This document shows positions 1-33,688 of a stretch of DNA of 33,688 nt, in pieces. Numbering within the stretch: the first letter of the stretch is position 1; the number at the start of each line of letters is the position of its first letter. The notes beneath the pieces are model-generated. The model had not been told where the DNA came from. It searched no databases and saw only the letters and a list, made by a program, of their open reading frames with translations. A program made the position numbers and the translations under genes. The DNA is from a virus: positions 1-33,688 of IMG/VR virus record IMGVR_UViG_3300049048_000040; one strand, 5' to 3'.

Positions 1-331
1 ACTTCACGTACTCCCACGTATTGGGGGCCGCGTGCTGTCGATCAACGATCCTCCACCCGTCTCCACGAGTACCTTCGAGGCCAGTGCCCTCGCCCCTCAC
101 CCACAGCGCCCGGGTCTCGCCTGGGCAACTGTCCTCGACCACCGCCCCGACGCCCGGCTCGTCCCCCAGCGCGGGGGTGGGCTGCTCGCGGTCGGCCTCG
201 CGGGTGGCGAGATTGTTGACGGCGGCGATGATGGACCGCAGTGCCTCGGTCAGACGCGGGTCGCAGCCTGCCTTCTCGGCCTCGGTCACGCTCTCGTCGG
301 CGTCGCCCAGGTAGTCGGTCAGCGTGCTCAT
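1..331 (-). CDS. Hypothetical protein, 3' part cut by the window edge
   Basis: The ATG at 331-329 overlaps the stop of the upstream gene (ATGA), which fixes the start. The frame stays open for 110 codons to the left edge, so the C-terminus is missing. The N-terminus (MSTLTDYLGDADESV) is acidic and helical, followed by a low-complexity middle and a W-rich end (GWRIVDRQ, NTWEYVK). I do not recognise the family. It is the most distal visible gene of the leftward early operon. If the two window ends are joined, the frame continues into 33688 and stops at 33624-33626, giving about 132 residues in total. Confidence 0.6.
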   Translation of the reverse strand, partial: MSTLTDYLGDADESVTEAEKAGCDPRLTEALRSIIAAVNNLATREADREQPTPALGDEPGVGAVVEDSCPGETRALWVRGEGTGLEGTRGDGWRIVDRQHAAPNTWEYVK

Positions 332-591
332 GCGGTGTCCTTCCCGGCCTCAGCCGTGGTCCAGGGGGTGCAGTCGTCGCGCTTGTGGTCGGACGTCGGG
401 ATGGAGCAGTCCTCGTCGCAGCACTCGCCGTCTCTGATCGGGTCGTAGTCGTCCGCCCGCTCGACGGTCGTCTCCTGCCCGCGCTCGCGGAGGACGGCCA
501 GCACGGCGTCGCCAGTCGGGTCGCGCATCATGGCGAGGTAGATGGCCTCGCTCAGATCGGGGTCGCTCAGGTCGATCACGACGTGGGTCAT
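328..591 (-). CDS. Small acidic Cys-rich hypothetical protein (87 aa)
   Basis: The ATG at 591 overlaps the stop of the preceding small gene and its own stop overlaps the next start, so both ends are set by ATGA coupling. The N-terminal half (VVIDLSDPDLSEAIYLAMMRD) looks like a strand followed by a helix. The C-terminal half carries Cys at GECCDEDC and a further Cys near DDCTPW, a possible but non-canonical metal site. No family recognised. It belongs to the translationally coupled tail of the early operon behind RecE and RecT and is presumably expressed early. Confidence 0.6.
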   Translation of the reverse strand: MTHVVIDLSDPDLSEAIYLAMMRDPTGDAVLAVLRERGQETTVERADDYDPIRDGECCDEDCSIPTSDHKRDDCTPWTTAEAGKDTA

Positions 592-695
592 GCGGTCCTC
601 CTCGTGGTCCGTGCAGCCGAGTGCGCCCAGGTCGGGTGGCGCAGGTTGTAGACGTGCAGCAGGACGCGGACGAGCAGCGTCAAGAACTCGCTCAC
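588..695 (-). CDS. Very small hypothetical protein (35 aa)
   Basis: GTG start at 695-693 overlaps the TGA of the upstream gene (GTGA), and its TGA overlaps the next ATG (ATGA). This double coupling is the main reason to call it. The product begins MSEFLTLLVRVLLHVYNLRHP, a short amphipathic or hydrophobic helix, followed by a basic tail. Without the GTG start there would be a 100 bp gap in an otherwise gapless operon. No function can be assigned and the length makes the call tentative. Confidence 0.45.
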   Translation of the reverse strand: MSEFLTLLVRVLLHVYNLRHPTWAHSAARTTRRTA

Positions 696-889
696 CCGCC
701 CCACCGCCTCTCGCGCTCGTCGTTGGCCCGCGCCATCTGCTGCCGCGCGACCCGCTGAGCTGCCGTCCGCTGGACCCGTGCGACCGCGCGCGCCTCCCTG
801 CCGTCGATCCAGTCCACGACCACGGCGTAGGCGACGATCCCGGCGAGGATGAGGAGCAGGCCGGCGAGGACGGTGGCGGTGGCGCTCAT
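692..889 (-). CDS. Small single-pass membrane protein (65 aa)
   Basis: It begins MSATATVLAGLLLILAG and has one hydrophobic segment at about residues 6-26, followed by a strongly basic cytoplasmic-type helix rich in Arg, Ala and Gln (RVQRTAAQRVARQQMARANDERERRW). The ATG overlaps the upstream stop (ATGA at 886-889) and the stop overlaps the downstream GTG. The topology suggests an inner-membrane anchor with a long basic tail. No family recognised. It sits in the early operon, so an early role at the host membrane is an inference only. Confidence 0.6.
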   Translation of the reverse strand: MSATATVLAGLLLILAGIVAYAVVVDWIDGREARAVARVQRTAAQRVARQQMARANDERERRWGG

Positions 890-1206
890 GCGTCACGGCC
901 TAGGTAGGCGCGGGCCAGGGCAAGCGCGGCGTCGTAGACTTCAGCGCTACTGCCAGCCCCGGTCTGAGACTCGGCCTCGACCGCATCGAGGTAGTCAGCA
1001 GCGGCCAGCGCGACGACGGGATGCCAAGACGCGATGTGCCAGGAGTCAATGGCGGCCAGCCCGCACTCAGCCACCACGTCTCCGTGATCGCTGACGGACT
1101 CGTAGACGTCACCGCCTCGAGCGTGGGACTCCCACGGCCCAGGCGTCGCAGCCTCAGCCCGCGACCGCATCAACGCCGCGGCCTCCCTGAGCAGGTCGGC
1201 GCTCAC
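886..1206 (-). CDS. Hypothetical actinophage protein with ATPGPW motif (106 aa)
   Basis: GTG start at 1206 overlaps the preceding TGA. The protein opens MSADLLREAAALMRSRAEAATPGPWESHA, and an ATPGPW box after an N-terminal helix, followed by a segment like SWHIASWHPVVALAAADYLDAV, recurs in many small actinophage and streptomycete prophage proteins of unknown function. The remainder is helical (VYDAALALARAYLG). No catalytic motif is visible. Family resemblance is from memory of the pattern, not from a search. It is coupled to its neighbours on both sides in the early operon. Confidence 0.7.
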   Translation of the reverse strand: MSADLLREAAALMRSRAEAATPGPWESHARGGDVYESVSDHGDVVAECGLAAIDSWHIASWHPVVALAAADYLDAVEAESQTGAGSSAEVYDAALALARAYLGRDA

Positions 1207-1535
1207 CCGTCCACCCCCGGCTCACCCTCAGGCCGGAAGGGGTCGCCCAGCAGCGTGAAGCGGGCGGCCAGTGCCGAGTCGTAGGGAGCGATGCAGGGCT
1301 CACCCCCGTGAGTCGCCGCGCAGTCCGCGGGGAGTTCAGAGGGCGCTGCCTCGATCCGCGCCACCTCAGCCGCGAACGCCTCGTCCGACTCCTTCGAGCG
1401 GTCCCGATAGCCCTTGCGCAGCCACGAGTTCTGGATGCGGAGCCGCTGGTTCTCGGCCTGCAACTCCTTGACGCGGCCCTCCAGTGCGCCGATGACGACG
1501 TTCGTGCGCTGCTCGGAGTAGGACAGGCCGGTCAC
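1203..1535 (-). CDS. Coiled-coil hypothetical protein (110 aa)
   Basis: The GTG at 1535 overlaps the stop of the RecT-like gene. Residues 15-60 (ALEGRVKELQAENQRLRIQNSWLRKGYRDRSKE) form a clear heptad-type coiled coil, followed by an acidic helix and a Pro-rich C-terminus containing two Cys (DCAATHGGEPC). The organisation suggests a small oligomeric scaffold or an accessory partner of the recombination proteins encoded immediately upstream, but this is only inferred from position. No named family recognised. Confidence 0.65.
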   Translation of the reverse strand: MTGLSYSEQRTNVVIGALEGRVKELQAENQRLRIQNSWLRKGYRDRSKESDEAFAAEVARIEAAPSELPADCAATHGGEPCIAPYDSALAARFTLLGDPFRPEGEPGVDG

Positions 1536-2368
1536 GCGGGCACCTCGTCCAGCTCGGCCGGCGTGGTGCGGTCCAGCTCGTCGATGACGCCCGACGCCTC
1601 GTCCTTCGTCAGGTGCTTGGTCGAGTCCACGTCACGGCCCAGCAGGGACGACAGGTGAGCCAGGGCCTCGGGGCGGGTCCGGTAGCCGTGCGCCTTGAGC
1701 AGGATGTTCACCTTGGTGATCTGCTGCGGCGTGATGGTCCACGCCTGGTCCGTCTCGGGCTGCTGGGGCTCGTCGGGCTCGGGCTCGGCGTCGACCGGCT
1801 CGGGCTCGGCCGGACGCATGAACGTCTCAGCGGTGACCCTCGGTGCCGTCTGCGTCGGCGCGACGTCGGCCATCTCGTCGGACGTGTACGCCACGCCGTA
1901 CAGCGCCTCAGGGCAGGCGAGGCGCGCCACGCCCGTGATCGCGCGCCACTGGAGCATGGTCGCCGGCTGCTTCCGGTAGTTGTCCTTGGAGTCCAGCCCC
2001 ATGCGCTTCGCCCAGGCGGCGTCCCTGACGACGGTGTGCTCGTAGCCGGGGTCGTCGGCGCGGATGATCGTCGCGGTAGCGGACGGCACGGACTCGTCGA
2101 CCCGCACGCGCAGGATGTGGCCCGCCTTGCGGACGTTCGCCGCGATGAGCTCAGCGGAGGCGGTCGGCTTTCCCTGGATCACGTCGATGCGGTACAGCGA
2201 CTCGGCGGGGCTGAGCCCCATCGCCTGACCGAGTCCGAGAGCGATCAGGATGTCGGCGGGCTTGTTGCGGTACGCCTGCGGGAGCAGGGAACCTTGCGCG
2301 ACAGTGGCGGCGTAACGCATCTGCTCGCTGAGGCTGTTGTGCGGCTGGTGGATCTCAAGGTCGGTCAT
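1532..2368 (-). CDS. RecT-type single-strand annealing protein
   Basis: 278 residues from the ATG at 2368, chosen because a good ribosome site (GAGGAGAG) lies just upstream; the open frame extends further but that part is basic shadow sequence. Residues 35-90 (NKPADILIALGLGQAMGLSPAESLYRIDVIQGKPTASAELIAANVRKAGH) and 137-167 (ATMLQWRAITGVARLACPEAL, then YTSDEM) match the pattern of actinophage RecT-family annealing proteins. An acidic Pro/Glu linker (about 175-205) precedes a C-terminal helical domain. It should anneal complementary single strands produced by the exonuclease encoded 8 bp upstream, supporting phage recombination or circularisation. The pairing with a RecE-like nuclease strongly supports the call. 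Confidence 0.85.
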   Translation of the reverse strand: MTDLEIHQPHNSLSEQMRYAATVAQGSLLPQAYRNKPADILIALGLGQAMGLSPAESLYRIDVIQGKPTASAELIAANVRKAGHILRVRVDESVPSATATIIRADDPGYEHTVVRDAAWAKRMGLDSKDNYRKQPATMLQWRAITGVARLACPEALYGVAYTSDEMADVAPTQTAPRVTAETFMRPAEPEPVDAEPEPDEPQQPETDQAWTITPQQITKVNILLKAHGYRTRPEALAHLSSLLGRDVDSTKHLTKDEASGVIDELDRTTPAELDEVPA

Positions 2369-2376
2369 GTCTCTCC

Positions 2377-3207
2377 TCACGCGGCCCACCTCGGCGCGCT
2401 GAGCGTCTGGATGTCTGCGGGGTAGCCGGGCCACACGCCTGAGGCGTTGCACGCGGCGAAGGACGCGAGGGCGTCACGCCAGTGGCGCTCACCCCGGTCG
2501 ATGAAGGGGAAGTCGAGGTCGTACACGGCCACCTGGTGGGGCGGCTCCTTCTCGACGGCGATGAACAGGAACGGCAGCAGCTCGCCCGTGACATGGCGGA
2601 GGCCGTCCGGGTAGACGAACGCCTGCATGTCGTACGCGAAGTTGACGACGGACTTGGTGAACGCCGCGGGGCTCGCGTCCATGCACGTCTTGACGTCGAT
2701 GCCGGCGCTCGGGTGGAGGTAGTCGAACCGCGCCCGGCACCGCACGGGCTCGTGGTCGCCTGTGTCGTCGGTCCAGAACACGCTGGCCTCGGGCTGTCCG
2801 CCCTCGAGCATCCGACCCGCGAGGGGATGGAGCAGCACGGCGTCGGCGGTGGCCTTCATGCGCTGGTGGTCCTTGGCGAGGATCGCCACCTTGGACGCGG
2901 CGCGGGCCTCGTCGCGCTGCTCGCGCGCTGCCTTGCCGCGCCAGTCCTCGGCGTCCACTATCACCACGTCCCAGCCGGTCCCGAGGATGAGCCCGTGCGT
3001 GACGGTGCCCAGGTCCCAGGCGTCCTTGTGCTCCGGGTGGGTGCGCCGGTAGTCGTACAGCGCGGGAGACTTGAGGAGATCCTTGGCGCCCGACTTGGAC
3101 AGCTCGGGACCCCGGTGGTACGTCTCCTCGGGCATCCCGAGAATGAGTCCGGCCCGTGGTGTATCAGGGCCGGCCCACTGCTGCTCCTGACCGACATGCA
3201 CGCTCAC
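2377..3207 (-). CDS. RecE/RecB-type PD-(D/E)XK exonuclease
   Basis: 276 residues from the GTG at 3207, which overlaps the preceding TGA. It begins MSVHVGQEQQW; longer upstream open sequence is shadow. Visible motifs fit the YqaJ/RecE-like nuclease fold: a conserved His in TVTHGLILG (H71), an acidic position near E140, D162 in RCRARFDYL, the core GIDVKT (D171-V-K173), and the downstream YDMQAFVY helix with Gln195. It would resect double-stranded DNA ends to give substrate for the RecT-like partner downstream. The late acidic and Tyr-rich C-terminus (VAVYDLDFPFID) is typical of the family. Gene order nuclease then annealer is as expected. Confidence 0.85.
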   Translation of the reverse strand: MSVHVGQEQQWAGPDTPRAGLILGMPEETYHRGPELSKSGAKDLLKSPALYDYRRTHPEHKDAWDLGTVTHGLILGTGWDVVIVDAEDWRGKAAREQRDEARAASKVAILAKDHQRMKATADAVLLHPLAGRMLEGGQPEASVFWTDDTGDHEPVRCRARFDYLHPSAGIDVKTCMDASPAAFTKSVVNFAYDMQAFVYPDGLRHVTGELLPFLFIAVEKEPPHQVAVYDLDFPFIDRGERHWRDALASFAACNASGVWPGYPADIQTLSAPRWAA

Positions 3208-3359
3208 GCCGCACCGTCCCCGTGCGTCTCGCAAGCCCCACCCGCGCAGCAGCCAGTCCAGGTGTTGTTGCTGTCGCGGTCCTCCGCTGCCAGGTCGGAC
3301 GGGGACGGGATGTCGTCGGGGTGGATGCCGAGGATGAGGGCGAGGGTTCCGCGCGTCAT
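3204..3359 (-). CDS. Small Cys-rich hypothetical protein (51 aa)
   Basis: The ATG at 3359 overlaps the upstream stop (ATGA) and the TGA overlaps the GTG of the exonuclease. The protein begins MTRGTLALILGIHPDDIPSP and ends with TWTGCCAGGACETHGDG, a Cys-Cys-x4-Cys-x2-His cluster that could bind zinc. It is short but its overlaps on both sides and ordinary codon use support translation. No family recognised. Its translation may set the level of the exonuclease through coupling. Confidence 0.6.
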   Translation of the reverse strand: MTRGTLALILGIHPDDIPSPSDLAAEDRDSNNTWTGCCAGGACETHGDGAA

Positions 3360-3625
3360 GCCGCACCGTCCCCGCCCACGTCGCACGCGTCCGCCACGAG
3401 GGCCAGCGCGTCACGGCGGTGCTTCTCGATAGCGGTCTGAGCGCGCGCCACAAGATCGGCCGGCACGGGGTCGGCCACGTCGAGCAGGGCCAGCAGCGCC
3501 GTCGTCGTGATGTTGTGGAGACGGTCGGGCTGGTGCGCGTTGAGAGCGGCCACGATGCGGGCGCTGTTGAGGTCGTCGATGATGACGGGCGGGTGCTCGT
3601 GGTAGCCGGTGGCGTCGGTGCTCAT
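3356..3625 (-). CDS. Hypothetical protein (89 aa)
   Basis: ATG at 3625 overlaps the stop of the upstream gene; the stop at 3356 overlaps the next ATG. The sequence is mostly helical (DLNSARIVAALNAHQPDRLHNITTTALLALLDVADPVPADLVARAQTAIEKHRRDALALV) with one Cys near the end. No motif recognised. It is part of the second early operon segment, between the 179-residue unknown protein and the RecE/RecT pair. Confidence 0.6.
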   Translation of the reverse strand: MSTDATGYHEHPPVIIDDLNSARIVAALNAHQPDRLHNITTTALLALLDVADPVPADLVARAQTAIEKHRRDALALVADACDVGGDGAA

Positions 3626-4161
3626 GCCGCTGCCGCCTGCCCAGCCAGGGCCTCGCGTGCGGCGAAGAACTCAGACGCCAGCACCTCGACCCACTGGTCG
3701 CCCCACTCGTCGCGGCCGAAGATCCCGCCGCTGTCCTTGGCCTGCGGGGCCTCGTGGAAGCCGACCCACGCGACATCGCCGTAGACAAACGGCATGGGCG
3801 TGTACAGCGTCTGTGTGCCGTCGCGGTTGTATCGGCCGTAGACCACCTCGGGCAGGCCGGGCACCGCCTCCTCCTGCCGAGTGAGAGCGGCGAACTCCCT
3901 GGCGATCGGGTTCCGCTTGTACGGCGCCCAATAGCCTCCGCGGGTGCGCTTCCACTGACCGTGCCCCTCGGGCTTGTGCTTGACCCCGGCGATGCTCAAG
4001 CGACCGGCGAACCCACTGGCGGAGTAGGAGTCGGAGCCGTACTTGGCTGCGAGCGCCAGGCCCGCCTTGTGAAGCTCACGCCTCATCTCTCGGTTGCGCG
4101 TGATCGCTGCGACGACCTCGGGGTCGGCGCTCTTGGCGTACTGCGGTGGCTGCTTTGCCAT
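3622..4161 (-). CDS. Hypothetical protein, first gene after the operon hairpins (179 aa)
   Basis: ATG at 4161 with a ribosome site GAGAGGAAG seven bases upstream; it is the first gene after the two hairpins at 4188-4289. The N-terminal 50 residues are helical and basic (PEVVAAITRNREMRRELHKAGLALAAKYG). The centre is rich in aromatic residues and Gly (GQWKRTRGGYWAPYKRNPIAREF; YGRYNRDGTQTLYTPMPFVYGDVAWVGFHE), and the C-terminus is helical. Its pattern of a basic helix then a compact aromatic domain recalls small structural or tail-accessory proteins, but it sits in the early operon. I cannot assign a family. Confidence 0.65.
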   Translation of the reverse strand: MAKQPPQYAKSADPEVVAAITRNREMRRELHKAGLALAAKYGSDSYSASGFAGRLSIAGVKHKPEGHGQWKRTRGGYWAPYKRNPIAREFAALTRQEEAVPGLPEVVYGRYNRDGTQTLYTPMPFVYGDVAWVGFHEAPQAKDSGGIFGRDEWGDQWVEVLASEFFAAREALAGQAAAA

Positions 4162-4187
4162 TGCTACACTTCCTCTCGTTGCGTCAT

Positions 4188-4220
4188 GGCCCGCCCGGCT
4201 GTCCAGGCTTGGGGCGGGCC
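4188..4220. terminator. Hairpin, 9 bp perfect stem, between early operon segments
   Basis: GGCCCGCCC (4188-4196) pairs perfectly with GGGCGGGCC (4212-4220) around a 15-base loop. It lies in the only sizable gap of the early operon, 27 bases upstream of the ATG at 4161. No U-tract follows on the leftward strand, so it may be a weak terminator, an attenuator or an RNA processing/stability element. Confidence 0.55.
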
Positions 4221-4244
4221 GCTTCTTGTGCGGGGGGCTTGGTG

Positions 4245-4289
4245 CCCGGTCCCGACGCGGGCTCAGGTGTCCAGCGCGTCGGGACCGGG
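4245..4289. terminator. Hairpin, 15 bp perfect stem, directly after the zinc-ribbon gene
   Basis: CCCGGTCCCGACGCG (4245-4259) is perfectly complementary to 4275-4289 with a 15-base loop. It begins two bases beyond the TAG of the leftward gene ending at 4291. Its strength suggests an intrinsic terminator or attenuator typical of high-GC actinobacteria, where a U-tract is often missing. It is the promoter-proximal one of two tandem hairpins. Confidence 0.65.
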
Positions 4290-4290
4290 G

Positions 4291-4629
4291 CTAGGTGGTG
4301 AACTGCGCCGCGATGTCCTCGCGGATCAGGCGCATGTACTCGTCCGGGGTGAGCGCGTCCTGCCAGTCACGACGTGCGCGGTCCGTGGCTTCCTTGCGCC
4401 AGCCGCGAAGGAACGGGCGCGGGTACCTCTCGCCGTCCGTCCACGAGTCGCCGCAGCCGCAGCAGGTGAGGCGCGACCCGTACCAGGCACCCAGCCAGGT
4501 CTGCGTGAACCGTCGCCGCGACTTGCAGGTCGGGCAGTGCATGACCCGTCGCTGGACAATCCCTCGCGCCGAGTAGCAGACGGTCAGACCTCCGTCACTG
4601 ACGCACTCGGCCTGCGCTACGGCGCTCAC
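4291..4629 (-). CDS. Small zinc-ribbon protein (112 aa)
   Basis: The GTG at 4629 overlaps the upstream TGA (GTGA), which selects this start over a longer shadow frame. A CPTC knuckle, a basic linker (KSRRRFTQTWLGAWYGSRLT) and a second CCGC knuckle form a CxxC-x20-CxxC zinc ribbon in the middle. The C-terminal half is helical and charged (RGWRKEATDRARRDWQDALTPDEYMRLIREDIAAQF). Small zinc-ribbon proteins in phage early operons are often nucleic-acid binding, but no specific role is shown. It is the last gene before the paired hairpins. Confidence 0.7.
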   Translation of the reverse strand: MSAVAQAECVSDGGLTVCYSARGIVQRRVMHCPTCKSRRRFTQTWLGAWYGSRLTCCGCGDSWTDGERYPRPFLRGWRKEATDRARRDWQDALTPDEYMRLIREDIAAQFTT

Positions 4630-4784
4630 CACCCCACCCCCCGGTGCTTGTGCGTCGCGGGCAGCACGCCACCCGTGCGCAGGTCGTCCGGGGACAGGGG
4701 GCGCGTGGCCGTTGCGAGGGCCTGGCCGATGAGGACGGCGAGGGTCCCGGCGATCTCCGGGTCCAGGTCGTGGCGGCCGATCAT
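4626..4784 (-). CDS. Small hypothetical protein (52 aa)
   Basis: ATG at 4784 overlaps the upstream stop and its TGA overlaps the next GTG. Sequence MIGRHDLDPEIAGTLAVLIG is followed by QALATATRPLSPDDLRTGGV and a basic tail. It is a single helix plus a short tail with no recognised motif. The call rests on gapless overlaps at both ends and a sensible helical pattern. Confidence 0.5.
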   Translation of the reverse strand: MIGRHDLDPEIAGTLAVLIGQALATATRPLSPDDLRTGGVLPATHKHRGVGW

Positions 4785-4945
4785 GCGCTTGCCCACCACT
4801 TCGCGCGCTCAACCAGCCGGAAGTAGGCGTTACGCACCTCGAATGGCGCGAGGTCAAGCAGGATCTCCTCGGCCATGTGGTGCGCCACCTCCGGGTCCTC
4901 GGAGTCGATGGCGTCGAGCCGCGTGACGGCCTGCATGGGCGTCAC
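4781..4945 (-). CDS. Small hypothetical helical protein (54 aa)
   Basis: GTG at 4945 overlaps the preceding TGA; the stop overlaps the next ATG. The product begins MTPMQAVTRLDAIDSEDPEV and continues with AHHMAEEILLDLAPFEVRNA and YFRLVERAKWWA, a compact acidic and amphipathic helical protein. No family assigned. Size, overlaps and composition support a real early gene. Confidence 0.55.
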   Translation of the reverse strand: MTPMQAVTRLDAIDSEDPEVAHHMAEEILLDLAPFEVRNAYFRLVERAKWWASA

Positions 4946-5157
4946 CACGCACCCCCCGCGACCCACGAGCCCATCTGCCACGTCGCGCCCGTCCAGAACG
5001 CGAGCAGGCCCAGGGCGACAACCGCGACAGTCGTGTGGCGGGTCCGGTTCACGGTGCGGCGAGGGCTGATGCGGTGGCCGAGGTCGTGCCACATCTCCCG
5101 CTCCCAGCGGTCGAAGTCGACGACCTGGGCGGCGGGGTGGAAGTTGGGGCGGTTCAT
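4942..5157 (-). CDS. Small single-pass membrane protein (71 aa)
   Basis: ATG at 5157 overlaps the stop of the GIY-YIG gene; the longer upstream frame is shadow. The first 40 residues are soluble with an aromatic acidic stretch (VVDFDRWEREMWHDL) and a basic patch (RRTVNRTRH). Residues 42-60 (TTVAVVALGLLAFWTGATW) form a transmembrane helix, followed by a short Gly/Trp tail. The basic patch before the helix predicts the N-terminus inside the cell. Function unknown. Confidence 0.6.
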   Translation of the reverse strand: MNRPNFHPAAQVVDFDRWEREMWHDLGHRISPRRTVNRTRHTTVAVVALGLLAFWTGATWQMGSWVAGGAW

Positions 5158-5543
5158 GCGGCCACCGCCTCGAGCAGGTGGCCGTACTTGCGCTGCATGC
5201 GCTGACGCCAGGCCGCGGTGTCGACCGCCTCGACCCAATCGTGGATCGGGAGGAGGTCGTAAAGGCTCCACCAGTCACGCGCGGCGTCGGGGTTGTACTG
5301 CCTGTTGTGCATCGGGCGCAGGTTGTGGATCACCTTGCGCTCCTGCCGGCGACCGTCCTCGTAGGAGTACGGCCCGTCGTACGTGACCTTGTCCTCGCCC
5401 GGGACGACGAGTCCGGTGTTGATGTGCTGGCTCATCCGATGAACCGGGTTGCACGTGAGGCCGACGTACATCGGCATGCCCTCGGCGTCGAAGATCAGGT
5501 AGACCCAGTGGGGGCGCTCCTGTACCGGAACCCATGCGCCCAT
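5154..5543 (-). CDS. GIY-YIG nuclease-domain protein
   Basis: 129 residues; the ATG at 5543 overlaps the excisionase stop by one base (TGATG). The two family signature strands appear as VYL (residues 14-16) and YVG (26-28), spaced about 10 residues apart. They are followed by Arg36 in NPVHRMSQH, a Glu at 68 (RRQERKVI) and Asn80 in PMHNRQYN, matching the order of catalytic positions in the GIY-YIG fold. The domain fills most of the protein and there is no clear separate DNA-binding module, so it resembles free-standing single-domain members rather than a large homing endonuclease. Its place as second gene after the excisionase suggests an early DNA-processing role. The target is unknown. Confidence 0.75.
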   Translation of the reverse strand: MGAWVPVQERPHWVYLIFDAEGMPMYVGLTCNPVHRMSQHINTGLVVPGEDKVTYDGPYSYEDGRRQERKVIHNLRPMHNRQYNPDAARDWWSLYDLLPIHDWVEAVDTAAWRQRMQRKYGHLLEAVAA

Positions 5544-5794
5544 CAGGCTGCCCGCCGCTTCCCACGCGACCGCGAACGGCTCGTGCGACCGACCGGCGCG
5601 GCTGGGATCGTGTTGCGGTTTAGGTAGTCGTCCACGGCGGCGCGCCTGTACCTGAACTGGCCGCCCACCTTCACGGCTTCGATCTCCTGAGCGCGGCGGA
5701 GCCGGTCGACCGTCCAGCGGGACACGCCCAGCTCGGACGCCACCTCGTCGGGCTCGAGCAGGTCTCCGCCTGCGCCCGGTGTCTGCGTCGTCAT
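5543..5794 (-). CDS. Excisionase-like / MerR-type HTH DNA-binding protein
   Basis: 83 residues from the ATG at 5794; the frame extends upstream through the operator region but that is non-coding. Residues 12-60 (LLEPDEVASELGVSRWTVDRLRRAQEIEAVKVGGQFRYRRAAVDDYLNRN) match the helix-turn-helix 17/excisionase pattern: an LxxxEVAxxLGVSxxTVxRLxR helix pair, then a wing with FRYRR and a helix VDDYL. A basic tail (RTSRSRSRGKRRA) follows. As first gene of the leftward operon, next to repressor and integrase, it is most likely the recombination directionality factor. A Cro-like or activator role is possible. Confidence 0.75.
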   Translation of the reverse strand: MTTQTPGAGGDLLEPDEVASELGVSRWTVDRLRRAQEIEAVKVGGQFRYRRAAVDDYLNRNTIPAAPVGRTSRSRSRGKRRAA

Positions 5795-5850
5795 GTCCCC
5801 AACGTGGCAGGACGTTGGTACCTGTGTCAAGACCTTGGTACCTACAAACT
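5795..5850 (-). promoter_or_regulatory. Early leftward promoter with two 13-bp operator-like repeats
   Basis: Two direct copies of GACsTTGGTACCT lie at 5811-5823 and 5831-5843, 20 bases apart, so on the same face of the helix. Read leftward, a perfect TTGACA -35 hexamer (complement of 5825-5830) sits between them. A -10 at the usual 17-base spacing (5802-5807) is poor, and transcription from it would begin at or near the ATG at 5794, so the message may be leaderless. A repressor bound to these sites would block the promoter. Confidence 0.6.
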
Positions 5851-5880
5851 GGCCCGTGTCCCCGAACGGGTGCTTGATCC

Positions 5881-5908
5881 TTGCTAGTTGTATCGGTTCG
5901 GCTAGCAA
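5881..5908 (+). promoter_or_regulatory. Inverted repeat upstream of the repressor gene
   Basis: TTGCTAG (5881-5887) and CTAGCAA (5902-5908) are perfect complements around a 14-base spacer. The left arm resembles a -35 (TTGCTA) and the right arm a weak -10 (TAGCAA) at 16-base spacing, reading towards the repressor at 5963. It could be the repressor promoter, a second regulator's operator, or both. Confidence 0.4.
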
Positions 5909-5962
5909 CTACTCCTCGTGGTCACCAACACTGAGCAGCCGATCGACCGAAGGACCCCACAC

Positions 5963-6355
5963 GTGGCAAAGACACAGACGAGGAACAAGGTGCCCGCGAC
6001 ACCTGACAACGTGTTCGGCAAGACGCTCCAGGAGTGCCGCAAAGCAAGCGGCATGACCAACGCAGAGTCCTTGGCTGCGGCGCTCGGGGTCAGCGCCAGC
6101 AGCGTCAAGAACTGGGAGCAGGGGAGCCACCTACCCGAGGGTGAGTCAGCGTGGAAGCTGCATCTCTTGTTCGGGCCGTCGATCTTCCGTTCGCTCATGC
6201 CGCACGTGGCGCTGCCTGCCGGCGTGAAGATCGCGATCGAGCAACCCGAGGGCGCGGGTGACGCGTACGTCATCAGCCGCAAGGGGTCGAAGGTGGAGCG
6301 GCTGTCCAGGGCCGCGCAGCTCGCGGCGGAGATAGCAGCAGAGCCGGACGTGTGA
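5963..6355 (+). CDS. Cro/C1-type HTH repressor (likely immunity repressor)
   Basis: 130 residues from the GTG at 5963, chosen because GAAGGAC lies eight bases upstream; an in-frame GTG at 5918 would add 15 residues and lacks such a site. Residues 18-58 (FGKTLQECRKASGMTNAESLAAALGVSASSVKNWEQGSHLP) form a helix-turn-helix of the Cro/C1 family. The remaining 70 residues show no S24 protease or LexA-like Ser/Lys pattern that I can see, so induction by RecA-stimulated autocleavage is not evident. It is divergent from the early operon and next to the integrase, the classic immunity position. Likely binds the repeated GACsTTGGT sites. Confidence 0.75.
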   Translation: MAKTQTRNKVPATPDNVFGKTLQECRKASGMTNAESLAAALGVSASSVKNWEQGSHLPEGESAWKLHLLFGPSIFRSLMPHVALPAGVKIAIEQPEGAGDAYVISRKGSKVERLSRAAQLAAEIAAEPDV

Positions 6356-6360
6356 CCCGG

Positions 6361-6374
6361 GACCTTGGTCCTAG
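6361..6374. promoter_or_regulatory. Third operator-like site (GACCTTGGTCCTAG)
   Basis: This sequence begins six bases after the repressor stop codon and shares GACCTTGGT with the pair in the early promoter. With the preceding base it contains GGACC-TT-GGTCC, itself a perfect inverted repeat. It lies upstream of the small rightward gene at 6513 and may control it or stop read-through. Confidence 0.45.
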
Positions 6375-6512
6375 TCCGTTCGGACCAGGTGCTTAACACG
6401 GACGGTGTATCTGCCGGAACAGGATGTGATCTGTCGACCCCTGCGCGTACGGTCTCCGAACACACCGACCGCCAGTGGGGCAAGGTCGGACGTGACTAGC
6501 GTGGGGGACCGC

Positions 6513-6698
6513 GTGTCAGACCTCGAGATCCGTCTCAGTAGCAAGATCGACCCTGACGACCTGCTGGTTGTCAACCGCCCGAGCGGGCGAGTCGTGGCGG
6601 TGGTGTCGCCGCGGGCGACGCCGGAACAGGTGTCAGACCTGCTCCAGCTCGCCGGGCTCAGCCGACCCGACGTCGGCCGCTGCGATCTCACCGCGTGA
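6513..6698 (+). CDS. Small hypothetical protein convergent with integrase (61 aa)
   Basis: GTG start at 6513 preceded by GGGGGA; upstream in-frame starts (for example 6405) lack a comparable site. The sequence reads MSDLEIRLSSKIDPDDLLVVNRPSGRVVAVVSPRATPEQVSDLLQLAGLSRPDVGRCDLTA, a plausible alpha/beta mini-domain. Its last 66 bases overlap the end of the integrase gene on the other strand, which is unusual and lowers confidence. If real it is co-directional with the repressor and could be expressed in lysogens. No family recognised. Confidence 0.45.
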   Translation: MSDLEIRLSSKIDPDDLLVVNRPSGRVVAVVSPRATPEQVSDLLQLAGLSRPDVGRCDLTA

Positions 6699-7955
6699 CA
6701 CGGTGCGGTGGACGTCCCGCATCGACGCGGTGACGGCGGCCACCATCCTCTGCCGGCGCGACACGACGAGGTGCGCGTAGGTGCTGTAGGTGATCTGCAC
6801 CGTCTCGTGGCCTAGTCGCTCGGACACGTCCTCGATGGACGCGCCGCCTGCAAGCATCCACGAGGCGTGCAGGTGTCGCAGGTCGTGGGGTGTGCAGTCG
6901 CGGACGCCCGCTCTCTTGCGTGCGGGGTGCCAGACGTCCTCGCGGAACGGGTTGTCACGCACGGGACCACCGCGGGGTGCGCGGAACACGTGGGTCCCGG
7001 GGGAGACGTCCCACCCGTCCGGGCGCTTCTCCTTGTAGGTGTCGCGCAGGGCGGTGAGGGTCGCCACGTCGGCGGCACTGAGGTCGATGGTGCGGACGGA
7101 CCGCGGCGTCTTGGGTGTCTCGAGACGCCACCGTTGCTTGCCTTCGGGCTGGTTCGTTCCGGCGTCGTGGTACCCCTTGGACACCGTGAGCAGCGCCTGG
7201 GGGAGGCGGACATCCTGCCAGCGGAGAGCAGTGGCCTCATTGATGCGGAGCCCTGTCGCGGCGAGCGTCTCGACGAACGGCCGCCACCACTCGGGCAGCG
7301 CTTCGAGTAGGGCGTTGAACTCGTCGTTGGTCAGCGGCTCGACGGGTGTCCGGTACGCCTTGGGCAGCTTGACGTTGTCGCACGGGCTAGCCGGGATGAG
7401 GCCACGCTTGACGCAGTCGGACATGAGCTGAGAGAGCAGGGTGAACTCGTTGCGCACCGTCTTGGGCGCGATGGTCACCACGGGAGCGTCGTCTGCCTTG
7501 CCGCGCCTGTAGGTCTGCGAGGAGCGCGCCTGCACCCAGCGGGAGACGTCGTCGCGGGTGACGCTCGACAGCGGGTAGGCGGCGAACTTCTCCAGCCATG
7601 AGCCCTCGACAGCGACACGGCGCCGGTACTTGGACAGCGTGCCGTCCTTGGGGGAGTTGTGGTGCGCGAGGTAGTGCTCCCACGCCTCAGCGACGGTGTG
7701 CAGCCCGCCCCGGTCGCCGGCGCGCTCCCTCTCCTCCCAGACCCGTAGCGCCTCCTCGACTCCGGCGATGCGTGCGTGACGGGCGAACTGGCACGCCTCG
7801 CGCTGGTCGGGGAAGGTCGCGGACGTCTGCCCGCCCGGTCGCAGGGGTCGCCACTGTGCCCGGTAGGAGGTGCCGGATTCGGACGTGCGGCTGTAGACGT
7901 TGACGGCGGTCCCGGTGGGGGAGACGGGGGGTGCGTTCCAGGCGACGGCTGGCAT
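6633..7955 (-). CDS. int: Tyrosine-family site-specific integrase
   Basis: 440 residues, full length for an actinophage integrase. The N-terminus contains an arm-type DNA-binding domain (SYRAQWRPLRPGGQTSATFPDQREACQFA, residues 30-58), then a core-binding helical domain (about 85-195) and the catalytic domain. The active-site set is visible: R237 in AATGLRINEA, K282 in TPKTPRSVR, H357 and R360 in PHDLRHLH, H383 in RLGHETV and the nucleophile Y393 in STYAHL. It would integrate the phage at the attP-like tRNA mimic lying 360 bp upstream at 8319-8352, and excise it with help from the excisionase-like protein. Coupled to a small upstream gene ending 3 bp before its ATG. Confidence 0.95.
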   Translation of the reverse strand: MPAVAWNAPPVSPTGTAVNVYSRTSESGTSYRAQWRPLRPGGQTSATFPDQREACQFARHARIAGVEEALRVWEERERAGDRGGLHTVAEAWEHYLAHHNSPKDGTLSKYRRRVAVEGSWLEKFAAYPLSSVTRDDVSRWVQARSSQTYRRGKADDAPVVTIAPKTVRNEFTLLSQLMSDCVKRGLIPASPCDNVKLPKAYRTPVEPLTNDEFNALLEALPEWWRPFVETLAATGLRINEATALRWQDVRLPQALLTVSKGYHDAGTNQPEGKQRWRLETPKTPRSVRTIDLSAADVATLTALRDTYKEKRPDGWDVSPGTHVFRAPRGGPVRDNPFREDVWHPARKRAGVRDCTPHDLRHLHASWMLAGGASIEDVSERLGHETVQITYSTYAHLVVSRRQRMVAAVTASMRDVHRTVSRGEIAAADVGSAEPGELEQV

Positions 7956-7958
7956 GGG

Positions 7959-8165
7959 TCAGCCAGCCTCGCCGCAGGAGACGCACCGGACCCGCTTTCG
8001 GTGGCCGATCACATCGGCGGGAGACGTGCCGCGCCACACCCGACCCCAACCCGTGGGGAGCCCCGGGCGGTAGATCGGGCGGCGCTCCTCCGTGTGCCCA
8101 CAGGACAGGGTCAGCCGGTGGTAGTAGTGCGATGAGTTCCCTTCCATGAACAGGGAGGTGGACAT
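7959..8165 (-). CDS. Small putative zinc-finger protein upstream of integrase (68 aa)
   Basis: I start it at the ATG at 8165 (MSTSLFMEGNSSHYYHRLTLSCGHTEERRP); the frame is open back to 8345 but that part would run through the att region. Cys and His residues are spaced as LSCGHTEE and, near the end, HRKRVRCVSCGEAG, consistent with one zinc-binding knuckle pair. Such short CGH...CxxC proteins occur widely in actinobacterial phages with unknown function. It ends three bases before the integrase start, so the two are probably co-transcribed. Confidence 0.55.
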   Translation of the reverse strand: MSTSLFMEGNSSHYYHRLTLSCGHTEERRPIYRPGLPTGWGRVWRGTSPADVIGHRKRVRCVSCGEAG

Positions 8166-8236
8166 CCTCAGCTCGGCCTTGACGACATCACGCAGGGGGT
8201 AGTCGGCCAGCCCGCCGCTCACTGTCGACCTGGCCC

Positions 8237-8276
8237 ATGTTGCCGCCAGGTGTTGCCATCGTCTGCCATGTTTGCC
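8237..8276. promoter_or_regulatory. Cluster of integrase arm-type-like repeats (left arm)
   Basis: ATGTTGCC (8237-8244), GTGTTGCC (8250-8257) and ATGTTTGCC (8268-8276) are near-identical direct repeats upstream of the tRNA-like core. GTGTTGCC recurs on the other side of the core at 8446-8453. Repeats of one short sequence on both sides of a crossover site are what arm-type binding sites of tyrosine integrases look like. Confidence 0.5.
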
Positions 8277-8318
8277 TCCGACCGGGTAACCGTGCTGGTC
8301 AGAGCAGTATAGCGGCTG

Positions 8319-8352
8319 TGTCCGAGGGGGGACTTGAACCCTCACCGGATAT
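8319..8352 (-). other. Candidate attP core: mimic of a tRNA 3' half
   Basis: Read leftward, 8352 to 8319 contains GAGGGTTCAAGTCCCCC, a T-arm with the standard seven-base loop TTCAAGT, followed by CTCGGACAC resembling the 3' acceptor strand. The T-stem has one A-C mismatch. A complete tRNA cannot be folded: no matching 5' acceptor or anticodon arm precedes it. Phages integrating into tRNA genes carry exactly such 3' fragments to restore the gene. The sequence pattern is closest to actinobacterial class II tRNAs such as tRNA-Leu, by memory only. The integrase gene lies immediately to the left. Confidence 0.65.
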
Positions 8353-8421
8353 CAGGAAGTTGGTCCTCTGACCTGCATCTGCGCTGGTCAGTCTCGCGCG
8401 CCCCCTAGCCATGAGTGGCAA

Positions 8422-8434
8422 GACGTTGGTAGTG
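8422..8434. promoter_or_regulatory. Fourth operator-like site (GACGTTGGTAGTG)
   Basis: It shares GACGTTGGTA with the early promoter copy at 5811. It sits 66 bases before the lipoprotein ATG, in the likely promoter zone of the rightward accessory operon, so the immunity repressor might also control that operon. Confidence 0.4.
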
Positions 8435-8445
8435 TCCCAGCATTG

Positions 8446-8464
8446 GTGTTGCCTATGGCAACAC
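8446..8464. repeat. Perfect 8-3-8 inverted repeat, arm site or operator
   Basis: GTGTTGCC-TAT-GGCAACAC is a perfect palindrome with a three-base centre. Its left arm equals the repeat at 8250-8257 across the att core, so it may be a paired arm-type integrase site; it also lies 36 bases before the lipoprotein ATG and could be an operator. Confidence 0.5.
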
Positions 8465-8499
8465 TCCAGACCACTCCAGAGGCCGCCAGGAGGCACCCG

Positions 8500-8919
8500 A
8501 TGACCCGCACCAAGACCCTCGCCGCAGCCGGAGCTCTCGCCCTCGGCGCGACCCTCCTCGCGGGGTGCTCGAGCCAGACCGCCGCCGACGTTGCGGAGTA
8601 CAACAGCGAGGTGGCGGCCGAGAACTTCGAGCAGCCGGTCCGCATCGTCGGCATCAACGGCATCACGGACGAGATCCTGTTCTCCGTCGAGGGGTACTGC
8701 TCCTACACGCACACCGGCGCAGTGCTGAAGGTGACCTGCCTGGAGGACCGAGAGACGGGCGAGACGACCCGGACCGTCCTCGGCCTGTCGGACAACGTGA
8801 CGTTCGTCCGGACGCAGATGGAGGCGACGGAGACGGACCTGTTCCGCTCGCGCGTGATCTTCCGACCGGAGACGATCATCCCTGACTTCGACCTGTCGAC
8901 GTCGGGCGGTGACCTCTGA
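8500..8919 (+). CDS. Phage lipoprotein (beta-sandwich type), possible exclusion or conversion factor
   Basis: 139 residues from the ATG at 8500, with AGGAGG at the right distance (8488-8493). A signal peptide (MTRTKTLAAAGALALGATLLAGC) ends in a lipobox LLAGC with Cys23, so the protein should be lipid-anchored outside the membrane. The mature part (AEYNSEVAAENFEQPVRIVGINGITDEILFSVEGYCSYTHTG...LKVTCLED...YLGLSDN-like) has two Cys and alternating beta strands, resembling the beta-sandwich lipoproteins many temperate actinophages carry near the integrase. Those are suspected of superinfection exclusion, but here that is inference. It heads a rightward operon. Confidence 0.75.
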   Translation: MTRTKTLAAAGALALGATLLAGCSSQTAADVAEYNSEVAAENFEQPVRIVGINGITDEILFSVEGYCSYTHTGAVLKVTCLEDRETGETTRTVLGLSDNVTFVRTQMEATETDLFRSRVIFRPETIIPDFDLSTSGGDL

Positions 8920-9095
8920 TGGAGGCTAGCCAGGTCGCAGCATGGGCCGCGCGCTTCCTGCTGGTCGTGCTCGGGCTGGTGGCGCTGAACATCCTGGTGC
9001 CACAGTCGGGCGTGGTCGTGGCTGCCATCCTCGCGGGTGCTGTCCTCGTCGGACTCGTCTGGCTGGCGCTCCCGAGACGCAGACACCGCCCATGA
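8919..9095 (+). CDS. Small two-helix membrane protein (58 aa)
   Basis: ATG at 8919 overlaps the TGA of the lipoprotein gene by one base (TGATG), so translation is coupled. Two hydrophobic segments are visible at about residues 9-26 (WAARFLLVVLGLVALNIL) and 31-51 (GVVVAAILAGAVLVGLVWLAL), with a basic C-terminus RRRHRP. The tight linkage to a lipoprotein suggests a membrane pair, perhaps cooperating in exclusion. No family recognised. Confidence 0.6.
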   Translation: MEASQVAAWAARFLLVVLGLVALNILVPQSGVVVAAILAGAVLVGLVWLALPRRRHRP

Positions 9096-9130
9096 CCCGG
9101 CACACCACCCACCCCACCCAGGAGGCACCG

Positions 9131-9523
9131 ATGAGCGAGTCAGACGAGCCCAAGGCGTACGTCTGGGCGTGGCGCTACGGATCGTTGGGCGTCGAGGAGT
9201 TCGAGTCGCTGTCCGCGGCCGTAGCCGTGTCCCACGAGGCGTCCGATCGCGGCGAGGAGTACGTCCACTGCATCGAGGTTCCGGCCAAGGGCAGGGTGTA
9301 CGACAAGGAGGAGGTCTACGACCTCTGGCGCCCGATTGAGGATGCCGAGGACGCGCGATTCCAGTCGGCACCCCGCAACGTCGCCGCTGTCATGGTGACC
9401 TCACCGGACGGCAAGGAGCGGGCGAACTACGAGGGCTACTCGACGCGCGCCAAGGCTGACGAGGTGGCGTCCGAGCTCCGCAAGGTGTTCGGTGATCGCG
9501 TGACGGTGAGGGACATCCCGTGA
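9131..9523 (+). CDS. Hypothetical acidic protein (130 aa)
   Basis: ATG at 9131 with a strong ribosome site in the sequence CCAGGAGGCACC, which is the same 12-mer that precedes the lipoprotein gene (8486-8497). The protein is mixed alpha/beta: YVWAWRYGSLGVEEFESLSAAVAVSHEASDRG, then VHCIEVPAKGRVYDKEEVYDLW, and a C-terminal part with repeated helices (STRAKADEVASELRKVFGDRV). It is acidic with only one Cys and no membrane segment. I do not recognise a family. It lies third in the rightward operon. Confidence 0.65.
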   Translation: MSESDEPKAYVWAWRYGSLGVEEFESLSAAVAVSHEASDRGEEYVHCIEVPAKGRVYDKEEVYDLWRPIEDAEDARFQSAPRNVAAVMVTSPDGKERANYEGYSTRAKADEVASELRKVFGDRVTVRDIP

Positions 9524-9864
9524 CTGAGCGCATGACCCCCACCGAGCCCCCCCTGCCCGGCATCGTTGTCGCTGCCACTGAGTTGGCTGCGACCTCGGCG
9601 CTGTCGTTCGATCGGGCTCTGGCTCACGTCCAGGCTGCTGGCGGCTGGGTGACGAAGGAGGAGGCCGACGCCCGCGCCACCCACGCCGCCCAGCAGGAGA
9701 GGGCGCGGGTCGTGGCGTGGCTGGAGCGGGCGCGGGACTTCTTCGCTCGCGGTGAGGGCATCCTGGAGGAGGACGAGATCGCACGCAGGGTGAACGTCGC
9801 CGCCCTCGACAACGTCATCGCGGCCATCACCCGCGGCGACCACGAGGTGACCCCCGATGCCTGA
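9520..9864 (+). CDS. Hypothetical helical protein (114 aa)
   Basis: GTG at 9520 overlaps the preceding TGA (GTGA). The middle is a long helix with HAAQQERARVVAWLERARDFFARGEGILEEDEIARRVNVAALDNVIAAITRGD, acidic and Ala/Arg rich. The N-terminus is Pro-rich. The protein ends in TPDA within a 17-base sequence that recurs at the end of the next gene. Function unknown. Confidence 0.6.
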   Translation: MTERMTPTEPPLPGIVVAATELAATSALSFDRALAHVQAAGGWVTKEEADARATHAAQQERARVVAWLERARDFFARGEGILEEDEIARRVNVAALDNVIAAITRGDHEVTPDA

Positions 9865-10075
9865 CACACGCGAGGACTACGCCGAACCCGCAGGCCCGTA
9901 CCTGCCGTCTTGGGGCTTCTTGCCCCACCCCGATTCGTACGAGTCCCGCGATCTGCGCAACGCCGTGCGAGACATCAACGCCGCGGTTGCGGCCAGCGTG
10001 GAGCCCTACGCCGACCGCATGTTCGAGTTCGCGGCCAGCATCAACCGAGCCGTGCGGAGGACCCCCGATGCCTGA
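9857..10075 (+). CDS. Hypothetical protein in a repeat-flanked cassette (72 aa)
   Basis: ATG at 9857 overlaps the previous gene by 8 bases. Sequence includes YLPSWGFLPHPDSYESRDLRNAVRDINAAVAASVEPYADRMFEFAASINRAV, an aromatic N-terminus then a helix. The gene is bracketed by two identical 17-base sequences, GACCCCCGATGCCTGAC, at 9849-9865 and 10060-10076, so recombination between them would delete precisely this gene and leave an intact junction. No family recognised. Confidence 0.55.
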   Translation: MPDTREDYAEPAGPYLPSWGFLPHPDSYESRDLRNAVRDINAAVAASVEPYADRMFEFAASINRAVRRTPDA

Positions 10076-10439
10076 CGAGCCCGAGCTGCCCGAGGCGGTG
10101 GCGTGGGGAATCAGCCTCCACCCCGAGCCCTACGCGGTCACGAACGACATGAGCACGGTGTCGGCGGCCCACATCAGCGGTGCCGACATCGAACCCCTCT
10201 ACACCCGCGCCCAACTTACCGCCCACGCTGAGGCGGTCGCGGCGGTGCGGGTTCGGGAGGCGATGGGCGATGCCGGGTTCTGTGACGGCGAGCCGACGTG
10301 CGTCTACCGCGACACCTGGCAGCCGACAGCCAAGGAAATCGCAGCCGCACGGGCCAGGGTCGCCCTAGCCGAGCACGGCGGCTACAAGGTCGAGCCGTGG
10401 GTGGAGCGGCTGGCAGGGATGACGCCCCGCGGTTCGTGA
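10068..10439 (+). CDS. Hypothetical protein (123 aa)
   Basis: ATG at 10068 overlaps the upstream gene by 8 bases, in the second copy of the 17-base junction repeat. The N-terminal part (MPDEPELPEAVAWGISLHPEPYAVTNDM) is followed by a helical region (YTRAQLTAHAEAVAAVRVREAMGDAGF), a CDGEPTC pair and another helix (TAKEIAAARARVALAEHGG). The two Cys could form a knuckle but no second pair is present. No family assigned. Confidence 0.6.
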   Translation: MPDEPELPEAVAWGISLHPEPYAVTNDMSTVSAAHISGADIEPLYTRAQLTAHAEAVAAVRVREAMGDAGFCDGEPTCVYRDTWQPTAKEIAAARARVALAEHGGYKVEPWVERLAGMTPRGS

Positions 10440-10495
10440 TGCCGTCCTCCGAGCGGTGTGACGCAGCAATCCGGCGCCAAGAGGAGAAGCCATGA
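10436..10495 (+). CDS. Possible 19-residue peptide bridging two genes
   Basis: GTG at 10436 overlaps the preceding TGA and its TGA overlaps the following ATG (ATGA), the same coupling used throughout this genome. It reads MMPSSERCDAAIRRQEEKP. It may simply carry ribosomes to the next start, whose ribosome site GAGGAG lies inside it. At this length, coding potential cannot be judged. Confidence 0.25.
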   Translation: MMPSSERCDAAIRRQEEKP

Positions 10496-10665
10496 GCATC
10501 CTGCTACCGGTTGTGGGTTTCGCCGGGTTCTTGCTCGCCTTCCTGCTGTTCGGCCGTCGCCTGCGGTCCTACCCCGCGCGCTACTGGCCTGCCGCTGGGG
10601 TCGGCCTGGTCGGCTACGTCGTGGCTGCCTCACTGACCTACGGCGCTGCGGTGGTGATCGCATGA
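10492..10665 (+). CDS. Small two-helix membrane protein (57 aa)
   Basis: ATG at 10492 with GAGGAGAAG just upstream. Two hydrophobic segments occupy residues 2-20 (SILLPVVGFAGFLLAFLLF) and 33-56, joined by a basic loop GRRLRSYPARYW, which predicts both ends outside and the loop inside. The TGA overlaps the next ATG. It is the second two-helix membrane protein of this operon. Function unknown. Confidence 0.6.
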   Translation: MSILLPVVGFAGFLLAFLLFGRRLRSYPARYWPAAGVGLVGYVVAASLTYGAAVVIA

Positions 10666-11021
10666 GCAACCTGGTGGCGTTTCTGACGGCGCGACTGGAC
10701 GAGGACGAGCACCGCGCCCGCTATGCCGCCGACCGCGATCCGGTGGACAGCCGAGCTCCGGGCGGCTGGGGCGGCTGGTGGTACGGCCACTACATGCACT
10801 ACAGCCGCTACAGCCCCGAGCGGGCACTGGCCGAGGTGGCGGCCAAGCGTGCCATCGTCGACCTGGAGATCCTGCGCTACTGCGACAACGTGCCCCGATC
10901 AGGGTTCATCTCCGACCAGGTTGCAGGCCGGATCATCGGGCGGGCTGACACCAAGGGGTTGCGACTCCTCGCCCAACCCTTCCGATCGCACCCAGACTTC
11001 GACCCCGCGTGGGAGGTGTGA
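10662..11021 (+). CDS. DUF6221-like protein
   Basis: 119 residues from the ATG at 10662, coupled to the upstream stop. The N-terminus MSNLVAFLTARLDEDEHRAR, the central helix ALAEVAAKRAIVDLEIL, and the end GLRLLAQPFRSHPDFDPAWEV match the actinobacterial and actinophage family DUF6221 as I remember it; its function is unknown. It is the last gene of the rightward operon and is followed by a palindrome and a strong terminator hairpin. Confidence 0.75.
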   Translation: MSNLVAFLTARLDEDEHRARYAADRDPVDSRAPGGWGGWWYGHYMHYSRYSPERALAEVAAKRAIVDLEILRYCDNVPRSGFISDQVAGRIIGRADTKGLRLLAQPFRSHPDFDPAWEV

Positions 11022-11022
11022 C

Positions 11023-11040
11023 TTCAGAACACGTTCTGAA
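11023..11040. repeat. Perfect 8-2-8 palindrome
   Basis: TTCAGAAC-AC-GTTCTGAA starts two bases after the stop of the DUF6221-like gene. The arms are perfect complements. It lies just before a terminator hairpin and could be a protein-binding site. The GAAC/GTTC spacing is two bases, not the four of actinobacterial SOS boxes. Confidence 0.5.
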
Positions 11041-11047
11041 CGCACGA

Positions 11048-11086
11048 ATGGCCCCCGACCACCTCAGCGAGGCGATCGGGGGCCAT
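11048..11086. terminator. Strong terminator hairpin between convergent operons
   Basis: ATGGCCCCCGA (11048-11058) pairs perfectly with TCGGGGGCCAT (11076-11086), 11 bp around a 17-base loop. It sits between the rightward accessory operon ending at 11021 and the leftward late operon ending at 11204, so it likely serves both directions. No gene is visible in 11087-11203. Confidence 0.75.
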
Positions 11087-11203
11087 GTCGTGCGGTGTGC
11101 GTATCCCGGAGGATGACCTCAGCCAAACGAGAGCAACCCGCCAGCCGTGCGGACGGTGGGCGCTACGGGGTGGGCTTGCGCTACAGATTGCGGGCGTCCC
11201 GGG

Positions 11204-11329
11204 CTACAGATCGTCGCCCCACCCGAGCGGACACACCCGCTCATGCTCCCGCGCCAGGCTCGGCACCGGGAACGGACGCACGCCGCAGTTGAACCGGCAG
11301 CACCAGAGAGAGTCGGGCTGCGAGGTCAC
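11204..11329 (-). CDS. Very small Cys-rich protein (41 aa), end of late operon
   Basis: GTG at 11329 overlaps the preceding TGA. The product begins MTSQPDSLWCCRFNCGVRPF and ends with REHERVCPLGWGDDL. Cys10, Cys11, Cys15, His29 and Cys33 could form a small zinc site. It is the most distal gene of the leftward late region, 118 bases before the shared terminator. No family recognised and short, so tentative. Confidence 0.45.
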   Translation of the reverse strand: MTSQPDSLWCCRFNCGVRPFPVPSLAREHERVCPLGWGDDL

Positions 11330-11604
11330 CGCGTCCGCAGCAGCTCGTCCAGCCACATGTCCGCCCGGATCATGATGACCTCGGCGGCCAGGCGGTCCTC
11401 GTCGTCGACCTCGCGGTCCTCGGGGTGCAGACACGTCCAATGCATGACGGCAATCTCTGACAGGCGAGTGTGGACCTGCTCGGCGGGGAACCGTGAGAGT
11501 CGTGAGCCCGCGGGGTGCGTCTTGGGGCGCACGGGCTGCGGCTCAGGTTCGCCGGCCACGAGCCACCGCCAGGCCAGCAGGGGCCACAGGATGAACCGCC
11601 ACAC
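11326..11604 (-). CDS. Hypothetical protein with hydrophobic N-terminus (92 aa)
   Basis: GTG at 11604 with GGAGGTGGAG directly upstream. It begins MWRFILWPLLAWRWLVAG, a Trp-rich hydrophobic helix that could insert in or lie on the membrane, then a Pro-rich stretch and a helical C-terminus with HTRLSEIAVMHWTCLHPEDREVDDEDRLAAEVIMIRADMWLDELL. The C-terminal part resembles small actinophage proteins of unknown role. The gene has its own ribosome site after a 47-base gap, so it may form a separate unit. Confidence 0.6.
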   Translation of the reverse strand: MWRFILWPLLAWRWLVAGEPEPQPVRPKTHPAGSRLSRFPAEQVHTRLSEIAVMHWTCLHPEDREVDDEDRLAAEVIMIRADMWLDELLRTR

Positions 11605-11625
11605 GCTCCACCTCCACTAGTCCTA

Positions 11626-11658
11626 CCGTTAGCGGGCGCATTGGCCTACCACTAACGG
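11626..11658. repeat. Short inverted repeat at the exonuclease gene end
   Basis: CCGTTAG (11626-11632) and CTAACGG (11652-11658) are perfect complements with a 19-base spacer, the right arm overlapping the exonuclease TAG. It could be a weak terminator or a binding site before the gene at 11604. Confidence 0.35.
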
Positions 11659-12497
11659 GCCTTCCGCGTGACCGCGCGGCCCTTGATGAAGTTGTTCCGC
11701 ACCACCGCGCCGCAGTTTTGGCAGCGGTACTGCGCGTACTTCGTCTGAGCCGTGTGGTTCCAGCCGTCGCGCTTGAGCTCCGGCGACCCGCAGTTGGAGC
11801 AGGCGTGCTCCTCCTCGGTAAACACGGCCAGGTTGGGGTGGTTGATCCAGCCGCGCAGCCGGTCGACCAGCGCCTCGGACGCTGCGATGTCGCCGCGGTT
11901 GTACCGCTCGAGCCGCCGTTGGGCCTTCACGTCACCGGCGACGGCAGCCCGGGCCATCGTCACCTCGTACTTGTCGGTCTTAGTCTCAATGCCCATGCGC
12001 TGCGTGAGTGCGGCGAGGGTCATGGACTCGTCACCGAACACGCGCCGGCACTCGGTCAGCGTGTCGACGAACCTCACGGGCCGCGGCTGAGGGAGTCCGG
12101 CGTCGCGCCAGTCGGTGTTCAGCTTCTTGCCGTCGAAGCCCTTCACGTTGTGCCCGTACACGATGTCGGCGTCGTCCCAGGCTTCCCAGGTCGCCTTGAG
12201 CATGGCGTCGCGGCCACCCTCACCCCACGTGGACGAGAAGTGGGTCTTGCGTTCGCCGTACCACCGCCACGCCGCACAGATCGTCTGCGGCCACTCGGTC
12301 ACCTCGTCGGGACGGAGCCGTCTACCCAGGAACGACTTCCACTGCGACAGGTCCCAGAAATCACCCTCGATCGTGAGGCTGCCCCGGTAGCCCTCCAGCC
12401 GGAACCGGCCTGGCACGCGCTCCAGGTCGATGGTCAGGATGCGGGGACCCTTGACGACGACGCGCGGCATGGGGTCGAGGAGTCCGTCAAGGTTCAT
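11652..12497 (-). CDS. DEDD-type 3'-5' exonuclease with C-terminal zinc ribbon
   Basis: 281 residues from the ATG at 12497, which overlaps the upstream stop (ATGA); the longer frame upstream is shadow. Motif Exo I is ILTIDLERVP (D24, E26), Exo II is DIVYGHNVKGFDGKKL (N117 to D122), and Exo III is ERYNRGDIAASEAL (Y199, D203), so it is of the DEDDy subtype related to proofreading domains of family B polymerases. No polymerase domain follows. The C-terminus has a zinc ribbon: CSNCGS (Cys233, Cys236) and YRCQNCG (Cys259, Cys262), with a basic end. It could process 3' ends of DNA or RNA. Position after the lysis genes is unusual for replication but common in actinophages. Confidence 0.8.
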   Translation of the reverse strand: MNLDGLLDPMPRVVVKGPRILTIDLERVPGRFRLEGYRGSLTIEGDFWDLSQWKSFLGRRLRPDEVTEWPQTICAAWRWYGERKTHFSSTWGEGGRDAMLKATWEAWDDADIVYGHNVKGFDGKKLNTDWRDAGLPQPRPVRFVDTLTECRRVFGDESMTLAALTQRMGIETKTDKYEVTMARAAVAGDVKAQRRLERYNRGDIAASEALVDRLRGWINHPNLAVFTEEEHACSNCGSPELKRDGWNHTAQTKYAQYRCQNCGAVVRNNFIKGRAVTRKAR

Positions 12498-12673
12498 CGT
12501 GTCAGCGCCCACTTGAGGCGGGCCGGGATGAGGCGCGGCCAGCAACGCCAGCAGGCGGCCAGGGGTCCGCGACCGTGCGACCCGTGGATGATTGCCTTGC
12601 GGTAGTACCGGTCGGGGTCCTCGCGCAGCAACTCGCCAGCACTGAGAAGGGGGCAGCCCTTGATGGCCGTCAC
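12494..12673 (-). CDS. Small basic hypothetical protein (59 aa)
   Basis: GTG at 12673 overlaps the TGA of the HTH gene (GTGA), which selects it over an internal upstream ATG at 12706. Sequence VTAIKGCPLLSAGELLREDPDRYYRKAIIHGSHGRGPLAACWRCWPRL with a basic end. Two Cys lie in ACWRC and one in GC. It is strongly basic and probably binds nucleic acid or another protein. Coupled to the exonuclease downstream. Confidence 0.5.
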   Translation of the reverse strand: MTAIKGCPLLSAGELLREDPDRYYRKAIIHGSHGRGPLAACWRCWPRLIPARLKWALTR

Positions 12674-12939
12674 CCGAGGGTCCCGTGAGACTTGCAGCAT
12701 CCGCACTTGCCGTCACGATGACGCGACACCGTCAGGCCCGTGATGTCCAGCCCGCGACGAGTCAGCCGGCGCGCCAGCTCCTCGTGCTGCATCTGCTCCT
12801 TGGGCGTGGCGAACGCGGCCCGGATCACCTCGCGGCCCTTGTCGTCCAGAGCCTGCATCGCCGGGTACAGCGAGCAGTGCTGCCGACACTCACGATGCGG
12901 CGATGCGAGCAGGTCGCCCAGGTCGTCGAGATCGAGCAC
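12670..12939 (-). CDS. Small HTH protein with Cys clusters (89 aa)
   Basis: I choose the GTG at 12939 because TGAGGAG lies five bases upstream; a GTG at 12945 is also in frame but too close to it. The C-terminal half, MQHEELARRLTRRGLDITGLTVSRHRDGKCGCCK, has the form of a helix-turn-helix followed by a Cys cluster (CGCC). A second pair is CRQHC near residue 20. Similar small proteins with a C...C and a final RHRxGxCxC motif occur in actinophages and are often called HTH DNA-binding. A regulatory role in late or lysogenic expression is inferred. Confidence 0.6.
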   Translation of the reverse strand: MLDLDDLGDLLASPHRECRQHCSLYPAMQALDDKGREVIRAAFATPKEQMQHEELARRLTRRGLDITGLTVSRHRDGKCGCCKSHGTLG

Positions 12940-12948
12940 GGTCACTCC

Positions 12949-13356
12949 TCAGGTGAGGTTGGACACGACGACGGAGACGACAGCCGCAGCGACGCCCACC
13001 CCCGTCAGGACGACGCCGATGCCCCAGCGGACACCCGTGCGCCACTCGCTCTTGGCTTCGTCGATCTCCTTGCCCCGCATGTTCGCCTCGGTCGTGAGGC
13101 CCATCTCACGCGCGGAACGTTCGTCCTCCTGCGACTTGCGCAACGCCTCGACCGCGGCCCAGATTTGCGCCCGGTCCTCAGCACGTGCCGCCCGCTCCAC
13201 GCCCATGTCCGCGGCCAGCCCGGTCATCACGTGATCCACCCGACGCATGTCCGCCTGGTGAGTTTCGGTCGTCACCAGCTTGTCCAGGCGAGACTCCACG
13301 CGGGCGATGGCGTCAAGCACCATCGTCCACGGCGACGGGGGGATCTGTTCGGCCAT
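12949..13356 (-). CDS. Coiled-coil protein with C-terminal membrane anchor
   Basis: 135 residues, ATG at 13356. Residues 10-105 are a long amphipathic helix with many charged heptads (DAIARVESRLDKLVTTETHQADMRRVDHVM...EDRAQIWAAVEALRKSQEDERSAREMGL). Residues 109-131 (VRWGIGVVLTGVGVAAAVVSVVV) form a transmembrane segment. In the lysis cassette, three bases downstream of the holin gene, this layout suggests a membrane-anchored lysis accessory such as a second holin or spanin-like regulator. No exact family assigned. Confidence 0.65.
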   Translation of the reverse strand: MAEQIPPSPWTMVLDAIARVESRLDKLVTTETHQADMRRVDHVMTGLAADMGVERAARAEDRAQIWAAVEALRKSQEDERSAREMGLTTEANMRGKEIDEAKSEWRTGVRWGIGVVLTGVGVAAAVVSVVVSNLT

Positions 13357-13359
13357 GAC

Positions 13360-13659
13360 TCAGTCCGTCAGGTCCGGGCTCAGGTCGGGACGCTCGGTGT
13401 GCCTGCCGATGTACCCGCCGACGAACGACCCGACGACACCGAGCAGCAGCAGCGCCGCACCCGACACGGGCGACGGGACGAGGCTGGCTGTGTACGCGGC
13501 GTTCGCAGCATCCGCGGGACCGTTCCAGCCGTAGACGCCCAGCAGCCACACCAGCAGCACGCCGACCACGCCACCAGCGCCACCACCAGCCGCGCCCGTG
13601 ATGACCTTCGTCTCGATGACGCGCGGGGGCACGGTCGCCGGCTTCGTGAACCCGCCCAT
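13360..13659 (-). CDS. Putative holin
   Basis: 99 residues with two hydrophobic segments, about 20-43 (a Gly-rich stretch then VVGVLLVWLLGVYG) and 66-84 (VSGAALLLLGVVGSFVGGY), and a charged C-terminal tail RHTERPDLSPDLTD. Its ATG overlaps the stop of the endolysin gene by one base (TGATG). Holins are recognised mainly by topology and position, and both fit here: a small two-helix protein directly after the endolysin. It would oligomerise in the cytoplasmic membrane to release the endolysin. Confidence 0.7.
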   Translation of the reverse strand: MGGFTKPATVPPRVIETKVITGAAGGGAGGVVGVLLVWLLGVYGWNGPADAANAAYTASLVPSPVSGAALLLLGVVGSFVGGYIGRHTERPDLSPDLTD

Positions 13660-14351
13660 CAGGACTTGCCCAGCTCGACGACGATGGCGCGGGCGAGCTC
13701 GTCCACGTCGACCGCGGCGTCAGGGTTCGACTCCAGCGCGATGGCGAGGGCCGCGGCGATCTTGCGGGAGTCCAGCGCGGCCTTCAGCGCGGCGAGCACG
13801 GGCGCGACGGCCTTGTTCGCCTGCTCGAGCATGTCGCGGCGCAGGATCAGGCGCTCATCTTCGGTCACGGTGAAGCCCTTCGGGATCGTCGGTGTCGGTC
13901 GGTAGTGAAGTCCTGCCCCCGTGACCTGCCAGGGGTGGCCCGCGTCGTAGGCGGATGCCTCGCGGGACACGCTCACGTGGACGTGCCGCTCGTGGGGGTT
14001 GCTGCCGCTGTAGGGGCGCCAGGTCCAGTTGCCGGCGTAGCCCGACGCGATGCGGGACCGCCAGATGACGTACCCGCCATCGGCCAGGCGTCGGTCACCG
14101 GAGCCACCGAGGGCGCGAATCCGCTCGGCCAGCACGTCGCAGTCGAGCCCGCCGAACGGGTCGTGCGTGAAGTCGAACGCGCGGACGACACCGATGCCGG
14201 CAGCGTCGATTATCCAGGGGTTGTGGTCCGAGCCGCGGGAGGCGTGGGCGGCGTCACCGATCCAGCCGTCAGACACCTTGGAGCGGTTGGGGGCGTAGTC
14301 GTTGACCTCATTGCGGAGGACTTCGAGTGAGCGCGCCAGGCGGTACGTCAT
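13659..14351 (-). CDS. Endolysin, M15-type peptidase
   Basis: 230 residues. The N-terminal 130 residues carry the peptidase M15 (VanY/L-Ala-D-Glu peptidase) pattern: SRGSDHNPWIID with His43, VRAFDFTHDP with Asp60, and ERHVHVSVS with His125, the expected zinc ligands H-D-H. It should cleave the peptide side chains of peptidoglycan. Residues 145-230 are a helical, acidic C-terminal part (LRRDMLEQANKAVAPVLAALKAALDSRKIAAALAIALE) that may be a cell-wall or membrane-interacting domain; no LysM or LGFP repeat is visible. No signal peptide, so export depends on the holin. ATG preceded by GGGGAGC. Confidence 0.9.
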   Translation of the reverse strand: MTYRLARSLEVLRNEVNDYAPNRSKVSDGWIGDAAHASRGSDHNPWIIDAAGIGVVRAFDFTHDPFGGLDCDVLAERIRALGGSGDRRLADGGYVIWRSRIASGYAGNWTWRPYSGSNPHERHVHVSVSREASAYDAGHPWQVTGAGLHYRPTPTIPKGFTVTEDERLILRRDMLEQANKAVAPVLAALKAALDSRKIAAALAIALESNPDAAVDVDELARAIVVELGKS

Positions 14352-14456
14352 GCTCCCCGCCCCCTTTCCCTCTACGCTCAGGTATCAGGATCGTTATGCC
14401 TACACACATTAGTGCATGACGACGTTCTGCCTACACAACACACCGGAGGTTCGCCC
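14352..14456. promoter_or_regulatory. Divergent promoter region with two TGCCTACACA repeats
   Basis: TGCCTACACA occurs at 14397-14406 and 14428-14437, 31 bases apart (about three helical turns). The region separates the leftward endolysin gene from the rightward gene at 14457 and is less GC-rich than its surroundings. Leftward -10-like sequences (TAATGT, GATACC) are visible but no confident -35/-10 pair can be fixed. The repeats look like operator or activator sites for lysis gene expression. Confidence 0.45.
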
Positions 14457-14672
14457 ATGCCGCGTCCTTCGATGAGCGGTGAGGGTCGGTCCCCGCAGAT
14501 CACGCTGCGGCTTGCGGCTGGTGCGCGTGAGGATGGGCAGTGGGCGGCGGATGTGCTGGACACGACCGTCAGCCGGCGTCTCCGTGAGGCGCACGAGCAG
14601 ATGGTCCGTGAGGCTGAGCGCGCGTCGGGTCTGCTCAGGCCCTCAGCGCGTCCCGGACCTCAGCCCGAGTGA
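14457..14672 (+). CDS. Small basic protein, possible ribbon-helix-helix regulator (71 aa)
   Basis: ATG at 14457 with ACCGGAGG upstream. After a Ser/Pro-rich start, SPQITLRLAAGAREDGQWAADVLDTTVSRRLREAHEQMVREAERASG reads as a beta strand followed by two helices, roughly the layout of a ribbon-helix-helix DNA-binding protein, with a Pro-rich tail. The match is weak. It is divergent from the endolysin gene across repeats at 14397 and 14428, a usual place for an autoregulator. Its end overlaps the small leftward gene at 14635 by 38 bases. Confidence 0.5.
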   Translation: MPRPSMSGEGRSPQITLRLAAGAREDGQWAADVLDTTVSRRLREAHEQMVREAERASGLLRPSARPGPQPE

Positions 14673-14784
14673 TGTGCCCCGGCTCGTCGTAGGCGGCCTG
14701 TAGCGCCGCGACGATCCGCTCCAGTCGTGCGTGCTCGGCAGGGTCACAAGCGGGCGCGGGTGATGCTCCGAGGATGACGGCCAC
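14635..14784 (-). CDS. Small hypothetical protein (49 aa)
   Basis: GTG at 14784 with CGGAG six bases upstream. Sequence MAVILGASPAPACDPAEHAR followed by LERIVAALQAAYDEPGHITR and AEVRDALRA: a Pro-rich start and two helices, with composition like other phage proteins here. It is divergent from the methyltransferase gene at 14857. Its end overlaps the rightward 14457 gene, so at least one of the two calls could be wrong. No family recognised. Confidence 0.45.
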   Translation of the reverse strand: MAVILGASPAPACDPAEHARLERIVAALQAAYDEPGHITRAEVRDALRA

Positions 14785-14856
14785 GGTTTCTCCGTTCCTG
14801 GGACGTATCGGCGGGCAGGGTGGCAGCCTCTTGACCAGGGACAAGGGGGTGGCGCT

Positions 14857-15633
14857 ATGACGCTGCTGGACAGGGTGAGGGGACGCCGGGCCGCTGACAG
14901 GAAGCGGCAGGACCACGCCGAACGGATGCACCGACTGTGCCGTGACGAGGCGGCACGGTTGCGGGACGAGGCTGGGGAGCAGGCGGGGCGGCTCGCGGCG
15001 GTGCTGGAGGGTGCCGTCGACCCGCCCCCGTCTGCGGTCACGGCGGCCGACCGGATTGAGAGGCAGCGACCCCGGCTCGAGCAACTGGTCACGCCGCTCG
15101 GTGAGCCCTACGGCGAGGGCACCACGGTCGGGCAGATGGCGCGGCGTGCGTCCGGGCGGCGCAACGACGGGCTGCTGCTGCACTCGGCCGCGACGGTGTG
15201 GCAGCCGCAGTGGGCGCTCGAAATGGGCACCTGCTGCGGCGTGTCCGGCGCGTACATCGCCGCCGCGTTGCAGCCGAACGGTGGCCGGCTGCTGTCGCTG
15301 GAGCTGTCCCCGATCCTGGCCCGGACTGCCGAATGGCTCTGGGACCTGACCGGGGTGCGGGCGTCCGTGAGGGTTGGTGACTTCGCGGACACGTTCGAGC
15401 CCGCCCTGGACCCGGTGCCGTCGTGGGTGTTCGTGGACGGCAACCACAAGCACGACCCGACCTGGCACTACTTCGAGCGACTGACCGAGGTGTGCCCAGC
15501 CGGGTCGCTGCTCATCTTCGACGACATCGCCTGGTCCGAGGGCATGGCGAGCGCGTGGGCGAAGATCCGCGCCGACGAACGCACCGCTGTCTCGGCGGAC
15601 GTCGGTTCGGTCGGCTTCGTTGTCACCACCTAG
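14857..15633 (+). CDS. Class I SAM-dependent methyltransferase
   Basis: 258 residues from the ATG at 14857, preceded by AAGGGGGTGG. Residues 1-110 are a basic and helical N-terminal region; the catalytic Rossmann fold follows: motif I WALEMGTCCGVSGAYIAAAL (E122 to G131), acidic E149 in LLSLELSP, D175 in VGDFADTF, D194 in WVFVDGNHKHD and the DD pair D222-D223 in LLIFDDIAW. The VDGNHxxxxxxxDxxxW pattern resembles the methyltransferase_24/O-methyltransferase group, which methylates small molecules or sugars, rather than DNA methylases, which show DPPY or PCQ motifs that are absent here. It reads opposite to the tail genes around it, like a moron. Its stop shares CTAG with the convergent tail gene. 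Confidence 0.85.
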   Translation: MTLLDRVRGRRAADRKRQDHAERMHRLCRDEAARLRDEAGEQAGRLAAVLEGAVDPPPSAVTAADRIERQRPRLEQLVTPLGEPYGEGTTVGQMARRASGRRNDGLLLHSAATVWQPQWALEMGTCCGVSGAYIAAALQPNGGRLLSLELSPILARTAEWLWDLTGVRASVRVGDFADTFEPALDPVPSWVFVDGNHKHDPTWHYFERLTEVCPAGSLLIFDDIAWSEGMASAWAKIRADERTAVSADVGSVGFVVTT

Positions 15634-15935
15634 AGGATCTGCCGCCAGGTGCCGTCGCGGCGGACGTACACCTGCGCCGGCGTCCACGTGCCGCCCCGGC
15701 GCACGTAGACGGGTGCGGTGGTGCTCGTGGCTGTGGCGATGAACTTCGCCGCACCGACGAACAGTCGCGCGGGGACCGCGGGCACGGTGAGGCGTGCCGC
15801 GCCGACCTTGAGGCCAGCGGGCGGGCCGTCCGTCCGCAGTCGCGCGTAGCCGACGAACAGGTGCGCGTCGGCTTCCGGCTCGGGCTCGGGCGGCTCCGGT
15901 GTCAGGAGCCGCGCGTTACCGACTCGCAGGCTCAC
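15630..15935 (-). CDS. Repeat-containing minor tail-associated protein (101 aa)
   Basis: Four copies of an LxVGxARL-type unit occur at residues 3-11 (LRVGNARLL), 26-34 (LFVGYARLR), 42-50 (LKVGAARLT) and 58-66 (LFVGAAKFI), the last three with a 16-residue period. Two copies of VYVRRxGTW follow at 76-84 and 89-97. The YxRxxGxW unit also ends or begins other actinophage minor tail proteins, including the next fibre gene here (IYKRVNGAW). An acidic Pro/Glu linker separates the first two repeats. It probably decorates the tail tip or fibre. ATG, last of the tail operon before the methyltransferase. Confidence 0.7.
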   Translation of the reverse strand: MSLRVGNARLLTPEPPEPEPEADAHLFVGYARLRTDGPPAGLKVGAARLTVPAVPARLFVGAAKFIATATSTTAPVYVRRGGTWTPAQVYVRRDGTWRQIL

Positions 15936-15938
15936 GGG

Positions 15939-17306
15939 TCAGACCGCAGCCGTCGCCGTGAACCGGATCCGCAGCGCGGTGTAGTCCGTGATGTTGCCCG
16001 CCTCAGCCTCCGACAGCGTGAACTGCCGGGTCGTCGGGGTGGTGGTCAGGTCGGTGAAGTCCTGCGTCTTGATGACCGTCGACCCCTGCATGAGCGCCAC
16101 GGCCAGCGTGTGCGAGGTGATGCCCGAGTCGCGCCACACCTGCACCTCGACGACGTGGCCCGTGTTCACGCCCGGGTCGATGCCAGGCGCCAGGGACGCG
16201 GTGTAGGCAGCGGCGGACGGCAGCGACGGCGAGGCGATGTAGTCCGCCGAGCTCGCCACCGTCTCGTCGATGTTGGACGAGATCGGCGTCGCGGAAGGCG
16301 TCGCGGTCCAGGCGCCCGTGTTCGACACGTCCCCGTTCGGCCGCAGCGACTGACCCGGCTGCACGAACGTCACGTTCACGTCGTCGGTGCTGGTCTGCCC
16401 GTTGGAGTCCGTCGCAGAGTGCCGCATGACGAGCGTGCCCGTCGTCGCGGGCGGGGTGATCGTGACCGTGGCCGTCGTGGTGCCGGACAGGGCGACCGTG
16501 GGGCCACTGATGCGCTCCCACGAGCGGGACACGATCGTCGCGCCACCGTTGCCCGTCGCGGTACCCGTCAGCGTGAAGTCAGCAGCACCGGCCTCCACCG
16601 TCTGGTCAGCACCAGCGGACACGGTCGGCGGGGTCAGGCTCGCACCAGCCAGCAGGACCGTGATACCCGTCCGGGCACCCGACGACGCAGACAGGGTAAT
16701 CGCCGTTGACGCCGCAACCTCAGCCGAGGACGAGTACGTCTTGGTCGCCACGACCGAGTGACCGTTCGACCCGGAGCCCGCCGTGTTCGACTCCTGCGCG
16801 CGCACCGTCGCACCGTCAGCGGCGGTCGACGTGAGCTGCGTACCCGACGCACCGTTGGCGAACCCGATGTAAACGACCGTGCCCGACGAGCCCGAAGGGG
16901 TCGCCGCGGGGAACGGGATGTTCCCAGCGCCCGAGGAGTAGTCAGCGACCGCGAACACAGGCGACGTGTCGGTGCTCGTGTCGACCAGCGCCACCGCAGT
17001 CCAGCGACCCGTCGTACTGCCCACCGACGCGATCGTGACCGTGCCCGTCGACAGGTCACCCGACGTCAGGACACGCTGCCACGTCGTGTACCGACCCGAC
17101 GACGCCAGGTTCGACACGCCAGACGCGGGAGTCAGCCGGGTCAAGGAGTTCGCCCCGATGGTCACCGTCATGTCCGTGTGCGACGTACCCGTGGCGAGCA
17201 CGCCCACCAGCAGGACGTTCCCCGCCGCGGCACCCGAGGGGATGCTGATGGTCGTGCCCGTCGTGGTCGAGCTGTTCTGGACGGCGGTCGCGTTGACGTA
17301 GGTCAC
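15939..17306 (-). CDS. Minor tail protein with Ig-like/PKD-type domain
   Basis: 455 residues from a GTG, preceded by CGGAG. Almost entirely beta: an N-terminal half rich in Thr, Ser, Gly (TTISIPSGAAAGNVLLVGVLATGTSHTDMTVTIGANSLTRL...) resembling a jelly-roll carbohydrate-binding or structural domain, a Pro/Thr linker (LTPPTVSAGADQTVEAG, about 222-240), a PKD/Ig-like domain (WERISGPTVALSGTTTATVTITPPATTGTLVMRHSATDSNGQTSTDDVNVTF) and a C-terminal beta domain. Such proteins line the tail tip or form fibres that contact the host surface. Its place after the fibre gene agrees. Confidence 0.75.
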   Translation of the reverse strand: MTYVNATAVQNSSTTTGTTISIPSGAAAGNVLLVGVLATGTSHTDMTVTIGANSLTRLTPASGVSNLASSGRYTTWQRVLTSGDLSTGTVTIASVGSTTGRWTAVALVDTSTDTSPVFAVADYSSGAGNIPFPAATPSGSSGTVVYIGFANGASGTQLTSTAADGATVRAQESNTAGSGSNGHSVVATKTYSSSAEVAASTAITLSASSGARTGITVLLAGASLTPPTVSAGADQTVEAGAADFTLTGTATGNGGATIVSRSWERISGPTVALSGTTTATVTITPPATTGTLVMRHSATDSNGQTSTDDVNVTFVQPGQSLRPNGDVSNTGAWTATPSATPISSNIDETVASSADYIASPSLPSAAAYTASLAPGIDPGVNTGHVVEVQVWRDSGITSHTLAVALMQGSTVIKTQDFTDLTTTPTTRQFTLSEAEAGNITDYTALRIRFTATAAV

Positions 17307-17337
17307 GGCAGGACTCCGATCGGTGAGAGGTGGAAGG

Positions 17338-18342
17338 TCATACCGACGCGCCGGCCGGGGTGAAGATGCCCTTGTCGCTGGTCCACGAGGTCGCCCACGT
17401 GTTGCCCGACTTCACGTTGCCGCGCACGCCCGCATCGAACGCCGCGATACCGCCGTACAGCGGGCCGTTCACGTCCTCGAAGCGGAACAGGTTGTTGAGG
17501 AACCGGATGTCGTCGGCCACCGGGAACGCCTTTGAAGTGAGGCAGCCGCCGTAGGAGATGTAGCCGTCCGCGCACACCAGGTGGTTGCCCTCGATGAGGT
17601 GGTCGAACGTCGCCCGCGAGTCGTTGTAGATGCTCAGCGCCGACGACGAGAACTGGTTCTTGCACTCCAGGTGGTTGCGGCGGATCACGTTCCGCGCGCC
17701 GCCGTCGCAGGCAGCCGCCGTCCGGTGCGCCGCCGACCCCGACTGGTGGTAGTTGGCGCTGATGTAGGAGTCCTCGAGCACGCAGTCGTCTCGGTAGCGG
17801 AACCCGCGGCCGACGTCGTGGACGTACAGGTGGTGGGCGTAGACGCCGCGCCACAGCTCCAGGTAGACGGCTACCACGGCGTCGATCACGCCCGGCAGGT
17901 CGGGGCGGCCTGCGACCTCCACGTTGTAGATCTCGGTGTTCGCGGGGCGCAGGCCCGTCGTGGGGTGCGTCTGCGAGCGGATGGCGTACTGCCCGGACGC
18001 GGTGGGCCGCCAATCGACGTAGCAGTCCCGGATGATGACGTCGTCGTGGCGGACGTTGATCGCCACCGAGCCGGTGAAGCGCAGGCCCTCGATCACCTGC
18101 CCGTGCGCGGTCGTCGTGACCGTGCCGGACGGGACGAGGTCAGCGACGGGGATGCGGGAGCCGATGCGCCGCGCCGTGACGTCAGCCAGGGTCGGGTACG
18201 CGCCGAGGGGTGCGGGGGGCGGGTCGCCGCCGCCAGTCTCGCCGCCACCCGGGTCAGGGTCGGGGCCAGGAGCAGCGCCCTGCCCGAGCAGGACCCACGC
18301 GCCGTTGACGCGCTTATAGATGCCGTCCGGTGTCGTCGTCAC
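17338..18342 (-). CDS. Right-handed beta-helix tail fibre/spike-like protein
   Basis: 334 residues from a GTG. The N-terminus has DGIYKRVNGAWVLLG, an attachment-like unit, then a Pro/Gly hinge (PGPDPDPGGGETGGGDPPPAP). Residues 75-320 show repeating short strands with stacked residues (VIEGLRFTGSVAINVRHDDVIIRDCYVDWRP..., TEIYNVEVAG..., VLEDSYISANYH..., VIRRNHLECKNQ..., LIEGNHLVC...), typical of parallel beta-helix proteins in the pectate-lyase-like group. Phage members are receptor-binding fibres or glycan depolymerases. Catalytic residues cannot be assigned by eye. Likely a host-recognition determinant. Confidence 0.8.
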   Translation of the reverse strand: MTTTPDGIYKRVNGAWVLLGQGAAPGPDPDPGGGETGGGDPPPAPLGAYPTLADVTARRIGSRIPVADLVPSGTVTTTAHGQVIEGLRFTGSVAINVRHDDVIIRDCYVDWRPTASGQYAIRSQTHPTTGLRPANTEIYNVEVAGRPDLPGVIDAVVAVYLELWRGVYAHHLYVHDVGRGFRYRDDCVLEDSYISANYHQSGSAAHRTAAACDGGARNVIRRNHLECKNQFSSSALSIYNDSRATFDHLIEGNHLVCADGYISYGGCLTSKAFPVADDIRFLNNLFRFEDVNGPLYGGIAAFDAGVRGNVKSGNTWATSWTSDKGIFTPAGASV

Positions 18343-18344
18343 GG

Positions 18345-18878
18345 TCAGCCCTTGAAACAGACGTCGCCGTCAGTGGCACCATCGGCCGCGGTCGGCAGAG
18401 TCTCCGAGGACGTGCGCAGCCAGAACCGGCCGACCGTCGACCCAGCGAACCGGGCGACGTCGAGCACCTGCTGGTCGACGTACACCTTCGCCTGCAACTC
18501 GGCGGCGTCGGCCTTCTCCTGCGCGCCCGTGATCGTCTCGACCTCACCGACCGTCGCCAGGACAGCCTCAGCCGCAGCAGCAGCATCGGCCGCGGACTGC
18601 GCCAGGTCGGCCACGTCGTCCGAGGTGACCGTGAACGCACCAGCGCCCGCGTCGTACGTGACCTTCGTCGCCGGCAGCAGACACGACGGGGTGACGCCCT
18701 CGGGGTTCGACTGGAACGGCGTGATCTCGGACAGCGCCACCGGGTCCAGCGGGGTGAGGACGTCGCCCGCGATCGACCGCACCGTGATGGCGGTCGACGG
18801 CAGACGCTCGCCCGACGTGCCCTCCAGCACCAGACGGTCGTAGGCGTAGTGGGTGGTGCCGCTGACGTCGGTGGGCAT
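18345..18878 (-). CDS. Minor tail protein, collar/fibre-associated (177 aa)
   Basis: ATG at 18878. The N-terminal part is beta-rich (GTTHYAYDRLVLEGTSGERLPSTAITVRSIAGDVLTPLDPVALSEITPFQSNPEGV), followed by an Ala-rich helix (DDVADLAQSAADAAAAAEAVLATVGEVETITGAQEKADAAELQAKVYVDQQVLDVARF), a probable trimeric coiled coil, and a C-terminal strand region. This strand-coil-strand order suits a fibre-connector protein. Its stop lies two bases before the beta-helix start, indicating joint expression. No named family. Confidence 0.65.
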   Translation of the reverse strand: MPTDVSGTTHYAYDRLVLEGTSGERLPSTAITVRSIAGDVLTPLDPVALSEITPFQSNPEGVTPSCLLPATKVTYDAGAGAFTVTSDDVADLAQSAADAAAAAEAVLATVGEVETITGAQEKADAAELQAKVYVDQQVLDVARFAGSTVGRFWLRTSSETLPTAADGATDGDVCFKG

Positions 18879-18888
18879 CGTCGTCTCC

Positions 18889-19860
18889 TCAGAGGGCCGT
18901 GGCAGTGACGCGGGAAGTGGTGCGGACGGTCAAGGTGCCTTCCGTGGTGACGGCGCGGAGGACGACCGAGGGAGACGCGGACGTCGACGTGCCGACGCCG
19001 TGGACGGTGACGAACTGGTCCTCGTCGCTCACCGGCTCCACGAACGGACCCGTCGTGCCGACCGTCACCCCGTCGACCGTCACCCAGACCGTGACGTTGC
19101 CGCTGGTGACGTTCTGCCGGTAGCGCAGGGTGCCCATGACGAGCACCTGCCGCCCCACGCCCGCGTTCGACAGGGAGACTGAGGTGACAGCGGCGGTGAC
19201 GTCCTCAGCCACGATGTCATCAGCGGAACGGGTGCCCGAGCCAGCCACCGCGCCCTGCGTCACCCAGCCTGGGCTGCCGAGCGTCGCGGACGTGCTGCCG
19301 ACGAGCTCGCGACGCAGGTTGCGGCCCGACTGGCGGACCACCGTGCCCAGCGACGGCGACGAGGGCAGGTCACCCGACGCGGGGATCAGGTAGTCGCCAC
19401 CAATCCACCCGCGCTGGTCCGTGATGTCCGTCTGTGAGACAGCCGCGACACCCTCCTGCCGCACCACCGCGAGCGGCAGGTCGTAGTCCGACGCGTCACG
19501 CACCAGCGACGGGATGACAGCCGAACCGATCGTGGCCGGCGTGCCCGTGATCGCCTCCACCGTCGCGTCGAACGTCGACAGGTCCAGCCGCAGCACGATC
19601 CGGCTGTAACGCTCCTGGCCCGCGGTCGGCTGCGTACCCAGCGAGCCGAGCGCCTTCGTGATCGTCGCGTCCGACTCGTAGTGGAAGCCCTGCACCAGCG
19701 AGCGACCCGCCAGGATGCTGACCGTCGTCGAGGAGCCATCCGCAGTCACCCGCAGACCCGTGCCCGTCGTGTCACTCACGATGCCGTCCGCGCGGTCGAA
19801 CAGGTCCCGCCAGCCCGCCTCGGAGGTGTCGCCGGTGCCGGGGATCGTCGTCTCAGCCAT
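18889..19860 (-). CDS. Minor tail / upper-baseplate-like protein
   Basis: 323 residues, ATG at 19860. The N-terminal half (TSEAGWRDLFDRADGIVSDTTGTGLRVTADGSSTTVSILAGRSLVQGFHYESDATITKALG...RYSRIVLRLDLSTFDATVEAITGTPA) resembles the tail proteins of actinophages that carry an attachment domain to the distal tail, with recognisable ITDQRGWIGG after the strand region. The C-terminal half is beta-rich and Thr/Val-rich. Role in tail tip assembly is inferred from position between the gp37-like protein and fibre genes. The exact family is not certain. Confidence 0.7.
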   Translation of the reverse strand: MAETTIPGTGDTSEAGWRDLFDRADGIVSDTTGTGLRVTADGSSTTVSILAGRSLVQGFHYESDATITKALGSLGTQPTAGQERYSRIVLRLDLSTFDATVEAITGTPATIGSAVIPSLVRDASDYDLPLAVVRQEGVAAVSQTDITDQRGWIGGDYLIPASGDLPSSPSLGTVVRQSGRNLRRELVGSTSATLGSPGWVTQGAVAGSGTRSADDIVAEDVTAAVTSVSLSNAGVGRQVLVMGTLRYRQNVTSGNVTVWVTVDGVTVGTTGPFVEPVSDEDQFVTVHGVGTSTSASPSVVLRAVTTEGTLTVRTTSRVTATAL

Positions 19861-19872
19861 GCCGTCGTCTCC

Positions 19873-21036
19873 TCAGAGTCTCGCCAAGCCGGACGCGATG
19901 CGCCGGGCCACGTCCGCCTGCCGTTGCACAGACCACTCACCGATCGACGGCGACCACCGGGGGGCCGCACCGTCGCTGTCACTGATCGCCAGCCGCTCCA
20001 GGCGGTCCGTCACCGACTGGCCGTCCTCCGACACCGTCACCAGGTCACCCAGCGCGTAGTCGACGCCGTAACGCCACTGCACGGACTCGGTCGGCTCGAC
20101 CTGGATGCCGTTCTGCGACGCGCCCTCCAGCAGCAGCTCGTCGGCCGACTCCTTGAGGTCCGTGCCGTCCTCGACGTTGGTCTGCGCGGAGAACCGTTCG
20201 CGCCGGAAACCGAAACCACCCGTTGGGGCCGTCGCCGTCGAGCGGACGAAGTTGCGCGTCGTCAACTCGTCGCGGCCACCAGCGATGACATCTGTCGCCT
20301 CAGCAGCCGTCCACGTCCACGCTGAACCGACCAGCGTGCCCGCCTCCACCGACCAGACCAGGCCAGGGCGAGCGACAGGCACGGACGGCTCCACGAGGAG
20401 TTCCCCGCGCCCGCCCTGCACCAGCCGGACACCGACACCGCCCTTGACGCTCACCGACCGGGCGACGTCGAGCAGGCTGTGGAAGCGCGACTTGTACGTG
20501 ATCGTGCTGCCGCGACCCAGGGATGCCGGTACGACCAGTTCCGCGATCTCACGGCGAGCCAGCGCACCCGAGCCGACGTTGGCCGTGATGTAACCGAGCA
20601 GGACCGTCTCAGCCGCACCCGTGCGCGTGTCGTAGGCCGTGCCGATCGTCGCCGCCGTCGTCGAGACATCCGTGGCCGGCGTCATGAAGCCCAGGTAGCC
20701 GGCGAGGATGCCCGTGTCCGTCATGCCGTAGCACGTCACCGAGTCGCGGGCGTAACCGGACGGGGCGCCTGACGTGCGAGTCGCGGTCAGGACCGGGCCG
20801 GACCACACGACCTCGGGGCTGCCCTCCTCGCGGACGACGACACCCCAGCGCGCCAGATCCTCACCAGCCAGCCGCGACGCCGTCAGAGCCCGCGCCGCGT
20901 CCGTGTGCTTCGGCCAGATCGCCTGCCACTGACCCGCGCCCACGTACTCCAGCAGGCCGTACATCGACGAGTAGCCCGAACCGTCCTCGACCTCGACGAA
21001 GTCCTTACGCAGCGACACCGTCAGGCGACGGCTCAC
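19873..21036 (-). CDS. Gp37-like minor tail protein (ReqiPepy6 Gp37-like family)
   Basis: 387 residues from the GTG at 21036, which overlaps the preceding TGA; an extra nine codons to 21063 are shadow. The N-terminal region (LTVSLRKDFVEVEDGSGYSSMYGLLEYVGAGQWQAIWPKHTDAARAL) and central parts (WSGPVLTATRTSG..., SVTCYGMTD..., YKSRFHSLLDVARSVSVKGGVGVRLVQGGRGELLVEP) match the layout of siphovirus Gp37-like minor tail proteins that form the tail hub. The end has SIGEWSVQRQADVARRIASGL. It probably assembles with the distal tail protein encoded just upstream to form the baseplate ring. Confidence 0.75.
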   Translation of the reverse strand: MSRRLTVSLRKDFVEVEDGSGYSSMYGLLEYVGAGQWQAIWPKHTDAARALTASRLAGEDLARWGVVVREEGSPEVVWSGPVLTATRTSGAPSGYARDSVTCYGMTDTGILAGYLGFMTPATDVSTTAATIGTAYDTRTGAAETVLLGYITANVGSGALARREIAELVVPASLGRGSTITYKSRFHSLLDVARSVSVKGGVGVRLVQGGRGELLVEPSVPVARPGLVWSVEAGTLVGSAWTWTAAEATDVIAGGRDELTTRNFVRSTATAPTGGFGFRRERFSAQTNVEDGTDLKESADELLLEGASQNGIQVEPTESVQWRYGVDYALGDLVTVSEDGQSVTDRLERLAISDSDGAAPRWSPSIGEWSVQRQADVARRIASGLARL

Positions 21037-21968
21037 AGCAGCACCTCGAACCGGGGCGACCACGCGACCGTGACCGTCGTCGTCGCATCCGCGCCGACAG
21101 CCTCCACCAGCACCGACTCAGACTCCGTGCGCAGACGGAACAGCTCAGAGCCGGGGGCGACGTACTGCCACCAGTTGCCGTCCACGCTGTGCGACACGCG
21201 GCCCGTCTCGCGCGGGTCCGTGAGCACCGTCAACGTCTCACCCGTCAGCAGCGGCTCATCCACGGACCACGTCACACCGTCGCCGCGCGTGATCGTCAGG
21301 CTGGTGAACGGGCCGGTGATCGTCCACGTGGGCCACGTGTCCAGGTCGCCGCCCACCTCCAGCGGGTTCGCCTCACCCAGCACCGACGACTCAGCCAGAG
21401 ACAGCGGCAGGATCGGGAAGAACGAACCACCAGCGCCACCGACGCTCCACGTGCGGGAACGCTGGTCGCCGGACCACCAGGGGTCTAGTGCGCGCAGACG
21501 CAGGGGGACCGTCGTGTACTTCGCCACCCACGACGAGTTCCACCACGAGTCACCCTCAGCCTGGTACCGCATCACGGGCAGGGACAGCGTCGCGCCACTC
21601 TCGAGCGACCCGACGAGCTGCACGTCCTCGGCGTACGGCGACAGGACGCGCCGCAGGTCCGCCAGGGCAGCAGCGACCGCCGACGTGGACGACGAGCGCA
21701 CCAGCAGGGGCAGCAGCAGGTCCACCGAGCCGACGATGCGCCGCTCCGACCGCAGCACGGCACCGTCGAACGACGGGGACGTGGCGAGGTCTACGTCGAA
21801 CGGGGCACCCGCCAGACCGGACGGACCACGCAGCAGGTCGAACGGGTCCGCCAGCAGGTCGACGGAGCCGTTGGACGACGTGACCTTGAGCGACCGGACG
21901 GCCGACAGGACCGGGGCGGCAGCGCCGGAAGCCGTCGAGCCGCCCGCACCCAGGATGACAGCGGTCAT
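21033..21968 (-). CDS. Distal tail-type minor tail protein
   Basis: 311 residues from the ATG at 21968, which overlaps the tape measure TGA (ATGA). The first 110 residues (VDLLADPFDLLRGPSGLAGAPFDVDLATSPSFDGAVLRSERRIVGSVDLLLPLLV) followed by helical ALADLRRVLSP and a beta domain correspond to siphovirus distal tail proteins (Dit). Downstream are WNSSWVAKYTTVPLRLRALDPWWSG and WPTWTITGPFTSLTITRG. These proteins cap the tail tube below the tape measure. Order tape measure, Dit, Gp37-like is standard. Confidence 0.8.
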   Translation of the reverse strand: MTAVILGAGGSTASGAAAPVLSAVRSLKVTSSNGSVDLLADPFDLLRGPSGLAGAPFDVDLATSPSFDGAVLRSERRIVGSVDLLLPLLVRSSSTSAVAAALADLRRVLSPYAEDVQLVGSLESGATLSLPVMRYQAEGDSWWNSSWVAKYTTVPLRLRALDPWWSGDQRSRTWSVGGAGGSFFPILPLSLAESSVLGEANPLEVGGDLDTWPTWTITGPFTSLTITRGDGVTWSVDEPLLTGETLTVLTDPRETGRVSHSVDGNWWQYVAPGSELFRLRTESESVLVEAVGADATTTVTVAWSPRFEVLL

Positions 21969-24823
21969 GCCGGCGCACCCCATCCCGCGATCGTGGCGGC
22001 GAACTGCTGCTCCATGACGATGCGCTGAGCCAGCCGCGCCTCGTCCGTGCTCGTGGCCTTGACGTTGACGTTGAGCACCCGGCCACCCGTGCGGTTCATG
22101 CCGAACATGCGGTTGGTCTGGCCCAGGTCGACGAGCCCGCCGTTAGCGAAGCCCGGCGCCATGCGTCCGCGGTTGATCGCGTCGAGGAAGTCGACACCCA
22201 CCGCGTTGACGGCGTCCGCGCGCACGACGTACTCGCCGTTGCTGAGGTACGACAGGATGCTGTCGCTCGTCCCCGTACCGGGGCCGGTGACGTAGCCGCC
22301 CGACCAGTTCTCGCGCGGCTGGTTGCCGCCACGGTTCGACTGCGCGATGTCCTGCCGAACCGTCGACTCGTAGGTGGTGATGTCGATGCGGATGTTCTTG
22401 TCGATGTTGTCCAGCGACGCCTTGAGGTAGTCTGCATCCGCGATCGCCTTCGCCATGCCGGGCGTCGTGACCTCAGTCTCGACCAGCGCGGGCACCTGCT
22501 CCAGCGACGCCGTGTACTCCAGGGCCTCCTCGCGGGAGTAGCCCATCGCCACGATCTGGTCGACCAGCGCCGCGCGAGACGCCTTCGTCTTGTCCGTGAT
22601 CGCGCCGATGCCACGGCCACGCTCGGCCATGACCTTCGCCTCCTCGCCAATGGCAAGGATCGTCGCGTCGATCATGTCGCGGTTGTCGCGGCCGGCCTGC
22701 GTCTGAGCCTTGATCGACTCGTTCAGCGGGACGAACGCCTCGCCTGCCTCCTCGGCAGCCTTCTTCGCCTCGGCCGTCTTGTCGGCCATGTCCGCGATCG
22801 CCTGGGCGGTGTTGTCCGCGGCCTCCTGCTGAGACAGCGTGACGCCGAACAGGTTGTCGAGAGCCGTGCTCAGCGCGTCGATCTGGTCCTCTGCGGACTC
22901 AGTCTCGGTGACGATGTACGCGGCGGACTCGGCCACGGCGTCCATGCCGCCCGCAGCCTCGTAGTGCTCCGTCGCGGCCTTGTTGACAGCCTCGGCGGCG
23001 CCGTTGATGGCCTCGTACTCCTGCCGCCATGCGCGGGTCGCGGCGTCGAGCTGGCCCGTCTGGTCACCGATGATCCCGTTGAGTCGGTCGGCCGCGTCAC
23101 TGACCCGCAGGTTCTCCGAGCCGAGCGCGTTCAGACTCGACCGGCCGTCCTCGGAGTAGTTGCGGGCGTCGTCGATGCGCGCACCGACGATCCGCATGGC
23201 CTCGGCGTTGCCGAGGGCGGCGTCCGTGACGACGTCGAGCTCCAGCCCGAGAGCCTTCGCGGCGTCGAGAGCGCCCTGGTCCTGGAGCGAGCGCACGACC
23301 GCGGCGCGGGTGTTCTCCGTCAGGGCGCCGGTCGCCTCGTCCAGGCTTGACTTGTACTCGTCGATGGCCTGCTGCTGGTCAGCCCACGACTTGGCGAGTG
23401 TGCCGCCGACCAGAGAGAGCCCAACGATGGCGAGCCCGATCGGACCCGCAGCCGCCTGCATCGCCCGCAGCCCACCAGCAGCCTTCGCACCCAGCGGGCC
23501 GGTAGCGGCCAGCGTGGCGTTCATCGCGGCGATCTTCGGCGTGAGGATCAGGTAGGCAGCACCGAGCAGCCCAGCAGCGGTCGTCGCCAGAGTGAAGCCG
23601 CCCACGACCTCGAGCACCGGGTCCGGCAGGTCAGCGATTGCGCCGACGATCGTGCCGACATCCTCAGCAGCCGACGCCAGGGCGGGACCGAACACCTCGC
23701 CCACGCTGATAGCGGCGTCGTTGAAGGCGTTGCGGGTCCGCTGCAACTGAGCCTCGGTCGTCGCGTACCGCTGCGCAGCCTCCTCGGCCAGCGCGGTGTT
23801 CTCCTCCCACGCGGCAGAGCCGAGCGTCAGGGAGTCCGTGAACAGGTCGCCCGCAGACGCAGCACGCAGCAGCGCGTCACGCACGCGGATCTCGCCCAGC
23901 TCCAGATCCTCCAGCACGCCGAACACGTCGCCACCGGACTGCTGGATGCCACCGAGCCCCTGGATGAACAGGGAGATCGCGCCCGCAGCGTCGTCGCGGT
24001 AAGCCGCCGCGAACTCCTCCGCAGACAGGCCCGCCACCTCAGCGAACCGGGCCAGATCCTCACCGCCACCACGCACGGCCTGCTCGATCGTGACGAACGT
24101 CCGGGAGATCGCCGTACCGCCAGCCTCAGCCTCGATGCCGACGCTCGACAGGGCAGCCGCGAACGACAGCACCTCATCCTCGGACAGCCCGATCTGGCGG
24201 CCAGCACCAGCGATGCGCAGGCCCATCTCGACGATCTCGCGCTCCGTCGTGGCGCTGTTGTTGCCCAGGTCCACGATCGTCGAGCCGAGCCGGTCCACGT
24301 CGTCCGCGCTCGTGCCCATGATGTTGGAGAACCGGGCCAGGGCGGTCGCGGCCTCGTCGGCGGACAGGTTCGTCGTCTCGCCCAGGTCGACCATGACGCC
24401 CGTGAAGCGCAGGATGTCGTCGCGGGCGATGCCGAGCTGACCAGCAGCCGCAGCGACCGCGGCGAGCTCCTGGTGCGTGGCCGGCAGTTCCCGGGCCATG
24501 TTCCGCAGCCCGGCCTCGACCGCGGCCAACTGCTCGGGCGTGCCGTCGACCGTCTTGCGGACACCGGCGAACGCCGACTCCCACTGGACCGCCGCACGAA
24601 CCGACACCAGCAGCGCAGCACCCACCGCGGCAGCCGCGACGGCCATGCCCTTGCCGATGGAGTCCGACAGGTCACGCTGCGCCCGAGCCGTCCGCTCGGC
24701 CGCCTTCTCCTGCTTCTGGAACTCACGCTCCAGCACACGAGCCGACGCCGCCGCAGACTTCGCGGCCCGGTCGAACCCCGACGAGTCACCGGAGATCCTG
24801 ACGGAGAGGTCAGTGCTTGCCAC
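21965..24823 (-). CDS. Tape measure protein
   Basis: 952 residues from the GTG at 24823, preceded by GGAGGAGGG and overlapping the frameshifted chaperone frame by 14 bases. The N-terminal coiled coil (SGFDRAAKSAAASARVLEREFQKQEKAAERTARAQRDL) leads into the TP901-type domain with hallmarks FAGVRKTVDGTPEQLAAVEAGLRNMARELPATHQELAAVAAAAGQLGI and SADEAATALARFSNIMGTSADDVDRLGSTIVDLGN. Hydrophobic segments sit near 57-73, 395-420 and 455-480. The C-terminal part has YVVRADAVNAVGVDFLDAINRG, as in other actinophage tape measures. At roughly 1.5 angstrom per residue it implies a tail near 140 nm, an estimate only. It sets tail length and may assist DNA delivery. Confidence 0.95.
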   Translation of the reverse strand: MASTDLSVRISGDSSGFDRAAKSAAASARVLEREFQKQEKAAERTARAQRDLSDSIGKGMAVAAAAVGAALLVSVRAAVQWESAFAGVRKTVDGTPEQLAAVEAGLRNMARELPATHQELAAVAAAAGQLGIARDDILRFTGVMVDLGETTNLSADEAATALARFSNIMGTSADDVDRLGSTIVDLGNNSATTEREIVEMGLRIAGAGRQIGLSEDEVLSFAAALSSVGIEAEAGGTAISRTFVTIEQAVRGGGEDLARFAEVAGLSAEEFAAAYRDDAAGAISLFIQGLGGIQQSGGDVFGVLEDLELGEIRVRDALLRAASAGDLFTDSLTLGSAAWEENTALAEEAAQRYATTEAQLQRTRNAFNDAAISVGEVFGPALASAAEDVGTIVGAIADLPDPVLEVVGGFTLATTAAGLLGAAYLILTPKIAAMNATLAATGPLGAKAAGGLRAMQAAAGPIGLAIVGLSLVGGTLAKSWADQQQAIDEYKSSLDEATGALTENTRAAVVRSLQDQGALDAAKALGLELDVVTDAALGNAEAMRIVGARIDDARNYSEDGRSSLNALGSENLRVSDAADRLNGIIGDQTGQLDAATRAWRQEYEAINGAAEAVNKAATEHYEAAGGMDAVAESAAYIVTETESAEDQIDALSTALDNLFGVTLSQQEAADNTAQAIADMADKTAEAKKAAEEAGEAFVPLNESIKAQTQAGRDNRDMIDATILAIGEEAKVMAERGRGIGAITDKTKASRAALVDQIVAMGYSREEALEYTASLEQVPALVETEVTTPGMAKAIADADYLKASLDNIDKNIRIDITTYESTVRQDIAQSNRGGNQPRENWSGGYVTGPGTGTSDSILSYLSNGEYVVRADAVNAVGVDFLDAINRGRMAPGFANGGLVDLGQTNRMFGMNRTGGRVLNVNVKATSTDEARLAQRIVMEQQFAATIAGWGAPA

Positions 24824-25591
24824 GAACCCTCCTCCAGATAAGGCGGATCTTCTCGCCGGGTCGCGGCTTGTCCTGGCGTGGCGCCTCGAGCTGTGCGCAG
24901 CCCGGACACCAGACCGTCGTCGTCGTCACCTGCTGGATCGCCTCAGTCGTCCAGGCGTCCGGGTGGACACCGCAGCCCCCGCACGTCTCGTCCAGGTACT
25001 GCTGGTAGGCGATCGCATTCGCCTGGTCCGCCTCCGACCACGACAGGAACTCAGACAGCGAGATCCGGTAGTGGTGAGCGGCACGCAGGCGAGCCCGGAA
25101 CAGAGAGTCCCGGGCTAGACGGCCAAAGGGCCGCCGATCCCACCCCTGCCGGCGTTGACCTCCCACGCGGTCAGCCACAGCGTGTTCGCGTGGCCCGCGG
25201 TGAACGTCCGGTCCTTCAAGTGCTCACGCCACCACGCGACGTCCTGGAGCTCAGGGTCCGTCGCACAGCGCGCGAACAGGTGAGGGCGCATCGACTTCTC
25301 GTCGACCTCGCCCTCGTCGTCCACGTGCTCGGCCAGCAGCGCCTCGAACTCAGCGACCGGAAGCGCCTCGAACTCGACGACGTCCTCCAGGTCAGCCGCA
25401 CCGGCCTCCAGCGACGCCAGCGCCTCCTCAGCCTTCACCAGAGCCTCGGTGCGCTCCGACGAACGGCCCAGCAGGTCCACGATCGACCGCTGCTCAGCGA
25501 GGCGGCGGGCGTCGGCCTCACGGCCCGGCTTGACCAGCCGAGCCGTGAGGCGACGAGGCGCCCGAGCCTCCAGAGAGGAACGAAGGCTCAC
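24810..25591 (-). CDS. Frameshifted tail assembly chaperone (long form)
   Basis: A -1 shift at the C CCT TTG heptamer (25124-25130) joins residues 1-156 of the short chaperone to 104 residues of the overlapping frame that stops at 24810, giving about 260 residues. The extension has no ribosome site or start of its own near the overlap. It contains RISLSEFLSWSEADQANAIAYQQYLDETCGGCGVHPDAW and then WCPGC, a CGGC/CPGC pair typical of actinophage long chaperones. This G/GT arrangement just upstream of the tape measure is conserved in siphoviruses. The long form helps load tail protein onto the tape measure. Confidence 0.85.
25092..25130 (-). promoter_or_regulatory. -1 ribosomal frameshift signal with stem-loop
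   Basis: Read leftward, the in-frame heptamer C CCT TTG (25130-25124) fits X XXY YYZ. Seven bases later AGCCCGG (25116-25110) pairs with CCGGGCT (25098-25092) around an 11-base loop. The zero-frame stop is only six bases beyond the slip site. Confidence 0.8.
25115..25591 (-). CDS. Tail assembly chaperone, short form
   Basis: 158 residues from the ATG at 25591, overlapping the major tail protein stop (ATGA). A basic N-terminus is followed by helices with acidic clusters (AALASLEAGAADLEDVVEFEALPVAEFEALLAEHVDDEGEVDEKSMRPHLFARCATDPELQDVAWWREHLKDRTFTAGHANTLWLTAWEVN). The ordered phrase LFxxC...W...LKDxxFxxxHANxLWxxAW resembles short tail chaperones of actinophages. It ends GIGGPLAV shortly after the slip site. 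It would be made in excess over the shifted form. Confidence 0.85.
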   Translation of the reverse strand: MSLRSSLEARAPRRLTARLVKPGREADARRLAEQRSIVDLLGRSSERTEALVKAEEALASLEAGAADLEDVVEFEALPVAEFEALLAEHVDDEGEVDEKSMRPHLFARCATDPELQDVAWWREHLKDRTFTAGHANTLWLTAWEVNAGRGGIGGPLAV

Positions 25592-26082
25592 GCGGAAGCC
25601 GGGAGGGTGACGCGCTCGCGCCGGTTCACCGAGAACGACACGTTGGTGCGGGTGACCGAGCGGGCCGCGATGACGTCGGACATCGTCGACACCTCAGCCT
25701 TGAACACCCACGCGGGCTCGCCACCCGTGCCGGCGTTGCCAGACGGGCAGACGACGAGGTACCCGGCGTCACCCGAGGCCAGCACGGTGTAGATGTCGCC
25801 GGCCGTGGCCTCCTGCGACTCGTAACCGCAGACCAGGGACAGCTCGTTGAGGTTCGACCCGACGAACACCTTGGCGGCAGTCGAGTCGTCCATGAGGTCG
25901 AAGTCCTCGTACTGCGGCTGGTCGTCGCCACCGCTCACCGCGTTGACCGCGGCAGTGATGTCGTCGCCGGCCGTGATCTCCAGCTGCGTCGGGGTCAGGT
26001 CGGTCGCCACGATCGTGGTCAGCCAGTAGAACTTGGCCCGACCGTTCGGCGCGGACAGGTTCGGGCGGACAAGAGTCGCCAT
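25588..26082 (-). CDS. Major tail protein (tail tube)
   Basis: 164 residues from the ATG at 26082, preceded by GAGGAACACC; the longer upstream frame is shadow. The protein is beta-rich (RAKFYWLTTIVATDLTPTQLEITAGDDITAAVNAVSGGDDQPQYEDFDLMDDSTAAKVFVGSNLNELSLVCGYESQEA...DIYTVLASGDAGYLVVCPSGNAG) and ends in a Val/Thr strand region with SVTRTNVSFSVNRRERVTLP. Its start KFYW and the PQYEDFDL turn recall phi-like actinophage tail tube subunits. Position between tail completion proteins and the chaperones makes this the expected tube gene. Confidence 0.85.
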   Translation of the reverse strand: MATLVRPNLSAPNGRAKFYWLTTIVATDLTPTQLEITAGDDITAAVNAVSGGDDQPQYEDFDLMDDSTAAKVFVGSNLNELSLVCGYESQEATAGDIYTVLASGDAGYLVVCPSGNAGTGGEPAWVFKAEVSTMSDVIAARSVTRTNVSFSVNRRERVTLPASA

Positions 26083-26095
26083 TGCGGTGTTCCTC

Positions 26096-26548
26096 TCAGG
26101 ATGTGATGCGGAAGCCCGCCCGAGCGGCGGCCTTGTCGAACGCCTCAGTGGCGCGCTTGAGTGCCTGACGCCCCGCGGTGCGGAGGGCCGGGACCAGGAA
26201 GGGGCGGGTGCGCTGCTCGTACCAGCGAGATCGGTTGCCGAACAGCGGGTGGGCGAACGACCCCTGACCCCGCTTGCCCTCGTAGGCGCCCGCGTGCGGC
26301 GCGATGCGGCGGCGGGCCACGACGCGGATCGCCTCACGGTTGCGCTGGAAGGCCACACGGGTGGTCAGCGACCGAGGGATGCGCGTCGACCACGAGGCAT
26401 TCGCGGATGCCTCACGCTTCACGTCGTCGGCGGTGTCCTTGAGTGCACGCCGGATCTCCGGGCGCATGTACTTCGGGACAGCCGACAGGCGCTGCTGGAG
26501 CGTGATCCCGTCGACAGAACCCTTGATCTCGAACGACGGCTCGGTCAC
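26096..26548 (-). CDS. HK97 gp10-like tail completion protein
   Basis: 150 residues from the GTG at 26548, overlapping the preceding TGA. The basic N-terminal helix (RLSAVPKYMRPEIRRALKDTADDVKREASANASW) and a core with SLTTRVAFQRNREAIRVVARRRIAPHAGAYEGKRGQGSFAHPLFGNRSRWYEQRTRPFLVPAL match the HK97 gp10/phage tail completion pattern, especially the HAxAxE-G-...-GxxxHPLFG...W...F section. It probably joins the neck to the tail tube. Its place between terminator and tube protein is standard. Confidence 0.85.
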   Translation of the reverse strand: MTEPSFEIKGSVDGITLQQRLSAVPKYMRPEIRRALKDTADDVKREASANASWSTRIPRSLTTRVAFQRNREAIRVVARRRIAPHAGAYEGKRGQGSFAHPLFGNRSRWYEQRTRPFLVPALRTAGRQALKRATEAFDKAAARAGFRITS

Positions 26549-26994
26549 TGCTGGACCTGAGCCACCACCGCGAACTCGACACCAGCGGTGCCGCCGTCCT
26601 CAGCGTGCGCGTCGAAGTGCCACTCCTGCTCGGTCGCCACGAAGGCATCGACCGTGAGGCCACCGAGGGTCACGTCGGCGCGGACAGCCTCGAGCAGGGC
26701 GCGGTAGTAGGAGCCGCACCGACCGGCCGCGACACGCCAGTCCAGGGAACCGTCGAACACGGTCACCATGCAGCGCACGATCACGTCCGTCAGGTAGCCC
26801 GACGCCATGTCGTCCACGCTCGGAGACGCGGTCGCGCCACCGCGGTCCAGGTCACCGATGCCGACCGAGCAGAGGACGTCGGGCAGGACATCGGGGACGT
26901 TGCCCACCTTGACCTCGCCGGGCAGGCTGTCCGCGACGAGCTGGGCGGACCAGGCAGCCTCGATGGCGTCCAGCACCTCCCAGATCTCGGTCAT
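26545..26994 (-). CDS. Tail terminator-like protein
   Basis: 149 residues, ATG at 26994 overlapping the next gene's stop region. It begins MTEIWEVLDAIEAAW and contains strands (CSVGIGDLDRGGATASPSVDDMASGYLTDVIVRCMVTVFDGSLDWR) followed by a helix (GRCGSYYRALLEAVRADVTLGGLTVDAFVATEQEWHFDAHAEDGGTAGVEFAVVAQVQ), the alpha/beta layout of tail terminators. Its role is to cap the tail tube and connect it to the head. Identified mainly from fold pattern and order. Confidence 0.7.
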   Translation of the reverse strand: MTEIWEVLDAIEAAWSAQLVADSLPGEVKVGNVPDVLPDVLCSVGIGDLDRGGATASPSVDDMASGYLTDVIVRCMVTVFDGSLDWRVAAGRCGSYYRALLEAVRADVTLGGLTVDAFVATEQEWHFDAHAEDGGTAGVEFAVVAQVQQ

Positions 26995-27512
26995 GCGATC
27001 GGGACCGTCGAGCCCGGGACCTGCTGCACCAACTGCTCGACGCTGTGCGGGATCGCGTAGCCGCCCATGACGGCGGCCTGCGTGCCGTCCGTGCGGTTCT
27101 CACGGCGGGTTCCTGCGTAGGCGCCCCACCAGTGCTTGGCGAGGGCCAGGACGGCGTCAGTCATGATGGCCGGCGACGTCGCGTAACCGTGCGTGCCGGT
27201 GAACGTCCACGGACCGCGGGAGCCGCGGGACGTGTAGACGACCGACGACTCAGTGTCTACGACGCTGGCCGTGCGCTCGGTGCCGCCGTGGTCGGTGATC
27301 GTGTCGACCGTGACCAGCGCGGGGACGGCGAGGTACACGCGGCCACCACCCGTGACGACGACGCGCGAGAACGCGGTCACCTCGAACGGGCCGCAGCGGC
27401 GCTCCACCCACTCCGTAGCCGAGGCCAGGACCCTCGTCAGGTCGGCAGTCTCGGCTGTGAAGTCGGACATCTTGAGGTAGGCCGCCAGGTCGGCCACGAC
27501 CGGGGCCGCCAC
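26991..27512 (-). CDS. Head-tail connector (gp6-like adaptor)
   Basis: 173 residues from the GTG at 27512, one base beyond the upstream stop; the longer frame is shadow. The start VVADLAAYLKMSDFTAETADLTRVLASATEWVERRCGPFEV is the typical helical opening of phage gp6-like connectors, followed by a beta domain (VVVTGGGRVYLAVPALVTVDTIT) and a C-terminal helix (IMTDAVLALAKHWWGAYAGTRR). These adaptors seal the portal to the neck. One Cys, no extra domain. High confidence in the group, less in the exact member. Confidence 0.8.
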   Translation of the reverse strand: MAAPVVADLAAYLKMSDFTAETADLTRVLASATEWVERRCGPFEVTAFSRVVVTGGGRVYLAVPALVTVDTITDHGGTERTASVVDTESSVVYTSRGSRGPWTFTGTHGYATSPAIMTDAVLALAKHWWGAYAGTRRENRTDGTQAAVMGGYAIPHSVEQLVQQVPGSTVPIA

Positions 27513-27513
27513 G

Positions 27514-27738
27514 TCAGGACCGCTTGCGCGCGACGGAACGCTTCTCGCCAGGGGCAGCGGTGGCGGACTCGACGTCACGCCCGTGGCTGCGGACCCCGAC
27601 AGGCTGGAACAGGTTCTCGTGGCCCTTCACGACCGGGTCGGTGTCCTCGACGATCTCGCCGGCAGCGATCACGCGGCCGTGGTCGCCCTTCTTGGTGCCA
27701 GCGGTGGCGAACGCCTCACGTGCCATGAGCAGCGCCAT
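27514..27738 (-). CDS. Small head-tail junction-region protein (73 aa)
   Basis: ATG at 27738 with GAAGGAGAG upstream. The sequence MALLMAREAFATAGTKKGDHGRVIAAGEIVEDTDPVVKGHENLFQPV resembles small proteins found after the capsid in many actinophages; the phrase DTDPVVKGHENLFQPV is characteristic (compare decoration or junction-type proteins). The C-terminus is basic (EKRSVARKRS). It probably contributes to head surface or neck but its role is not established. It follows the capsid hairpin. Confidence 0.65.
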   Translation of the reverse strand: MALLMAREAFATAGTKKGDHGRVIAAGEIVEDTDPVVKGHENLFQPVGVRSHGRDVESATAAPGEKRSVARKRS

Positions 27739-27777
27739 GTGTCTCTCCTTCGGTCGTGCGGACGTGCCGGGACGCAC

Positions 27778-27809
27778 CGCGGCCCGCCGTGGCTAGACGA
27801 CGGGCCGCG
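27778..27809. terminator. Hairpin downstream of the capsid gene
   Basis: CGCGGCCCG (27778-27786) pairs perfectly with CGGGCCGCG (27801-27809) around a 14-base loop. It lies 24 bases after the major capsid stop. Partial termination or protection of the capsid message from decay would give more capsid than neck protein. Confidence 0.6.
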
Positions 27810-27832
27810 ATGCGCTGTGGGGCGGGGTCGGA

Positions 27833-29350
27833 TCAGGTGACGTTCAGCATCCGGAAGGCGCCGTCGTTCACGCTGTCCGCGCCGACGCGGAAGTACGCGT
27901 ACCAGCCGCGCTGACCCGTGGGGCGCCGGTTCGCGCCGAACAGGTGGGGGATGAACTCGACCTGGAAGCCGACCCGGTCCGTGATGACGTAGTTCTCGAA
28001 GTCACCGAAGATCAGGGCCAGGTTGTCCTCGGTCGCCGTGATGGACCCGTCCATCGCCTCGGCCTCGTACGCCGGGCGGCCGACGAGCTCGGCGGGCAGA
28101 CCGTTGCCGACGCGCTCCCACAGGCCCGCGCCGCCGCTGGTGTCGAACTGGCGGACGCGGTTGTAGATGGCGCGGTTGGCGAGCCAGGACGCCGACCCGC
28201 GGTAGCGGGCGGGCAGCGCGCTGTCCAGGCCGTACACGTCACCGATGGCGAACGTGTCCGCCGTGGCGGACGCGACGACCGAGCCGGTGCCGGTGAGGGC
28301 CGTCACGATGCCGGTGGGCTGACCCGAGCCGGTGCCCGTGACGAACGCCTGCGACTCGATCGTGTCCTTGCCGAACGCGAGCAGCCGGCCGACCTCGGTG
28401 GTGGCGTTCGCCGCGTCGGCCAGCGCCTCGATCGAGATCGGGACGAAGCCCTGCGCCTTGTGGTTGGCGATGCTGGGCTGAGCGAAGGTCGGGGTGTCGT
28501 CGGACACCTCGGTGGCCTCCGCGTCCCAGGAGAAGGACACCGCGCCGGCCGACACGCCGTTCCAGACGTCGCCCGTGGCGACGACCTGACGGGCGATGTT
28601 GCGGACCTGGTTGCGCGAGCCGTTGCTCGTGATGATGACGGTCGGGTCGAGCTGGAAGGGCACCAGGTAGCCGCCCGCGTTGTCCGTGAGGGACATCGCG
28701 CGGAACGCCTCGTTGGCCCGCTCCACGGCGCGGGACACGTCCGTGGTCAGGTTCGGCTGGTGCGGGTTGCGGGCCGTCTTGGAGAAGGCGCGCATGTACG
28801 CCGGGTCGGACGAGGCGAGCGCGTACCGGGCCAGCTTGCCGTCGCGGTCGGGCGTCTCCTCGAGGATCCGAGCAGCAGCCGAACGGACGCTGTCGTTGGC
28901 GCCGGGCATCTTCTCCACGGCGTCCAGGGCGCGGGACCGGATCTCGGACACGACGGACTCGCCGTCCCGACCGTAGGTGCGCATGTTGGTCAGGTCCCAG
29001 GGGTTGCGGCGGGACTTGTCCTCGGCAGAGCGCACGTCGGCCATCGGGTCGACGTCGTACGAGTTGTCGGCGGCCTGCACGGCGCGCACACCCTCGTCCA
29101 CGCGGACGCGGGGAGCGGTGGTGCCGTCGAAGGCGCTGCGGATCTCGGCCAGGTCGGCCTTCCGCTCCAGCTCCTTCTTGTGCTCGCGGAGGTTGACGAA
29201 CTCGGTCTTGAGCCCGTCCCAGCGGACCTCGTCGCTCTCGTCGAGGTCGTCGCGCTTGGACAGCCGCTCGATCTCGTCGCGGACGTCCTTCATGCGGGCC
29301 ACGGTCTGCTCGTGCGTCAGCTCGAGCCCCGGCTTGGTGTCGTCGGACAT
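27833..29350 (-). CDS. HK97-fold major capsid protein with N-terminal delta domain
   Basis: 505 residues from the ATG at 29350; GAGGAG is six bases away, favouring it over the ATG at 29356. Residues 1-75 are a charged coiled coil (LTHEQTVARMKDVRDEIERLSKRDDLDESDEVRWDGLKTEFVNLREHKKELERKADLAEI), the scaffold-like delta domain normally cleaved by the prohead protease. The capsid domain follows: SRAVERANEAFRAMSLTDNAGGYLVPFQLDPTVI, GGYLVP being the usual N-arm junction, then FSWDAEATEVSDDTPTFAQPSIANHKAQGFVPISIEAL and TGSGQPTGIVTAL. Ends in HLFGANRRPTGQRGWYAYFRVGADSV. All features agree with HK97-type self-scaffolding capsids. Confidence 0.95.
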   Translation of the reverse strand: MSDDTKPGLELTHEQTVARMKDVRDEIERLSKRDDLDESDEVRWDGLKTEFVNLREHKKELERKADLAEIRSAFDGTTAPRVRVDEGVRAVQAADNSYDVDPMADVRSAEDKSRRNPWDLTNMRTYGRDGESVVSEIRSRALDAVEKMPGANDSVRSAAARILEETPDRDGKLARYALASSDPAYMRAFSKTARNPHQPNLTTDVSRAVERANEAFRAMSLTDNAGGYLVPFQLDPTVIITSNGSRNQVRNIARQVVATGDVWNGVSAGAVSFSWDAEATEVSDDTPTFAQPSIANHKAQGFVPISIEALADAANATTEVGRLLAFGKDTIESQAFVTGTGSGQPTGIVTALTGTGSVVASATADTFAIGDVYGLDSALPARYRGSASWLANRAIYNRVRQFDTSGGAGLWERVGNGLPAELVGRPAYEAEAMDGSITATEDNLALIFGDFENYVITDRVGFQVEFIPHLFGANRRPTGQRGWYAYFRVGADSVNDGAFRMLNVT

Positions 29351-29360
29351 TGCCATCTCC

Positions 29361-30146
29361 TCAGATGTGGTTTCGGGAGTGCGCGAGGAACGCGGCCATC
29401 TCTGCGGCCACGTCGCGCTTGGGGGTGGTGGACGAGACGCCGGGGCTTGCCTGCGTGTCGTCAGAACCGTCCGGGTGGTCTGTGTCGACCTGCGCGGAAC
29501 GTTCCTCGTCCTCGGGGTGGCCTGTGTCGACCTGCGCCTCGGGCGAAGGAGTCTCGGGGGTGGGCTCGGCCGCCTCGACGGCGCGGAGCTCCTGGGCGTA
29601 CCGAGCGGCACGGGCGCGGACGCTCGCGGTCGTCTCGGCGTAGGCGGGGAACACGACCGGACCGAGCTCGGGGACGCGGAGCTCGATCAGCTCACGCATC
29701 GGGATGCCGTCGTCCGTGTCGTGGTCCCAGGCGTCGCGCTGGACCTCGAACCGGAACGACATGCCGTTGATCGACCCCGACGCGATGGCCTCACGCACAG
29801 GGGCGAAGAACTCGCCCGAGTGCAGGCGGGCGGAGACGTACACGCCCTGCTCGTCCTCGCGGGCCTCGCGGATCATGCCGATCGGAATGGAGCCGATCAG
29901 GGGGTGCTGGCCGTGGTCGAACTGGAGCACCGGGGTGCGGAGGCTCAGCGACTTGCGGAACGCGCCGCGGCGGATCTGCTCGCGGAACCGGCCCTCCCAC
30001 GAGTCGATGAGCGTCGGCGCGTCCCAGACGGCGGCGTAGCCCTCGAAGGACAGGCCGTCGCCGTTCTCCTCGGCGCGGGTGACGGTGATCGGGACCGAAC
30101 GCACGACGTCAAGTCGCGCAGCGGTCCTCTCGACCTCTGCTGTCAT
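29361..30146 (-). CDS. HK97 prohead protease
   Basis: 261 residues from the ATG at 30146, overlapping the portal stop (ATGA). Motifs of the U35 family: LSFEGYAAVWDAPTLI at 33-47, FREQIRRGAFRKSLS, PVLQFDHGQHPLIGS with the catalytic His, then GEFFAPVREAIASGSINGMSFRF, in which the conserved Ser lies in SGSINGMS, and LIELRVPELGPVVFPAYAET. It cleaves the capsid delta domain during maturation. The acidic C-terminal tail contains a duplicated AQVDTxHP segment from two 23-base repeats 42 bases apart. Ends ten bases upstream of the capsid ATG. Confidence 0.9.
   Translation of the reverse strand: MTAEVERTAARLDVVRSVPITVTRAEENGDGLSFEGYAAVWDAPTLIDSWEGRFREQIRRGAFRKSLSLRTPVLQFDHGQHPLIGSIPIGMIREAREDEQGVYVSARLHSGEFFAPVREAIASGSINGMSFRFEVQRDAWDHDTDDGIPMRELIELRVPELGPVVFPAYAETTASVRARAARYAQELRAVEAAEPTPETPSPEAQVDTGHPEDEERSAQVDTDHPDGSDDTQASPGVSSTTPKRDVAAEMAAFLAHSRNHI
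29473..29537 (-). repeat. Imperfect 42-bp tandem repeat in the protease tail
   Basis: A 23-base sequence at 29473-29495 recurs at 29515-29537 with one mismatch. The 42-base period is 14 codons and gives two copies of AQVDTxHP in the acidic C-terminus. It may vary in copy number between relatives. Confidence 0.6.
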
Positions 30147-31471
30147 GAGTCGTTCCCTTCGGTCAGAGCGGGGGTTCCGGGGTTCGCGCCGGCCGCCTGG
30201 AGCTGGACGCTGTAGAGGCCGCTGTGGACGAGCAGGCCGAAGTCGCCGGACATGACCGCGCGGGACACCGACTCGGCGGTGTAGCCCGCATCGACGAGCG
30301 TCCGCATGGTGTTGGCCTGCAACTGCGCGATCTCCGCGGCGTCCTTGGAGTCCTCGCGCAGGAACGGGATGTCCCGCGCGTCGTACCAGAGGCGAGACGA
30401 GGCGTCGGGGGCCGGGACCAGCATCTCGAGCGAGCCCGCCACGTTGCTCCACAGCGGGTGCAGGGTGCCGTCAGCGAACCGACGACGCGCCTGGCCGTAG
30501 TTGGAGTACGTCGCGGAGTCCAGGCCCTCGGACAGACCCACCAGGATCGGGGGCACGCCGGCAGCCGCGGCGATGCGCGTCTCACCGGCAGCCTGCACCG
30601 CACGGAAGTCGATCGACTTGAGGTCGGAGCCGACCACCGTGGCGTCGACACCGCCGCCGAGGTGCATCGTCTTGTACGCGTTGTCGCTGCCCTCGTGCTC
30701 GGCGTACATCACGGCGGCGAACTTCTTGACCTGGTCCGCGTTCATCCGCTCCGGATAGGAGACGACCATGTTGGGCGTCGCGGCGTTCTCGAAGAACTTC
30801 CGCTTGTGGTGCGTCATCAGGTCGTCGGCGGCCATCTCGCGGACCACCGGCGTCATCCACGACATGCCGCGGAAGTCCGCGATCGGGTCAGGGTTCGGCG
30901 CGAAGTGCGCGACGTCCTGCCGGCGCAGCGGGATCATCTGGTCCGCGCCGCCACGGTTACCGTCGCGCCAGTACGCGTAACCCAGCTTCTCCCAGCCGAC
31001 ACCCGACGCGCGCTCACGCAGGACGATGTCGACCCAGTCCGGCCGCAGGCGCACCAGCGTGCTGCCCTCGCGGATCCAGTACGAGTTCCCCGCCAGGTCC
31101 GTGTCGAGCAGGATCCGCGTCAGGAGATCCTGTGTCGTGCCGCCCGGCCAAGGGCGCTCGAGCAGTCCCAGCGACTGCTGGCCGAACAGCTCCGACGCGC
31201 GGCCGTTCAGCAGCCGCTGGAAGGTGAAGCGGGCAGCCGAGAACGTCTGGAGGCGCACCGCGATGCACGCGAACATCACGCTGTTGTTGGCGTAGCGGCT
31301 CGCGTGACCCAGGAACGTGTCGGGGGCCACCTGCACCGTCGTGCCGTCCGCCAGCGTCTGCTGGAGCGTCTGCCCGTACAGGCTCGACTGGATGTCCTGG
31401 ATGTACATCTCCAGGCTGTAGGACCGCTGCGGCGACGGGGCGCGACCGATCAGACGGTCGAGCAGCGTCAC
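30143..31471 (-). CDS. HK97-type portal protein
   Basis: 442 residues from the GTG at 31471, overlapping the TGA of the small membrane protein gene. Typical portal stretches are NSVMFACIAVRLQTFSAARFTFQRL near residue 62, LLDTDLAGNSYWIRE, MSWMTPVVREMAADDLMTHHKRKFFENAATPNMVVSYPE and AAGVPPILVGLSEGLDSATYSNYGQARRRFADGTLHPLW. These match the HK97 family wing, stem and crown order. It forms the dodecameric DNA gate at one head vertex and docks the terminase. Ends with the protease gene coupled. Confidence 0.95.
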   Translation of the reverse strand: MTLLDRLIGRAPSPQRSYSLEMYIQDIQSSLYGQTLQQTLADGTTVQVAPDTFLGHASRYANNSVMFACIAVRLQTFSAARFTFQRLLNGRASELFGQQSLGLLERPWPGGTTQDLLTRILLDTDLAGNSYWIREGSTLVRLRPDWVDIVLRERASGVGWEKLGYAYWRDGNRGGADQMIPLRRQDVAHFAPNPDPIADFRGMSWMTPVVREMAADDLMTHHKRKFFENAATPNMVVSYPERMNADQVKKFAAVMYAEHEGSDNAYKTMHLGGGVDATVVGSDLKSIDFRAVQAAGETRIAAAAGVPPILVGLSEGLDSATYSNYGQARRRFADGTLHPLWSNVAGSLEMLVPAPDASSRLWYDARDIPFLREDSKDAAEIAQLQANTMRTLVDAGYTAESVSRAVMSGDFGLLVHSGLYSVQLQAAGANPGTPALTEGNDS

Positions 31472-31629
31472 GAGCGGCCACCGCGGCGCATGTCCTCACC
31501 CAACGGGAAGCCAGCCACGACAGCAGAGCCACCGAGCACAGCCAGACCCAGGGCGGGCGTCACGAGCCAGCCGGCGACCGTGAGGCACAGGACGCCGAAC
31601 GCGAGAAGCGAGAGGTTCACCAGGCGCAC
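31468..31629 (-). CDS. Small membrane protein between terminase and portal (53 aa)
   Basis: GTG at 31629 with GAGGGGAGC upstream, 13 bases after the terminase stop, and a TGA overlapping the portal GTG. It begins MRLVNLSLLAFGVLCLTVAG and has two hydrophobic segments at about residues 4-21 and 24-41, then a basic end DMRRGGRS. Similarly placed tiny membrane genes occur between terminase and portal in actinophages. Without it there would be a 170-base gap. Function unknown. Confidence 0.6.
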   Translation of the reverse strand: MRLVNLSLLAFGVLCLTVAGWLVTPALGLAVLGGSAVVAGFPLGEDMRRGGRS

Positions 31630-31642
31630 GTGGTTGCTCCCC

Positions 31643-33100
31643 TCACGTGTAGAAGACGACGGGATCCGAGTCCCAGTTGGTGTAGACGCCCCACGCCGCC
31701 AAGACGGCGGACATCAGGGCCGGAACCGCGCTCGACGACTTGGAGCGGTCCAGGGCCATCCGGTCACCGACCTTGCGAGTGACCGCGCCCGCGACGGCGC
31801 TGTTCAGCAGCTCGTCACCGGGATGCTGCACGCGGCTCGACGTGACCTCACCGACGAACCGCGACCAGGCGTCCATGACCATCCCGGACTGGAGCGCGTT
31901 GAACCGGACCCCGGCCTTCATCAGGTCCGGGATCACCTGCGCAACCGGGCCGTACGTGTCGACGTTCACCGCGACCGGGTCATGACGCTCGATCAGGTCC
32001 AGCAGCGCCTCGACACCCTGCGTGACGTCCAGGCCCTCGGCGGCAACCTCGACGGCCACCGCGTCCTCGACACGCCAGGCGCGCGAGATGACCCAGCGGT
32101 CACCCCATGCGTCCAGAGACAGTGCGAGCGGGCTACCGGGCGGCAGGGGCGGCTCACGGTAGGCCGCGGACCACTTCTCGGCAGACAGTGCCGTCTCGCC
32201 AGCCAGAACCGGGGGCAGCCACACGCCGAACCGCTCACGTGCGTACGACTGGCCTAGACGCTTGCGTTCCTTCTCGGCCGCCTGCGGACTGATGCGGACG
32301 CCCATCGCCGGGTTGCAGGCGTACAGCAGATCCTCGTCGTCCAGCATCTCCGGGGCGTAGATGCCCGTCGCGTCCGGCTTGAGGTCAGCACCCCAGTCCA
32401 TCCAGACCAGGTCGTCGTCGCCACGCTCGCCCGCATCCTTGAGGCTGTAGCACCACGCGGCCGGGTTGTCGGGCGGCGTGCCGAAGTACCAGATCTGCGG
32501 ACCCGGAACCTCCATCGACCGAGCCGAGATTGTTGGCAGGATCGCGGCCATCTGAGCCTCGGTGAGCTCCTGCGCCTCGTCGAGGATGAGCAGGTCGCCC
32601 GTGAATCCACGAAGCGCCGAACGCGACCGGGTGTTGAACTGGACGCGCCGGCCATCCTTGAGCTCGATGCGCTGTTCGCCCGAGCCCTCGTAGATGCGGC
32701 GGACCCGTTTCATCAGGTGCGGCGAGTCCTGCACCAGCGCCTTGAGTCGCTGGAAGCCCTGCTGAGCCGTGCGGTACTCGTGCGCAGACCAGACGACCAG
32801 CTTGGCGCCGAACAGGAACAGGTGCGCGAGGACGACCGCCTCGATGACGCCGCCCTTGCCGTTCTGCCGCGGCACCCACAGGGCCACCTCAGACGCAGCC
32901 CAGCGACCGTCCGCCTTCTCGCCCAGGCCGTGCTCGACGACTAGCGCCTGCCACTCGTCCAACGTCAGCCCCGACGCGGCGGCCAGAGCCTCAGCGTCGG
33001 GGCCGGACGAGACGACGAACGGCTGACTAGCGAGAGTCCGCGGCGCCTGACTGCCGCGACGCACGGGCGCTGGCGATCTGGTCAAGCGCGTCACCCTCAT
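31643..33100 (-). CDS. terL: Terminase large subunit
   Basis: 485 residues from the ATG at 33100; a GTG at 33064 (VRRGSQAPRTL) is an equally possible start. The ATPase has a Walker A variant ALWVPRQNGKG (Lys82), an adenine-binding section GLTLDEWQ near 44-51, and Walker B LLILDEAQEL with D174 and E175. Further motifs include WYFGTPPDNPAAW (motif III) and nuclease acidic positions in ALSLDAWGDRWVIS and VNVDTYGPVAQVIPDLM. It cuts and packages phage DNA. It overlaps the end of the small subunit gene by about 74 bases, unusually long and another reason to doubt the first ATG. Confidence 0.95.
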   Translation of the reverse strand: MRVTRLTRSPAPVRRGSQAPRTLASQPFVVSSGPDAEALAAASGLTLDEWQALVVEHGLGEKADGRWAASEVALWVPRQNGKGGVIEAVVLAHLFLFGAKLVVWSAHEYRTAQQGFQRLKALVQDSPHLMKRVRRIYEGSGEQRIELKDGRRVQFNTRSRSALRGFTGDLLILDEAQELTEAQMAAILPTISARSMEVPGPQIWYFGTPPDNPAAWCYSLKDAGERGDDDLVWMDWGADLKPDATGIYAPEMLDDEDLLYACNPAMGVRISPQAAEKERKRLGQSYARERFGVWLPPVLAGETALSAEKWSAAYREPPLPPGSPLALSLDAWGDRWVISRAWRVEDAVAVEVAAEGLDVTQGVEALLDLIERHDPVAVNVDTYGPVAQVIPDLMKAGVRFNALQSGMVMDAWSRFVGEVTSSRVQHPGDELLNSAVAGAVTRKVGDRMALDRSKSSSAVPALMSAVLAAWGVYTNWDSDPVVFYT

Positions 33101-33518
33101 CCTCGTCAGAGCCGGTCGGAGTAGCCGCCCGGATCTCAGAGGCCAGAGAGCGCAACGTGTTCGCCTGTTGGCGCGCCTCGACCATCGCGCCGTTGACCGC
33201 GACCGTCATCAGCTGCGACCCCTCGGGCAGGTCCAGGCGGAACCACTCGTCCTCGGCGCCACGCAGCAGGCCGTCCAGGCGGTCAAGTCGGTCGACGATC
33301 CGGCACGCCTCGAGCGCGAGACGGCGGGCGAGCGGCGGCAAGGGCGACTCGGTCAGCTCAGCGAGCAGAGCAGCGCCGGCTGCGGCCAGCGGTTCGGGCG
33401 GCAGGGTGACCTTCACGGCACCAAGTGCATCCGGGCACTTGCCAGGGAGGCACTGACTGTGATCGTCACGGCGGTGAGCGCGCAGACGAGCCTGTCGGAG
33501 GGCAGCGGAGTCGGCCAC
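33027..33518 (-). CDS. Terminase small subunit-like protein
   Basis: 163 residues from the GTG at 33518, with GGAGGT five bases upstream. The N-terminus has ALRQARLRAHRRDDHSQCLPGKCPDALG, a basic stretch then a Cys pair. The rest is helical (PPLARRLALEACRIVDRLDRLDGLLRGAEDEWFRLDLPEG) with the ending VEARQQANTLRSLASEIRAA, frequent in actinophage small terminases. Position before the large subunit supports the call. It should bind the packaging site at 33540-33688 just upstream of its gene. Confidence 0.8.
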   Translation of the reverse strand: MADSAALRQARLRAHRRDDHSQCLPGKCPDALGAVKVTLPPEPLAAAGAALLAELTESPLPPLARRLALEACRIVDRLDRLDGLLRGAEDEWFRLDLPEGSQLMTVAVNGAMVEARQQANTLRSLASEIRAATPTGSDEDEGDALDQIASARASRQSGAADSR

Positions 33519-33539
33519 GCGGCACCTCCGAAACTCTGA

Positions 33540-33688
33540 GAACTTCCCGCGTAGCCAGCGGCGATCACACAGCGCGACGAAACAGGGTCCAGCGGCGAGG
33601 CCCTGACCTGCGGGTTTGCGGCGTCACGTCACGGCCCGTGACCACTGAACGGACAGAAATCCCGCATAGGGGCGGCAGTCCGCAGCCC
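33540..33688. other. Non-coding candidate cos/packaging region
   Basis: This stretch precedes the small terminase gene and has no supported gene of its own. CCAGCGGCGA occurs at 33555-33564 and 33589-33598, 34 bases apart, and GTCACGG-C-CCGTGAC is a perfect palindrome at 33628-33642. Such repeats near the terminase are typical of cos-site binding elements. A sticky-end sequence cannot be picked out. If the window ends join, the left-edge gene would end inside it at 33624. Confidence 0.5.

Follow-up and report, generated by a model that had tools for sequence, protein, structure and literature searches.

An asymmetric repeat shared by a putative early promoter region and the probable attP of a phage may be the target of a dual-purpose excisionase

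The Apl protein of phage 186 recognizes similar sites, arranged as direct repeats, in att and in the stretch between the early promoters; its gene, like those of other RDFs of P2-like phages, is the first early lytic gene (PMC7498355). XisF4 of Pf4 is an excisionase that is also a transcription regulator, and the genes for XisF4 and Pf4r are divergent (PMC7379572). The Xis sites of phage lambda lie between the core and the P-arm integrase sites (PMC4880445), and BldC binds direct repeats as asymmetric head-to-tail oligomers (PMC5859096). Here we describe a virus record in which the same sequence element occurs at a putative early promoter and in a probable attachment site. We lean, by a narrow balance of probability, toward the reading that this element is recognized by the excisionase-family protein encoded at 5543-5794 and serves two roles, control of the early promoter and excision, in the manner of 186 Apl and P2 Cox. 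This proposal draws on within-genome statistics, on the anatomy of the region and on knowledge of the protein families concerned.

The window, by which we mean the whole stretch of DNA that was analysed, comprises 33,688 bases of one virus record. A DNA-level search of the phage collection with its first 25,000 bases returned no match, and the tRNA-Leu sequence of the att core, together with distant homologues, points to an actinobacterial host. Leftward from a tandem pair of the element at 5804-5843 lie the excisionase-family gene (5543-5794, minus strand), then a GIY-YIG gene and genes for ExoVIII-like and RecT-like proteins; their shared orientation suggests an early lytic operon, of which 5543-5794 would be the first gene. 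Elsewhere in the window are a gene on the plus strand for an HTH_3 regulator, probably the immunity repressor (5963-6355), a tyrosine integrase gene on the minus strand (6633-7955; Phage_integrase PF00589, phrog_1), a rightward operon whose first gene is 8500-8919, and, throughout the right half, structural genes that are read leftward.

A first-pass annotation had listed the 9-mer GACSTTGGT at 5811, 5831, 6361 and 8422, the 13-mer GACSTTGGTACCT at 5811 and 5831, and a weaker relative, AAGTTGGTCC, starting at 8357; a string check found every one of these in its place. The exact 9-mer is present in 5 copies in the window versus 0.42 expected, a count that none of 100 shuffles reached, and the fifth copy, unlisted in that annotation, is at 20173 within a minor tail gene (19873-21063). 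The 13-mer showed no enrichment in the window when three mismatches were allowed. A repeat finder detected a longer unit, a 20-nt head-to-tail tandem consisting of 5804-5823 (GTGGCAGGACGTTGGTACCT) and 5824-5843 (GTGTCAAGACCTTGGTACCT), both on the plus strand and identical at 17 of 20 positions, with a third copy at 8415-8434. This is the best period-20 tandem in the window. Tandems with periods of 21 and 24 occur at 1770 and 25338, each 18/20 identical, and are probably coding repeats.

The conserved part of the unit is the 17-mer GTGKCARGACSTTGGTA, which is present in exactly three copies, all in one orientation, at 5804-5820, 5824-5840 and 8415-8431, the last reading GTGGCAAGACGTTGGTA on the plus strand. 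Its consensus was built from the tandem pair alone, and the third copy was then scored against it. The 8415-8431 copy matches this tandem-derived consensus at 17 of 17 positions. When the remainder of the window was shuffled 200 times, no shuffle matched as well; the best match per shuffle was 13 in 149 cases, 14 in 39, 12 in 11 and 15 in a single one. On the same full motif, the remaining candidates score in the chance range: 12/17 for 6354-6370, 10/17 at 20166 and 13/17 for 8349-8365, the proposed weaker relative, whose score was reached by shuffled sequence and which, eight bases from the att core, is suggestive by position only. The firm sites thus number three, fewer than the four listed or the five exact 9-mers, because the matches at 6361, 8357 and 20173 are within the chance range when the full motif is considered. 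The 9-mers at 5811, 5831 and 8422 are parts of firm copies, whereas the fourth listed site, at 6361, is a 9-mer only; across the whole window the 17-mer is confined to three intergenic copies, but the shorter 9-mer recurs in the tail gene. The two exact 9-mers outside the firm copies, set against 0.42 expected, correspond to a Poisson estimate of about 0.07, which is weak evidence.

These numbers bear on whether the copies have a common binder at all. Chance and drift could in principle account for them, through a local tandem duplication together with an unrelated, similar sequence in attP and no common binder. Such an account gains from the tandems of equal or higher identity at 1770 and 25338 and from a motif without known relatives, but it has to accommodate a third copy that is 2.6 kb away and still exceeds all 200 shuffles, as well as three firm copies that are all intergenic, two of them at the early promoter region and one in attP. 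We judge it quite improbable as a whole, and a chance origin of the 8415 copy in particular unlikely.

Family assignments indicate which proteins might bind the element. The 5543-5794 product belongs to the excisionase/HTH_17 family, as shown by its scores against TIGR01764 'excisionase family' (42.7 bits; cut-off 28.8) and HTH_17 (46.9 bits; cut-off 27), and it also matches phrog_66, excisionase and transcriptional regulator. Its predicted structure is a winged helix, with a pLDDT of about 87 over residues 11-60, and the nearest folds are those of BldC, RacA, Pukovnik Xis and RdfS, although the Foldseek matches are weak (E 0.0066 for BldC, the best, and 0.07 for Pukovnik Xis). Against the BldC family profile it scored below the cut-off. 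The 5963-6355 protein matches HTH_3 above the cut-off (33.5 bits) as well as phrog transcriptional regulators and repressors, and its predicted structure is poor (mean pLDDT 55).

The tandem pair lies in front of the leftward gene 5543-5794. The TTGACA noted there in the first-pass annotation is on the minus strand (5830-5825), within copy 2, and resembles a -35 element; it is followed 18 bp later by a poor -10, CACGTT, six bases before the start codon. Read in this way, the sequence suggests a leftward early promoter at the tandem pair, the transcript of which would be leaderless for 5543-5794. A consensus promoter scan called no promoter, including at the tandem pair, and the sole terminator-like match of the same scan, at 8425-8441, was no more than shuffles yield.

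An early promoter upstream of the first lytic gene is the classic location for a repressor's operator. The HTH_3 immunity repressor might accordingly own the motif as its operator, shutting the leftward early promoter and acting at 8415 on the lipoprotein operon or the integrase complex. The tandem pair indeed has this location, overlapping the early promoter region ahead of the first lytic gene; the repressor's family match is above the cut-off; and the 8415 copy, for its part, precedes the rightward operon starting at 8500. HTH_3 dimers, however, usually bind inverted repeats, and the conserved 17-mer lacks symmetry and has copies that run head-to-tail, unlike the inverted repeats of XRE/CI-type operators. 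Furthermore, copy 3 is inside attP, and the site after the repressor gene, at 6361, is at chance level. A separate perfect inverted repeat, TTGCTAG-N14-CTAGCAA, lies at 5881-5908 upstream of the HTH_3 gene; it is present in a single copy and statistically weak, and is a possible alternative operator for this protein. On balance, we consider ownership of the motif by the HTH_3 protein a serious alternative, but the less likely one. Much less probable, in our estimate, is a version in which the immunity repressor binds the shared element at both places, the early promoter and attP, so that in the lysogen it silences the lytic genes and also keeps the integrase complex from assembling. The asymmetric, head-to-tail layout suits the adjacent excisionase-family protein better than the HTH_3 protein. 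The first-pass proposal of one regulator acting at several loci agrees with our results as far as the lytic promoter and a second, distant place are concerned, but its extension to the repressor's own locus rests on the chance-level site at 6361. A terminator at this position is likewise unsupported: the hairpin around 6361 has about the stability expected from shuffled sequence (z 0.04).

The surroundings of the third copy resemble an attachment site. The 26 bases at 8316-8341 are found in many actinobacterial genomes, where they form the 3' end of tRNA-Leu with anticodon GAG in all seven cases examined, and identity to almost all other carriers of the core ends at or just beyond 8341. It is thus strongly indicated that 8316-8341 is the attP core. 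The segment 8319-8341 recurs in 50 viral loci, and a distant tyrosine integrase is encoded by 12 of them (chromosome-end pieces counted); the tRNA-Leu(GAG) att site therefore looks widely used by actinophages, among them these 12 with highly diverged tyrosine integrases. The sequence GCTGGTCAG is present on both sides of the core, at 8294-8302 and 8383-8391.

Repeats of TGTTGCC on both sides of the core are probable arm-type sites of the integrase: they lie in the P' arm at 8238 and 8251 on the plus strand (8238-8257) and in the P arm at 8447 (plus) and 8457 (minus; 8447-8463). With one mismatch allowed, 5 matches fall within 8168-8500 versus 0.8 expected from the density in the window. Copy 3 of the motif is on the P arm; 73 bases separate it from the core, and the distal arm sites are 15 bases away. 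Between the core and these presumptive arm sites there is one firm direct-repeat copy (8415), with weak ones at 8349 and 8432. An annotated site before the lipoprotein operon is thus a real copy of the motif, but its reading as an operator of an accessory operon can be corrected, as the site falls within the probable attP, beyond the core but short of the distal integrase arm sites.

The motif and the arm sites are not fully independent, because one of the five TGTTGCC-like matches is the 8415 copy itself, read on the opposite strand. A further idea is that integrase recognizes the motif as one of its arm-type sites, or as a portion of such a site, and could act near the early promoter through the copies there. 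On the minus strand, 8415-8424 (GTCTTGCCAC) does resemble the arm-type sequence GTGTTGCCAT, but only half of the 17-mer is arm-like, the other half (STTGGTA) is not, and the early-promoter copies are less arm-like; we regard this idea as very improbable.

We therefore return to the excisionase-family protein as the preferred binder. It may bind the tandem at 5804-5843 head-to-tail at its own promoter, where, lying over the -35 region, it would restrict leftward transcription of the early genes. In attP, the same protein may occupy 8415-8431, with the tRNA-Leu core on one side and the distal integrase arm sites on the other, where it would introduce a bend and promote excision. All three activities, namely DNA binding, repression and excision, are ones that we infer for this protein. 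A comparison of the region upstream of the excisionase gene with att is in line with such a shared site: none of 200 shuffles reached the score seen in the window. When HTH_17-upstream regions and att were compared in the same way in further phages carrying an identical att core, none of 13 comparisons gave a comparable match (in the best case 7 of 200 shuffles reached the score), a crude control in that the HTH_17 genes of these phages need not all be excisionase genes. Two features of the sites count against a dual-purpose excisionase. Known excisionases have several sites in attP, but only a single firm copy is present here. In addition, the repeat period is 20 bp, not 10-11; a sub-ladder of KTGKYA at 11, 9 and 11 bp was defined after the fact.

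Searches for relatives covered several collections. The repressor, integrase and excisionase proteins had no relatives among viral contigs, and neither the repressor nor the excisionase had any among phage records, where the best of the integrase matches listed had about 34% identity. No excisionase relative was present in genome contigs, and a search of about 790 actinobacterial genomes with the integrase, at a threshold of E 1e-50, returned nothing. A terminase search identified two contigs at 60%, neither with a relative of the excisionase. Scanning viral contigs for the tandem motif gave one match, in an unrelated AT-rich contig, and a looser tandem pattern gave 57 matches without a homologue of the switch genes; both were set aside. 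An Rfam search found nothing. The 8500-8919 protein has a lipoprotein-like N-terminus and matches Phage_VG64 (PF25682) and phrog_478. The latter is labelled 'site-specific recombination directionality factor RDF', and relatives occur in 673 phage records, many of them annotated as RDF. We did not adopt this doubtful label for 8500-8919 because of its lipoprotein-like N-terminus and because the phage has a tyrosine integrase.

If the proposed role of the 5543-5794 protein is right, the phages that couple excision to the lysis-lysogeny switch gain an actinobacterial member whose excisionase is of the standard HTH_17 kind. Phages 186 and P2 are among the established examples of such coupling through one protein and shared sites, and the present analysis defines three concrete short target sequences for binding.

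Comparison with described systems places the locus among several of them. Cluster A mycobacteriophage stoperators are asymmetric 13-bp sites of the GGTGGMTGTCAAG type, many of which are spread across the genome; here there are three sites in 33.7 kb, with a different sequence. As with XisF4 and Pf4r, the genes for the excisionase and the repressor are divergent, although Pf4 is a filamentous phage. Streptomyces BldC is the best sequence and fold match to the 5543-5794 protein among solved structures, yet it is a host developmental regulator with AT-rich 9-bp repeats, whereas the motif here is GC-richer and longer. Pukovnik Xis and the L5-type actinophage excisionases, which work with tyrosine integrases, have the HTH_17 winged helix in common with this protein, including a weak fold match to 4J2N, and their sites are expected in an attP arm, where copy 3 probably lies, but the protein has no sequence relative in the phage collection, and our analysis retrieved no indication that these excisionases bind their early promoters as well. 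Relative to the core and the probable distal arm sites, copy 3 is placed much as lambda Xis sites are. Phage 186 has seven switch sites and five att sites, 10-11 bp apart, compared with two plus one here, in units of 17-20 nt and 20 bp apart, and Apl is a sequence outlier among RDFs whereas the protein here is a standard HTH_17 excisionase. Nevertheless, as with 186 Apl and P2 Cox, the candidate regulator is the product of the putative first early lytic gene, and its proposed direct-repeat sites are at the switch promoter region and in att.
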